NCBI RefSeq assembly: GCF_003184905.1
Contig: NZ_KZ821210.1
Location: forward strand, 1-48,415
Reading direction: 5' to 3'
From: Bacillus sp. CGMCC 1.16541
Lineage (GTDB): Bacteria; Bacillota; Bacilli; Bacillales; Bacillaceae_H
DNA length: 48,415 bases
Under the pieces are notes generated by a model. The model was given only the letters and a program-made list of their open reading frames with translations. It had not been told where the DNA came from and ran no database searches. Both the position numbers and the translations under genes were made by a program. Positions 1-48,415 of this stretch are shown one piece after another (positions within the stretch are counted from its first letter, which is position 1; every line of letters starts with the position of its first letter).

Positions 1-36
1 AGGATAAAACGGTTTAAGCATAGGAAGTTGGAAATG

Positions 37-243
37 TTAATCATTTATATATAGTTCATCTAGTTTACGGCAATACCACTGGGTGAAATGGTTAACTCTA
101 TCAGCACCATAAAATGTAATCCATTCGTAAAACAGATGAGTAGAATCAGGGTTGATTTCTTTGATTAAACGTTGACCAATCTCTAAATAGGTCCATGGAC
201 AAGGAAATAAAAAAGCAATAATATCTAAGGGTGTTCTAGTTAG
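37..243 (-). pseudogene. C-terminal remnant of TenA/thiaminase II-like protein
   Basis: Reading the minus strand gives an open frame of 68 codons ending in TAA at 37-39. It contains FPCPWTYLEIGQRL followed by FYEWITFYGADRVN, which matches the late helices of the TenA (thiaminase II/aminopyrimidine aminohydrolase) family, where a PC-W-Y segment precedes EIG. An in-frame TGA lies just upstream (244-246), and no further TenA sequence or start codon is seen beyond it, so about two thirds of a normal 220-230 residue protein is missing. TenA salvages thiamine pyrimidines, so the remnant is relevant to the thiMDE salvage operon at 18.6-20.9 kb. The family call rests on recalled motifs. Confidence 0.72.
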
Positions 244-618
244 TCAATAGAGAGCGATTAATATTTTAAATGAAGTTGTTTAAAAATCTTTATAGAACAT
301 CTTGATGTCAGTGTTTATAAGGTCTGAGCCGTTATTTTGATTGTAAATAAGTATTACGGATTTATTACGATTCGTGTCGAAATGTGCAAAAGTATGAAAA
401 AGTGTGTATAATGTGAGATAGTTGAATTAGAAATATCCTATTCTAAAAAAACATTTTATAAGTTAAAATTTGAAAAATTCTATTTAGACAATTTGTTTTT
501 ATAGGTCATTCAAGCACAAAATATTGTCCTTAAATATGATTTTTCAATTTTTTCAATTTAATAGACCACTAAACCGATGAGGATACTATGAATTAGAACA
601 AATTAGGAGGTTGATTAG
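244..618. other. AT-rich intergenic region upstream of gltS
   Basis: No open frame with a ribosome site is visible here. A TATAAT hexamer at 407-412 could be a -10 element but has no good -35 at 16-18 bp. The last 20 bases carry the AGGAGG-like ribosome site for the following gene. The stretch next to the tenA remnant is probably decayed sequence. Confidence 0.5.
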
Positions 619-1995
619 ATGAATTTGTCAGCATGGGATATGTTTATTGATGTAGGATTCATCGCGTTACTACTTTTAGTAGGAACGATTATTCGAGCAA
701 AGGTCAGGTGGGTGCAAAATTTATTTTTACCAGCGAGTATTATAGCAGGGATTTTAGCTTTGGCACTTGGACCTAATGGGATAGGAATTATACCATTTAC
801 AGATCAAATAGGGACGTACCCGGGGATTTTAATTGCCGTTATTTTTGGTGCGTTACCGATTGCGACGCAAAATGTTAAATGGAAAGAGATTGCAGGGCGA
901 GTAGGAAGCATGTGGTCTTATTCTCAAATGATTATGTTAGCCATGTGGGGAATCGGATTATTATTCGGACTGCTAATTTTAAATAACGTTTGGGGAGACT
1001 TAAACTTAGGCTTCGGCTTGTTACTAGCGGCAGGCTTTGTAGGTGGTCACGGTACTGCAGCGGCAGTTGGTGATGCGTTTGCGAAGCAAGGTTGGGATGA
1101 TGCATTATCATTAGCAATGACATCAGCAACAGTTGGAGTTATTTGCTCTATTGTGGTCGGTTTAGCGTTTATTAAGTATTATTCAAAAAAAGGTCAAACA
1201 AACTATATTACAAGATTTGAAGATTTACCATCAGAACTACGAACTGGATTAGTTCCAGAAGCTAAGCGTAAAAGCAGTAAACCTGATACCGTATCTTCAA
1301 TTGCAATTGACCCGCTTGTGTTACACTTATCACTAGTTGTAGCTATCGCGTTAGGTGGTTACTATTTAAGCGAATTAGGACAATCATTTTTACCAGATGT
1401 AACAATTCCAGCATTCTCACTAGCATTTTTAGTAGGTTTAGCTGTGAAATCAATTATGGTTAAGACAAAAAGTGATCAATACATTGATAAAGATACAGTA
1501 AATCGTATTAGTGGTAGCTCAACGGATTTACTTGTTGCGTTTGGAATTGCATCTATTAGTTTATCTGCCGTAGCGAGTTATCTTGTACCATTACTTCTTT
1601 TATTAGTATTTGGTTTACTATTTGCTTGGTTTGTATTCCGTGTACTGTCAGGTAAGTTCTTCGGTAACATTTGGTTTGAGCGAGGAATCTTTACTTGGGG
1701 TTGGATCACCGGTACGATGGCGATGGGAATTGCGCTACTTCGTATTGCCGATCCTGAAGGGGAAAGTAAGACTCTTGATGATTATGCACTTGCCTACATT
1801 CCGGTTGCACCTGTTGAAATTGCGATTGTTACATTTGCACCGGTGATGATTGCTACAGGACAACATTGGTTGTTCGTTGTTATCACATTAGGTATTAGCA
1901 TTGGACTGTATCTACTTGCTGTAGCAAAAGGATGGGTTCAACCTAAAAGTGGTAAAGTAGGAAGTTCATCTACAGAAGAAATAGGTTCCAAATAG
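619..1995 (+). CDS. GltS-type sodium/glutamate symporter
   Basis: A 458-residue polytopic membrane protein. The GGHGT motif at residues 142-146 followed by AAA-GDAF is characteristic of the glutamate:Na+ symporter (ESS/GltS) family, and a second half with another hydrophobic bundle (about 240-440) fits the two-domain family architecture. It probably imports glutamate or a related dicarboxylate with Na+ at the plasma membrane. The ATG is preceded by TTAGGAGG at good spacing. The gene is monocistronic, closed by a hairpin at 2001-2032. The hydrophilic loop near residues 190-225 (KYYSKKG to KRKSSK) separates the two halves. The exact substrate is inferred from the family. Confidence 0.88.
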   Translation: MNLSAWDMFIDVGFIALLLLVGTIIRAKVRWVQNLFLPASIIAGILALALGPNGIGIIPFTDQIGTYPGILIAVIFGALPIATQNVKWKEIAGRVGSMWSYSQMIMLAMWGIGLLFGLLILNNVWGDLNLGFGLLLAAGFVGGHGTAAAVGDAFAKQGWDDALSLAMTSATVGVICSIVVGLAFIKYYSKKGQTNYITRFEDLPSELRTGLVPEAKRKSSKPDTVSSIAIDPLVLHLSLVVAIALGGYYLSELGQSFLPDVTIPAFSLAFLVGLAVKSIMVKTKSDQYIDKDTVNRISGSSTDLLVAFGIASISLSAVASYLVPLLLLLVFGLLFAWFVFRVLSGKFFGNIWFERGIFTWGWITGTMAMGIALLRIADPEGESKTLDDYALAYIPVAPVEIAIVTFAPVMIATGQHWLFVVITLGISIGLYLLAVAKGWVQPKSGKVGSSSTEEIGSK

Positions 1996-2000
1996 AAGGA

Positions 2001-2032
2001 AGGCTCACTGTCATTAGACAGTGGGCTTTTTT
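2001..2032 (+). terminator. Rho-independent terminator after gltS-like gene
   Basis: GGCTCACTGTC and GACAGTGGGCT-type arms flank a short loop and are followed by a T run. Confidence 0.85.
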
Positions 2033-2149
2033 GTGTACATTCCTCCTACTTTGTCCCTTAATTTTGTAAAACTTGCATAACAAATTCACATACGAGGTAT
2101 GTATAAACGAAAAGCTAAAAATCTAAAGTTGTGAAAGGAGAGAACATCC

Positions 2150-2896
2150 GTGAGCCGTTTTCGTATCTTTACGATCTTAAACATCATTGGTCTAGTAATT
2201 GTGTTAACGGTCAATTATTTAGCAAATGCATTGCCTATAGGTGGTCAAACAACAGGAGAAGTGTCTGATAAAGTGTCCACGTTATTTACTCCAGCAGGTT
2301 ATGCGTTTGCAATTTGGGGATTCATTTATTTATTGCTAACAATCTGGGTAGCTCGTCAATTTTTCACACGTGATGATCAAAAAGAAGTTTATCGAAAGAT
2401 TGGTGGTTGGTTCTTTTTAAATGCGTTATTAAATAGTATATGGGTCATTATTTTTCAGTATGAGTATTTTAATGCCTCTATTTTTGTTATGCTGGGTATT
2501 TTGCTTACACTTATCATCATCTATACAATTATTCAACGCTCCACTTATTCAACATGGTTTATGAGGTTTCCTATCTCTGTGTACATTGGGTGGATTTCAG
2601 TAGCAACGATTGTAAATGTATTTGTTATTTTTGAAGCGAATGGTATCGAGTCCTTGTTTGGGTTAAGCGAACAAATATGGGCAGTCATCATGCTCATCAT
2701 TGGAGCCATTTTAGGTGTTGTTTTCACACTTAAGCAACAAGATAATGCTTACTCACTTGTGTTTGTATGGGCGTTTGTTGCCATTTTGACGAAACAAAGT
2801 GATAATCAACTAATTGTCACAACGAGTATCATCGCAATTGTTTTACTTGTACTTGGTGTGCTAGTTCAATTAGTCAGAAAGTTTCGGACAACATAA
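2150..2896 (+). CDS. TspO/MBR-related tryptophan-rich membrane protein
   Basis: A 248-residue hydrophobic protein with several predicted membrane helices. The segment FTPAGYAFAIWGFIYLLL (about residues 47-64) is typical of the long TspO/MBR-related family found in Firmicutes, which is larger than the 155-160 residue TspO core. Relatives bind tetrapyrroles or act as membrane sensors, but the role in this subgroup is not established. The start is GTG at 2150, supported by AAAGGAG upstream. It lies between two terminator-bounded units and appears to be transcribed alone. Confidence 0.75.
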   Translation: MSRFRIFTILNIIGLVIVLTVNYLANALPIGGQTTGEVSDKVSTLFTPAGYAFAIWGFIYLLLTIWVARQFFTRDDQKEVYRKIGGWFFLNALLNSIWVIIFQYEYFNASIFVMLGILLTLIIIYTIIQRSTYSTWFMRFPISVYIGWISVATIVNVFVIFEANGIESLFGLSEQIWAVIMLIIGAILGVVFTLKQQDNAYSLVFVWAFVAILTKQSDNQLIVTTSIIAIVLLVLGVLVQLVRKFRTT

Positions 2897-2900
2897 TCGT

Positions 2901-2993
2901 CTAGTCTTGCTTAATAAAAGTAGATGTAAAACCAATTAAGCAAATGAGAATACCAATAGGAGCAATAACCGGGATAAACGACAGGATATTCAT
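2901..2993 (-). CDS. Small single-pass membrane peptide (30 aa)
   Basis: The minus strand encodes 30 residues starting MNILSFIPVIAPIGILICLI and ending FIKQD. Nearly all of residues 3-24 form one hydrophobic segment. A textbook GAGGAGG lies 6-7 bases upstream of the ATG, which is the main reason to accept so short a gene. It converges on the TspO-like gene, with its stop 5 bp from that gene's stop. I do not recognise a family. It could be a small regulatory or stress membrane peptide. Confidence 0.6.
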   Translation of the reverse strand: MNILSFIPVIAPIGILICLIGFTSTFIKQD

Positions 2994-3092
2994 AGACAGC
3001 CTCCTCTCTTTTTTTATGAAGTCTTTTCTTATGTTTAGAGCAATCGAACAAAGGCTATAGACCTTTAAAGATCAAAAGTGGAGGTGGTAGCA

Positions 3093-3269
3093 GTGACATA
3101 TGTAGTCGCATATACAGACCGAGATCATTTAGAGTATAAACAAGTTACATGTCCTAACTGTGAAACCGCAGAACGAGTGAAATTACAGATTGAAAAAGAA
3201 GGACATGACCACATTGAAATTTTATCAGAAAAAGAAGCACGTGGAGATGGTGAGTCTACATTTCTTTAA
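3093..3269 (+). CDS. Small CxxC protein of unknown function
   Basis: A 58-residue soluble, acidic protein starting TYVVAYTDRDHLEYK, with one CPNC motif near residue 20 and a charged C-terminal half (EKEGHDHIEILSEKEA). GTG at 3093 is preferred over the upstream GTG at 3078 because GGAGGTGG (3080-3087) is placed correctly only for 3093. One CxxC could bind metal in a dimer or be redox active. No function is assigned. It is followed by a hairpin at 3279-3317. Confidence 0.7.
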   Translation: MTYVVAYTDRDHLEYKQVTCPNCETAERVKLQIEKEGHDHIEILSEKEARGDGESTFL

Positions 3270-3278
3270 GGTATGAGG

Positions 3279-3317
3279 CTGAGTTAAAAGGACTAAGTTC
3301 ACTTAGCTCAGTTTTTT
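3279..3317 (+). terminator. Hairpin terminator
   Basis: CTGAG/CTCAG and CTAAG/CTTAG nested arms are followed by six T. The T run reaches the stop of the converging HAD gene. Confidence 0.65.
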
Positions 3318-4161
3318 ACTTTTGTTTGAAATAGTCTTCTAATAAATGAATGGCGTCTGTCATTCGTTCAACGGTTACATCAGCACTCGTTTCGTTGCCG
3401 ATATGAAAAGGGTCAATATAGATTGTGGAGCACCCTAATTCTTTTGCAGGAGCAATTTCGTTTACTAAATTATCTCCTATGCTTAATAGGTTTGGATAGC
3501 TCACATTGAATTCACGACAAATTTCTTTAAAGCGTTCTCCAGTCATCATTGGCTTCTTTCCCATAAAGATTTTTTTATGAAAAACATGCGCTAGCCCTAA
3601 TTTAGATAAAATGACTTCACTATCACGTTCTGGACTGTTTGTTAATAGAACCAGTTTACACTTTGAGGAAATGGTTTCGAGCAATTCTTTTAATCCTTGT
3701 ATTCGGTTTAATTGAAATTGTTCACTCATCATGTAGTCTCTCGTATTTAAAAAAGCTTCATATGATTCATCGTTTGATACACCGTAATGACGAGCAATAG
3801 AAGAGGGAACCCACCACAAATCTCCGATACTTAACATGTCATCTAAATTAATTATGATAGAAGTAGGATATAATTTCTGGAGGCTTTGTTGAGATAAACG
3901 ACTGCCGTTCCAACGATACACACGGTCTACTTTCTTATTTTGAATAAAAAGAATAAGATCATTCTTTACATCATAAACACATCCGATGCGTAACGTGTGT
4001 TTGCTAGAAAGCACGTCTTCGTAATCTTTTCGATACATAAATCGATAGCGAGATGGCACTTTTTCTTCTAATTGAGCTGCATAGTAATCAAAGTGGTGTG
4101 TGTCTTCATACAGAGTACCATCTAAATCAAATACAATGACTTGAATATCATTCGTAAACAT
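3316..4161 (-). CDS. HAD-superfamily hydrolase
   Basis: 281 residues. HAD motif I is FDLDGTLY (D12 and D14, nucleophile and acid/base), motif II is LLTNSP (about 172), motif III is the Lys region KKPMM (about 204), and motif IV is SIGDNLVNEI with the Mg-binding acid near residue 231. About 110 residues between motif I and the LKELLE helix form an unusually long cap (including YRWNGSRL and DLWWVPSSIA), so this is probably a phosphatase with a custom substrate pocket. The second ATG (4161) is chosen because AAAGGA is 8 bases ahead of it; the ATG at 4170 has no room for a ribosome site. The substrate is unknown. Confidence 0.8.
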   Translation of the reverse strand: MFTNDIQVIVFDLDGTLYEDTHHFDYYAAQLEEKVPSRYRFMYRKDYEDVLSSKHTLRIGCVYDVKNDLILFIQNKKVDRVYRWNGSRLSQQSLQKLYPTSIIINLDDMLSIGDLWWVPSSIARHYGVSNDESYEAFLNTRDYMMSEQFQLNRIQGLKELLETISSKCKLVLLTNSPERDSEVILSKLGLAHVFHKKIFMGKKPMMTGERFKEICREFNVSYPNLLSIGDNLVNEIAPAKELGCSTIYIDPFHIGNETSADVTVERMTDAIHLLEDYFKQK

Positions 4162-4395
4162 AGAATTCATCCTTTCTTGTAAGTGGATGTCCTATATATA
4201 TGATTCGTTTACAAAAATAATAGCAAACCTCATAATTTCAGAAAAATGGAATGCTTTCGTAGTGGAAAGAGAAGGAATCCATGAAAATAGTGTGGAATTA
4301 AACCAAAAATCATATAAAAATAACAGAATACATGATTTTTTTGTCGAATTGTGGTACATTACTAAACATGTCGTGAAAGAGAAAGGGGACGTTAT

Positions 4396-5730
4396 ATGAA
4401 TCATTCAAACCAATGGTCCTCGCGATTTGGTTTTATTTTAGCATCAGCCGGAGCTGCAATCGGTCTAGGTGCAATTTGGAAGTTTCCGTATGTAACAGGA
4501 ACGAGTGGTGGTGGAGCATTCTTTTTCTTATTTATTTTGTTTACTTTATTCATTGGAATGCCACTTTTACTTGCTGAATTTGTAATTGGTCGAAGTACAG
4601 GAAAAGAAGCGATTAGTGCGTACAAAAGCATTGCTCCTAATTCGAATTGGGTATGGATTGGACGAATCGGGGTTGTAAGCTGTTTAGTACTCTTATCCTT
4701 TTATAGTGTTGTCGGTGGCTGGGTACTCGTTTACGCGTTGATGAGCTTAAGTGGTCAATTAATGGGTCAATCATATGGGCCACTCTTTGATACCGTGATT
4801 GGAAATCCTCTGATTGTGTTAAGTGCACAGGCTCTTTTTTTACTGATGACTGTATTGGTTGTCTCAAAAGGGATACAAAATGGAATTGAACGTGCTAATA
4901 AATATATGATGCCACTTTTATTTATTTCATTTTTAATTATTGTAGGCCGATCACTAACATTAGAAAATGCAACGGAAGGGTTGTTGTTTTTCTTAAAGCC
5001 GGACTTTTCAGAAGTGACAGCATCGTCTATCTTATATGCATTAGGTCAATCGTTCTTTGCATTATGTGTTGGACTTTCATGTATGGTCACATACAGCTCT
5101 TACTTAGGCAAAGAAGTTAGCTTAACAAAGTCTGCTAGTTCTATTGCATTTTTGAACTTATTTGTTTCGTTATTGGCAGGACTTGCGATTTTTCCAGCTG
5201 TGTTTTCGCTTGGATTAGAGCCAACAGAAGGACCTGGATTATTATTTGTTGTATTACCAGCGGTATTTGAGCAAATACCATTTGGAACGTTTTTTTTATC
5301 ACTGTTTTTAGTCTTGTTTTTATTCGCAACTTTAACGTCTGCTTTTTCGCTTCTTGAAATTATTGTCGCGTCATTAGCGAAAGATCAACAACATAAGCGT
5401 GTTCGTTATTCATGGTTATCAGGTGTAATGGTCTTTATTGTTGGTATTCCATCTGCATTATCATTTGGTGTGTTAGGAGACGTTTCACTTGGAGGGCGAA
5501 ATCTATTTGATGTGGCAGACTTTTTTGTAAGTAATGTGATGTTGCCACTTGGAAGTTTAGCGATTGCCATCTTTTTATCGTTTAAAATGAAAAGAGAAGT
5601 GCTTCACAACGAATTTATGGCAGGTGGAGCAATCTCAAATAAATGGTTTGAATTATGGTTACTTTTAGTGAAGTATGTTCTTCCTATTATTATTGTGATC
5701 GTCTTTATTAATTTGTTACGCTCTTATTAA
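4396..5730 (+). CDS. Neurotransmitter:sodium symporter (NSS/SNF) family transporter
   Basis: 444 residues with about 12 predicted membrane helices. The N-terminus WSSRFGFILASAGAAIGLG followed by AIWKFPY is the diagnostic unwound helix-1 region of the NSS family, where Na+ and the amino-acid substrate bind. The length matches bacterial members such as LeuT/MhsT rather than animal transporters. It probably takes up an amino acid with Na+. AAAGGGG precedes the ATG and a strong terminator follows at 5731. The particular amino acid cannot be told from sequence alone. Confidence 0.9.
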   Translation: MNHSNQWSSRFGFILASAGAAIGLGAIWKFPYVTGTSGGGAFFFLFILFTLFIGMPLLLAEFVIGRSTGKEAISAYKSIAPNSNWVWIGRIGVVSCLVLLSFYSVVGGWVLVYALMSLSGQLMGQSYGPLFDTVIGNPLIVLSAQALFLLMTVLVVSKGIQNGIERANKYMMPLLFISFLIIVGRSLTLENATEGLLFFLKPDFSEVTASSILYALGQSFFALCVGLSCMVTYSSYLGKEVSLTKSASSIAFLNLFVSLLAGLAIFPAVFSLGLEPTEGPGLLFVVLPAVFEQIPFGTFFLSLFLVLFLFATLTSAFSLLEIIVASLAKDQQHKRVRYSWLSGVMVFIVGIPSALSFGVLGDVSLGGRNLFDVADFFVSNVMLPLGSLAIAIFLSFKMKREVLHNEFMAGGAISNKWFELWLLLVKYVLPIIIVIVFINLLRSY

Positions 5731-5764
5731 AACACTTGGATTTTCACCCCAAGTGTTTTTTTTT
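5731..5764 (+). terminator. Rho-independent terminator after NSS transporter
   Basis: AACACTTGG and CCAAGTGTT arms are followed by a T8-type run. Confidence 0.9.
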
Positions 5765-5856
5765 AGAAAAGACTTGTTCTAAATGGACAAGTTTCTTTAT
5801 ACTAATTATACTAATTATAATCAGAATTTTCATTTATTTATTAAGGGAGAGAGTAT

Positions 5857-6371
5857 ATGGCTGCTACCTATATAAAAGAAGAGTATCATATCTTCAGGAA
5901 ATCGTTACGCAAGTTTCTAGAAAAAGAAGCAGCGCCTTATTATGACGAGTGGGAAGAGAACCGAATGATTCCAAAAAGCTTTTGGTTGAAATTAGGAAAA
6001 GAAGGGTTTCTTTGCCCGTGGATAGATGAACGATACGGTGGTTTCAATGCCGATTTTGCTTATTCAGTTGTACTAAACGAAGAATTAGAAAGGGTAGGTT
6101 CGAGTTTAGTAGGGGTAGGGTTACATAATGACATTGTTGTTCCATATTTAGCTTCATACGGAACAGAAGAACAAAAACAAAAGTGGTTACCTAATTTTGT
6201 AAGCGGTAACATAATTACGGCGATTGCGATGACAGAACCAGGAACAGGATCAGATCTAGCCAATTTAAAAACGACAGCAGTTAAAGACGGCGACCATTAT
6301 ATTATAAACGGAGAAAATATGTAGATGTAAGTATGACAGATGCAACGTATACGTTTAACGTAGAAGTTTAA
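5857..6371 (+). pseudogene. Truncated acyl-CoA dehydrogenase
   Basis: The frame opens at ATG 5857 after AGGGAGAG and gives 155 residues, stopping at 6322-6324. It has the N-terminal helical domain of acyl-CoA dehydrogenases (FRKSLRKFLEKEAAPYYDEW) and the flavin-contact motif AMTEPGTGSDL (about 128-138), but ends right after YIING. The rest of the middle domain and the whole catalytic C-terminal domain (about 225 residues of 380) are absent. In the next frame (6318-6371), YVDVSMTDATYTFNVEV and a stop look like the tail of a different protein, suggesting an internal deletion that joined two genes. It sits directly upstream of intact thiolase and SDR genes. The product is very unlikely to be an active dehydrogenase. 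Confidence 0.85.
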
Positions 6372-6430
6372 ACAGAACAAGAGGGTGGCTAATTTGTCAC
6401 TCTTTTAATAAAAAATAAGGGGATGACAAA

Positions 6431-7582
6431 ATGAGAGAAGTTGTGATTGTTGAAGCAGTACGAACACCAATGGGGAGAAAAGGTGGAGCATTAAGTAGTG
6501 TTCGACCAGATGATTTAGCTGCAGAAGTATTACGTGAAGTCGTGAAGCGTGCCAGTATTGACCCTATCCATATTGATGACGTCATTATGGGGTGTGTCTC
6601 ACAAGTAGGTGAGCAAGCTGGAGACATCGCGCGAGTGGCAGCTTTGCTAGCAGGCTATCCAATTGAAGTGCCAGGTACAACCATTGATCGTCAATGTGGA
6701 TCGAGTCAACAAGCCGTTCATTTCGCAGCTCAAGCTATTTTAAGTGGAGATATGGATGTTGTTGTCGCAGCTGGTGTTGAGAGTATGTCTCGAGTTCCGA
6801 TGTTTTCAAACTTAAAAGGAGCAACGTGGAATGAAAAGCTAACAAAACGCTTTGGTGTGTTTAATCAAGGGATATCAGCAGAAAAAATTGCTGAAAAATG
6901 GGGGTTTACGCGAGAAAAACTGGATGAGTATTCATTCATTAGCCATATGAGAGCGATACAAGCACAAGAAGAAGGTCGATTTGAGCGTGAGATTATGCCT
7001 TTAGAAATTACATTGCCGGATGGGTCAAAAACGGTATTGAAAGTAGATGAAGGTCCTCATAAACAGACATCAATCGAAAAATTAAACTCGTTACAACCAG
7101 TTTTTTTAGAAGACGGTAAAATTCACCCAGGGAATGCGAGTCAAATTAGTGATGGAGCCGCTGCTTTATTATTAATGTCAAAAGAAAAAGCAGAAGAGCT
7201 AGGAGTAAAGCCGCGCTTTAAAATTGTTACGCGAACGGTTGTAGGTTCGGATCCAGAACTTATGTTAACGGGACCTATTCCAGCGACTGAAAAAGCGTTA
7301 AAAAAAGCGGGCTTAACCATTGATGACATCGATTTATATGAAGTAAACGAAGCGTTTGCTCCTGTACCACTATCGTGGCTAGAAGAGTTAAAGGCCAATC
7401 CAGAGAAATTGAATGTCAACGGAGGTGCAATTGCACTTGGTCATCCGTTAGGAGCGAGTGGAGCACGCGTGATGGTTACTCTGCTTCATGAATTAGAACG
7501 AACAGGTGGAACGTATGGATTACAAGCGATTTGTGAAGGACATGGGATGGCAAATGCAACAATTATTCAACGACTAGATTAA
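6431..7582 (+). CDS. Acetyl-CoA C-acyltransferase (thiolase)
   Basis: 383 residues, full thiolase length. The nucleophile is C89 in [11 protein letters not shown]338 lies in [14 protein letters not shown], and the second catalytic Cys is C368 in CEGHGM (usually CIGGGM, so the last motif is atypical). It cleaves 3-ketoacyl-CoA with CoA, or runs the reverse condensation, in the cytoplasm. The gene begins after AAGGGGATG and is followed 14 bp later by the SDR gene, so the two are co-transcribed. With the truncated acyl-CoA dehydrogenase upstream, the set resembles a beta-oxidation-type pathway for a special acyl chain. Confidence 0.9.
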
Positions 7583-7596
7583 AGGGGAAGAGAAAA

Positions 7597-8367
7597 ATGG
7601 ACATAAACAAATGTATAGCGATTGTTACAGGTGGTAGTTCAGGTTTAGGAGAAGGAACGATTAGGAAACTTGTAGGTAGCGGAGCCAAAGCAGCTATTTT
7701 CGACTTGTCGGAAGAACGAGGAAAAAAGCTTGTCGAGGAGTTAGGTAGTGATCACGTTCTGTTTGTGAAAGTCGACGTAACGAACGAAGAAGATGTAAAA
7801 AAAGGGTTAGAAAAAGTAAAAGAGCGGTTTGATTATGTTAATGTTTTGGTTAATTGCGCAGGTGTCGCTGTTGCAAAGAAAGTAGTAAATAAAGATGAGC
7901 CCCATGACTTATCTCTTTTTAATAAAGTGATTCAAGTTAATTTAGTTGGAACCTTTAATGTGATTCGTCTCGCTTCAGATATGATGAGTCACAATGAATT
8001 AAATGAATATGGTGAGCGGGGCGTTATCATCAATACAGCATCCGTTGCAGCATATGAAGGGCAAATTGGACAAGCTGCATATAGTGCTTCAAAAGGCGGA
8101 GTGGTTGGAATGACGTTACCAATTGCAAGAGAACTTGCCTGCTTTGGTATTCGCAATATGTCCATTGCGCCGGGACTATTTGAAACGCCGATGTTTGCCA
8201 CATTATCAGAAAAAGCACGAGCAGCTCTTGGTGAAATGGTCCCATTTCCATCTCGTTTAGGTCAGCCTAATGAGTACGCAATGCTTGTTGAAAGCATTAT
8301 TGAAAATCCGATGTTAAATGGAGAAGTTATCCGTCTTGATGGAGCAGTTCGTTTTCAACCGAAATAA
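7597..8367 (+). CDS. SDR-family 3-hydroxyacyl-CoA dehydrogenase-like oxidoreductase
   Basis: 256 residues with a Rossmann fold: TGGSSGLG (11-18) for NAD(P), NCAG (87-90), catalytic S149, and YSASK with Y162 and K166. The sequence style ([20 protein letters not shown], then [10 protein letters not shown]) is that of type II 3-hydroxyacyl-CoA dehydrogenases (HSD17B10-like). D36 after the second strand suggests NAD rather than NADP. It probably makes the 3-ketoacyl-CoA used by the thiolase just upstream. A strong terminator follows at 8371. The acyl substrate is unknown. Confidence 0.85.
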
Positions 8368-8370
8368 TAA

Positions 8371-8406
8371 GAAGAAGGCTACCTTTTCAGGCAGCCTTCT
8401 TCTTTG
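8371..8406. terminator. Bidirectional terminator between SDR and SleB-like genes
   Basis: GAAGAAGGCT pairs with AGCCTTCTTC, with A and T runs on either side, so it can serve both converging genes. Confidence 0.8.
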
Positions 8407-8415
8407 TTTAGCTTT

Positions 8416-8997
8416 TTATTTTGCAAATACGTGATCACCAATTGTGGTCGTTACTTCTTTTTGACGTAACCATTGATCGCCTGTTTTATTAGGATTAAAG
8501 AAGAATAATGAACCGTTACCTAATCCTTTAAATGCAAGTGCTTCATCGACAGCTTTCTTTGCTTCTTCACTTGCTGGTTTATTAATTTGACCATTTGCTA
8601 CAGGTGTAAATTGAATACCACCATCTTGATGAATAACAGAATGAATGGAATTAGGGAATTGATCACTTTCGACACGATTTAAAACAACAGAAGCAACGGC
8701 TACTTTACCTGCGTATGATTCGCCTTCAGCTTCGGCTTGTACTAAGCGTGCTAATAAGTCTTTTTCATTATCACTAATTGTTGTTGGAATTGTTAATGTC
8801 TCATTGACTGAAACGGCATTTCCATCTTTATCGTTAGCCTCTTTTAACTCCGTTACAGATACGCCATATTCCATACCAATCTTGTAAAGAGACTCGCCTT
8901 CTTTTACAACGTGTGTAGTACCTTCTGCACTAGCTGTTTGTTGCATTCCAACCATTGGAACTACAAGTGCACCTACCATTAACATTTTCTTAAGCAT
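8416..8997 (-). CDS. LysM + SleB-like cell wall hydrolase
   Basis: 193 residues. There is a signal peptide with probable cleavage after TASA (24), one LysM domain (about 28-71, HVVKEGESLYKIGMEYGVS) that binds peptidoglycan, and a Hydrolase_2/SleB-like domain (about 80-192). In that domain, QAEAEGESYAGKVAVASVVL aligns with the family's GEARGE catalytic-Glu region. Such proteins are lytic transglycosylases that open spore cortex or remodel wall. The ATG has AGGAGG 9 bases upstream. It is close in layout to B. subtilis YkvT/SleB-type proteins but shorter than SleB. Whether it acts in germination or in vegetative wall turnover cannot be told. Confidence 0.85.
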   Translation of the reverse strand: MLKKMLMVGALVVPMVGMQQTASAEGTTHVVKEGESLYKIGMEYGVSVTELKEANDKDGNAVSVNETLTIPTTISDNEKDLLARLVQAEAEGESYAGKVAVASVVLNRVESDQFPNSIHSVIHQDGGIQFTPVANGQINKPASEEAKKAVDEALAFKGLGNGSLFFFNPNKTGDQWLRQKEVTTTIGDHVFAK

Positions 8998-9130
8998 CTA
9001 GAAAAACCTCCTATAGCTTTTAAGCTGTTTTGTTGAGCGCATGAATACAGGTTAACAGCTGTAAAGTAGGATGTCATTGCTTAAAATGTGGAACGATAGG
9101 ATATGATTTCCTCACGCAAAACAGATGTAA

Positions 9131-10576
9131 CTAGAGAATGGGAGATAACAACCTTGATATCGATTCTTTGAAACGAATCAGCAATCGACGCTGCTCATAC
9201 GCTTCCTGTGTTAAAAGTGTTGAATTCTTCATGTCGTCTTCAAAAATAGTTGTAAGGTTTTTAGTCACAGTTGAGTCGTAAAGAAATGCATTGACTTCAA
9301 AATTCAAGCGAAAACTTCTCATATCAATGTTAGCTGTTCCGACAGATGCAATTTGGCCATCGACTACAATCGTTTTAGCATGCATAAATCCTTTTTCGTA
9401 AATATAAACTTTCGCCCCAACCTTTAGTAATTCTCCAATGTGTGAATAAGTTGCCCAATACACAAACGGATGATCAGGTTTGTTCGGAATCATAATTCGA
9501 ACGTCAACACCAGAAAGTGCCGCAATCTTTAGGACATCTAATAAACTATCATCAGGAATGAAATAAGGAGTTTGAATGTATACATAGCTCTTAGCCGCTA
9601 AAATCATTTTCATGTATCCATTTTTAATTTGTTCTTCCTCAGAATCAGGACCGCTTGATACAATTTGCATGCCTACTTTGCCAATCGATGAAATGGTTGG
9701 ATAATAGTCTTGATGGTATTCAATTAAGGAAGCAGAGGCGTGGTTCCAATCGAGTATAAAGCGCGATTGAATATAATGAACAGCCATTCCAGTCACTTTT
9801 AAATGCGTATCACGCCAATATCCAAACTTTGGGTTTAATCCTAAATATTCATCTCCAATGTTGAAGCCTCCGATATATCCGATTTTTCCATCGATAATAA
9901 CGAGCTTACGATGGTTGCGGTAATTAATACGTAAATTAAAAAGCGGAAACTTAGAAGGAAAGAAAGGCGCTGCATCAACCCCAGCTTGCTTCAACTGTTT
10001 AATAAGTTTTCGCTTGAATTTTCTTGACCCCATGTCATCGTATAGTACTTTAACTTTAACACCTTCTTTTGCTTTTTGAACAAGCATATTTACAAGCCTT
10101 TTTCCTAATTCATCAGATCGAATAATATAATAGACAAGATGAATATGGTGAGTTGCTTGCTCAATATCTTGAAGGAGAGCGTTGAATTTGTCATGTCCAT
10201 CTGTGAAAATCTCTAGCTCATTATTTTGAGTGAGAACGGCTTCATTGTGAATTAAATGCATAAATACTAAGTCTCTGTATCGTTCAGCACTTTTGTTAGT
10301 AAAGGAGAATTGTTGGTTCCTTAAAAGTTCTGTTTGGGTAGAAACAGATTCACGTAATGAAAGATAACTTCTTTGATCCCATGTAAAAATTTTCTGTTTG
10401 CTTAAATTTTGACCGAAAATTAAATAAAGGATGAATCCTAAAACAGGAATAAAATAAAGAACCATAAGCCATGCCCATGTCGTACTAATACTGCGCCTTT
10501 CTAAAAAAATGAGTGTAATAGCGAGTATCATATTAAGAATAAATAAGAAAAGTAATAAAATGGTTACAACATTCAC
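9131..10576 (-). CDS. cls: Cardiolipin synthase (phospholipase D family)
   Basis: 481 residues from the chosen GTG. Two N-terminal membrane helices (FLFILNMILAITLIFL and WLMVLYFIPVLGFILYLIF) are followed by two PLD domains with HKD motifs, HRKLVIID (H222) and HAKTIVVD (H399). The enzyme joins two phosphatidylglycerols into cardiolipin at the membrane. The GTG at 10576 is preferred because AAAGGAG is 8 bases ahead and gives the usual 480-500 length; the longer frame to 10663 adds residues not typical of the family. It is monocistronic on the minus strand, divergent from the LacI gene. It could be any of several cls paralogues. Confidence 0.9.
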   Translation of the reverse strand: MNVVTILLLFLFILNMILAITLIFLERRSISTTWAWLMVLYFIPVLGFILYLIFGQNLSKQKIFTWDQRSYLSLRESVSTQTELLRNQQFSFTNKSAERYRDLVFMHLIHNEAVLTQNNELEIFTDGHDKFNALLQDIEQATHHIHLVYYIIRSDELGKRLVNMLVQKAKEGVKVKVLYDDMGSRKFKRKLIKQLKQAGVDAAPFFPSKFPLFNLRINYRNHRKLVIIDGKIGYIGGFNIGDEYLGLNPKFGYWRDTHLKVTGMAVHYIQSRFILDWNHASASLIEYHQDYYPTISSIGKVGMQIVSSGPDSEEEQIKNGYMKMILAAKSYVYIQTPYFIPDDSLLDVLKIAALSGVDVRIMIPNKPDHPFVYWATYSHIGELLKVGAKVYIYEKGFMHAKTIVVDGQIASVGTANIDMRSFRLNFEVNAFLYDSTVTKNLTTIFEDDMKNSTLLTQEAYEQRRLLIRFKESISRLLSPIL

Positions 10577-10702
10577 AAAATAAACTCCTTTGACGAAAAA
10601 CTGAACTGCTTCTTTATTATAATGCAGGTTTATTTCATAAGCCAAAATTTGGACCGATTTCACGATGAATATAAAAAATATCGAGAACGCTTACATTTTT
10701 TG

Positions 10703-10731
10703 TTGACCAATGAATCATAATTATATATAAT
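10703..10731 (+). promoter_or_regulatory. SigA-type promoter of lacI-family gene
   Basis: TTGACC (10703-10708) and TATAAT (10726-10731) are separated by 17 bp, close to the SigA consensus. The operator at 10745 lies just past the expected start site. Confidence 0.75.
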
Positions 10732-10744
10732 CAACTTGTATTAA

Positions 10745-10758
10745 GTTAACCGTTTAAC
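10745..10758 (+). promoter_or_regulatory. Probable LacI-family operator 1
   Basis: GTTAACCGTTTAAC is an inverted repeat with GTTAA/TTAAC arms around a central CpG-containing core, as is usual for LacI-family sites. It shares 12 of 14 bases with a site at 11817-11830. Its position just downstream of the promoter suggests autoregulation by roadblock. Confidence 0.65.
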
Positions 10759-10768
10759 CGGAGGAGAC

Positions 10769-11800
10769 ATGAATCAAAAAATAACAATCCGTGATGTAGC
10801 AAAATACGCTGGTGTGTCACCTGCGACCGTTTCATACGTCTTAAATGGCGTAAAAAAAGTATCAGATGAAACCAAATCTCGAGTTTTGGAAGCGGTTAAA
10901 GAACTGAATTATCAGCCGAATTTTACAGCGATTAGTTTATCAAAGCGAAAATCAAATATGATTGGTGTTATGCTTCCGTTAGTAGACGATTCACTTGCTA
11001 CAATTTTTAAGGAAAATCACTATTATAGTGAAGTGATTAGTGGAATTGAATACATATCTCGTAAAAATGGATATGATATTTTAATTTCAGGCGCAGGAAA
11101 TCCAGAAGACTGTAAAAACTGGATCACAAAACGTAACTTAGACGGACTGCTATTTTTAGGAACGTTTTCGGAGAATTTATATAAGGAAATGAAAGCGTTA
11201 CCTACACCGATCGTATTAATTGACACGTATGAAGAGTACGCAAAACATTATCACAACATTCATGTTGATGATGAATTAGGCGGCTACTTAGCGACAAAGC
11301 ATTTGCTTCAATTAGGACATGAATCAATTGCATTCGTTGCTCATCGCTTAACAAATAGTCCTGTTGATGCAAAACGCTTTACAGGCTACAAAAAAGCATT
11401 GGCAGAAGCAAATAAGTCAATAAACAAGGAATTAATATTTGAAGGGCATGACAGCTCGTTTGAAAATGGCTATAAGATGGGGGAAAAGGTGTTAGCACTT
11501 AAGGATACGTTAACAGCTGTGTTTGCTACATCTGACATTTTAGCCCTCGGAATCATCAAGGCGTTAAACGAGCACGGAAAACAAGTGCCGCATGATTATT
11601 CAATTGTGGGATTCGATGATTTAACAATCAGTAGTTACTCAACGCCAAGTTTAACAACGGTAAGACAAGATGTTTTTAAAAAAGGTGTTGTATCAGCTGA
11701 AACATTAATTCAAGCTATCGAAGGAAAAATGCAAACGTTAGCACGAATCAACTTACCAGTTGAAATCGTAAAAAGGGACTCAACATCCAATCGTGGATGA
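10769..11800 (+). CDS. LacI-family transcriptional regulator
   Basis: 343 residues. The N-terminal HTH (TIRDVAKYAGVSPATVSYVL, about 5-24) is followed by the hinge region and a periplasmic-binding-like sugar domain (about 60-335), which has GFDDL-ISSYSTPSLTTVRQ near residues 284-304. It binds DNA as a dimer and releases or tightens on a sugar ligand. It heads the ThuA/Gfo operon and shares an operator with it, so it is the probable local regulator, with an intermediate or substrate of the operon as effector (inference). The ATG follows GGAGGAG closely. No dedicated sugar transporter is seen next to it. Confidence 0.9.
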   Translation: MNQKITIRDVAKYAGVSPATVSYVLNGVKKVSDETKSRVLEAVKELNYQPNFTAISLSKRKSNMIGVMLPLVDDSLATIFKENHYYSEVISGIEYISRKNGYDILISGAGNPEDCKNWITKRNLDGLLFLGTFSENLYKEMKALPTPIVLIDTYEEYAKHYHNIHVDDELGGYLATKHLLQLGHESIAFVAHRLTNSPVDAKRFTGYKKALAEANKSINKELIFEGHDSSFENGYKMGEKVLALKDTLTAVFATSDILALGIIKALNEHGKQVPHDYSIVGFDDLTISSYSTPSLTTVRQDVFKKGVVSAETLIQAIEGKMQTLARINLPVEIVKRDSTSNRG

Positions 11801-11816
11801 CTCTCTTTTACGAGAG

Positions 11817-11830
11817 GTTAACCGGTTCAC
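11817..11830 (+). promoter_or_regulatory. Probable LacI-family operator 2, upstream of thuA-like operon
   Basis: GTTAACCGGTTCAC matches operator 1 at 12 of 14 positions. A weak promoter may overlap it: TTCACT (11826-11831), 17 bp, TAGATT (11849-11854), each 4 of 6 to consensus. A repressor here would cover the -35 region. Confidence 0.55.
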
Positions 11831-11968
11831 TCAAATAATTATTAAGACTAGATTGTGATTTTAATAACGACTCCTTTCGATAGAGTTATTGTTTGTAAGT
11901 TTAATCTGCTCTCACACAGCAAATCGATGAAAAGCGGTCTTTACAATAAAAAAGGATAGGTGACAACC

Positions 11969-12694
11969 ATGGTAAAAGTAACAGTATGGAATGAAAATCG
12001 ACATGAGCAAAAGAATCCAGTTGTAAGAGAGATTTATCCTGAAGGTATTCACGGTGCGATTGCACAGTTTTTAACAGAAGAAGGTTTTGACGCAAAAACA
12101 GCTACGTTAGATGAACCAGAACATGGTTTAACAGACGATGTACTAGCAGAGACAGATGTTCTTGTATGGTGGGGACATCTAGCGCACGATGAAGTGCAAG
12201 ATGAAATCGTTCAAAAAGTACAACAACGTGTTCTTGATGGGATGGGTTTAATTGTTCTTCACTCAGGTCACTTTTCAAAAATCTTCAAAACATTAATGGG
12301 AACAAGTTGTGATTTAAAATGGCGCGAAGCAGATGAAAAAGAGCGCATTTGGGTCGTTGATCCAAGTCATCCAATTGCAGAAGGCATTGGAGAATATATC
12401 GAGTTAGAAAAAGAAGAGATGTATGGAGAGCACTTCGATATCCCTGCTCCAGATGAGCTTGTTTTTACAAGTTGGTTTGAAGGTGGAGAAATCTTCCGCA
12501 GTGGTTGCACATATAAACGTGGGAACGGAAAAGTATTCTATTTCCGTCCAGGTCATGAGACGTATCCAACGTACCACAATAAAGAAGTACAACGTGTCAT
12601 TATTAACAGTGTAAAGTGGGCACAGCCAGTTAATCGTAAACGCCCAGTATACGGAAATGCACAACCATTAGAAAAAATTGCAGTAAAAAACTAA
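11969..12694 (+). CDS. ThuA-domain protein (glycoside/trehalose utilization type)
   Basis: 241 residues, a single ThuA domain with a class I glutamine amidotransferase-like fold: [11 protein letters not shown] at the N-terminus, [24 protein letters not shown] and the C-terminal [16 protein letters not shown]. ThuA proteins work with Gfo/Idh/MocA dehydrogenases in oxidative breakdown of disaccharides through 3-keto sugars. The chemistry of the ThuA step is less certain. ATG 11969 is chosen over GTG 11960 because the AGG of the ribosome site sits 8 bases before it and homologues begin at this point. It is the first gene of a four-gene operon behind a LacI operator. Confidence 0.85.
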
Positions 12695-12701
12695 TGCAGT
12701 G

Positions 12702-12733
12702 AATGAGTGTAAGAAGCCGAGCTTGCACTCATT
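12702..12733 (+). other. Intra-operon stem-loop between thuA-like and first Gfo/Idh gene
   Basis: AATGAGTGTAAG and CTTGCACTCATT form a 12-bp stem (one G-U) with an 8-base loop. Only TTTCT follows, so it is a weak or partial terminator, or an mRNA processing/stability element that lowers downstream expression. Confidence 0.6.
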
Positions 12734-12772
12734 TCTACCACATGTTGAACAAAAGAAAAGGGAGAGGTTTTT

Positions 12773-13798
12773 ATGACAAGATTAAAAGTTGGAGTAATTG
12801 GTTGCGGAAGTATTGCCCAATATCGTCATTTACCAGAATACAAAGCAAATAAAAACGTAGAGATTGTAGCGGTTTGTGACCTTAACGAAGCACGTGTGAA
12901 TGAAATTGCTGAACAATATGAAGCGAAAGCGTATACAAGCTATGAGGAATTATTAGCAAGTGGTGAAGTGGACGTCGTGAGTGTATGTACACCGAACTAT
13001 TTACACGCACCAATCTCAATTGCCGCGTTAGAAGCAGGAATCCACGTATTATGTGAAAAGCCAATGGCGACATCTCAAGAAGAAGCTGATGCCATGATTG
13101 AAGCAGCAAAGAAAAGTGGTAAAAAGCTAATGATTGCACATAACCAACGTTTTGTTTCTTCACACCAAAAAGCTCGTCAATTAATTGAAAGTGGAGAAAT
13201 CGGAAAGTTATACAGCTTCCGTACAGCATTCGGTCATCCTGGACCAGAAGGCTGGAGTGTGGATGGAAAAGACAGCTGGTTCTTTCGTAAAGAGCAAGCA
13301 TTTATTGGAGCAATGGGTGACTTAGGTGTTCATAAAACAGACTTACTTCGTTATTTATTAGGAGAAGAAATTACTGAAGTAGGTGCATTCGTTGAAACAA
13401 GTGCAAAAGATTTTGCAGACGTTGATGACAATGCGGTATGCGTTTTAAAAACGGAAAGCGGAATTGTCGGAACATTAGCTGCAAGCTGGGCATACACGGC
13501 AAAAGAGGACAATTCAACGATTATCTATGGAGAAAAAGCCATTCTTCGTCTTGAAGATCATCCGACGTATTCATTAGTTGTTCAATATGCAACTGGTGAA
13601 GTTGTAAACTATGAGCTTGGAAAGATTCAATCGAATGATGAAGGGGGGCAAAGTAGTTCTCAAGTTGTTAATCACTTTGTCGAATCTGTTTTAACAGGTA
13701 AAGAACCGTTAATTACAGGTGAAGAAGGTATGAAATCACTGGCTGTTATTTTAGCAGCATTAAAATCAAGCGACACAAAACAAATTACACGTGTATAA
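12773..13798 (+). CDS. Gfo/Idh/MocA-family oxidoreductase 1
   Basis: 341 residues. The N-terminal Rossmann domain has GVIGCGSIAQYRH (7-19) and acidic D36 ending strand 2 (NAD preference). The family motif CEKPMA has EKP at 95-97, the Lys being the catalytic base. The C-terminal alpha/beta domain (about 125-341) contains GDLGVHKTDLLRYLLG, where the family's GxxxDxGxH region contributes a catalytic His. It likely oxidises or reduces a sugar hydroxyl. It follows thuA and precedes a second paralogue 17 bp later. It is only distantly related to that second gene, so they probably act on different substrates or steps. Confidence 0.9.
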   Translation: MTRLKVGVIGCGSIAQYRHLPEYKANKNVEIVAVCDLNEARVNEIAEQYEAKAYTSYEELLASGEVDVVSVCTPNYLHAPISIAALEAGIHVLCEKPMATSQEEADAMIEAAKKSGKKLMIAHNQRFVSSHQKARQLIESGEIGKLYSFRTAFGHPGPEGWSVDGKDSWFFRKEQAFIGAMGDLGVHKTDLLRYLLGEEITEVGAFVETSAKDFADVDDNAVCVLKTESGIVGTLAASWAYTAKEDNSTIIYGEKAILRLEDHPTYSLVVQYATGEVVNYELGKIQSNDEGGQSSSQVVNHFVESVLTGKEPLITGEEGMKSLAVILAALKSSDTKQITRV

Positions 13799-13815
13799 GT
13801 AATGGAGGTGACTTC

Positions 13816-14850
13816 ATGAGTAAACTTCGTATTGGGATCATTGGGGTTGGTGGCATTGCGACAGGCCGCCATATTCCAGCGTTTCAACGTTTAGATGCGT
13901 TTTGCGCAATTACAGCTGTTAGTGATGTAGATGTTGAGCGAGCAAAAGAAGTAGCAGCAGCTAATCAAATTGAACATGTTTTTCAAGACTACCATGATTT
14001 ATTTAAAGAAGTAGACGCTGTTTGTATTTGTACACCAAATAAATTTCATGCAGAAATCACGATTGCAGCATTTGAAGCAGGTGTTCATGTTCTTTGTGAA
14101 AAGCCAATGGCATTGTCAACGGATGAATGTGAAGCGATGATTACTGCTTCAAAGAAAGCGAATAAAGTGTTAGCTATTGCGTATCACTATCGTTTTATGA
14201 AAGAAGCGCAAGCAGCGAAAAAGATGATAGAAGACATCGGAGCACCATTAGTAACACGTGTCCAAGCGCTGCGTCGTCGTAAAGTACCAGGGTGGGGGGT
14301 ATTTACAAACAAATCTCTTCAAGGTGGCGGTAGCCTAATCGATTATGGCTGTCATTTGCTAGATTTAGCGATTTGGTTAATGGGGAATCCAAAACACGTT
14401 GAAGTAAGTGGCAGTACGTATAACGTGTTAAGTAAAACACCAAATCAAGTGAATCAATGGGGAGAGTTTGATCATGCAACGTTTGATGTTGATGATCATG
14501 TAACCGCTTATATTAAGTTTGAAGGTGGCGCATCACTGCTACTAGAAACATCGTGGGCAGCAAATATAAAAGATGACGCCGAGCATGTCAGCATTTCTGG
14601 TACAGAAGGCGGAATTAGTGTTTTTCCATTCGAGTTATACACAACGAAAAACGGCATGCTTTTAAATAGTGAAGCAGCGTGGATTCAAGGGGAAGATGAT
14701 CCAGGATTACCACAGGCGAAAAACTTTATCGATGCATGCTTAGGTAGAGAAGAGCTTGTTGTCAAACCAGAAGAAGCGCTTCAAGTATCTAACATCATTG
14801 ATCAGATCTATGAAAAAAGTGAAACAGTAGAAACCATCGCGTTAAACTGA
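13816..14850 (+). CDS. Gfo/Idh/MocA-family oxidoreductase 2
   Basis: 344 residues. Rossmann motif GIIGVGGIATGRH (7-19), D37-D39 after strand 2 (NAD preference), CEKPMAL with EKP at 95-97, and GGGSLIDYGCHLLDLAIWLMG in the C-terminal domain carrying the conserved Asp and His of the family. GGAGGTG precedes the ATG. Paired Gfo/Idh/MocA dehydrogenases with a ThuA protein and a xylose-isomerase-like TIM barrel are typical of oxidative glycoside routes, where one enzyme makes the 3-keto sugar and the other reduces the released ketose. Which does what here cannot be told. Confidence 0.9.
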   Translation: MSKLRIGIIGVGGIATGRHIPAFQRLDAFCAITAVSDVDVERAKEVAAANQIEHVFQDYHDLFKEVDAVCICTPNKFHAEITIAAFEAGVHVLCEKPMALSTDECEAMITASKKANKVLAIAYHYRFMKEAQAAKKMIEDIGAPLVTRVQALRRRKVPGWGVFTNKSLQGGGSLIDYGCHLLDLAIWLMGNPKHVEVSGSTYNVLSKTPNQVNQWGEFDHATFDVDDHVTAYIKFEGGASLLLETSWAANIKDDAEHVSISGTEGGISVFPFELYTTKNGMLLNSEAAWIQGEDDPGLPQAKNFIDACLGREELVVKPEEALQVSNIIDQIYEKSETVETIALN

Positions 14851-14864
14851 AGGGAGAGGCCGAG

Positions 14865-15833
14865 ATGAAGTTAGGAGTATTCACAGTTTTATTTGCAGAT
14901 AAGTCGTTTGAAGAAATGCTAGATAAAGTAAAAGCGGCAGGGTTACACGCAGTCGAAATTGGAACAGGTTGTTACCCAGGGAATAATCACTGTGATTTAG
15001 ATTTATTATTAGAAGATGAAACGGCACGTCAACAGTATGTTCAAAAAGTAAAAGAGCGTGACTTAATTATTAGTGCGTTTAGTTGTCACGGAAATCCTAT
15101 TTCACCAGAAAAAGAATTCGCCAAGCAATCTCATGAAACATTATTAAAAACCATTAAACTAGCATCACTACTAGATGTACCAGTTGTTAACTGCTTTTCA
15201 GGAACAGCTGGCGATCATGAAGACGCAAAATATCCAAACTGGCCGGTTACACCTTGGCCAAACGAATACGGCGATGTGCTAAAGTGGCAATGGGAAGAAA
15301 AGCTCATTCCTTATTGGAAAGAAGTAGGAGCTTATGCGAAAGAACATAATGTAAAAATCGGTCTTGAGCTTCACGGAGGATTCCTTGTTCATACGCCATA
15401 TACGTTATTAAAGCTACGTGAAGAAACGTGTGACGCAATTGGTGCAAACTTAGATCCAAGTCACTTATGGTGGCAAGGAATTGATCCTGTAGCGGCAATT
15501 AAGATTTTAGCAAAAGAAAATGCAATTCACCATTTCCATGCAAAAGATACGTATCTTGATCAAGAAAACATTAACATGTATGGGTTAACAGACATGCAAC
15601 CATATGGCAGTGTTCAAACTAGAGCGTGGACGTTCCGCTCAGTTGGATGTGGTCATAGCTTAACGGAATGGTCCGATATGATGAGTGCACTGCGTACATA
15701 TGGATATGATTATGTAGTGAGCATTGAACATGAAGATCCAATTATGTCGATTGAAGAAGGATTTAAGCGTGCTGTAACAAATCTTCAATCTGTTTTAATT
15801 GAAGAATCACCTTCACAAATGTGGTGGGTATAA
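14865..15833 (+). CDS. Sugar phosphate isomerase/epimerase-like TIM-barrel protein
   Basis: 322 residues of the AP-endonuclease-2/xylose-isomerase-like TIM-barrel family. Putative metal ligands are seen as E in KIGLELHGGF, D and H in NLDPSHLWWQG, H in HHFHAKDTYLD, and E in VSIEHEDP. This arrangement is shared by IolE/IolI-type and 3-keto-sugar isomerase or lyase proteins. The long insert PNWPVTPWPNEYGDVLKWQW (about 125-144) is typical of the Firmicute subgroup next to Gfo/Idh/MocA genes. It is the last gene of the operon and ends at a strong terminator. The likely role is isomerisation or hydrolytic release in the keto-sugar pathway (inference). Confidence 0.85.
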   Translation: MKLGVFTVLFADKSFEEMLDKVKAAGLHAVEIGTGCYPGNNHCDLDLLLEDETARQQYVQKVKERDLIISAFSCHGNPISPEKEFAKQSHETLLKTIKLASLLDVPVVNCFSGTAGDHEDAKYPNWPVTPWPNEYGDVLKWQWEEKLIPYWKEVGAYAKEHNVKIGLELHGGFLVHTPYTLLKLREETCDAIGANLDPSHLWWQGIDPVAAIKILAKENAIHHFHAKDTYLDQENINMYGLTDMQPYGSVQTRAWTFRSVGCGHSLTEWSDMMSALRTYGYDYVVSIEHEDPIMSIEEGFKRAVTNLQSVLIEESPSQMWWV

Positions 15834-15837
15834 AAAG

Positions 15838-15867
15838 AAGTTCAGGGTTTGCTCCCTGAACTTTTTT
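15838..15867 (+). terminator. Rho-independent terminator of ThuA/Gfo operon
   Basis: AGTTCAGGG and CCCTGAACT arms with a 6-base loop, then T6. Confidence 0.92.
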
Positions 15868-15964
15868 GCATTGTGACAAAAATATGTCGCCAAATTACTG
15901 AAATAGAAAGGAATTTTGTTAGGAAATAGCGAAAATTGACTATACGTTTTTCTGAATAGTTGTT

Positions 15965-16597
15965 CTATCTCGATACAAATGCATTATTTGTAATCCAAAA
16001 GCGCCAAGGATAATCCTTTGCTTCCTCTGTATTTGGAATGCCGATGCGAGGACCTATAGAGATTGATTCAGGTGTCACACCACTAGCAATAAATAGAGGA
16101 GGTGTGAAAAATGTTTTTCCGTAATCATCCATGCTAATACCCATTGCTTTTGTTAATTTACCAGGGCCACTTGTTAAGTTGCGTTCAACAGTCGTTTGTC
16201 GTCTTTTCATCATTAAATCTTTTCCACAAAAAGGTTGAACAGCTCGTACTAAAACTGCTTCAGGTTGATTGATATCTCCGCTTACAACATTTAATAAGCA
16301 ATGTGTATGCATCACATATGTATATACGTAACCTGGTTCATGAAACATAATTTCAGTGCGCTTTGTACGACGATTATTATAGCTATGAGCAGCGCGATCC
16401 GTAGGTCCCATATATGCTTCTGTTTCAACGATGAATCCGCTCGTTATCCCTTCTGTTGTTTCTTTTACAAGAAGACAACCGAGTAATGATTGAGCTAATT
16501 CAATCGTTGGTTGATTGTAAAATTCTTGGCTAAGAGGTGTCGGAGCTTTCAGTTGTGTAATCATTTCTTTATCGATAGGTAAGTAACTTTTTTTCAC
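15965..16597 (-). CDS. 3-methyladenine DNA glycosylase (AAG/MPG family)
   Basis: 210 residues. The hallmark segments are FIVETEAYMGPTDRAAHSY (about 55-73, containing the catalytic Glu and AAHS loop), YVYTYVMHTHCLLNVV, and AVLVRAVQP, followed by LTSGPGKLTKAMGI. The family removes alkylated and deaminated purines from DNA by flipping the base. It is 210 residues, slightly longer than B. subtilis YxlJ-type proteins because of a short N-terminal tail. It is a single gene on the minus strand, divergent from the autolysin gene. No nearby alkylation regulator is seen. Confidence 0.92.
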   Translation of the reverse strand: MKKSYLPIDKEMITQLKAPTPLSQEFYNQPTIELAQSLLGCLLVKETTEGITSGFIVETEAYMGPTDRAAHSYNNRRTKRTEIMFHEPGYVYTYVMHTHCLLNVVSGDINQPEAVLVRAVQPFCGKDLMMKRRQTTVERNLTSGPGKLTKAMGISMDDYGKTFFTPPLFIASGVTPESISIGPRIGIPNTEEAKDYPWRFWITNNAFVSR

Positions 16598-16664
16598 CTA
16601 ATCATCACTCTCCAATCTTATTGTTAACTTTAAAGCTTTTTCATGACGAAATTCAAATATAATG

Positions 16665-16691
16665 TCAATTTTTCTTTAAGATAACCGATAT
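16665..16691 (+). promoter_or_regulatory. SigD-like promoter upstream of SH3b amidase
   Basis: TCAA (16665-16668), 15 bp, ACCGATAT (16684-16691) match SigD TAAA-N15-GCCGATAT at 3 of 4 and 7 of 8. B. subtilis lytC autolysin is SigD-controlled, so the assignment is sensible. Confidence 0.55.
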
Positions 16692-16756
16692 GAATAATAT
16701 CGAATGTCTATCTTGCATGTTTGAAAAAAGAAAAATTTAAAAAGGAAGGTATTAAC

Positions 16757-18331
16757 ATGGCTAAGAAATCACTTCTATATGGCGTATGCTGTTCGGCAAT
16801 GCTTAGTTCTCTCATCATCAATGCAATGCCTTCTTCTGCGGCTGTCACACAAGCAACAGTTAAGGTTGATACGCTAAATTTTCGCTCTGTACCTAGCACA
16901 AACGGGGCAATTATTGGGAAACTACATAAAAATACTCAAATTGAAATTAAAAGTGAAAAAGATGGTTGGTCAAATGTGCTTTATGAAGGTAAAACGGGCT
17001 GGGTTTCTTCTAGTTACATAAAGAAACAAGAGGTCGACCAAGTAAAGGAAAAGCCCACCCAATCTTCTGTTACATCAGCTGTTGTTAACGCAAGTATGTT
17101 AAACGTGCGCTCTACAGCAAATACAAGCGGAGCTATCGTAACAAAATTGCCAAAAAATACGACTGTCACTGTTCTTTCAGTGAAAGGAAACTGGTCACAA
17201 GTTCGCACTAACAGTAATCAATCTGGATGGGTAGCTAATCAATACTTAACAGCAGCTACGAATCAACCAGCCAAACCTGTACCTTCTTCCCCAGCGACTC
17301 CTGGCTCAACGATCAATGAAGAGATGAAAACTGTAAAAGCAAGCTCTCTTAATGTTCGTTCTATACCAAGCACAACAGGAAATATCTTAATGTCCTTGAG
17401 TAAGAATACAGATGTGTATGTTTTGAAAGTCGAAGGAGACTGGACTCGAATTAAAACGAGTGATAACCGAATTGGATGGGTAGCGAGTCAATATTTAGGC
17501 GATCAGAAACAAACAAGTCCTACACCAACTCAACCTTCTGAATCATTGAAGGTAGCATTTGTTAACGCAAGTGTTTTAAATGTTCGCTCTGTACCGAGTA
17601 TTAATGGTCAAGTGTTAACATCTTTATCGAATCAAACAGAAGTTAAAGTGGTGAAAACAAGTGGAAGTTGGACACAAATACAACTGAAACCTAACCAAGT
17701 AGGGTGGGTGGCGAGTCAATATTTGACCACAAGTCGTCCTGTTACTCCAACACCAAATCCTTCTTTACCTGTTTCTTCTGAAGTATTAAAAGGTGAAACT
17801 ATTGTGTTAGATGCTGGTCATGGTGGAAAGGACCCTGGTGCAGTAGCAAACGGTATTTCTGAAAAAGATGTGACGATGGACGTCATTTATCATGTAGAAA
17901 AGAAATTGCGAGCAGCTGGAGCAACTGTAATTATGACTCGTTCAAATGATACGTACCCAACACTTGGTGATCGAGTAGATATAGCCAATAAAAATAAAGC
18001 AGATTTGTTTATTAGTGTTCACGTGAACGCGGCATCTCCAGATGCACAAGGAGCAGAGACATATTATGATTCTTCTCGCAATCCAAGAAGTCAGGAAGGG
18101 AAAAAGTTAGCAGAAGAAATTCAACGACAACTCGTATCCCTTGTTGGAATGAAAGATCGAAAAGTAAAGAGTGCAGGCTTTCAAGTAATTAAGTACACAA
18201 ATATGCCAAGTGTTCTTGTTGAACTCGGGTTTGTAACGAATAAAGAAGACGCAAAAAAACTTGCTTCACAACGTGAATTGTATGCACAAGCTATTGTGAA
18301 TGGCATTTTAGCTTATTACGAAAAGCAGTAA
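16757..18331 (+). CDS. N-acetylmuramoyl-L-alanine amidase with four SH3b domains
   Basis: 524 residues. A signal peptide (about 1-28, ending MPSSAA) is followed by four bacterial SH3 domains at about 31-90, 102-164, 188-250 and 262-324. Each has a V-A/D-xLNVRS opening and a GWV-SQYL closing, and they are separated by Pro/Thr-rich linkers. An Amidase_3 catalytic domain (about 345-520) carries LDAGHGGKDPGA, the metal Glu in SEKDV, His in ISVHVNAA and Glu in VELGF. It is secreted, binds wall through SH3b and cleaves the stem peptide from MurNAc. ATG 16757 is preferred over TTG 16721 because of AAGGAAGGT 7 bases upstream and the signal peptide that follows. The role is probably daughter-cell separation or motility-linked autolysis. 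Confidence 0.92.
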   Translation: MAKKSLLYGVCCSAMLSSLIINAMPSSAAVTQATVKVDTLNFRSVPSTNGAIIGKLHKNTQIEIKSEKDGWSNVLYEGKTGWVSSSYIKKQEVDQVKEKPTQSSVTSAVVNASMLNVRSTANTSGAIVTKLPKNTTVTVLSVKGNWSQVRTNSNQSGWVANQYLTAATNQPAKPVPSSPATPGSTINEEMKTVKASSLNVRSIPSTTGNILMSLSKNTDVYVLKVEGDWTRIKTSDNRIGWVASQYLGDQKQTSPTPTQPSESLKVAFVNASVLNVRSVPSINGQVLTSLSNQTEVKVVKTSGSWTQIQLKPNQVGWVASQYLTTSRPVTPTPNPSLPVSSEVLKGETIVLDAGHGGKDPGAVANGISEKDVTMDVIYHVEKKLRAAGATVIMTRSNDTYPTLGDRVDIANKNKADLFISVHVNAASPDAQGAETYYDSSRNPRSQEGKKLAEEIQRQLVSLVGMKDRKVKSAGFQVIKYTNMPSVLVELGFVTNKEDAKKLASQRELYAQAIVNGILAYYEKQ

Positions 18332-18437
18332 ATGATGAATTTTAGATGATGTATGAAAGACTCGAACACGTTACATACATAAAACTTGAAATCTCTTTTT
18401 TAAAAGAGTAGACTTTTAATCAATAACAATTGTATAA

Positions 18438-18524
18438 ATCGGGAGCTAATGGAATTTGGCTGAGAGTACGACTAATCTGTCGTAGACCGTTTGAACCTGT
18501 TGGATAATGCCAGCGTAGGAAGTA
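18438..18524 (+). promoter_or_regulatory. TPP riboswitch (THI element)
   Basis: The conserved TPP aptamer is visible as GGGAGC, then GGCTGAGAGT, ACCGTTTGAACCTGTTGGAT, and AATGCCAGCGTAGGAAG. It senses thiamine pyrophosphate and lies about 85 bp before thiM. A terminator follows at 18558-18588, so high TPP probably stops transcription of thiMDE. Confidence 0.97.
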
Positions 18525-18557
18525 GGAAATGTCATTAGGTGAACGATGATGATTTTT

Positions 18558-18588
18558 AGCACTTTGCGCTTGCAAAGTGCTTTTTTAT
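18558..18588 (+). terminator. Riboswitch-controlled terminator before thiM
   Basis: AGCACTTTGC and GCAAAGTGCT form a perfect 10-bp stem with GCTT loop, then T6. Confidence 0.92.
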
Positions 18589-18608
18589 TTTAAAAGGGGG
18601 ATGATGAA

Positions 18609-19430
18609 ATGACGAATTATCAAGTTATTCAAGCGTTAGAACATGTGAGAGAGGAGAATCCACTCATACATAACATCACAAATGTTGTCGTGACAAATTT
18701 TACCGCGAACGGTTTATTAGCTTTAGGAGCATCACCAGTTATGGCTTATGCCAAAGAAGAAGTTGCAGAAATGGCGAAAATAGCTGGAGCACTCGTATTA
18801 AATATTGGAACACTAAGTGAGCAAGAAGTAGAGTCGATGCTTCTTGCAGGAAAGTCCGCAAATGCACATAACGTACCTATTGTGTTCGATCCTGTTGGAG
18901 CAGGTGCTACATCTTATCGAACAGAAACCGCTAGGCGCATTGTGAACGATCTGGACATTACCGTTTTGAGAGGAAATGCAGCTGAAGTGGCCAACGTCAT
19001 TGGAGAGGCCTGGAGCATTAAAGGAGTCGATGCTGGAGAGGGAAAGAGGAATATTGTTTCACTTGCTCAAAAAGCAGCCAATCAATTGAATATGATTGTT
19101 GTAATTACAGGAAAAGAAGATGTAATTACAAATGGCAAGACCACTTATATTGTGCATAATGGTCATTCTTTATCAACAAAAGTAACGGGGGCAGGATGTT
19201 TACTAAGTTCAGTGGTTGGAGCTTTTGTGGCTGTAGAAGAAGATCCATTAATAGCTTCTGTAGCAGCTGTTTCTTCATATGGAATTGCAGCACAACTAGC
19301 TGCAATGAAAAAAGGAGAAGAAGGTCCAGGTAGTTTTCAAATTGAATTTTTAAATCAATTGTTTCATCTCTCTGCACAACAGGTTGAACAATATGCAGCA
19401 ATTGAAAAGAAAGAGAGAGAACAGATATGA
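18609..19430 (+). CDS. thiM: Hydroxyethylthiazole kinase ThiM
   Basis: 273 residues, the usual length. [20 protein letters not shown] (about 19-38) and the nucleotide/substrate motif [10 protein letters not shown] (with the Cys seen in this family) identify ThiM. It phosphorylates 4-methyl-5-(2-hydroxyethyl)thiazole for thiamine salvage. AAAGGGGGATG precedes the ATG. First gene of thiMDE; its stop overlaps the thiD start by 4 bp. Transcription is under the upstream TPP riboswitch. Confidence 0.96.
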
Positions 19431-20236
19431 TTACATACAAAGCACTAACAATTGCAGGATCTGACAGTGGTGGTGGAGCTGGTATTCAGGCAGATTTAAA
19501 AACATTTCAAGAGTTGGGGGCTTATGGGATGTCAGCTTTAACAGCCGTTACGGCGCAAAATACATTAGGCGTTCAAGACGTATATCCGATGAGTGTAGCA
19601 GCAGTTGAAGCGCAAATTGATTCTATCGGTGTAGATCTTGGAACAGATGCATTAAAAACAGGGATGTTATTTAGCGGTGAAATTATTGAAGCAGTAGCTA
19701 ATAAAATTAAGCAATATAAGTGGGACAAAGTGGTTGTGGACCCTGTAATGATTGCAAAAGGCGGTGCATCGTTGTTACAGCAACAGGCGATACAGTCACT
19801 AAAAGAACATTTGTTGCCACTTGCACTAGTTGTGACCCCAAATATTCCTGAGGCGGAAGTGTTAACGGATATGTCTATTACTAGTTTAGATGATCGGATG
19901 GAAGCAGCAAAAAGGTTGTACCACATGGGGGCAAAAAATGTTGTCATTAAAGGGGGACATGGAGAAGGAGAAAATTTAGTAGACCTGCTTTATGATGGAG
20001 AAGAGTTTTTATATTTAACGAGCAAACGCATTGACACAAAAAATACACATGGAACAGGCTGTACGTTTGCAGCAACTTTAACAGCGCAACTTGCAAAAGG
20101 AAGTTCGGTTCGTCAAGCGGTAGTGGTAGCGAAAGATTTCATTCAAGCAGCCATTGCAGACGATTTAAAGCTTGGAAATGGACACGGTCCGACGAACCAT
20201 TGGGCATATAATCGTAAATACAAAGAAAAAGGATGA
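19427..20236 (+). CDS. thiD: Hydroxymethylpyrimidine/phosphomethylpyrimidine kinase ThiD
   Basis: 269 residues of the ribokinase-like family. [20 protein letters not shown] at the N-terminus binds the pyrimidine and GTGCTFAA (about 206-213) is the anion-hole/catalytic motif. It phosphorylates HMP and HMP-P with ATP. Translationally coupled to thiM (ATGA overlap). It accepts salvaged pyrimidine, the product of TenA in other bacilli, whose gene here survives only as a fragment at the left edge. Confidence 0.96.
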
Positions 20237-20251
20237 GAGGAAACTTATACA

Positions 20252-20908
20252 ATGGGAAAGGTATGTAAAAAAGAAATGAGCCAGTTATTGCGCGTGTATT
20301 TTATTATGGGAAGTAATAACTGTCATCAAGACCCTATAGAAGTAGTAAAGCAAGCGATTAGCGGTGGTATTACTCTTTTTCAATTTCGTGAAAAAGGAAT
20401 GGATTCATTAATAGGAGAAGAGAAAATTCTGTTTGCAAAAGAATTACAGAAGTTATGCAAACAGTATCACGTTCCATTTATCGTAAATGATGATGTCGAG
20501 TTAGCGATTAAACTTGATGCAGATGGAGTGCATATTGGCCAAGACGATGAACAAGCAGATGTTGTGAGAGAGCGTATAGGAACAGATAAAATAGTAGGAG
20601 TGTCGACTCATACAGTAGAAGAAGTGAAAAAAGCGCTTGCTGACGGTGCTGACTATGTTGGCATTGGGCCAGTATTTCCAACTTCAACAAAAGAAGATGC
20701 GAAAGGAGTACAAGGAACAACTCTAATTGAAGAGATAAGAAAACACGATATAGACGTTCCAATTGTCGGAATTGGTGGCATTACAGAGTACAACGCACCG
20801 GAAGTAATGCGTGCCGGGGCAGATGGGGTATCGGTGATTACAGCTATTAGTCATGCGGCGAATCCATTTGAATGTACAAAACGTTTAGTAGAGGCTACTT
20901 CATTATGA
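20252..20908 (+). CDS. thiE: Thiamine-phosphate synthase ThiE
   Basis: 218 residues, TIM barrel. [12 protein letters not shown] holds the pyrophosphate-binding segment, [21 protein letters not shown] the Mg/HMP-PP site, and [14 protein letters not shown] the phosphate loop. It joins HMP-PP and thiazole phosphate to thiamine phosphate. The ATG at 20252 has GAGAGG upstream, at about 11 bases; an internal ATG at 20276 has no ribosome site. Last gene of the operon. The A/T-rich sequence after it has no convincing terminator before the T-box promoter. Confidence 0.95.
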
Positions 20909-20943
20909 CGTTTTAAAAAATAATAAAAAATTTTAAAAATTAA

Positions 20944-20971
20944 TAGACAATTCTAATTTATTTGTTATAAT
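20944..20971 (+). promoter_or_regulatory. Promoter of T-box/brnQ unit
   Basis: TAGACA (20944-20949), 16 bp, TATAAT (20966-20971). The leader begins about 7 bases later. Confidence 0.7.
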
Positions 20972-20977
20972 GAGCTA

Positions 20978-21265
20978 TATTGAAATAACAATTCGTTGAT
21001 GAGATCGAGTACGCTGCGAGAACTGTTCGACAGAGAACTGATGAAAAGCTGAGAATCAGTGTTCAGTACGCAGCCGAATATCCTCTCTGAGAAGGTATGC
21101 TGAAGGATGTAAGTAAGTGTATCCGGCTTCCACCGTTAACAGGAGCACGTATGAATACGTACGTGGCAGAGTGCTATGTCTCCATGAAATGACATAGAAC
21201 TAGGGTGGTAACGCGAGAATACATAGTAATCTCGTCCCTTTTTAGGGGCGGGGTTTTTTTATTTT
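20978..21265 (+). promoter_or_regulatory. T-box leader, probably Ile-specific, for brnQ
   Basis: About 290 bases with the T-box sequence AGGGTGGTAACGCG (21202-21215), whose TGG pairs with the tRNA acceptor end. The Stem I specifier region reads GAATATCCTCTCTGAG, giving ATC (21080-21082) as the likely specifier codon, i.e. tRNA-Ile. A terminator stem (CTCGTCCCT with AGGGGCGGG, 21231-21253) and T7 follow. Uncharged tRNA-Ile would stabilise the antiterminator, in which AGGG pairs with CCCT, so transcription of brnQ rises when isoleucine is short. The specifier position is inferred by alignment to known leaders in memory. Confidence 0.92.
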
Positions 21266-21281
21266 ATAGGTGGTGACAAAC

Positions 21282-21383
21282 ATGGAAAGTGACATTGATA
21301 TTTTGAGTGTAAAGCGAACGGACAAAATAATTAGGAGGAATTATCATGAAAACTTTATCCAAAAAAGACACGCTATTTACTAG
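21282..21383 (+). CDS. Possible short upstream ORF overlapping brnQ
   Basis: 33 codons, starting MESDIDILSVKRTDKIIRR, with AGGTGGTG spaced 6 bases before the ATG. It begins just after the T-box terminator, runs through the brnQ ribosome site (codons AGG AGG) and ends 38 bases into brnQ in another frame. It could couple brnQ translation or be chance. No family is recognised. Confidence 0.35.
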   Translation: MESDIDILSVKRTDKIIRRNYHENFIQKRHAIY

Positions 21384-22683
21384 TTTAATGCTATTCTCAT
21401 TGTTTTTCGGAGCAGGAAATTTAATTTTTCCGCCGTTTTTAGGTCAATCTGCAGGAACCGCTTTTTGGCCTGCGATGATTGGTTTTCTACTTTCTGCAGT
21501 CGGACTTCCAATCCTAGGAGTCATTGCAGTAGCAAAATCAGATGGTTTGCATGTACTAGCAAGTCGTGTTCATCCGGTGTTTGCGATGGTGTTTACAATC
21601 GTTATCTATTTAGCGATTGGACCACTTTTAGGAATTCCACGAGCAAGTAGTTTAGCGTTTGAAATGGGAGTGCAGCCATTTTTACCAAACGATATGAATG
21701 GAGCAGGAACATTATTTTTATATACATTTATTTACTTTTGTATCGCGTATTGGTTAGCGTTAAAACCAGGAAAACTTGTTGATCGTTTCGGCAAATTATT
21801 AACACCGTTACTGCTGACGTTACTTGTTGTGATTGTGGTTCGCGCGTTGTTCTATTCATTTGGAGAAGTCTCAGTACCTGTAGGCTCTTATGCAAAAAAT
21901 CCATTTGCTACCGGCTTCCTAGAAGGATACTATACGATGGATACCATTGCGGCATTGAACTTTGGAATTGTAATTGCATTAACCCTAAAACAAATGGGAA
22001 TGACAGATAAGGAGCAAATTGTATCTTCATCTGTTCGCGCTGGTGTCATAGCTGGAGTGGTACTTGCGTTCATTTACGTTATGCTGGCTTATTTAGGGTC
22101 ATTACACGCCGGAGAAACTGAAAATGGGGCTCAAACATTGACGCAAGTTGTGTTTACGCTATTTGGTCCTAGTGGAGCTATTTTATTAGGGTTAGTATTT
22201 ACTTTAGCTTGTTTAACAACATCAGTTGGACTCGTCACGTCTTGTAGTCAATATTTTGCTAAAGTTGTTCCTGCATTATCGTACCGTATGTGGGTGACCG
22301 TGTTTGCAGGGTTTAGTTTAGTAGTGGCAAACTTAGGATTAACAAAAATTTTACAAGTATCTGTACCAGCTCTTACAGCCATTTATCCAGTTGCGACTTT
22401 ATTAATCTTATTATCATTTGTAGATCATTGGTTTGGCAGTCATCGTGCTGTGTATGGATTTGCAACGTTATTTGTTTCTGTTATCAGTACGACTGATGCT
22501 TTTCTTCAAGCAGGATTAGGTATGGGTGTACTTGGGGAGTTTGTAAAAGTTCTACCGTTTTACGATGCCGGATTTAGTTGGCTTACTCCAGCTGTCCTTG
22601 GATTAATTCTTGGATTAGCATACAAACAACTAGTACCACAATACGGAAAACAAACACAGGTGGAAGAAACACCAGCTAAGTAG
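21346..22683 (+). CDS. brnQ: Branched-chain amino acid:cation symporter BrnQ
   Basis: 445 residues, about 12 predicted membrane helices, LIVCS family. The N-terminus LSKKDTLFTSLMLFSLFFGAGNLIFPPFLG is diagnostic (helix 1 with the unwound Gly-rich region); MTDKEQIVSSSVRAGVIAG is the central loop. Imports Ile/Val/Leu with Na+ or H+. The ATG follows TTAGGAGG. Control by an Ile-type T-box agrees with the substrate. It is followed by a relic IS, and its own terminator is not evident. Confidence 0.94.
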   Translation: MKTLSKKDTLFTSLMLFSLFFGAGNLIFPPFLGQSAGTAFWPAMIGFLLSAVGLPILGVIAVAKSDGLHVLASRVHPVFAMVFTIVIYLAIGPLLGIPRASSLAFEMGVQPFLPNDMNGAGTLFLYTFIYFCIAYWLALKPGKLVDRFGKLLTPLLLTLLVVIVVRALFYSFGEVSVPVGSYAKNPFATGFLEGYYTMDTIAALNFGIVIALTLKQMGMTDKEQIVSSSVRAGVIAGVVLAFIYVMLAYLGSLHAGETENGAQTLTQVVFTLFGPSGAILLGLVFTLACLTTSVGLVTSCSQYFAKVVPALSYRMWVTVFAGFSLVVANLGLTKILQVSVPALTAIYPVATLLILLSFVDHWFGSHRAVYGFATLFVSVISTTDAFLQAGLGMGVLGEFVKVLPFYDAGFSWLTPAVLGLILGLAYKQLVPQYGKQTQVEETPAK

Positions 22684-22689
22684 AAGAAA

Positions 22690-23228
22690 GAAAGAGGCTG
22701 GGACATAAGTGTTTCAGTCGATAAAAGAGGCTGACTCAAAAGGTTGAATAAATTCGATCTGAGAGTCGCCTCTTTTACTTTTCATCCAGTTTCTGGGTTT
22801 TGGTTTGATGGATTTATAAGGGAAAGAGGGATATCCCTTCCCTTCATTACCCTAATTTTTGTTCGCTTTCTTTGTTGGCTGCCCACTTCAGTAAATTGTG
22901 TGCAGCGCAAATAAGACCCCAATCCGTGGTATTTTTGGATAGGCCTCATAACCCAAATCTCTTAAACGCTCAATTGTGCTTAATCTGTCCAAACACAGGC
23001 TCTACATCTATTTTTCACTGCCTGTATCTTTTGCTTCCTTCTTCCGTGGCCAAGCGTTCACGAACTTCTTTTCGTTGTTGGTGGTTTCTCACTGAGACCT
23101 GTACGATTTTTGTATCTTTGTCTTTGGCACAGGTTGTTTGGAACGGAAATCAACGGACTAATTTTAGAAGCTAACCTAAAAAGAGGGTGCCCAAAAGTTT
23201 ATACCTTTTGGGACACCCTCTTTTTTTG
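22690..23228 (-). mobile_element. Degenerate IS1182-family transposase remnant
   Basis: On the minus strand, between about 23140 and 22852, one frame reads VQVSVRNHQQRKEVRERL, then KIDVEPVFGQIKHN, AFKRFGLRGLSK and ICAAHNLLKWAANK. This is the C-terminal DDE region of IS1182 transposases. Two in-frame TGA codons (after YRQ and after IKHN) interrupt it, and a further frame change is needed to continue towards 22714. The N-terminal three quarters are gone. Hairpins flank it: GAGGCTGACTC-type arms at 22725-22777 and a near-perfect GAGGGTG(C/T)CCCAAAAG palindrome at 23178-23228, probably the element ends, which may also terminate transcription. It is not functional. Confidence 0.78.
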
Positions 23229-23231
23229 ATT

Positions 23232-23358
23232 AAAAAACAAGTTTAAAAGAATAGTGGAGCGAAATGGAACGAACTTGTTGTTGTAACATAACGATGACAG
23301 AAACGTTCTTGTTCGTTTTTGAGAAGGAATCATTTCGTTATGTCCCACTCTCTTGTTT
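23232..23358 (-). repeat. Dispersed repeat, copy A
   Basis: The reverse complement of this 127-bp stretch matches 44817-44985 nearly throughout. Shared words include GAGAGTGGGACATAACGA, ATGATTCCTTCTCAAAAACG and CCACTATTCTTTTAAAC. The copy lacks an internal block of about 45 bp present in copy B. It contains no open frame and sits directly next to the IS1182 relic. Confidence 0.8.
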
Positions 23359-23420
23359 ATTTTTGCGCTTTTTAAATATCACTACTTAATGCGTAGTAAA
23401 AGCGCTAAAGTATAGGAACA

Positions 23421-23681
23421 TTAAAATCCATGAATTTGTTGAACAGCTGCTTGTGTTTCTTGTAAGTGACGTAGCTGTTCGGTTGCATGTAGAATTTGTG
23501 TTTGTTGTTCTGAAGTTAAAGGTAGTGTCCGTGCTTTATGAATTAATTGGTTAGCTAGCTGTAGATGTTGCTGAGCATACTGAAATCGTTGTGAATCTGC
23601 TTGTGCTTGTGCTTCAATAACCCAATGTTCAGCGTTATGCAAAGCCTCAATCGCTTTTGTAAACTCCAGTTCATTTGACAT
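23421..23681 (-). CDS. Small helical protein, YtzC/DUF2524-like
   Basis: 86 residues from ATG 23681, rich in Gln, Ala, His and Leu, and fully helical in character (SNELEFTKAIEALHNAEHWV, then YAQQHLQLANQLIHKA and ILHATEQLRHLQETQAAVQQ). GGAGG is 7-8 bases ahead; the adjacent ATG 23684 is an alternative. It resembles the short coiled-coil YtzC/DUF2524 proteins of bacilli in size and style, but this is a weak comparison. Single gene with no clear function. Confidence 0.7.
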   Translation of the reverse strand: MSNELEFTKAIEALHNAEHWVIEAQAQADSQRFQYAQQHLQLANQLIHKARTLPLTSEQQTQILHATEQLRHLQETQAAVQQIHGF

Positions 23682-23840
23682 CATAAAACCTCCAACGTCC
23701 AATTTGCGTTCGCTTAGTTACTATCATTTCTATTCTTTCTTTTCATTATGTATCGACTTTTGAAGTTTTAGTTGTAACAAAGAAAGACTGTGAATAGATT
23801 GTACAAATGAGAACTTGTACATCAAGAGAAGGAGGTATGT

Positions 23841-24467
23841 ATGTTCATATTATTGAACTACATCTTTTTAGGGTTGTCGTTAGCCGCACCGATTGGACCT
23901 GTTAACGCTGCTCAATTAGATAGAGGGCTTCGCAATGGGTTTGTGCACGCATGGCTTGTTGGATTAGGAGCAACGACAGCCGATGCTATATATATGTTAG
24001 TCGTGTACCTTGGATTCGTTAACTTTATCAATGTGCCATTTGTGAAAGCGTTTTTATTTTTGTTTGGTTGTTTTGTACTCATTTACACAGGAATTGAAAG
24101 TTTAATGGCAGCAAAAAGAATTGCGCTTGAACAAAGAGGAGAGAGCGATACATATTTTAAATGCTTTTTATCTGGTTTTCTCCTCTCATTGTCAAACCCG
24201 TTGACAATTCTATTTTGGCTTGGTATTTATGGGTCCGTCCTTGCAAAGGCTTCTGCTACATACGATAAAGTAGAGTTAATTGTTTATAGTGGAGCTATTT
24301 TTGTTGGAATTCTACTTTGGGATTTAACGATGGCTATTATCGCGAGTACGTTTCGACGTTATTTTGCACATCTTCTTTTAACTATAACATCCATTATATC
24401 TGGAATTTCTCTAATTGGATTTGGGAGCTACTTTGGATATGAAGCTGTTCAATTATTTACTCGTTAA
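23841..24467 (+). CDS. LysE/RhtB-family amino acid exporter
   Basis: 208 residues, about six membrane helices. The N-terminal LSLAAPIGPVNAAQLDRGLR with G-PIGPV and the following GLGATTADAIYM are family hallmarks, as is SGFLLSLSNPLTILFW in the third repeat. Exports an amino acid across the plasma membrane. The ATG follows GAAGGAGG. Monocistronic, ending in the bidirectional hairpin at 24473. Confidence 0.9.
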   Translation: MFILLNYIFLGLSLAAPIGPVNAAQLDRGLRNGFVHAWLVGLGATTADAIYMLVVYLGFVNFINVPFVKAFLFLFGCFVLIYTGIESLMAAKRIALEQRGESDTYFKCFLSGFLLSLSNPLTILFWLGIYGSVLAKASATYDKVELIVYSGAIFVGILLWDLTMAIIASTFRRYFAHLLLTITSIISGISLIGFGSYFGYEAVQLFTR

Positions 24468-24472
24468 TAAAG

Positions 24473-24519
24473 AGGCTAGGGCATGAGTCTTTTCATCATG
24501 TCTCAGCCTTTTCTTTTTT
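24473..24519. terminator. Bidirectional terminator
   Basis: GGCT-GGGCATGA and TCATGTCTCAGCC arms with T-rich right flank; overlaps the 3' end of the converging permease gene. Confidence 0.75.
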
Positions 24520-25842
24520 CCAAACAGATTTCATTTTAATTAGTACTAACCCAATGAGTCCGACAAATACAAGGCTAATAAAAAAACTAGGACGGCTTGA
24601 CTTTTCAATAATTGTCCCGCTAATGGCTAAAGCAATAAAGCCCATACTTAGGAATTGCTTTACTTTATCGCTGGTTGTAAGTTCCAGTAGCTTGCGTGAA
24701 GAAAGCAAAATGAAAAACCAGTTGTATAAAAGCATCAGTCCAGCGGCCGTTGTAATATATTCATATACTTTACCTGGCATTAAAAAAGCGACAAGAATAG
24801 AAGATGCAAGTCCTAATGTGGTAAGTCCTAAAGAAGGCAGGGCTACTTTTAACTTCCCTTTCCCTTTTTTAGCAAATAAAGCAGGAGCGTCTTGATCTTC
24901 TGCAAGAGTTACAAGTAAGTTCGTCACCGCAAACATAGAAGCAATCATGGTCGAAAAGCCAGCGATAATAAGAGCAGCATTGAATACGTGCGGAAAGAAA
25001 TCAAGATTATACGTAGACAATGCTGTGACAAACGGGCTTTCCTTCTGATTAAAAGCACTTCGAGATGTGAGAAGAATAGCTAGTCCGACGGAAAGAATAT
25101 AAATAGAAGTTAAAACAATGAGCATGACCGTTCCTGATTTTGCTGCCTCTTTCTTTTCTTTTAAATTAATCGCCATCAGTCCCATAATTTCGATGCCGCC
25201 AAACGCATAAAATGCATAGATGAGCGCACCCCATAATCCAAGGAATCCAGTGCCGAGGAAATCTTGAACGGTATTAGGTGTGTTTAGTGAAGGATTGCTT
25301 TTGAGCACACCAAACACAGCTAAGAGCGCAATAATAATAAACATAACGATTGCACCAATCTTCATCAGTGCAAACACATTTTCTAATCGTTCAAATCCTT
25401 TTGTTCCAGCCAACAAAACAGCAAGTCCTAAAATGGCATACCCAGATGCAAATAACCAAAGTGGTATGTTTGGAAACCAAAACTTTGAAAAAATAGATAG
25501 GGCGGTTAACTGACTTCCCATGATTAAAATTTCTGAAAACCAATAAACCCAACCACAACTAAACCCTGCCCAGTGACCGTAAGCATTTTTAGCATATGCG
25601 CAAAACGAACCTTTTTGAGGATCATTCGCAGTCATTTTAGCGAGTGTATTAAACACAATATATGTAGAAAATGCCGCAATAAGAAAAGCAAGAAGTGTAG
25701 ATAATCCCGCTTTTTTAATGGCAATTCCCGATGCTAGAAAAAAGCCTGTCCCAATAATGCAGCCAACCCCGATTAATGAGAGTTGCCACCACTTTAAATC
25801 ACCGCTCTCTTGTTTCGGTGCACTACATCCCGAATGTTCCAT
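24496..25842 (-). CDS. APC-family amino acid permease
   Basis: 448 residues from ATG 25842, about 12 membrane helices. The start of the transport domain (GVGCIIGTGFFLASGIAIKK, with the GxG(T)GFF unwound helix) and SFCAYAKNAYGHWAGFSCGW are typical of the APC superfamily, AAT-like branch (B. subtilis YbxG/AapA type). A further N-terminal extension to 25911 is not used because AAGGAG is 9 bases ahead of 25842. It exchanges or imports amino acids; the specific one is unknown. A hairpin lies upstream at 25911-25950. Confidence 0.9.
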   Translation of the reverse strand: MEHSGCSAPKQESGDLKWWQLSLIGVGCIIGTGFFLASGIAIKKAGLSTLLAFLIAAFSTYIVFNTLAKMTANDPQKGSFCAYAKNAYGHWAGFSCGWVYWFSEILIMGSQLTALSIFSKFWFPNIPLWLFASGYAILGLAVLLAGTKGFERLENVFALMKIGAIVMFIIIALLAVFGVLKSNPSLNTPNTVQDFLGTGFLGLWGALIYAFYAFGGIEIMGLMAINLKEKKEAAKSGTVMLIVLTSIYILSVGLAILLTSRSAFNQKESPFVTALSTYNLDFFPHVFNAALIIAGFSTMIASMFAVTNLLVTLAEDQDAPALFAKKGKGKLKVALPSLGLTTLGLASSILVAFLMPGKVYEYITTAAGLMLLYNWFFILLSSRKLLELTTSDKVKQFLSMGFIALAISGTIIEKSSRPSFFISLVFVGLIGLVLIKMKSVWKKEKAET

Positions 25843-25910
25843 CTTGTTGGTCTCCTTTTTAGAGGTAGTCATATAACTACTAGCGTTTCTTGAAACGATG
25901 AATTTATGCA

Positions 25911-25950
25911 AAAAAGCTAGATCTCGTTTTGAATGAGATCTAGCTTTTTT
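25911..25950. terminator. Bidirectional terminator upstream of permease / downstream of ywbE
   Basis: AGCTAGATCTC and GAGATCTAGCT form a perfect 11-bp stem with A and T runs on both sides. On the minus strand it ends the ywbE unit. Confidence 0.9.
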
Positions 25951-26146
25951 AATTCGATGTAATTTCTTTCACTCGCCCTACTTGTCCGTCTTCTAAGCGA
26001 ACTTTAATACCATGGGGATGAAAACTAGCATTGGTTAAAATGTCTTTTACAACTCCACTTGTGCGTTTTCCAGAGCGTTGGTCTTGCTTCAATACAATGT
26101 TTACTTCTATGCCAGGCTTAATATTTGCACGTGATTGTCCGCTCAT
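25949..26146 (-). CDS. ywbE: YwbE family protein (DUF2196)
   Basis: 65 residues. NIKPGIEVNIVLKQDQRSGK (about 8-27) followed by VKDILTNASFHPHGIKVRL and GRVKEI is the full YwbE/DUF2196 domain, a small beta-barrel with a conserved T-G/S-V segment. Its biochemical role is not established. The start codon is directly after the stop codon of a 56-codon gene upstream (26147), so they are translationally linked. Confidence 0.92.
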   Translation of the reverse strand: MSGQSRANIKPGIEVNIVLKQDQRSGKRTSGVVKDILTNASFHPHGIKVRLEDGQVGRVKEITSN

Positions 26147-26317
26147 TTATACACCCATTCGTTTGCGTTGGTTATTTGTTTTTTTTGTTTGTTGACTTTT
26201 AAGCTGTTGAGTTGATTTTACAATTCCATGTTGATTTGCTGATTGGTTTTGCTTTTTACTCGCTAATTTTTGTTTCATCGCTTCTTGTAAACTGATTTTT
26301 TTCTTTTCGTTAGACAT
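26147..26317 (-). CDS. Small basic protein encoded just upstream of ywbE
   Basis: 56 residues, starting MSNEKKKISLQEAMKQKL, very rich in Lys/Gln/Asn, low complexity in the second half (TQQLKSQQTKKTNNQRKR). AAGGAG is about 10 bases before the ATG. The stop TAA touches the ywbE ATG with no gap. The frame is closed for all other phases. Probably a nucleic-acid-binding or intrinsically disordered protein; no family recognised. Confidence 0.7.
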   Translation of the reverse strand: MSNEKKKISLQEAMKQKLASKKQNQSANQHGIVKSTQQLKSQQTKKTNNQRKRMGV

Positions 26318-26707
26318 ATGTGTGACTCTCCTTCTTTATCGATGTCTCCATTATAAGCGAAGAAAGGAAAGATGCATACATATTCTAAAAGAAAAAGTTG
26401 AGTTGTATGATGCTTAAAAAGAAGAAAAGGTCGTTTCTTCTGTCCGTAGTCTTTTAAAGATACAAATTCATAAAAATATCATCTAAAAGGGTGGATATGA
26501 GTGGAGTCGTTCGGAATACCTAATATCTTATTATCCGAAGTAAATATCCTTTAAAAGTGGATTGTGTAGTTCATTGTGCTCTTATAACTGTGTGATAAGT
26601 CCTGATTTACCACTAGATATTTCGAGTGAATTCGACAAAAAGTAGTGACAAAGTTATATTTGTGAATATTGAATTATTTATAGATTACGGATAAGGGGAA
26701 ATGAGTT
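26318..26707. other. Intergenic region between ywbE unit and broken chemoreceptor
   Basis: No frame with a ribosome site. The first 40 bases hold the ribosome site of the minus-strand 56-aa gene. AGGGGAAATGAGTT before 26708 is the ribosome site of the chemoreceptor fragment. No SigD-like promoter was found here. Confidence 0.4.
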
Positions 26708-27040
26708 ATGAAGTTTGTGATTGGTAGAAAGCTATTTATTAGTTTCTTTATAATCGCTATTTTGTTAATAAGTATTAGTGATTTGTCGTACTACTACATA
26801 AAAGAAATAAATCGTTCGTATTCAGAAATTGTCGATCGACGGGTTGAAATCTTAAAGAAAGCACAAGAGATGCAATACTATGCAGCAAGACAAAATGGTG
26901 CATTAAGAAGCGTATTATTAAGTGAAGAACATAGTACAGAGTTACTAACTCAAGCAATTATGGGAGAGGAAACAAAAACGTTCTCAGACGTAAAGTGGTA
27001 TGCAGATGAAATTCATTTCCTTGCAGAAAAGGAATTGTAA
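26708..27040 (+). pseudogene. Truncated methyl-accepting chemotaxis protein (sensor part only)
   Basis: 110 residues: one N-terminal membrane helix (KLFISFFIIAILLISI, about 7-23) and the start of a four-helix-bundle type sensor domain (KEINRSYSEIVDRRVEILKK, then MQYYAARQNGALRSVLLSEE). A chemoreceptor of this type normally has a second membrane helix, a HAMP domain and a signalling domain, over 500 residues in all; none is found. The frame ends at LAEKEL and no HAMP or signalling homology follows before the next gene. It is a decayed fragment, or a single-pass protein of unknown use. Confidence 0.7.
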
Positions 27041-27180
27041 AAGGATATGAAGACGGTTCATTTTTGCTATGTGTATTCATACTAGTAAGCTATAAAAATA
27101 CAAGTAATGGGGAATTAGTATGAACTTTTATGATATGCGCGAAATGACTAACGGTACTTTCGTCAACCAAAAATAAAAGT

Positions 27181-27208
27181 AACCGTTTAAAAAAATGAGC
27201 ATAATTTA
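27181..27208 (+). promoter_or_regulatory. SigK-like promoter before CwlC-like amidase
   Basis: AC at 27182-27183, 16 bp, then CATAATTTA at 27200-27208, matching the CATANNNTA -10 of SigK with a preceding G. The predicted transcript would start very near the ribosome site (AAAGGAG 27216-27222), so the leader is very short. Confidence 0.45.
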
Positions 27209-27232
27209 ATAGAAGAAAGGAGACAAGCAAAG

Positions 27233-28054
27233 ATGAAAAGAATTTATCTTGATGCAGGTCACGGAGGTTCAGACTCAGGGGCAGTGGGAAATGAGTTGGC
27301 AGAGAAGAATATAGTATTGAAAATTCAACAATATATGATTAATTATTTAAACGAAACGTACACAGGCTTTATCATTAATACAACACGTACAACTGATATA
27401 TTCCTATCACTAAGTGAGCGAGCTAATCGTGCAAATAGTTGGAATGCCGACATATTCTTTTCGATTCATGTGAATGCTGGTGGTGGTACAGGCTACGAAG
27501 ACTATATTTATACAAGTCCAGGATCTACAACCATTAACCTCCAAAATGTGGTGCATAATCAAGTGATCTCTGTATTACCAAAGTATACTCATGCTAATCG
27601 AGGAAAGAAGCGAGCAAATTTTGCTGTCCTTCGCCAAACAACTATGCCAGCAATTTTAACAGAAATTGCATTCATTGATACACTTAAAGATGCAAATCTA
27701 TTAAAAAACGAAACATTTTTAAGAGAAATGTCAGAAGCTTATGTTCGAGGTGTAGCTCAATTTACAGGATTACCTACGAAGACACAGCCCACTCCACAAC
27801 CAACCCCAATTGAAGACACTCGCCTTTATCGCTTAACAACTGGTACATTTCAAAATGCTCAACAATTCGCAGCTGCGCTCACTCGATTACGTAATGATTA
27901 TCCGTGGATTACCTATGAAAAAGCCGATACAACAGAATTGAATCCCACTTATCGAATTATTACCGGTACATTTACGGGAAAAGCAACAGCTGAAAGGTTC
28001 GCAGCTGAACTTCGTCAAAGATATGGCTGGACTGTTTATGTAAACGAAGCATAG
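27233..28054 (+). CDS. CwlC-like N-acetylmuramoyl-L-alanine amidase with C-terminal SPOR repeats
   Basis: 273 residues without a signal peptide. The Amidase_3 domain (1-180) starts at once: IYLDAGHGGSDSG with metal H10, E24 (LAEKN), His in FSIHVNAGGG and Glu in LTEIAF. A Pro/Thr/Gln linker (about 184-196) leads to a SPOR-type domain with two repeats, TTGTFQNAQQFAAALTRL and ITGTFTGKATAERFAAEL. This matches B. subtilis CwlC, which lyses the mother-cell wall late in sporulation and also lacks a signal peptide. Prophage endolysins are the alternative, but no phage genes are near and a SigK-like promoter lies upstream. AAAGGAG precedes the ATG. Confidence 0.87.
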   Translation: MKRIYLDAGHGGSDSGAVGNELAEKNIVLKIQQYMINYLNETYTGFIINTTRTTDIFLSLSERANRANSWNADIFFSIHVNAGGGTGYEDYIYTSPGSTTINLQNVVHNQVISVLPKYTHANRGKKRANFAVLRQTTMPAILTEIAFIDTLKDANLLKNETFLREMSEAYVRGVAQFTGLPTKTQPTPQPTPIEDTRLYRLTTGTFQNAQQFAAALTRLRNDYPWITYEKADTTELNPTYRIITGTFTGKATAERFAAELRQRYGWTVYVNEA

Positions 28055-28062
28055 ATGATAAA

Positions 28063-28117
28063 AACCCCTTGAAGTAGCCCTCTGTTGTAAAAACAGTGGA
28101 CACAAAAGCAAGGGGTT
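28063..28117 (+). terminator. Stem-loop after cwlC-like gene
   Basis: AACCCCTTG and CAAGGGGTT arms enclose a smaller CTGTT/AACAG stem. The T run after it is short, so it is a moderate terminator. Located between two converging genes. Confidence 0.6.
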
Positions 28118-28125
28118 GATTTCGT

Positions 28126-29187
28126 TTAGTTTGTTAAAAATTTTAAGCAAACTGGATATGGAACGGAAACATCTCTTTGAACGAGTTGCAATGTACCTGT
28201 TGTTTCGTCTCGCTTATAAAGAACAAGGTTGTGTGACTCTTGATTTGAAGCAATAAGAAAAGCTTCTGTGGGATCTAATACGAAATCACGTGGCCAGTTT
28301 CCTTCTGTATGTGTTCGGTCAACAAATGTAAGTTCACCATTGTCTTGATTGACGCTAAAAATTGCAATACTATCGTGTCCGCGGTTTCCTGCGTAAACAA
28401 ACTGTCCATCAGAAGAAATATGAATAGCACTACCTTGATTGTTTTCATTAAAGTCATTTGGAATTGTCAAAATGGATTGCAATTGTGTGAAACTGCCATC
28501 TTCAGAATTATAGGATAACACAAGTACTTCCGAACTAAGTTCTGTCATCACATACGCAAATTTTCCGTTTGGATGGAAGACTAGGTGTCTAGGTCCACTT
28601 CCAGCAGTTGTGGACAGTGTACTTGCTTCTGTTAATGTCCCATCTTCATTTACTCTATATGTAATCACTTTGTCAATTCCGAGGTCAACTACAATTACAT
28701 AGTTCTCATCAGGTGTAAAGCCCGCATAGTGAACGTGAGGCTTTTCTTGGCGTTCTTGATTAGGACCACTACCTGTATGTTCAATAACCGAAGCAGCAGG
28801 GTTTAGTGACCCGTCTTTATTTACAACATAAGATTCTACGGTACCTTTATGATAATTGGATGTTACAACGAGACTTTGCTGACGATTTATACTTACGTGA
28901 CAAGGGTTCGCACCTTCTGTTAGTTGCTTATTAAGTTCTGTTAATTCACTTGTCTCACGATTAATCGAATAAGCAGAAACGCCACCTAATTCATCATCTT
29001 TGGCAACTGCATAAAGCATAGTGTTATCTTCGCTAACTGTTACATATGTAGGATTTCCAACAGTCGCCACTACTTTTACATCAGTAATTCTGCCGACTTG
29101 AGTGTCTAACGTAAAGCTATAAATTCCTTTGCTGTCACCTTTTGTATAGGTTCCAACGTAACCGGTAAATGATTGATTTGTTGTCAT
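28126..29187 (-). CDS. Lactonase family protein (6-phosphogluconolactonase-like, YkgB type)
   Basis: 353 residues, seven-bladed beta-propeller of the lactonase family. Each blade ends in a strand with a DG-pattern; characteristic pieces are GYVGTYTKGDSKGIYSF at the N-terminus, HVSINRQQSLVVTSNYHKGT (catalytic-surface blade), ERQEKPHVHYAGFTPDE and GSGPRHLVFHPNGKFAYV. In B. subtilis YkgB is the 6-phosphogluconolactonase of this fold; other members act on different lactones. Monocistronic on the minus strand with GAAAGGAGC before the ATG. Confidence 0.88.
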   Translation of the reverse strand: MTTNQSFTGYVGTYTKGDSKGIYSFTLDTQVGRITDVKVVATVGNPTYVTVSEDNTMLYAVAKDDELGGVSAYSINRETSELTELNKQLTEGANPCHVSINRQQSLVVTSNYHKGTVESYVVNKDGSLNPAASVIEHTGSGPNQERQEKPHVHYAGFTPDENYVIVVDLGIDKVITYRVNEDGTLTEASTLSTTAGSGPRHLVFHPNGKFAYVMTELSSEVLVLSYNSEDGSFTQLQSILTIPNDFNENNQGSAIHISSDGQFVYAGNRGHDSIAIFSVNQDNGELTFVDRTHTEGNWPRDFVLDPTEAFLIASNQESHNLVLYKRDETTGTLQLVQRDVSVPYPVCLKFLTN

Positions 29188-29467
29188 AACTTTAAGCTCC
29201 TTTCATGAATGTATTATAGCATATCTCAATCGAAAGTCAGATTTTAGCTTGTTTCAACCTAGAAGTAGACAATGTTAATTTTGTGTAAAAACGTAAAGAA
29301 ATTGTAAAGGATATGTGATAAAATACGAATGTCTTATTTTAGAATGTGCCAAAAAAGTCTTATTAACACCCTACCCTAAAGATGTAAACGTTAATCTTGT
29401 TTCTAAAGTGAAGGGGAAGTATTGATACAAAAGAAGTGGAAAGTAGAGGGGGGGACATCTTAAGTTT

Positions 29468-31552
29468 ATGAAACAGCGTATAGTTAACTTATTTTTTATG
29501 CTTTTCCTTACAGCGTTGTATGCTTTCATCATTATGACGTCAACGGAATGGTTATATAGTGGAAGTGCACAGCGAGTCATTGAAAGGGTGAAATTAGATG
29601 CTGGCCCATTTTTATATGGCTGGTTGTTTTTGTTCTTATTGCTAGGAGGATTTCGTGTTTTTAAGAGAAAAGTATATATACCGCTCATAAGTATTATTTG
29701 TGTATTTGCTCTATCTTTAGGTTACGGAAGTAGAATGAAGCAAAATCTGCGTGGAGAGCCAATGATTCCTTCAGATTTAGCTATGTTCTCCGAGGCCAAA
29801 TCCATGCTTGACATTCTTTCGGCAAATATAATGACAGTTATGATTGTGAGTGTGGTCATATACATTTTGATTCTTGCTTTTTTGATTTACAAAGTGCCAA
29901 ATGAAAACATACATTGGATACCTCAAGTAATGCTTGCTCTTCTCTTTAGTATCGCTTTTAGTTTTTTATTTTTAGGAGAAGCAAAACAAGGAAAAACGTC
30001 TATCGCTACTCAGTTTAATTCTCACTATATTCGATTTAATCAAGTTAAAAACTATGAAACAAATGGTGTACTTGTTAGTTTTACACGTAACTTGAAGTGG
30101 TTGGCAGTTGAAGAGCCGCCTTTGTATTCAGAAAAATATATAAAAGCATTGAAAGAGAAGTACGAAGATAAAGAGTTTGCCAGAAAAAGTGATCAAACGC
30201 CAAATATTATTATGATTCAAAGTGAAGCGTATTGGGATCCAACGGTATTAAACGGTGTAACATTTAATCAAGATCCACTTCCATTTTATCGATCCATAAA
30301 AGATAAACATACGTCCGGCTCTCTACTCGCACCTGTGTTTGGAGGGTCAACAGCTAATACAGAGTTTGAAGTGTTGACAGGACTATCTATGCAATTCTTA
30401 CCGAGCGGGACAGTCCCATTTTTGCATAGTTTAAAGAAACCTATTCCTGCATTGCCTAATATCTTAACAAAGAGTGGTTATGAGACAACAGCTATTCACT
30501 CTTATGCAAATTGGTTCTATCAACGCAACAATGTGTATCATTTATTAGGATTCGACCGATTTATCAGTGGTGAGTATTTAAAAAATCCAACAATTGATTA
30601 CACCTATTATAAAGATGACGTGATTACGGATACGATTTTAGAACAATTAGATAAGAGTGAGAAGCCGGATTTCATCTTTGCTGTCACCATGCAAAATCAT
30701 ATGCCTTATGCGCCTGGTGTTAAGAAATCATATGCAACGATTGAAGTTTCAAGTGAAAAGCTAACAGAGGATTCAAAAGGGATGCTAGAATTTTACGGAG
30801 ACACGTTGGTGCAGGTTGATTATGAACTCGAGCGATTAATCACAACACTAAACGAGCGTAACGAACCAACCATCATTGTTTATTATGGAGATCACTTACC
30901 GACGTTAGGGAATGACTACAAAGTCTATAGAGAAGCTGGTTATTATAAAGAGGATGGTACGTATGATGAGTACAAAAAAATGTATGAAACGCCATTACTG
31001 ATTTGGGATAATTTCTCCAATAATCGTGAAAAGTTGCATCTGAGCTCATCGTTTTTAGGAGCTTATGTGTTAGATAAAGCAGGTGTAAAAGGAAACGTTT
31101 GGACGGATTTCTTGCAACACCAATTACAAAACCAAATAACAAAGATTCCACGCGCAGACTACTTTAAAGATGAAGGACTTACAAAGAGAGCGTTAAACGA
31201 ATATGAGCTTCTTCAGTATGACATTTATTACGGAAAGCAATATGTAATAGATGATGCCGAAATGATTCAACCTAACGATACGTATCGTTTAGGGTATGTG
31301 GATCCTGTTATTAAAAATGTGACAGTTAGTTACGAAGCAAGTCCGGCGTTCGCTCAGATAAAAGGAGAGTACTTTACAAAAAGTACACAAGCATTTATCA
31401 ATGGTGAAAGAGTTGAAACGATTTTCGAAAGTCCTGAGGCATTAAAAGTCGAAGTGGATGCACATAAAAAGATGACGATTCAAGTGAAAGTATTAGATGA
31501 CCTTGAACGTGTCTTGTCAACGAGTAATCAGTATGATTTAAATGGAAAGTAA
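29468..31552 (+). CDS. LTA synthase-family sulfatase-fold protein
   Basis: 694 residues. Five predicted N-terminal membrane helices (1-185) precede an extracellular sulfatase-fold domain (about 230-530). PNIIMIQSEAYW holds a metal Glu; GGSTANTEFEVLTGL holds the nucleophile T295 (LtaS has T in GKTSD-E); YYGDHLPTLG supplies Asp/His ligands. A 150-residue C-terminal beta-rich tail (about 545-694) is additional to LtaS. Family members transfer glycerol phosphate or similar groups onto wall or lipid carriers outside the membrane. It is not a canonical LtaS because GKTSD is GGSTAN. GGGGGGG is 11 bases upstream of the ATG. Ends at a strong hairpin. Confidence 0.87.
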   Translation: MKQRIVNLFFMLFLTALYAFIIMTSTEWLYSGSAQRVIERVKLDAGPFLYGWLFLFLLLGGFRVFKRKVYIPLISIICVFALSLGYGSRMKQNLRGEPMIPSDLAMFSEAKSMLDILSANIMTVMIVSVVIYILILAFLIYKVPNENIHWIPQVMLALLFSIAFSFLFLGEAKQGKTSIATQFNSHYIRFNQVKNYETNGVLVSFTRNLKWLAVEEPPLYSEKYIKALKEKYEDKEFARKSDQTPNIIMIQSEAYWDPTVLNGVTFNQDPLPFYRSIKDKHTSGSLLAPVFGGSTANTEFEVLTGLSMQFLPSGTVPFLHSLKKPIPALPNILTKSGYETTAIHSYANWFYQRNNVYHLLGFDRFISGEYLKNPTIDYTYYKDDVITDTILEQLDKSEKPDFIFAVTMQNHMPYAPGVKKSYATIEVSSEKLTEDSKGMLEFYGDTLVQVDYELERLITTLNERNEPTIIVYYGDHLPTLGNDYKVYREAGYYKEDGTYDEYKKMYETPLLIWDNFSNNREKLHLSSSFLGAYVLDKAGVKGNVWTDFLQHQLQNQITKIPRADYFKDEGLTKRALNEYELLQYDIYYGKQYVIDDAEMIQPNDTYRLGYVDPVIKNVTVSYEASPAFAQIKGEYFTKSTQAFINGERVETIFESPEALKVEVDAHKKMTIQVKVLDDLERVLSTSNQYDLNGK

Positions 31553-31562
31553 GTTATGTAAA

Positions 31563-31604
31563 AAGAGCGCATTCAGTTGTCTAGTACCGAATGCGCTCTG
31601 TTAC
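31563..31604. terminator. Bidirectional terminator between LTA synthase-like and ppaC
   Basis: AGAGCGCATTC and GAATGCGCTCT form an 11-bp stem; A-rich left flank serves the minus strand gene. Confidence 0.85.
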
Positions 31605-32540
31605 TTAGCTGCGCTTTTTCAACGCTTCTGTCAATGAAGGAACCACTTGTTTCTTACGTGATACAACACCTTTTAATAAAGCTGTTTTGTTTTCAAGTTG
31701 GACGTTAAACGCATCTTCTACTGCACTTGCTTCCTTACCGATTGAAAGGACAACAGAGTCATTTTCTAGAATATCTGTTACAACCAGTACGAATAAGTCC
31801 AAACCTTTTGTTTCTACAATGCTAGCAATCGTATCTTCAAGTTCTGCTTGGCGCGAAAGAACGTCGTTTGTATCAACTGTGTTTACTTGTGCGATTTCAA
31901 CTTTGAAACTTCCCATGTCAAATTCTTTTGCATCCAATGAAATAAGTTGCTCAATGGTTTTATCGCTTAAGTCAGCACCAGCTTTTAACATATCTAATCC
32001 GTATTGCTCTGCATCCACACCTGCAATTTCAGCTAACTCGCGAGCAGCTGCTACGTCTTCTTCCGTGCAAGTAGGAGATTTGAATAATAAAGAGTCAGAA
32101 ATAATCGCTGATAACATTAACCCTGCAATCTCTTTTTTAATCGTTACGCCATTTTCTTTGTACATTTTGTTTAAAATTGTCGCTGTACACCCTACCGGCT
32201 CAGCACGATAATATAATGGATCACTTGTTTCAAAGTTTGCAATACGGTGATGATCAATTACTTCTAGAACACGAACTTGATCAATATCGTTTGCACTTTG
32301 TTGACGTTCGTTGTGATCAACTAAAATAACACTTTTCACTTCACTTGCTACTTCTGTTACTAGTCGAGGTGCTTCAGCATTGAAGTAGTTTAATGCAAAT
32401 TGTGTTTCACCGTTTACTTCACCTAAGCGAATTGGCTCAACGTCCATACCTAAAGCTGTTTTTAAGTCAGCGTAAGCAATTGCTGAGCAAATTGTATCTG
32501 TGTCTGGGTTTTTGTGTCCAAAAATAAATACTTTTTCCAT
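31605..32540 (-). CDS. ppaC: Manganese-dependent inorganic pyrophosphatase PpaC
   Basis: 311 residues, family II pyrophosphatase. The DHH domain has [18 protein letters not shown] (about 7-24) and [10 protein letters not shown] (about 95-104), which together bind two Mn ions; the DHHA2 domain contains RKKQVVPSL near the C-terminus that binds pyrophosphate. Hydrolyses PPi made by biosynthesis in the cytoplasm. Monocistronic; ribosome site AAAGGAG before the ATG. Normal length for Bacillus PpaC. Confidence 0.96.
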
Positions 32541-32811
32541 TCTTCTACTCCTTTAACAATGTATATTAGATGTTGTTATCCCGCTTAAACGGGCAGAAGT
32601 GATCTTACGTTATGTAAGTATGAGTCAATAAGGTCTCAATACTTTTGTATTGTATCAAATTTCTTTTTAATTTGACAGATTTTCTGTGAGGATTAAACAG
32701 ATTTATGTAAGTATCGTAAAAAATCCATCTATAGGTGCTGTACTTTGGAAAGAAATCATTCTATTATATGTTCAGTACGAGACAAATAAACAAGATAGAG
32801 GTACATGTGGT

Positions 32812-33624
32812 ATGTGGGAGATTATTGTCGCATTTATTTTAGGGATTGTAGAAGGATTGACAGAGTTTGCGCCTGTGTCATCAACGGGACATATGATCAT
32901 TGTAGATGACTTATTGTTAAAATCGCATAAGTTGTTTTCGCAAGAAGTCGCCAATACATTTAAAATTGTCATTCAATTAGGTTCCATCTTAGCTGTTGTT
33001 GTATTATTCAAAAGCCGTTTTGTTGATTTACTCGATTTGAAAAAAGAAAAGGCAACAGGTGAACGATTAAAACTTAGTCACATTATTGTTGGATTATTGC
33101 CTGCTGGAGTACTTGGATTGTTGTTTGAAGATTATATTGATGAACACTTATTCTCGATTAAGACAGTACTTGTTGGGTTAGTTATGGGTGCAGTATTAAT
33201 GATTGTCGCTGATTGGCTTCAGCCAAAAACGCCAAAAACAGAAACAGTGGATCAAATTAGTTATAAACAAGCATTGGCAGTTGGGTTATTTCAGTGTATT
33301 GCACTTTGGCCGGGATTTTCACGTTCTGGTTCTACGATTTCTGGTGGTGTTTTACTAGGAATGAGTCATCGTGCAGCAGCTGACTTTACGTTTATTATGG
33401 CTGTTCCGATCATGTTAGGGGCTAGTGGCTTATCGCTTCTTAAGAATTGGAGCTATTTTACAATCGATGTGTTACCATTCTTTGTCACAGGGTTTGTTAG
33501 TGCATTTATTTTTGCATTTGTGTCGATTCGCTTTTTCTTAAAACTCATTAATCGAATCAAGCTTGTGCCGTTTGCTCTTTATCGCATTGCACTTGCAGTT
33601 GTTATTTATTTCGTCTTTTTCTAA
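32812..33624 (+). CDS. uppP: Undecaprenyl-diphosphatase UppP (BacA)
   Basis: 270 residues, about eight membrane helices. EGLTEFAPVSSTGHMI (about 14-29) and WPGFSRSGSTISGG (about 163-176) form the active site: two Glu and Ser-rich P-loop-like motifs facing the outer side. Recycles undecaprenyl pyrophosphate to the monophosphate carrier for wall synthesis; gives bacitracin tolerance when abundant. The ATG at 32812 is chosen because the protein begins MWEIIVAFILGIVEGLTE as in other members; the frame to 32686 adds 42 atypical residues. Confidence 0.94.
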   Translation: MWEIIVAFILGIVEGLTEFAPVSSTGHMIIVDDLLLKSHKLFSQEVANTFKIVIQLGSILAVVVLFKSRFVDLLDLKKEKATGERLKLSHIIVGLLPAGVLGLLFEDYIDEHLFSIKTVLVGLVMGAVLMIVADWLQPKTPKTETVDQISYKQALAVGLFQCIALWPGFSRSGSTISGGVLLGMSHRAAADFTFIMAVPIMLGASGLSLLKNWSYFTIDVLPFFVTGFVSAFIFAFVSIRFFLKLINRIKLVPFALYRIALAVVIYFVFF

Positions 33625-33697
33625 ATGAAAGAGTCGATTAAATGGATAAATAGTCATTAATTTTAAAAAGTCGACGGTGAAAAAAGGAGTTTTTTAG

Positions 33698-33757
33698 AGA
33701 GATGTCTAATCTTATGAAGTGACAAACGGATAGAAGATGTGATATGTTGACATCTCT
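33698..33757 (+). other. Inverted repeat in leader of hup
   Basis: AGAGATGTC (33698-33706) and GACATCTCT (33749-33757) form a perfect 9-bp inverted repeat, 42 bases apart, 30-90 bp before the hup start. A GTGACA (33719) / TATGTT (33743) promoter may lie between the arms. Its function is unknown. Confidence 0.35.
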
Positions 33758-33789
33758 ACATAAAAAATAAACAAAAAGGAGTTTTGAAC

Positions 33790-34062
33790 ATGAACAAAAC
33801 AGAATTAGTAAATGCAGTTGCTGAAAAATCTGAATTAAGTAAAAAGGATGCAGCAAAAGCAGTTGATGCTTTATTAGAAACGATCTCAAATACATTAGCA
33901 GAAGAAGAAAAAATCCAACTTGTTGGTTTCGGTACATTCGAAGTACGTGAGCGTGCAGCTCGTACAGGTCGTAACCCACAAACAGGTGAAGAAATGCAAA
34001 TTGCTGCATCTAAAGTTCCAGCTTTCAAAGCAGGTAAAGAATTAAAAGAAGCAGTTAAGTAA
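33790..34062 (+). CDS. hup: HU-family DNA-binding protein (HBsu-like)
   Basis: 90 residues. [20 protein letters not shown] at the start, [20 protein letters not shown] (about 39-58) and [19 protein letters not shown] (about 60-78) are the full HU body and the DNA-binding arm with the intercalating Pro. HU bends DNA and packs the nucleoid. AAAAGGAG precedes the ATG by 8 bases; the in-frame TTG two codons upstream is not needed. Terminator follows immediately. Confidence 0.97.
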
Positions 34063-34069
34063 TGAGAAA

Positions 34070-34107
34070 GAAATGCTTGTCGCGTTTGTAGCGACAGGCA
34101 TTTTTTA
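34070..34107 (+). terminator. Terminator after hup
   Basis: ATGCTTGTCGC and GCGACAGGCAT (one G-U) 11-bp stem, then T6. Confidence 0.92.
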
Positions 34108-34174
34108 TGAAATGGTTAGGTGTTTACATAAATTCCAATACTAATAAACAAAAGCTGAAAGCGAAGTGAATAAT

Positions 34175-34309
34175 ATGGGAATTTATGTATTGTGTCCAAC
34201 ATGTGATGGAAAAAAGCAACGTAAAAAGGGCTGGGGACTGTTTACCATGAAAACAAAATGTGAACAGTGCCAAGGAACAGGGAAAATTGAATACATGGGG
34301 CGTATATAA
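34175..34309 (+). CDS. Small DnaJ-like zinc-ribbon protein (44 aa)
   Basis: 44 residues: CPTC near residue 7 and CEQCQGTGKIE near residue 33, spaced by about 22 residues with basic charge. The CxxC-x-G-x-G pairs resemble the zinc modules of DnaJ and the short YuiA-like proteins of bacilli. The ribosome site is weak (GAAGTG, about 7 bases upstream). It may aid protein folding or bind nucleic acid; no partner is visible nearby. Confidence 0.65.
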   Translation: MGIYVLCPTCDGKKQRKKGWGLFTMKTKCEQCQGTGKIEYMGRI

Positions 34310-34320
34310 AGCTCAGATAA

Positions 34321-34395
34321 AGAGGCTTAGCCCGTCATCTTCATTGTTATAAAAAACTAGTAAAATAAAAAAGGAAGACGGCTAGGCATCTCCTT
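34321..34395 (+). other. Long imperfect stem-loop after the small zinc-ribbon gene
   Basis: AGAGGCTTAGCCCGTCATCTTC (left arm, 34321-34342) pairs with GAAGACGGCTAGGCATCTCC (right arm, 34374-34393) with a few bulges and a 31-base AT-rich loop. Followed by TTTATTTATTTT, so it could act as a terminator for the upstream gene. Confidence 0.5.
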
Positions 34396-34510
34396 TATTT
34401 ATTTTACTACCTTATGTCCTAACCTTTATACGTTTAACGTTTGTGGTTTCTCTCCTTTTTTATATATAAAATAGATTGAGACGTTAAACATAGAGGATCT
34501 TTCTTATCAT

Positions 34511-35103
34511 TTGGATAGAGTAGATGTCAATGAACTTAGCGGAACGATGAACATAGGTCATGTATGGTCTTCTGATCAAGCAATTTCTGCGGAAAATAAT
34601 ACTAAAAGGTCAACCTCAACAAAGAACAAGCCGTCCCAACAAACTCGTGAAAGAAGTAAAAAAAACACCGTAATCGAAAAGAAAATGATCCAGATATTAC
34701 AGTGAATATTAATGGAAGACCAATTCCTTATAAAATAGATAGTAAGCAAGAAGAACCTCAATCATATGTGCAAAAAAACAATCGAGTCATTCGTAGTCAA
34801 ACAAGAGAGGTCACTTCAACTTTTACAATAGGTGACATTCATATTGGTGCAATTGAAGATGCTTCCGTTGTTAACTTTGGTAATAACTTTCCAACTAATT
34901 TCAGAAGTAATAAAAAGCATAATCAAGGGTTTGGTAACATTTTTGGGAGTCAAAATGACATTCACGATATTATGTCTAGAATGCAAGAACAGGATGTTAC
35001 AGAGGTATTTAATGAAAATGAAAGCAAACAGCATCCAGAGTGGTTAAATATGCTAATAGAAGAACAATTGAAAGAAAAAGATAACAAAAAAGATAACATG
35101 TAA
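34511..35103 (+). pseudogene. GerPF-like spore germination protein, interrupted by a frameshift at an A8 tract
   Basis: Two frames together would give a protein of about 197 residues. Frame 1 (from TTG 34511, with AGAGGATC upstream) starts DRVDVNELSGTMNIGHVW and ends TAG-type stop at 34705; frame 2 continues as DPDITVNINGRPIPYK and runs to 35103. The switch point is the run of eight A at 34658-34665: with nine A (or six), the frames join as SKKKHRNRKENDPDI. The C-terminal part has TFTIGDIHIGAIEDASVVNF and NFRSNKKHNQGFGN, close to GerPA/GerPF-type spore germination proteins. Frame 2 alone (34702-35103) is 133 residues and could be translated from an ATG if the first part is not needed. Sequencing error is possible. 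The downstream terminator is intact. Confidence 0.6.
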
Positions 35104-35121
35104 ACGAGTTATCTTTTTTTT
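35086..35121 (+). terminator. Terminator after GerP-like gene
   Basis: AAAAAAGATAAC and GTTATCTTTTTT arms; A8-type left and T8 right flanks. It overlaps the end of the gene. Confidence 0.85.
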
Positions 35122-35163
35122 GTTATCAATAATTTTATTATGTAAACAAAAGGTGACATAAAA

Positions 35164-35420
35164 ACTCCATTTATAAAAGAGGAGTTAGTAATATAGACAT
35201 CCCGCTCTGTCGTAACCCGAAGTGTCTTAAATACCCAGATCAACTAGGTGGGTGTTCGCACAGCCATTTTTAACGTCCTTCTAAGGAGAAGGCATGTTAT
35301 CCGCAGCTTGATGTTGAACTCCCGTTTAACACTCAAAGGTTTAAGACAACATGAGTATACGGGCATCGCAGGTATGTCGTATATGTATACATTCCCTCAC
35401 AAATGAGAGAATGATGAGTA
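35164..35420. other. Structured non-coding region, possible RNA or mobile-element end
   Basis: No frame with a ribosome site spans this stretch, but arms are many: ACTCC/GGAGT (35164-35185), TGTCTTAAA/TTTAAGACA (about 35223-35231 and 35339-35347, a 9-bp closing stem around 107 bases), ACCCA/TGGGT, CCTTCT/AGAAGG, GTATAC/GTATAC, and CATTCCCTCA/TGAGAGAATG (about 35390-35413). It is richer in G+C than its surroundings. Possible identities are a structured small RNA or a relic of an IS200/IS605-type element. The remaining bases to 35699 hold only the GAAGGAG site of the following gene. Confidence 0.45.
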
Positions 35421-35699
35421 GTTTGTTGAAAGGATTATGTTCCGTTTGGCAAGAGAGAATATTTTCTCTAAAAGCGAAGGAAAGAATGTTCCTGTGCTTT
35501 CTGTATTTACACTATACATGATATGTGTAGGGAAAATCAATGGTATATTATAACTAGTGCTTTAAATATTTAAATCAAAAAGACTATAGCTTGAATATAT
35601 TTGTTATGTCTAATTTCCTGTGTACAAATAAGTGAACAATCTTTATAATCTTCCTGTTAAAGAAATTTTTGTCTATTTTAGTCGAAGGAGAAAAGAGAC

Positions 35700-37103
35700 G
35701 TGCCAAAAGAAAGATTAGAAGAAAAGCAACTTATTCACCCACATGAAGGTCGTTATTATGCATTTGTACTTGTTATCAGTATTTTAACCTATATAGCCTT
35801 TATCGTATCAGTCGTTGGAATCTTTATCATTGGAGCCATCATTTTATTATCGCTTTTTGCTCATGCGTTAATGATTGGTTACATTCGAATGAATGCAGTT
35901 CAGTTAAATGAAAAGCAGTTTCCAATTATCTATGAGAAAACGAAGCAATTGTGTAGCGAGATGGAATTAAACCGAGTACCTGATGTGTATGTGATGCAGT
36001 CAGGTGGAACGTTAAATGCATTTGCAACGAGGTTTTTTGGTCGTAACATGGTTGTGATATACTCGGAGATTTTTGAATTAATTGAACAAGGTAATGAGGA
36101 TGAGCTGTCGTTTGTCATTGCACATGAACTAGCTCATATTAAGCGAAATCATATTTCAAAATCAATGTTTATTTTGCCTGCAATGTGGATGCCTGGTATT
36201 GGTGAGCTGTATTTACGAGCTTGCGAATATACGTGTGATCGCTATGCGGCCTATTACACAAATAATCCAGAAGCTGCGAAAAATAGTTTGACCATTCTTA
36301 GTGTTGGAAAAGTGCTTTATAAGCAAGTGAGTCGCGATGAGTTTTTAAGACAAGCACAGCGTGAAAAAGGTTTTTTTGTTTGGTTAAGTGAATTTTTATC
36401 GACACACCCTCCATTACCAAAGCGAATCTATGAAGTTGGAGCATTCATGGGTGAGCCTGAGGAAGTAATCTTTGAAACAAAACGTTCGAAAAAAGTTTGG
36501 TTGTTTGTTCCAGTCACTCTTCTTTTATTTAGTGGTTTTATAGGCGGAATGGTCTTTTCGATGAACCATTTTTTTGACGAAACAGTAACAGATTTCGATG
36601 AGAGTGCTTATGGAGAGCCATCACCGGTAACGCAAGCGATTATTACGGATGACATGGACGAGTTACAAAAGTTAATCGAAGAAGGTTACGCAGTCGATGA
36701 GTTAGACGATCAAGGTTATACACCATTGCATTGGGCTGCGAAGTCTGACAATGTAGACGCAGCTACGTTACTATTAAATGAAGGTGTAGATGTTAATATA
36801 GAGGACGGCGACCTATTTTTAACACCTCTGATGAGTGCAGCTGAGTTAGGAAACACGAAAGTTCTTTCATTCTTACTTGATGAAGGTGCAGATGTAACTT
36901 ATGAAGACAGTGAGGGTGATACAGCCTTAACTTATGCTGTTTATAGTGATAATGTGGGGGCTGTTCGCGTATTAATAGAAGCAGGAGCAGACCCAAATGC
37001 GCCAGATTACTATGGTAGTACACCGCTTATGAAGGCCATTGAAAATGGAAATGCAGAAATAGTGAATGAATTAAAACAAGCAGCAAAGAAAGGAAAGGGA
37101 TAA
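35700..37103 (+). CDS. M48-family membrane protease fused to ankyrin repeats
   Basis: 467 residues. Two N-terminal membrane helices (about 20-65) are followed by an M48 metalloprotease domain: zinc motif HELAH (142-146), with the third ligand region ACEYTCDRYAAYY. A further membrane helix lies at about 262-284 (VWLFVPVTLLLFSGFIGG). The C-terminus (about 310-467) carries ankyrin repeats: DDQGYTPLHWAAKSDNVDAA, DLFLTPLMSAAELGNTKVLS, EGDTALTYAVYSDNVGAVRV, and YGSTPLMKAIENGNAEIV. The ankyrins probably choose a partner or substrate. The start is GTG 35700 with GAAGGAG upstream. The next gene starts 2 bp after the stop, so the RDD protein is a likely partner. Confidence 0.88.
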   Translation: MPKERLEEKQLIHPHEGRYYAFVLVISILTYIAFIVSVVGIFIIGAIILLSLFAHALMIGYIRMNAVQLNEKQFPIIYEKTKQLCSEMELNRVPDVYVMQSGGTLNAFATRFFGRNMVVIYSEIFELIEQGNEDELSFVIAHELAHIKRNHISKSMFILPAMWMPGIGELYLRACEYTCDRYAAYYTNNPEAAKNSLTILSVGKVLYKQVSRDEFLRQAQREKGFFVWLSEFLSTHPPLPKRIYEVGAFMGEPEEVIFETKRSKKVWLFVPVTLLLFSGFIGGMVFSMNHFFDETVTDFDESAYGEPSPVTQAIITDDMDELQKLIEEGYAVDELDDQGYTPLHWAAKSDNVDAATLLLNEGVDVNIEDGDLFLTPLMSAAELGNTKVLSFLLDEGADVTYEDSEGDTALTYAVYSDNVGAVRVLIEAGADPNAPDYYGSTPLMKAIENGNAEIVNELKQAAKKGKG

Positions 37104-37105
37104 AT

Positions 37106-37543
37106 ATGAATGAAGTGATACAGCCAGCAGGTTTTTGGATTCGTTTAGGTGCAAACGTTTTAGATGGAATTATTATTGGAGTGCCGTTAGCTCTTATTGG
37201 TTTTTTAATTTCAGGCACATTTGAGGAGGGTCATTGGTCTACGGATGTTCTTAGTGCTATTTATTATATATTTGTACCGGTATTATGGTTCGGTTATACA
37301 GTTGGAAAGCGTATTTGTGGTATTCGTATTGTGAAAGTGGATGGAAGAAATGTTGGAGTTGGCGCTATGCTATTACGGTCGTTAGTAGCAGGCCTTGTGT
37401 ATTTAATTACATTTGGAATAGGTCTTGTCATTAGTCTTTTTATGGTAGCGCTTCGTGAAGATAAACGCTCAATTCACGATATGATTGCTGGAACATATGT
37501 TACGTTTACAAAGCCGGGGGAAGAAAAATCAGTTGACCTATAA
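37106..37543 (+). CDS. RDD-family membrane protein
   Basis: 145 residues. The N-terminal motif PAGFWIRLGANVLDGIIIG (R and D of the RDD motif) and the second segment TVGKRICGIRIVKVDG-NVG with GKRIxGIRIV are family hallmarks; about three membrane helices. The ribosome site lies in the end of the protease gene (AAAGGAAAGGG), and the stop-start gap is 2 bp, so translation is coupled. RDD proteins have no fully settled function; some act as Na+/H+ antiporters. It may anchor, or be a substrate of, the M48-ankyrin protease. Confidence 0.85.
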   Translation: MNEVIQPAGFWIRLGANVLDGIIIGVPLALIGFLISGTFEEGHWSTDVLSAIYYIFVPVLWFGYTVGKRICGIRIVKVDGRNVGVGAMLLRSLVAGLVYLITFGIGLVISLFMVALREDKRSIHDMIAGTYVTFTKPGEEKSVDL

Positions 37544-37545
37544 AA

Positions 37546-37577
37546 GGAGAGAGGGAGTTTAGCTACCCTCTCTTTTT
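37546..37577. terminator. Terminator between RDD gene and converging membrane gene
   Basis: GAGAGAGGG and CCCTCTCT arms (8 bp) with T5. Confidence 0.75.
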
Positions 37578-38168
37578 ACGTTGATTTATTCTTAGTAAGA
37601 GTAAATAAAGAAGTCCGATTAGAGGCAAAAACACAAGAGGACTTTTCGGTTCATGATAGTCATTCTTCATTACATAATAAGAAAGCCAAATAAGGATGAA
37701 AAAGTCCATAGTCATAATGCTGACAAATTGAGAAGAAAGAAATGCTTGTTGATAAGCTGAAAAAGAACCTGTAAATAAACCAATTCCGTACAGGAAAATG
37801 ACAAGTATAAGCAGAACAATAATAAAGATACGAGAGTTTAAGGCAGTTAATAGCGTTGTTGACGTTCTAGATTTCACTTTACTTACTCGTCCGCGAAAGG
37901 AAAAGTAAGGTAGTAAAGCAAATGCTCCTAGGAAAAAAGAAAGAAAAACAAAAGGCCAAGCCGTTAATTTACGATTGTCTTGTGGTAAGATAAGAAAGGC
38001 AAAAAGAAGTGGGTATAATCCTAAAAACGAAAAAATCATAACAATAAGCGGATCTACTTGTTCAAATTGACCGCCAATTAAAAGTGACAAGAGCGCGTCA
38101 TTGTCAAAACATTCCCCAGGTGCAAGGAAAATAGCATAAACGAGTAGGGTAATCCAAATGAAAAACAT
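37563..38168 (-). CDS. Predicted multi-pass membrane protein, unknown function
   Basis: 201 residues, about five or six hydrophobic segments: 1-16, 40-62 (DPLIVMIFSFLGLYPLLFAF), 70-90, 110-135 (FIIVLLILVIFLYGIGLF), 147-165 and 175-195. Basic tail NQRKKRG. Acidic and Cys-containing loop near residue 20 (APGECFDNDA). AAGGAGTTGGTGAC precedes the ATG. No family recognised. It faces the convergent RDD gene. Confidence 0.75.
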   Translation of the reverse strand: MFFIWITLLVYAIFLAPGECFDNDALLSLLIGGQFEQVDPLIVMIFSFLGLYPLLFAFLILPQDNRKLTAWPFVFLSFFLGAFALLPYFSFRGRVSKVKSRTSTTLLTALNSRIFIIVLLILVIFLYGIGLFTGSFSAYQQAFLSSQFVSIMTMDFFILIWLSYYVMKNDYHEPKSPLVFLPLIGLLYLLLLRINQRKKRG

Positions 38169-38284
38169 GTCACCAACTCCTTGTTTTCGTCAATCGTATC
38201 ATATGTGATGATGAATGTGCTTGCAATCGCACACGATAAATTTGTAATCAATGAAAAAGAAATAGGAATGAAAGGGGCAAAACA

Positions 38285-39622
38285 TTGAGGTTAAATGTGA
38301 AAACACTTATTGTGACAAGCTTAGTTAGTGCATGTGTAACGATGACAGCTTGTTCAACAAATAACGTGTCAGAGCCTGAGCCAGATGAGAAGCCAAAGCC
38401 AATTAACCAAGTCGAAAAGGAAGCAGTTGAAGTAGAAAAACAAGTGGCTCCTCCTTTTAGTAAAGCAACATTACCCACTACATTAAAAGAACTAGTAAGC
38501 TTTCCACCAGGAGTATATGAATCTCTTCAAAAAGATCAAGTGGAAGAAATTGAGAAAGCTGTAGCGGACTTACCTCCCATTACAGAAGCACAAGCAAAAG
38601 ATGAAGACTTTGTAAAAGCTTATGCAAGTGAAATAACAGTGCGGTTTCAAAAGCACTATCCAGGCCCAGAAGTTGTAGTTCAAAAGTGGAAAGAGTTGGC
38701 GTTTGGTACACAGAACGTAGAGGATGAACGTTATCAATTCAAAGAAAATATTAACGTTTATCTATTAATCCACACTAAAAAAGATGTAACAGAAGAGAAT
38801 GTACGTGAAGAATTACTAAAAGATATAGAGCCACTAGTAGCGTTACTACCAAAAAGTGTGAATGTAGGTCTGCGTATTTATAGTAGAATTAACGACATGC
38901 CAGAGACTTCTTGTGAACGACAAGAAGTGGTATATGACGTGCAGCCTTATAATAAAGAGTTATTCGAGGGAACTTTACATAATCCAACTATTACAGAACA
39001 GTTTTCAATGAAAGCTAGCATACAAGCTGTTTATACGGACTTGCAACAGTTTGATGAAGCCACTCATACTAATATGTTGTATGTATTAAATGATGATGTG
39101 CATACGTGTTCAACAGAAAATGAATTAACTAATGAAGATATCCAATCCTTAGCAATAAAACCGATTGTGCATGTAGTTGAGATGGCCGAAGGAAAAGAAT
39201 TGAAACCGTTGGCTAATCAATTACATGGATCTTATGTAGTAAAGGATCATCAACACCTTACTAAGGAATTTAATCGAACGCACGATATCATTCAAAAGTG
39301 GCAAGAATGGCAAGTTGGTAACGAACAAATTGTAAACAACGAATATTCAGAGCGTAGCAATTATATTTTAGATTGGCGCCTTGAATGGCATGATATGTTA
39401 CAAGAGCAACTTCTAGTAACAAGAAAAGCATTTGAAGTATTAGAACAACAAAATAAGATATCTCTGTCCACTTATTTACAAATGGTGAACTTAAACCGAG
39501 ATTACATCTCCAATCTTTATCAGTTGCGGGATCATGCAATTAATGAGTTGTTTAATTTGAAAGATGAACCTTATGAGAAGGTAGAAGAGGTTATTCAAGA
39601 AACGTATCATTCTGAAAGATAA
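38285..39622 (+). CDS. Predicted lipoprotein of unknown function
   Basis: 445 residues. The signal segment VKTLIVTSLVSACVTMTACS ends in the lipobox TMTAC, with Cys near residue 23 as the lipidated residue; an acidic, Pro-rich linker (EPEPDEKPKP) follows. The rest is a mixed alpha/beta body with a long charged C-terminal half (about 325-445) that looks helical. Start codon is TTG 38285 with AAAGGGG spaced 7 bases ahead; no ATG or GTG gives the signal peptide. It precedes azlC by 55 bp, and could be co-transcribed. No family recognised. Confidence 0.75.
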   Translation: MRLNVKTLIVTSLVSACVTMTACSTNNVSEPEPDEKPKPINQVEKEAVEVEKQVAPPFSKATLPTTLKELVSFPPGVYESLQKDQVEEIEKAVADLPPITEAQAKDEDFVKAYASEITVRFQKHYPGPEVVVQKWKELAFGTQNVEDERYQFKENINVYLLIHTKKDVTEENVREELLKDIEPLVALLPKSVNVGLRIYSRINDMPETSCERQEVVYDVQPYNKELFEGTLHNPTITEQFSMKASIQAVYTDLQQFDEATHTNMLYVLNDDVHTCSTENELTNEDIQSLAIKPIVHVVEMAEGKELKPLANQLHGSYVVKDHQHLTKEFNRTHDIIQKWQEWQVGNEQIVNNEYSERSNYILDWRLEWHDMLQEQLLVTRKAFEVLEQQNKISLSTYLQMVNLNRDYISNLYQLRDHAINELFNLKDEPYEKVEEVIQETYHSER

Positions 39623-39677
39623 TCGAGATGAGTGAAAGAAGAGAACGTGTATATAGAGATAGAAAAGGAGAATGGTG

Positions 39678-40406
39678 ATGGAACCTAGTCGAGAAAGAGC
39701 AACTTTAGACATACAATCTCCTCATCCATTTATAAAAGGAGTCACGGCTGCAACACCGATTATGATCGGTTATTTGCCAATTGGTATTACATTTGGTTTA
39801 TTGGCAAAACAAGCCGAATTATCATTGTATGAGTTAACAGCGATGAGTGTATTTGTTTTTGCTGGCGCAAGTCAATTTATGGCAGCAAATATGATAGCAG
39901 GTGGCATTGGTGTGGTTGAAATTATTGTCGCAACGTTCATTTTAAATTTCCGGCATTTTATTATGAGCTTATCAGTAATGAATGCTTTAAAAGTCATTCC
40001 GCTGCGATTTAAAGTTTTGATGTCTGCTGGATTAACGGATGAAACGTTTGCGTTGTCATCTATGAACATTGATAAAGTGAAAGAAGAAAAAAGTCATTAT
40101 TTCTATCTTGGTTTAATTAGTGCTTCTTATTTTACATGGGTATTTGGTTCATTTTTAGGTGGCCTTGTTGGAGGATTTATCCCTCATGCTCTTAGTCAAA
40201 GTATGACAATCGCTTTATATGTGATGTTTATTGCACTACTTGTTCCTTCTGTGAAAAAAGAGTGGCGCCTTGGGGTTATCGCACTCATTAGTATGATTTT
40301 TAATTATGGATTTAGTCAATTCATGAGTAGTGGATGGGCCATCGTTTTTGCTACCCTTCTAGGTGGTTTTAGTGGGATTTTCTTAATGAGAGGTGAAGAG
40401 AAATGA
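39678..40406 (+). CDS. azlC: AzlC family branched-chain amino acid exporter subunit
   Basis: 242 residues, about seven membrane helices. PIMIGYLPIGITFGLLAKQA (about 22-41) and VFAGASQFMAANMIA are diagnostic of AzlC. AzlC with AzlD forms an exporter for branched-chain amino acids (4-azaleucine resistance in B. subtilis). ATG 39678 is preferred over ATG 39672 because AAAGGAG (39664-39670) is 7 bases ahead of it. Overlaps azlD by 4 bp. Confidence 0.9.
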   Translation: MEPSRERATLDIQSPHPFIKGVTAATPIMIGYLPIGITFGLLAKQAELSLYELTAMSVFVFAGASQFMAANMIAGGIGVVEIIVATFILNFRHFIMSLSVMNALKVIPLRFKVLMSAGLTDETFALSSMNIDKVKEEKSHYFYLGLISASYFTWVFGSFLGGLVGGFIPHALSQSMTIALYVMFIALLVPSVKKEWRLGVIALISMIFNYGFSQFMSSGWAIVFATLLGGFSGIFLMRGEEK

Positions 40407-40699
40407 TGTGGGTATTAATTGTTGGAATGAGTATTGCCACGTTGCTCCCGCGTATCATACCTGTACTCATTGTCGATAAGTTAACGATGCCACCTTGGCT
40501 AGATAAATGGTTGTCAGCAATCCCATATGCAGCACTTGGCGCTCTTATTTTTCCAGGAGTACTAACAGTTTATCCTGATCGTCCTCATATTGGTTTTCTT
40601 GGTGCAATTGTTGCTATCGTTTTATCTTCGTTGCGCTTAAACATCTTTCTCGTTTTACTTGGGTCAATTGGAGTTGTATTTGGACTTTCATTTTTATGA
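40403..40699 (+). CDS. azlD: AzlD family branched-chain amino acid exporter subunit
   Basis: 98 residues, about three membrane helices (IATLLPRIIPVLIV, SAIPYAALGALIFPGVL, LGAIVAIVLSSLRLNIFLVL). The TLLPR-IP motif is typical of AzlD. The ATGATG overlaps azlC by 4 bp, so translation is coupled. A terminator follows at 40708. Confidence 0.9.
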   Translation: MMWVLIVGMSIATLLPRIIPVLIVDKLTMPPWLDKWLSAIPYAALGALIFPGVLTVYPDRPHIGFLGAIVAIVLSSLRLNIFLVLLGSIGVVFGLSFL

Positions 40700-40707
40700 A
40701 AAATATG

Positions 40708-40738
40708 CCGTTATCTTCTATGAGGATAACGGTTTTTT
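40708..40738 (+). terminator. Terminator after azlCD
   Basis: CCGTTATC and GATAACGG 8-bp perfect stem, then T6. Confidence 0.9.
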
Positions 40739-40834
40739 GTGTATAATAGTGTCTATTAAAAATATGTTCTAAATAAAAAGGTACATAATTGGAAGTGGCT
40801 TTTAAGGGAAATTGCTTTGTGATGAGCCATCATA

Positions 40835-40894
40835 GGTGCTAATTATGTAAGTGATACTTGTAAAAGTTGAGCGTATCACTTGTTTAAAAGCACC
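40835..40894 (+). promoter_or_regulatory. Nested stem-loop in leader of DUF2187 gene
   Basis: Outer arms GGTGCT (40835-40840) and AGCACC (40889-40894), and inner arms AAGTGATAC (40849-40857) and GTATCACTT (40873-40881), are both perfect and in nested register, separated by internal loops of 8 and 7 bases. It sits 50 bp before the ATG at 40944. A possible -10 TATAAT lies at about 40742. Confidence 0.6.
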
Positions 40895-40943
40895 AAACTT
40901 TGGGACAATAAAGACAACAATAATTTGCAGGGGGTTTAAATAA

Positions 40944-41171
40944 ATGGAAAACGAAACGAATAAGCCAGTCACAGGAAAAGAAGCGCCTAACGCAACAAAA
41001 GTAAAAGAAGGTGACACGATTCAATTAAAAACAGGTGAATTAAAAGGGAAAAAAGGAACCGTTATTATTGTTCGTGAAAACTCTGTGATTGTTGATGTTG
41101 GAAAGAGCGAAGAAACGGGAGAGCCGAGAAAAACAGTGATTAACCACCGTAATTATAAAATCGTGAAATAA
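40944..41171 (+). CDS. DUF2187 (YkvS-like, KOW-type) protein
   Basis: 75 residues. KEGDTIQLKTGELKGKKGTV (about 22-41) followed by VIIVRENSVIVDVG is the DUF2187/KOW-like barrel; KTVINHRNYKIV ends it. The highly charged, lysine-rich N-terminus (about 20 residues) is an extension relative to YkvS. KOW domains bind RNA or ribosomal protein surfaces. AGGGGG precedes the ATG by 8-9 bases. The leader contains a nested hairpin (40835-40894), and a terminator follows. Confidence 0.88.
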   Translation: MENETNKPVTGKEAPNATKVKEGDTIQLKTGELKGKKGTVIIVRENSVIVDVGKSEETGEPRKTVINHRNYKIVK

Positions 41172-41204
41172 ACGTTGAAAAGCAACACAATCAACATCAC
41201 GTAA

Positions 41205-41237
41205 GAGTGCCGAACGTTAAGTGTGCGGCACTTTTGT
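41205..41237 (+). terminator. Terminator after DUF2187 gene
   Basis: AGTGCCG and CGGCACT 7-bp perfect stem, loop of 13, T4. Confidence 0.8.
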
Positions 41238-41309
41238 TATTTGTTTTTGTGAATAATTATACTTTCTTGTACAATAAAGCAAGTAGTAAAAGTAGAAAGG
41301 GTTTTGTTT

Positions 41310-42197
41310 ATGTCATTTGATCTTCAATCATTGTCGTTACCAAAAGAAATTCAAACATTGCTTACAAATAGAAAAGAATCTTTTTCAAAAGAGGATGCGT
41401 ACTTAATTGGTCAGAGTGGCTATACGCCATCTGAAGAAGCCATTTTAGTAGATGCAATCATTGCCTTATCATTAGGGAAAAATGTCTTACTAAAAGGGCC
41501 TACTGGATCTGGGAAAACAAAGCTTGCTGAAACACTCTCAAGTATTTTCTCTCAGCCAATGCACAGTGTAAACTGCTCAGTGGATTTAGACGCAGAAGCA
41601 CTATTAGGCTTTAAAACCATTTCAGAGCGTGAAGGAAAAACGAGCATCGAATTTATAGAAGGTCCTGTCGTTCAAGCAATGAAAAAAGGTCATCTTCTTT
41701 ACATTGATGAAATTAATATGGCCAAACCTGAAACATTACCGATTTTAAATGGCGTACTTGATTATCGTAAAATGATTACAAATCCATTTACAGGTGAAGT
41801 AATCAAAGGAAAAGAAACGTTTGGTGTTATAGCCGCGATTAACGAAGGATATGTTGGAACGGTACCATTAAATGAAGCATTAAAAAATCGCTTTGTTGTT
41901 ATTGATGTTCCTTACATCCAAGGTAGTAGTTTGAAACAAGTGTTAGTCTCACAGTCGGCATTGAAAGATGAAAAGTTATTAGATAAATTTGTGACATTAT
42001 CATCAGATTTGATTACACAAGTCCGTAGTGGTCATGTTTCAGAGGAGGCAGCGTCCATTCGTGCGCTCATCGATACGTGTGATTTAGCCCTTTACTTACC
42101 ACCTATCCGTGCCATTCAGCGTGGCATTATTGAAAAGTTAGAAGATGAAAGGGAAAAAGCAGCCATTCAAAACATTGCGGAAACGCTGTTTGAGTGA
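41310..42197 (+). CDS. yojN: MoxR-type AAA+ ATPase YojN
   Basis: 295 residues. Walker [10 protein letters not shown] (63-71), Walker B LLYIDEIN with D133-E134, a sensor-1 region [17 protein letters not shown] and an arginine finger region [11 protein letters not shown]. MoxR ATPases act as chaperones that insert cofactors or assemble complexes with VWA partners. AAAGGG precedes the ATG; the upstream in-frame TTG 41304 is not used. The next gene, yojO, begins 13 bp later. B. subtilis yojN/yojO have the same order and lengths. Confidence 0.9.
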
Positions 42198-42210
42198 GGG
42201 GTTTTGAACC

Positions 42211-44127
42211 ATGAGGTTTATTAAATTTAACGATAAAAACATTGATTCTTTTTTATATATGGAACTAGCGGACTTAACCACAACATTGACGAAAAATGAT
42301 GATGTGAAAGTCGAGTATCGTGTATCTTCTTATTACGACCCGTTAAATCAAATTATTTATTTGAGTCACTTTTGGGATAATCGACCACGACAAGATATGA
42401 TTCATGGCTTAAAAAGTGACTTATTTTTAAGAAGCATTGGAAGCTATAAACATTGTAACTTTAAAGATGTTGATCGTTACATTAAACAAATTCGAAAAAC
42501 TTCTGTTTCTAGCTTAGCAAAGCAGTTATTTATGTTATTTGAAGATATTCGTTTAGAGGAACTGTGTAAAAGAGAACGTCCGGGTACAAAAAAAGTGTTT
42601 GCAACACGTCGTGATTTGTACCGTAAATACTTTTCTACACAATTAAATACAAATATGACAAAAAGTGTACAAACCGATGCGTTGTTTAACGGAATGTATT
42701 TGCTGTTAACATCAGAGAATCCGTTTGAGGAAATACCTTTCATCAATGAGTCTATTGACCTCGCAATGCCATTTGTACGTGACGAGCTCATGAAAGTATA
42801 TGAAGCGAAAACAACGAAAGATATTTCAAAAATTTGTTTAGATCTTGTAGATGTATTTGAAGACATTTTAGAGCGCGATATGTTAAATACGTACTTCTTA
42901 CTTCCTGAGTTAGATTATGAAGAATTAGACGATGGTTTAACTTTTGATGAGTTAAAGCGTAAGTCTAAATTAAGCAATGACGATATTTTAAAACACGAAA
43001 AAGATGGCGAAGAAGATTTTCACGAAGAAAAAATGGAAATGTGGCATCGCGAGACGAGTAAACCGACACAAAGTTTTTTGCAGTTTGACATGGAGCAAGG
43101 GTCCAAAACAGATTTGCTTGGTGAAGGAGTGCGTGAAGGAGATGACGGTGATCAGGCGCTAGGTATTGTACAAGGGTCAGCGCAAAAGACCTCTCGTAAC
43201 GACTATTCGCAAATGGAAGCGATGGAAAACAAGCAAAACTTACATGAAGGTGGAGAAGAGAACGAGTACGGGAAAGAAAATAAGTTTGCTTATCCTATTT
43301 TTAAAGAAGCACGTATACCAACGGTCAATGAGCAACGAGCTTATGATGAAAATAAAAAACTAATTGCTTCTTATCAAAAGAAATTAAAGCAAATGATTCA
43401 AAAAACGCTAGAACATAAGAAAAACCTTCCGCGTAATGAACTTCACATGGGAAGATTGAGTAAAAAGCTTTTAAAGCTTTGGACAGATGACAATCCGCGG
43501 ATGTTTTATAAAAAAGATCAAGAATCTCCTCAAATTGATGCGGTGTTTTCACTTCTTGTAGACTGTTCCGCTTCTATGTATGACAAAATGGATGAAACAA
43601 AGCTAGGAATTACGCTGTTTCACGAAGCGCTGAAATCAGTTATGGTGCCTCATCAAATTGTGGGCTTTTGGGAAGATACGAATGATGCGACAGAGACAAG
43701 TCAGCCTAACTATTTAAATACCGTGATCGATTTTCAATCTTCATTACGACGAAAAAGCGGTGCTGAAATTATGCAGCTAGAACCAGAAGAAGATAATCGT
43801 GATGGCTTTGCGATTCGCCATATGACTCGTCGATTGTTAAAGCGGAGTGAAAAACAGAAATTTTTACTTGTATTCTCAGACGGAGAACCTGCTGCAATGG
43901 GTTATGAGCAAAATGGAATTGTTGATACGCACGAAGCGGTGTTAGAAGCACGCAAGCATCATATTGAAGTCATCAATGTCTTTTTATCAAACGGTGAAAT
44001 TGAAGAAGCACAGCAAAAAACGATTCAAAATATCTATGGTAAGTTCAGTATTCTTGTCCCAAACATTGAGGAACTTCCAGATGTATTGTTTCCGCTTCTT
44101 CGTAAATTGTTGCAAAAAAGTATTTAG
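42211..44127 (+). CDS. yojO: VWA-domain protein YojO
   Basis: 638 residues, same length as B. subtilis YojO (as recalled). The C-terminal VWA domain (about 440-630) has a MIDAS, DCSAS at 451-455, and VFSDGEP about 100 residues later. A long middle region (about 260-420) is rich in acidic and lysine residues and probably unstructured. It works with the MoxR ATPase YojN as the substrate-recognition partner (family knowledge: CobN/CobT- and NorQ/NorD-type pairs). No target gene is adjacent. Confidence 0.88.
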   Translation: MRFIKFNDKNIDSFLYMELADLTTTLTKNDDVKVEYRVSSYYDPLNQIIYLSHFWDNRPRQDMIHGLKSDLFLRSIGSYKHCNFKDVDRYIKQIRKTSVSSLAKQLFMLFEDIRLEELCKRERPGTKKVFATRRDLYRKYFSTQLNTNMTKSVQTDALFNGMYLLLTSENPFEEIPFINESIDLAMPFVRDELMKVYEAKTTKDISKICLDLVDVFEDILERDMLNTYFLLPELDYEELDDGLTFDELKRKSKLSNDDILKHEKDGEEDFHEEKMEMWHRETSKPTQSFLQFDMEQGSKTDLLGEGVREGDDGDQALGIVQGSAQKTSRNDYSQMEAMENKQNLHEGGEENEYGKENKFAYPIFKEARIPTVNEQRAYDENKKLIASYQKKLKQMIQKTLEHKKNLPRNELHMGRLSKKLLKLWTDDNPRMFYKKDQESPQIDAVFSLLVDCSASMYDKMDETKLGITLFHEALKSVMVPHQIVGFWEDTNDATETSQPNYLNTVIDFQSSLRRKSGAEIMQLEPEEDNRDGFAIRHMTRRLLKRSEKQKFLLVFSDGEPAAMGYEQNGIVDTHEAVLEARKHHIEVINVFLSNGEIEEAQQKTIQNIYGKFSILVPNIEELPDVLFPLLRKLLQKSI

Positions 44128-44231
44128 GGAAGAAAAGGGAGTAGCAATGATGTTGCTCTCTTTTTATGTGTTAAATTTTCAGAAAAATTAGTATAATGAA
44201 AGAAAAGAGAAGAGTCAAAGGGGGACTTGTG

Positions 44232-44813
44232 GTGAAGATGTATAGTGAATTTCCAATTTTAGAAACGAAACGACTTCGAATGCGTAAATTAAGACTAGAA
44301 GATGCAAAAGATATTTTTTCATATGGATCAGATAGCTCTGTTGTACAATATGTCACATGGCATGAACATCAGACGATTGAAGAAAGTGAAAAATTTGTAC
44401 AGTATGCGCTCGGCCAATATGAGAAAAAACAAATGGCACCGTGGGCGATTGAACTAAAAGAAGAAGGTAAGATGATTGGAACCATTGATTTTGTTTCATG
44501 GAATAAAACACACGGCGTCGCAGAGGTTGGCTATGCACTTTCGAAGCAGTATTGGGGTCGTGGGTTTGTACCAGAAGCACTGCAAGCGCTATTAGATCTC
44601 GGTTTTAATGAAATGGAACTCATTCGAATTTCAGCCCGTTGTTTCAAAGAAAATGAACAATCAAAACGTGTGTTAGAAAAAGTCGGAATGGCTTATGAAG
44701 GGCTCATTCGAAAAGGTATGTATATAAAGGGACAACATCGCGACTTATGCATGTACTCGATCTTAAAAGAAGAGTACATCCAAACGAAGCGAGGGTGTTT
44801 AACGATTCATTAA
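44232..44813 (+). CDS. GNAT-family N-acetyltransferase (RimJ-like)
   Basis: 193 residues. LETKRLRMRKLRLEDAKDIF (about 10-29), GVAEVGYALSKQYWGRGFVPEAL (acetyl-CoA motif A: GRG) and ENEQSKRVLEKVGMAYEG define the RimJ/RimL branch. It transfers acetyl from acetyl-CoA to an N-terminal amino group of a ribosomal protein or to an antibiotic-like amine; the substrate is not predictable. GTG 44232 is chosen because AAGGGGG is about 7-8 bases ahead; ATG 44238 or GTG 44229 are close alternatives. Confidence 0.85.
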   Translation: MKMYSEFPILETKRLRMRKLRLEDAKDIFSYGSDSSVVQYVTWHEHQTIEESEKFVQYALGQYEKKQMAPWAIELKEEGKMIGTIDFVSWNKTHGVAEVGYALSKQYWGRGFVPEALQALLDLGFNEMELIRISARCFKENEQSKRVLEKVGMAYEGLIRKGMYIKGQHRDLCMYSILKEEYIQTKRGCLTIH

Positions 44814-44816
44814 TGC

Positions 44817-44985
44817 AAAAGAGAGTGGGACATAACGAGATGATTCCTTCTCAAAAACGAACAATGACGTTTCTATTATTGTTAGGTTATAAGAACAAGT
44901 TCGTTCCTCGCTCCAGCTACTCGTTTTCCGCAGGAGTCGAGTGTCTTACGCTCCGTTCCACTATTCTTTTAAACCTGTTTTTCTA
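44817..44985 (+). repeat. Dispersed repeat, copy B
   Basis: The same sequence as 23232-23358 but in opposite orientation and with an additional block of about 45 bp (TCGCTCCAGCTACTCGTTTT, then CGAGTGTCTTACGCTCC). The arms AAAGAGAGTGGGACATAACG and GGTTATAAGAACAAG suggest internal pairing. It starts 4 bases after the GNAT gene's stop and ends next to a terminator. No frame. Confidence 0.8.
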
Positions 44986-44989
44986 AACT

Positions 44990-45040
44990 AAAAAATACCC
45001 GAACTATAAAGAGTTTATAACTCAAAATAGTTCGGGTATC
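44990..45040 (-). terminator. Terminator of coat-like gene
   Basis: ATACCCGAACTAT and ATAGTTCGGGTAT form a perfect 13-bp stem; on the minus strand a T6 run follows. Confidence 0.88.
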
Positions 45041-45080
45041 TTACCCTCTAAAACACTTATGTTCCAGTCTCTTCCTTACT

Positions 45081-45446
45081 TTAATTACATGTTTTGCATG
45101 AAAAAGTAACAAGTTCTGAACAACGAAATGAATCGTCCACCCAGTCACAATTGCATGAATCCCATCGATAGCCGTAAGCAACATTATTTCGAATACAAAC
45201 GAGAAAGAAAAGGAAGGTACGACCATTTTTTAGTACAATACAAGTTTGCTTTCCAAGGCATTTATACAAGTGACCACAACAAGAAGAATGACAGGTGCAA
45301 TGGTGATGACAAGAACAGTGATTAAAACATGATGGTGCAGAGTAGTGACAATGAGAGGATGAAAAGCAAGGTGGGATAATAGGGTTGTATGAATAAGGTG
45401 AGGAAGATTCATCTATTCTCGACTTATTAAAACGAGGAATACTCAT
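45081..45446 (-). CDS. Cys/His-rich spore-coat-like protein
   Basis: 121 residues. A low-complexity first half is rich in Ser, Cys and His (SSSHCHYSAPSCFNHCSCHH, then HCTCHSSCCGH, about 27-57). The second half reads TCIVLKNGRTFLFFLVCIRN and YGYRWDSCNCDWVDDSFRC with Cys pairs. About 17 Cys in all suggests disulfide or metal crosslinking, as in insoluble spore coat proteins. TTGGAGTG precedes the ATG at 45446; the frame to 45476 adds nothing with a ribosome site. It has no signal peptide, as expected for a mother-cell coat protein. The family is not recognised. Confidence 0.65.
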   Translation of the reverse strand: MSIPRFNKSRIDESSSPYSYNPIIPPCFSSSHCHYSAPSCFNHCSCHHHCTCHSSCCGHLYKCLGKQTCIVLKNGRTFLFFLVCIRNNVAYGYRWDSCNCDWVDDSFRCSELVTFSCKTCN

Positions 45447-45540
45447 ATCGTTCACTCCAACTATTTTTCCTTGCACAGATAAACTGACAAGGTCTACTAT
45501 TAATATATGTACGACTTTGTAAAGTGGAACAAGCCATCAT

Positions 45541-45588
45541 AAGAAACTGAGTTAATCGAAGTAAACAGAGTACATCGTTTAACTCAGC
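45541..45588 (-). terminator. Stem-loop downstream of sqhC
   Basis: CTGAGTTAA (45547-45555) and TTAACTCAG (45579-45587) form a 9-bp stem; on the minus strand TTTCTT follows. It is placed about 55 bases after the sqhC stop, so it may end that transcript. Confidence 0.6.
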
Positions 45589-45640
45589 TTTACCTATTCT
45601 TTATCTGTAAACCAAGTGGCACAGATCTTAGAGTGATAGT

Positions 45641-47521
45641 CTAATTTTTAGTGGATCTTTGCAAATAATGACCAAATGTAAGCAATGGGAAAATCTCATT
45701 GTAACTGTGATAGTTAATATAAAATTGACCAGGCAATCCAATTCCTGTTGGATAGTGACGTTGGTGATGAGGGAGCTCATTTGCCTCTAATAAAAATTGC
45801 ATCCCTTTTGTAATGGCTTTATCGTTTATTGAACAAACTGAAATGAGTGCATCTAAAGCCCATGCTGTTTGAGAAGGTGTGCTAAACGAAAGTGGCTTAT
45901 AAGTTTTCAACACGGCACTCTCACATGACTCTCCCCAACCACCATCTTCATGTTGAATACTTTTTAACCATTGAATGGCTTTGGCTATTTGAGAATGAGA
46001 ACGTTCGACACCAACTGCTCGCAGGCCAGTGACAGCAGCCCACGTTCCGTAAATATAGCAAACTCCCCACCTTCCGTACCAACTTCCATCTCGATGTTGT
46101 TGAGATAACAGCCAATTCATTGCAGATTGAATCGATGGATGGTGTTGATTCATCCCAGCATACGTACCAAGGTATTCAAGTACTCTTCCTGTTAAATCTG
46201 GTGTAGAAGGGTCTGTGGCCGCGTCCTCTGCATTTTCGAGTGGAATATATGTGAAAAGTGGATGATTTGTATTCTTTTCGAATGCCGCAAAGCCACCGTC
46301 TTTATTTTGCATCGATAACAACCATGATGTTCCACGTTGCCAAGCCATTCGCACTGTTTCATCACGTATCGCCTTTCTTGAAAGAGCACGTAATGCAGCA
46401 GATGTATCATCTAAGTCAGGATTGATTGTATTAATATGAGAAAAGCCCCATCCACCGGGCAAAGCGCCTGGATTATGAATCACCCAATCTCCTTGTTTAG
46501 TATGTTGTTTTGAAAGCAAATAATGTAGAGAGCGTTCAATCATTTTATCAGTACTTGAAACACCTGCCTCTTGTAGCGCATAGCTTAAAAGTGCTGTATC
46601 CCACACTGTTGATGTTGAATTTTCAAGGTGATCAAAGCCATTTGCGTTTGTCACCAAATTCGTAAGACCGAATAGCGCAGACTGAATTAGTGGACTATCT
46701 TTCTTATACTTTAATGCAAGCAGTGCATAAATCATAAAAAATGTTGCACTTGCATAGCTGTTCAATGTTCCATCTTTCTCAATACGGTCTAGCATATAGC
46801 GCTCTGCAGCTTGGTAGCCGAGACGTTGGATATATGACGGTAGCGAGGCTAATCGTTTTAATTCAGTTGTAAAAAAAGAAGAAACAGAACGATATTCGTC
46901 ATACCACGTATCATGAAGGTCGCGGTTTGTAGATCGGATTAAATAGCGAATATCAGGTGTCCATGTGGATTGAACATTTAATTTTTTATTTGCAGCAATC
47001 ATCATCGGAGCGAAATGAATACGAGCATAGGCGCTTAATTCGTAAAAATTAAGCGGTGAATAAGTCGGTAATAATAAAAGAGAGAGTGGGACATAGAAGC
47101 AACGAGGCCACGGATATAATCCATGAACGGCAAGCATCCATTTTGTCATAAAGTGTGTTTTTTCCAATCCTCCATGATGAAGGATAAATCGTTCAGCTTT
47201 GCGTAATAGTCGATCTTCTCTTTTGAAATGGCCAGAAAATAAAAGTGCTGTATAAGCTTGAACGGTGGTTGATAAGTTTCCTCGCTTTTCATCTTCGTGC
47301 AACTTCCATACCCCATCTGACGTTTGTAAGTGTAAAAGGCGGTTCACAAGTCGTTGAATGAGCTGTTCGTTTTTTACTTCTAATGTACGTAAGGTCATAA
47401 TCATAAAAGCATCGGTCATAACACTTCCTTCAAACATATATCGCCACGAGCCATCTTGATGTTGGTGAGCTCGCAACGTCTCTACTCGTTTATTAATTTC
47501 AGCTTGTATTTTATGATTCAT
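45641..47521 (-). CDS. sqhC: Squalene-hopene / tetraprenyl-curcumene cyclase-type enzyme
   Basis: 626 residues, the length of B. subtilis SqhC. The catalytic DLDD (369-372, the DxDD motif that protonates the terminal alkene) lies in INPDLDDTSAAL; several QW-type repeats (GSWYGRWGVCYIYGTWA, DGGWGESCESAV, DGGFAAF) stabilise the two alpha-barrels. The membrane-associated enzyme cyclises linear terpenoids; in bacilli the substrate is often tetraprenyl-beta-curcumene (baciterpenol/sporulene route) rather than squalene. GAGGTG is 6 bases before ATG 47521; GTG 47530 is an alternative. No prenyl synthase or other terpene gene is near. Substrate not resolved. Confidence 0.9.
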   Translation of the reverse strand: MNHKIQAEINKRVETLRAHQHQDGSWRYMFEGSVMTDAFMIMTLRTLEVKNEQLIQRLVNRLLHLQTSDGVWKLHEDEKRGNLSTTVQAYTALLFSGHFKREDRLLRKAERFILHHGGLEKTHFMTKWMLAVHGLYPWPRCFYVPLSLLLLPTYSPLNFYELSAYARIHFAPMMIAANKKLNVQSTWTPDIRYLIRSTNRDLHDTWYDEYRSVSSFFTTELKRLASLPSYIQRLGYQAAERYMLDRIEKDGTLNSYASATFFMIYALLALKYKKDSPLIQSALFGLTNLVTNANGFDHLENSTSTVWDTALLSYALQEAGVSSTDKMIERSLHYLLSKQHTKQGDWVIHNPGALPGGWGFSHINTINPDLDDTSAALRALSRKAIRDETVRMAWQRGTSWLLSMQNKDGGFAAFEKNTNHPLFTYIPLENAEDAATDPSTPDLTGRVLEYLGTYAGMNQHHPSIQSAMNWLLSQQHRDGSWYGRWGVCYIYGTWAAVTGLRAVGVERSHSQIAKAIQWLKSIQHEDGGWGESCESAVLKTYKPLSFSTPSQTAWALDALISVCSINDKAITKGMQFLLEANELPHHQRHYPTGIGLPGQFYINYHSYNEIFPLLTFGHYLQRSTKN

Positions 47522-47636
47522 TTTTATCACCTCGCAATGTTACTACTTTATTCAAAGTGAAAAGAGGGTATGTTTAAAGTTGCAAAAGTAAAAACGCTTC
47601 GTGCACACTATAGAAAAACGTAACGGAGTGAAAAGT

Positions 47637-47888
47637 GTGCAGCAAATTGAAGTGCAAGTTATTCAAGGAGTGGGAACATATCGGGAACTAGGAAATTTAC
47701 AAGGGCGTCTTCATCTACATTCAAAGTTAGAGGCAAATCATAAAAAACGCCGCAAGCGTTCAAGTCGAAATTACCATGTGAATGTGCAAGAAGCAAAAGC
47801 GTATTATGAACACTTTGCCCCTTTTTTATCATTTCAGTCGAGAAGACCCCCACCTCAAGGAATGAGAAAGGCCAAGCCCAATGAGTAG
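47637..47888 (+). CDS. Small basic protein of unknown function
   Basis: 83 residues from GTG 47637, QQIEVQVIQGVGTYRELGNL at the N-terminus, then a basic segment (NHKKRRKRSSRN) and YYEHFAPFLSFQSRRPPP. GGAGTG is about 8 bases before the GTG. The final codons and stop lie in an inverted repeat (47847-47895) that may be the end of the adjacent mobile element. No family recognised. Confidence 0.55.
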   Translation: MQQIEVQVIQGVGTYRELGNLQGRLHLHSKLEANHKKRRKRSSRNYHVNVQEAKAYYEHFAPFLSFQSRRPPPQGMRKAKPNE

Positions 47889-47895
47889 GTGGGGG
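47847..47895. repeat. 9-bp inverted repeat, possible left end of IS200/IS605-like element
   Basis: CCCCCACCT (47847-47855) and AGGTGGGGG (47887-47895) with a 31-base loop. GC-rich hairpins of this kind mark subterminal sequences of IS200/IS605 elements. It overlaps the 3' end of the preceding gene and ends 28 bp before the stop of the RHH gene. Confidence 0.45.
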
Positions 47896-47922
47896 ATGAA
47901 TCGCCTTCGGACAAGGGATGGC

Positions 47923-48078
47923 TTACTTGCCATCTCGATTGTCCAACTGTTCGAGTGCGAGTTGCAGTAAATGAAAAATAGCTTGTGTACGAGTACCAAA
48001 ACCCTTTCGCTCGTTGTATATGTCGACTCTATCTAAAAAAGTCTTGGGAAATCTTAAGACAACGGATTGTGTTTCCAT
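47923..48078 (-). CDS. Ribbon-helix-helix (CopG/Arc-like) DNA-binding protein
   Basis: 51 residues. The N-terminal strand ETQSVVLRFPKTFLDRVD followed by two helices (IYNERKGFGTRTQAIFHLLQ and LALEQL) is the RHH fold; dimeric RHH proteins repress promoters. ATG 48078 has GAGGTG 6-7 bases upstream; the longer frame to 48138 would overlap the divergent promoter. It is divergent from tnpB, with an 80-bp spacer holding TATAAT (48120-48125) and AATATG/ATATG repeats, so it probably regulates both genes. Confidence 0.75.
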   Translation of the reverse strand: METQSVVLRFPKTFLDRVDIYNERKGFGTRTQAIFHLLQLALEQLDNRDGK

Positions 48079-48158
48079 ATCTTCACCTCTAAATGAAATG
48101 GAATATCTATCTAATATGGTATAATATGTATATCTCAACGCACGAGGAGGTGAAAGTC

Positions 48159-48415
48159 ATGTTAGTCAATAAAGCCTATAAGTTTCGGATTTATCCTAAT
48201 AAGGAACAAGAAATCTTAATCGCTAAAACAATCGGTTGTTCTCGCTTTGTTTTCAATCACTTTTTGGCGAAATGGAACGATGCTTACAAAGAAACGGGGA
48301 AAGGGTTAACTTATAACGCTTGTTCGTCTCAATTAACACAACTAAAGAAAGAATTCGTTTGGTTAAAAGAAGTAGACAGCATTGCGATCCAATCCTCACT
48401 AAAAAACCTTGCCGA
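48159..48415 (+). CDS. tnpB: IS200/IS605-family TnpB (partial; cut by the window end)
   Basis: 85 codons are visible of about 370-400 expected. The N-terminus LVNKAYKFRIYPNKEQEILI (2-21) and GCSRFVFNHFLAKWNDAY (about 26-43) are the OrfB helix-turn-helix region of TnpB, the RNA-guided nuclease related to Cas12. AGGAGGTG precedes the ATG by 6-7 bases. The catalytic RuvC motifs and zinc ribbon lie outside the window, so activity cannot be judged. No tnpA (Y1 transposase) is present on this side. Confidence 0.9.
   Translation, partial: MLVNKAYKFRIYPNKEQEILIAKTIGCSRFVFNHFLAKWNDAYKETGKGLTYNACSSQLTQLKKEFVWLKEVDSIAIQSSLKNLA

Follow-up and report, generated by a model that had tools for sequence, protein, structure and literature searches.

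Several described systems resemble the locus analysed here; those reported in PMC4765114, PMC7676230, PMC9007349, PMC10433430 and PMC10628242 are cited from excerpts of the papers. In Sinorhizobium and Agrobacterium, the thuEFGKAB operon holds ABC transporter genes within it according to partial accounts, and trehalose, maltitol and isomers of sucrose are the substrates of rhizobial and Agrobacterium thuAB by the title of Ampomah 2013 (cited in PMC4765114 and PMC10433430), with simultaneous or sequential action of the two gene products left unresolved (PMC7404187). Genes 5587-5591 of Paenibacillus sp. JDR-2 set a ThuA and a Gfo oxidoreductase beside sugar ABC genes; this thuBA pair is filed under maltose utilisation, the adjoining ABC genes rise about 10-fold on maltose, and maltose is the inferred substrate (PMC4765114). 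In Bacillus smithii S-2701M, lgdA-lgdB1-lgdB2-lgdC supplies two oxidoreductases and two isomerase-type proteins (an eliminase and a hydratase), with a LacI gene nearby, and degrades levoglucosan in four redox-neutral steps, shown to run from oxidation through elimination and hydration to reduction (PMC7676230). The same order is supported for the GlycDH-AtOGE-AtHYD-Gfo operon of Agrobacterium, where GlycDH, assayed with ferricyanide, is the oxidant and a Gfo the reductase (PMC10628242). Hydrolases of PF06439 (DUF1080), such as BT2157 for 3-ketotrehalose, would be able to carry out the cleavage in a pathway such as the one proposed below; the excerpt describing them explains that too little was known of the 3-ketoglycoside routes of cellobiose, maltose and sucrose for these to be included among its pathways, and cites a 1970 title that names an 'alpha-3-ketoglucosidase' (PMC9007349). 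DgpA and DgpBC, finally, carry out C-deglycosylation of puerarin.

The stretch of DNA that we analysed, hereafter the window, comprises 48,415 nucleotides of Bacillus sp. CGMCC 1.16541 (GCF_003184905.1, contig NZ_KZ821210.1, positions 1-48,415, forward strand). Between 10703 and 15867 it contains lacI-thuA-gfo1-gfo2-TIM, five genes on the + strand whose Pfam domains are, in order, LacI/Peripla_BP_3, ThuA, GFO_IDH_MocA, GFO_IDH_MocA and AP_endonuc_2. The open reading frame list and the Pfam assignments thus confirm the four-enzyme operon with its regulator as a real unit, in the gene order originally predicted, with the following features.

10703..10731, + strand: promoter-like pair of sigma-A type, TTGACC-17 nt-TATAAT, 11/12 consensus matches, heading the lacI-led unit
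10745..10758, no strand assigned: operator 1, GTTAACCGTTTAAC, exact match, at the same position in relatives
10769..11800, + strand: LacI-family regulator, 343 aa (Pfam; relatives 50-69% identical)
11817..11830, no strand assigned: operator 2, GTTAACCGGTTCAC, exact match, between lacI and thuA
11969..12694, + strand: ThuA (PF06283), 241 aa; Pfam 140 bits against a cut-off of 33.4, 1t0b 417 bits
12773..13798, + strand: Gfo1, Gfo/Idh/MocA oxidoreductase, EKP and D183/H187 positions conserved
13816..14850, + strand: Gfo2, Gfo/Idh/MocA oxidoreductase whose nearest match, DgpA, is of glycoside 3-dehydrogenase type
14865..15833, + strand: TIM barrel resembling xylose isomerase; from its alignment with 8ro4, a candidate Mn-dependent eliminase or hydratase of 2-hydroxy-3-keto-glucal
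15834..15867, + strand: intrinsic terminator at the end of the unit, 14-bp hairpin, -19.8 kcal/mol, z -6.2

This arrangement shares with thuEFGKAB a ThuA orthologue, a Gfo partner that may be of ThuB type and, in the Ensifer locus that we inspected (an unannotated record), a LacI-family gene. In that locus, however, one Gfo and no TIM relative were found, whereas here there are two Gfo proteins and a TIM protein, and the ABC genes are unlinked. The Paenibacillus sp. JDR-2 locus differs in its adjacent ABC genes, and the excerpt mentions neither a second Gfo nor a TIM protein (PMC4765114). The B. smithii set is likewise built on two oxidoreductases, but ThuA is not described in the available part of that report (PMC7676230), and it has two isomerase-type proteins, against a single TIM protein here. 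On balance we favour the view that the unit is an inducible, self-regulated operon for the oxidative breakdown of alpha-glucosidic, maltose-like disaccharides by a 3-keto-glycoside pathway of the ThuAB type, a reading of chemistry and substrate drawn from homology, gene context and the published Paenibacillus transcriptomics.

LacI control through two matched operators, as the original prediction held, is supported by conservation. GTTAACCGTTTAAC and GTTAACCGGTTCAC flank the regulator gene, are identical at 12 of 14 bases and each lie one mismatch from the palindrome GTTAACCGGTTAAC. Operator 1, a CG-centred near-palindrome (GTTAAC-CG-TTTAAC), lies 13 bp 3' of the -10 box, between that box and the lacI ribosome-binding site; operator 2 lies just 3' of the lacI stop. 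With at most one mismatch, GTTAACCGGTTAAC occurs twice in the window and not at all in 100 shuffles, but a looser pattern with two mismatches gives 8 sites against 4.05 expected, so that the window alone is unconvincing and the phylogenetic footprint becomes decisive. Of 80 thuA loci, nine have a LacI relative (50-69% identical) ahead of thuA. All nine carry operators (15 sites at up to one mismatch), compared with none in the 71 other thuA loci (1.13 Mb); at up to two mismatches the counts are 17 and 5. Operator 1 keeps its position in all nine and in 12 genomes (G000-G009, G011 and G014). Operator 2, at up to two mismatches, recurs in eight of the nine, where 1068-1143 bp separate it from operator 1, compared with 1072 bp in the window; in these eight the pair flanks lacI, and the ninth locus keeps one operator. 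Both operators, by the same measure, are found in the 12 genomes just named, which include all 10 of the genus.

Of the 12 relatives examined, all except L073 have a TATAAT or TATACT box 12-15 bp 5' of operator 1. The promoter scan as a whole gave fewer promoter-like sites than shuffles (9 against 16.4), and it is the conserved placement that makes the lacI promoter credible; the scan placed no second promoter for thuA between lacI and thuA. The terminator scan by itself yielded 3 sites against 3.6 expected, and it reported the hairpin of the unit as terminator-like on the opposite strand. To judge from where operator 1 lies, LacI is presumably autoregulatory: bound there and at operator 2, it would repress lacI-thuA-gfo1-gfo2-TIM, and an effector, either a sugar or a keto-sugar, would release it and so induce the unit.

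The genome-wide operator search that the original prediction had proposed as a route to transporter or hydrolase genes of the regulon revealed no importer or hydrolase beside any site (own genome, neighbours judged by eye) and no importer regulon. At up to two mismatches, 9 places were found, as against 19 for a control in which the pattern was read backwards, and such sites are therefore meaningless by themselves. At up to one mismatch there were four sites, two of them in the window; a third, which we rejected, lies inside what by eye is an acpS-like gene, and the fourth precedes an acetyltransferase gene. When 61 genomes were searched for the exact pattern, 17 of them yielded 35 matches, counted per strand so that a palindrome scores twice, while the control yielded 14 in 11 genomes. 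We left out the matches in G010, G013, G036 and G046, which lie within or beside unrelated genes. The site before the acetyltransferase gene (C1:120979) is the sole other exact copy of operator 1 in the genome, 46 bp 5' of a maltose-O-acetyltransferase-like gene that is followed by an efflux-like MFS_3 gene. We rejected the latter as a sugar importer: its best NCBIfam models, below cut-off, are of export or antiporter type, and its Pfam matches are MFS_1/MFS_3. This third operator leaves room, as an addition to the favoured reading and not an exclusive rival to it, for a regulon that also takes in sugar acetylation and export, as detoxification or overflow for sugar that is not metabolised. 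G005 has the site too, but ahead of a DUF1349 gene. It is present, however, in just 2 of the 10 species of the genus, and another LacI-family gene 3.4 kb away could own it, so we regard this branch as rather doubtful.

The enzymes are of the 3-keto-glycoside type, in line with the original assignment as far as homology can indicate. The genome has no ThuA match besides this one, which is 72% identical to 1t0b, a structure released in 2004. With an Ensifer ThuA it shares 62% identity, but the Gfo beside that protein reaches just 29% to Gfo1 and 28% to Gfo2, so that in this comparison no other part is as well conserved between phyla as ThuA. Gfo2 matches DgpA (7xr9) with 308 bits by family profile and 240 by single sequence, in an operon that, unlike the puerarin system, has ThuA and lacks a DgpB/C pair. 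No NCBIfam equivalog cut-off for named 3-dehydrogenases was reached by the operon Gfo proteins; the BT_2158/BT_2159 glycoside 3-dehydrogenases were rejected at 52.7 bits or less against cut-offs of 750 and 650. By sequence the TIM protein is closest to SCO6571 and to 2-hydroxy-3-keto-glucal hydratase (8ro4, AtHYD; profile E 1e-7), and its alignment with 8ro4 retains E168, H170, D197, H225 and E288 at metal and catalytic positions, roles that we transferred from this alignment and from the pattern in the available text of PMC10628242. The fold agrees (TM 0.67-0.68, 8ro4 ranking 5th), but the predicted model has a pLDDT of 69 and its matches include many epimerases, IolE proteins and lyases, so the fold is only supporting and does not fix the reaction.

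We suggest that Gfo1, Gfo2 or both would use NAD+ to oxidise the non-reducing glucose at its 3-OH, that the now labile glycosidic bond would then be cut by ThuA, in our reading, or by the TIM protein, and that the other Gfo would reduce 3-keto-glucose to glucose, closing the redox balance; were cleavage an elimination, the TIM protein could hydrate the resulting 2-hydroxy-3-keto-glucal. PF06439 has no match in the genome (G000, Pfam search), so cleavage needs another protein; across 24 genomes it passes the cut-off in 12, with all but five of the passing matches in open frames of at least 1,200 residues. In the available account AtOGE does not cut 3'-keto-maltose (PMC10628242), and since this is an alpha substrate, the alpha substrates of thu-type operons would also need another cleaving enzyme. 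ThuA is our candidate. We propose tentatively that it cleaves 3-keto-alpha-glucosides as an 'alpha-3-ketoglucosidase' and that, in a non-hydrolytic pathway of maltose type that would be widespread, it and Gfo1 are the smallest set able to cut. In Bacillaceae this pair would be supplemented by a keto-glucal hydratase and a second, DgpA-like Gfo, while in this genus the importer would have split off and LacI kept only the enzymes. In favour are the failure of AtOGE to cut 3'-keto-maltose, the lack of PF06439, the conservation of ThuA across phyla and the 7 of 80 loci that hold ThuA and Gfo1 apart from the rest of the set (L071 and L086 may contain fragments of more); against it stand 10 of 80 loci with ThuA and no Gfo or TIM relative nearby, a TIM protein that could cleave instead, and a family, PF06439, already known to cleave 3-ketotrehalose (PMC9007349, excerpt). 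We found no reaction assigned to ThuA in the literature examined.

The gene neighbourhoods of relatives point to alpha-glucosides. A GH13 gene stands in 22 of the 80 thuA loci, and two such neighbours that we checked passed the alpha,alpha-phosphotrehalase subfamily model (576.9 and 660.7 bits, cut-off 535) but fell below the equivalog (628.8 and 714.9 bits, cut-off 799), for which reason we take them to indicate alpha-glucosides in general and not maltose. A Priestia megaterium plasmid places thuA-gfo-TIM amid genes for a maltose ABC transporter, alpha-glycosidase, glucokinase and pullulanase. Beta-amylase adjoins the unlinked ABC genes in 2 of 9 regions inspected; none was found in our genome or in its nearest relative. 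The link to maltose is drawn from neighbour genes and from the distant Paenibacillus. The same chemistry might instead serve beta-glucosides or plant O- and C-glycosides, as with DgpA and AtOGE, the TIM protein being the lyase and ThuA an accessory. The nearest solved relatives of Gfo2 are indeed DgpA proteins of C-glycoside cleavage, the TIM fold matches AtHYD, the 3-keto-beta-glucopyranoside lyase 8tct and DgpB-C 7drd, and an isomerase-type protein, LgdB2, is described as partly bifunctional, acting as eliminase and hydratase (PMC7676230), so that the TIM protein alone could cleave. We nevertheless consider this alternative unlikely, given the alpha-glucoside genes around relatives (GH13, maltose ABC, pullulanase, beta-amylase) and the substrates reported for rhizobial and Agrobacterium thuAB.

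Maltose use is normally thought of as hydrolysis or phosphorolysis. If our alpha-glucoside reading is true, a common Bacillaceae cassette would split alpha-glucosides by oxidation; with four small and apparently soluble enzymes, it lends itself readily to testing. The original view of the module as the best candidate for an undescribed one is only partly right: a search of titles and abstract openings found no paper on the four-enzyme cassette, but thuAB, lgd and the Agrobacterium OGE/HYD operons have been described and a maltose thuAB proposed for Paenibacillus (PMC4765114, excerpt).

The absence of a transporter, also part of the original prediction, is true locally: inspection by eye of the open reading frames listed for the window turned up no sugar ABC or PTS gene, and ABC permease genes lie within 8 open reading frames of thuA in none of the 9 LacI loci, compared with 43 of the 71 loci lacking a LacI relative. 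The transporters that occur near thuA vary in type. An unlinked ABC and two-component cassette, which lacks this operator, is present on contig 19 of the window's genome. Compared with cassettes beside thuA in 8 loci, its permeases are 79-84% identical, its binding protein 60-63% (matches over 70% of the length) and its kinase and regulator 53-58%. The missing transporter thus looks like a split and not a true absence, and sugar uptake would most likely be encoded by the contig-19 cassette. Against this, a survey of 18 LacI-type genomes found three in which nothing close to this orphan ABC is present (best 34, 36 and 51%) and a further three with only a 60-64% relative. Among the three explanations first offered for the missing transporter, separate or shared uptake is best supported: ABC genes are often near thuA, and one such cassette has a close relative elsewhere in the genome. 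Intracellular recycling, in which the cell itself would produce or release the alpha-glucoside and need no importer, is consistent with operators that have neither importer nor hydrolase beside them here, and with the three surveyed genomes that have nothing close to the orphan ABC. The 43 ABC-linked loci argue against it, as does G025, where a LacI relative and its operators adjoin a MalE/GanS-like binding-protein gene, and we judge such recycling quite improbable.

Another polyol or anhydro-sugar pathway (inositol isomers, levoglucosan or 1,5-anhydrofructose), with the 3-keto-disaccharide label borrowed from annotation, we think very improbable: Gfo1 and Gfo2 do obtain scores with models of inositol 2-dehydrogenase and of levoglucosan dehydrogenase, and the lgd locus too has LacI, ABC, Gfo/Idh/MocA and isomerase-type genes (PMC7676230, excerpt), but the scores fall far under the curated cut-offs. 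The levoglucosan (lgd) pathway was rejected at 150.5 and 120.5 bits against 650 (NF052479) and with one TIM gene in place of two isomerase-type genes, and the inositol (iol) pathway at 173.8, 111.2 and 36.5 bits against cut-offs of 355 (TIGR04380) and 290 (IolE).

The genes for LacI, ThuA, the two Gfo/Idh/MocA oxidoreductases (Gfo1 and Gfo2) and the xylose-isomerase-like TIM-barrel protein (TIM) lie on one strand, with a predicted LacI operator on either side of the regulator gene.

Features of the lacI-thuA-gfo1-gfo2-TIM unit (genes from the ORF listing and Pfam).
10703-10731: sigma-A-like promoter, 11/12 consensus bases (promoter scan)
10745-10758: operator site 1, 13 bp past the -10 box and immediately 5' of the lacI ribosome-binding site
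10769-11800, + strand: lacI
11817-11830: operator site 2, 16 bp past the lacI stop
11969-12694, + strand: thuA
12773-13798, + strand: gfo1
13816-14850, + strand: gfo2
14865-15833, + strand: TIM-barrel gene
ending at about 15867: hairpin closing the unit (14-bp stem, T tail, -19.8 kcal/mol, z -6.2)

Judging from this layout, we read lacI to TIM as a single transcription unit. The promoter scan of the window gave no promoter-like sequence in the lacI-thuA gap; it found 9 sites overall versus 16.4 in shuffles, so the number alone is no proof of the lacI promoter.

The original prediction that two matched operators flank the regulator gene is borne out. Each site differs from the palindrome GTTAACCGGTTAAC by one mismatch, and at that threshold the window contains exactly these two, as against none in 100 shuffles. 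We sampled the best 80 of at least 584 ThuA relatives, chosen by ThuA similarity, and found a LacI relative (50-69% identity) immediately 5' of thuA in nine of these loci (L011, L015, L033, L034, L047, L051, L055, L066 and L073; hereafter LacI-type loci). Both sites are present at two or fewer mismatches in eight of the nine, spaced 1068-1143 bp apart, and L073 keeps site 1 only. The nine loci, which share kinship and are not nine independent events, hold 15 sites at one mismatch versus none in the other 71 of the best 80 (1.13 Mb), and 17 versus 5 at two mismatches. Eleven of 12 relatives examined have a TATAAT or TATACT 12-15 bp 5' of site 1, the exception again being L073. A search of 61 genomes for the exact pattern GTTAACCGKTTMAC gave 35 strand-counted matches, spread over 17 of them, versus 14 matches for the control; the pattern is found at lacI-thuA in all 10 genus genomes plus two of the family (G011 and G014), and all 12 carry both sites at two or fewer mismatches. 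We consider it extremely likely that LacI controls the unit. The natural reading is that LacI would repress at site 1, with site 2 serving as a loop partner or roadblock. A promoter-like pair on the minus strand (10720-10749, 10/12) overlaps operator 1 and faces a divergent cardiolipin-synthase-like gene (9131-10663, assigned by eye), so LacI might also influence that gene in this species.

The predicted enzymes probably carry out 3-keto-glycoside chemistry. The Gfo2 family profile matches DgpA (7xr9, 308 bits) and DgpA1 (9m3d, 305 bits), the sole two below E 1e-40, and that of Gfo1 gives DgpA (173), DgpA1 (156) and glucose-fructose oxidoreductase (155); the EKP and D-x-G-x-H motifs are kept in both proteins. 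The TIM protein can be aligned with 2zds and with the 2-hydroxy-3-keto-glucal hydratase AtHYD (8ro4), ranked first and fifth in the fold search, and keeps E168, H170, D197, H225 and E288 relative to 8ro4. Lower matches include 3-keto lyases, YcjR and DgpB-C, together with many sugar epimerases and IolE; given these last and a modest model pLDDT of 69, the fold alone leaves the reaction unfixed. Inositol, levoglucosan and Bacteroides 3-dehydrogenase identities were set aside, as the unit's proteins fell below the NCBIfam equivalog cut-offs for them.

ThuA scores 417 bits against 1t0b, a structure from B. stearothermophilus whose title says no more than 'ThuA-like protein'; most of the other fold matches of ThuA resemble glutamine amidotransferases. 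Invariant positions in a 20-sequence alignment include H12, H28, H52, H70, H73, H98, H101, E149, E150, E154, H155, H196 and E197, of which H155 is F in 1t0b. This strain's own genome has no match to PF06439, the Pfam family for 3-keto-disaccharide hydrolases; of the 24 genomes searched, 12 have matches above the cut-off, mostly within very long open frames. We tentatively put ThuA forward as a candidate cleaving enzyme, an assignment we hold to be rather doubtful. BT2157 is described as a 3-ketotrehalose hydrolase in a section of PMC9007349, which elsewhere leaves out the 3-ketoglycoside routes for cellobiose, maltose and sucrose for lack of knowledge. Whether the thuAB genes act simultaneously or sequentially is called unresolved in a passage of PMC7404187. 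The four-step order is presented as established for levoglucosan in an excerpt of PMC7676230 and as supported for A. tumefaciens in one of PMC10628242, where AtOGE is reported to cut 3'-keto-cellobiose and not 3'-keto-maltose.

The full set of ThuA, Gfo1, Gfo2 and TIM is found in 37 of the best 80 loci, and two further loci add another Gfo. In 11, Gfo1 and TIM accompany a different Gfo; in 7, Gfo1 alone lies with thuA; in 10, none of Gfo1, Gfo2 or TIM is nearby. The last 13 show other combinations or, in the case of L065, no called ThuA ORF. GH13 genes occur in 22 of the best 80. Two that we checked pass the subfamily model named alpha,alpha-phosphotrehalase and fail its equivalog, which points to some alpha-glucoside without singling out maltose. 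A single stretch of a P. megaterium plasmid carries a maltose ABC system, alpha-glycosidase, LacI, ThuA, Gfo, TIM, an ABC ATPase, HPr, a ROK glucokinase and pullulanase. In Paenibacillus JDR-2, according to the relevant portion of PMC4765114, thuA and thuB are filed under maltose utilisation, the adjoining ABC genes rise about 10-fold on maltose, and 3-keto-maltose is proposed by the authors. We put the chances at about even that the substrate is a maltose-like alpha-glucoside. An Ensifer locus has a ThuA 62% identical to the window's and a Gfo only 29% identical to Gfo1, and a Listeria monocytogenes record (L148, 6167-10766) has a row of Gfo, TIM, ThuA, TIM (76%) and Gfo. ThuA at the same identity as there (68.8%) also occurs in records labelled Listeria phage, possibly as host DNA. 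A record titled Sphingomonas sp. PsM26 (L041) holds a Bacillaceae-type ThuA (87%) and Gfo1 (80% to the window's), possibly through assembly contamination.

The claim that the unit lacks a transporter holds locally, but a split looks likelier than an absence. An ABC permease lies within eight ORFs of thuA in none of the nine LacI-type loci versus 43 of the 71 others among the best 80 (Fisher p 0.0005, kinship ignored); the 43 is a low count, because L065, which has permeases, was scored without, some loci end at a contig edge and the search used single sequences. The best 80 include 19 loci whose permease shares 55% identity or more with one encoded by this strain's own genome (75% or more in 8 of those). 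The copy in this genome belongs to a contig-19 cassette that encodes a response regulator, histidine kinase, solute-binding protein and two permeases. No sugar enzyme was recognised in its surroundings, nor any operator at two or fewer mismatches. Among 18 LacI-type genomes (G066, of the same type, was left out), the contig-19 permease is matched at 83-100% in 12, including this one, at 60-64% in 3, and at no more than 51% in 3. In the 15 with the permease, it and thuA are on different contigs or separated by 650 kb or more, and in G002 both are close to contig ends and may be linked; in comparison genomes chosen for ABC linkage the permease is about 4-6 kb from thuA (4/4). Uptake is thus most simply explained by a split transporter module, putatively under its own two-component control; kinase and regulator are present in 5 of 9 permease regions read. 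That the contig-19 system itself imports for the unit strikes us as slightly less than an even prospect. A beta-amylase gene adjoins the permease region in 2 of the 9 (G004 and G002); none was found in this strain's genome or in G005, its closest relative among those searched. Alternatively, uptake may proceed through a shared maltodextrin system, as the genome encodes eight SBP_bac_1 proteins, of which two belong to additional maltodextrin-like ABC loci (judged by eye and similarity).

A genome-wide operator search, proposed in the original prediction as a route to transporter or hydrolase genes of the regulon, turned up neither kind of gene next to a site in this genome (neighbours judged by eye). 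The palindrome occurs at one mismatch in four places of this strain's genome: sites 1 and 2, the interior of an acpS-like gene (by eye), and C1:120979, where site 1 is repeated exactly. This copy is 46 bp 5' of a maltose-O-acetyltransferase-like gene (288.6 bits against a cut-off of 314), with an MFS_1/MFS_3 gene next in line. The site is also present in G005, there 5' of a DUF1349 gene, the acetyltransferase and the MFS gene. The C1:120979 site may belong to another LacI-family gene, which is 3.4 kb away. In a further genome, G025, the LacI relative (61%) is separate from thuA (L135, contig 15, 5771-8489), where one operator precedes lacI and another two occupy the gap between it and a MalE/GanS-like solute-binding gene. 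This independent line hints that the regulator belongs to oligosaccharide use.

Several neighbouring observations concern related regulators and decayed genes. On the P. megaterium plasmid CP109764.1 (L094), at 13775-14113, GTGAACCGGTTCAC-type sites lie upstream of a LacI 60% identical to the window's, with GMC oxidoreductase and MFS genes adjoining; at 25393-25631, the gap separating another LacI gene from a thiamine-pyrophosphate-binding-protein gene holds four GTTGACCGGTTCAC copies. Elsewhere on this plasmid (L093 13797-14133; CP109764.1 84225-84671), thuA and gfo1 are intact in the annotation, but gfo2 is broken into short ORFs and TIM matches only in part; we take this for a decayed copy of the module. 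In this strain's genome, an internal stop interrupts a LacI-type ligand-binding domain (C28:20842-21393), likely a decayed regulator gene. Within the window, an acyl-CoA-dehydrogenase-like ORF of only 155 aa (5857-6324, by eye) looks like a truncated gene, and a 467-aa protein (35700-37103) seems by eye to combine an M48-type membrane peptidase with ankyrin-like repeats after it.
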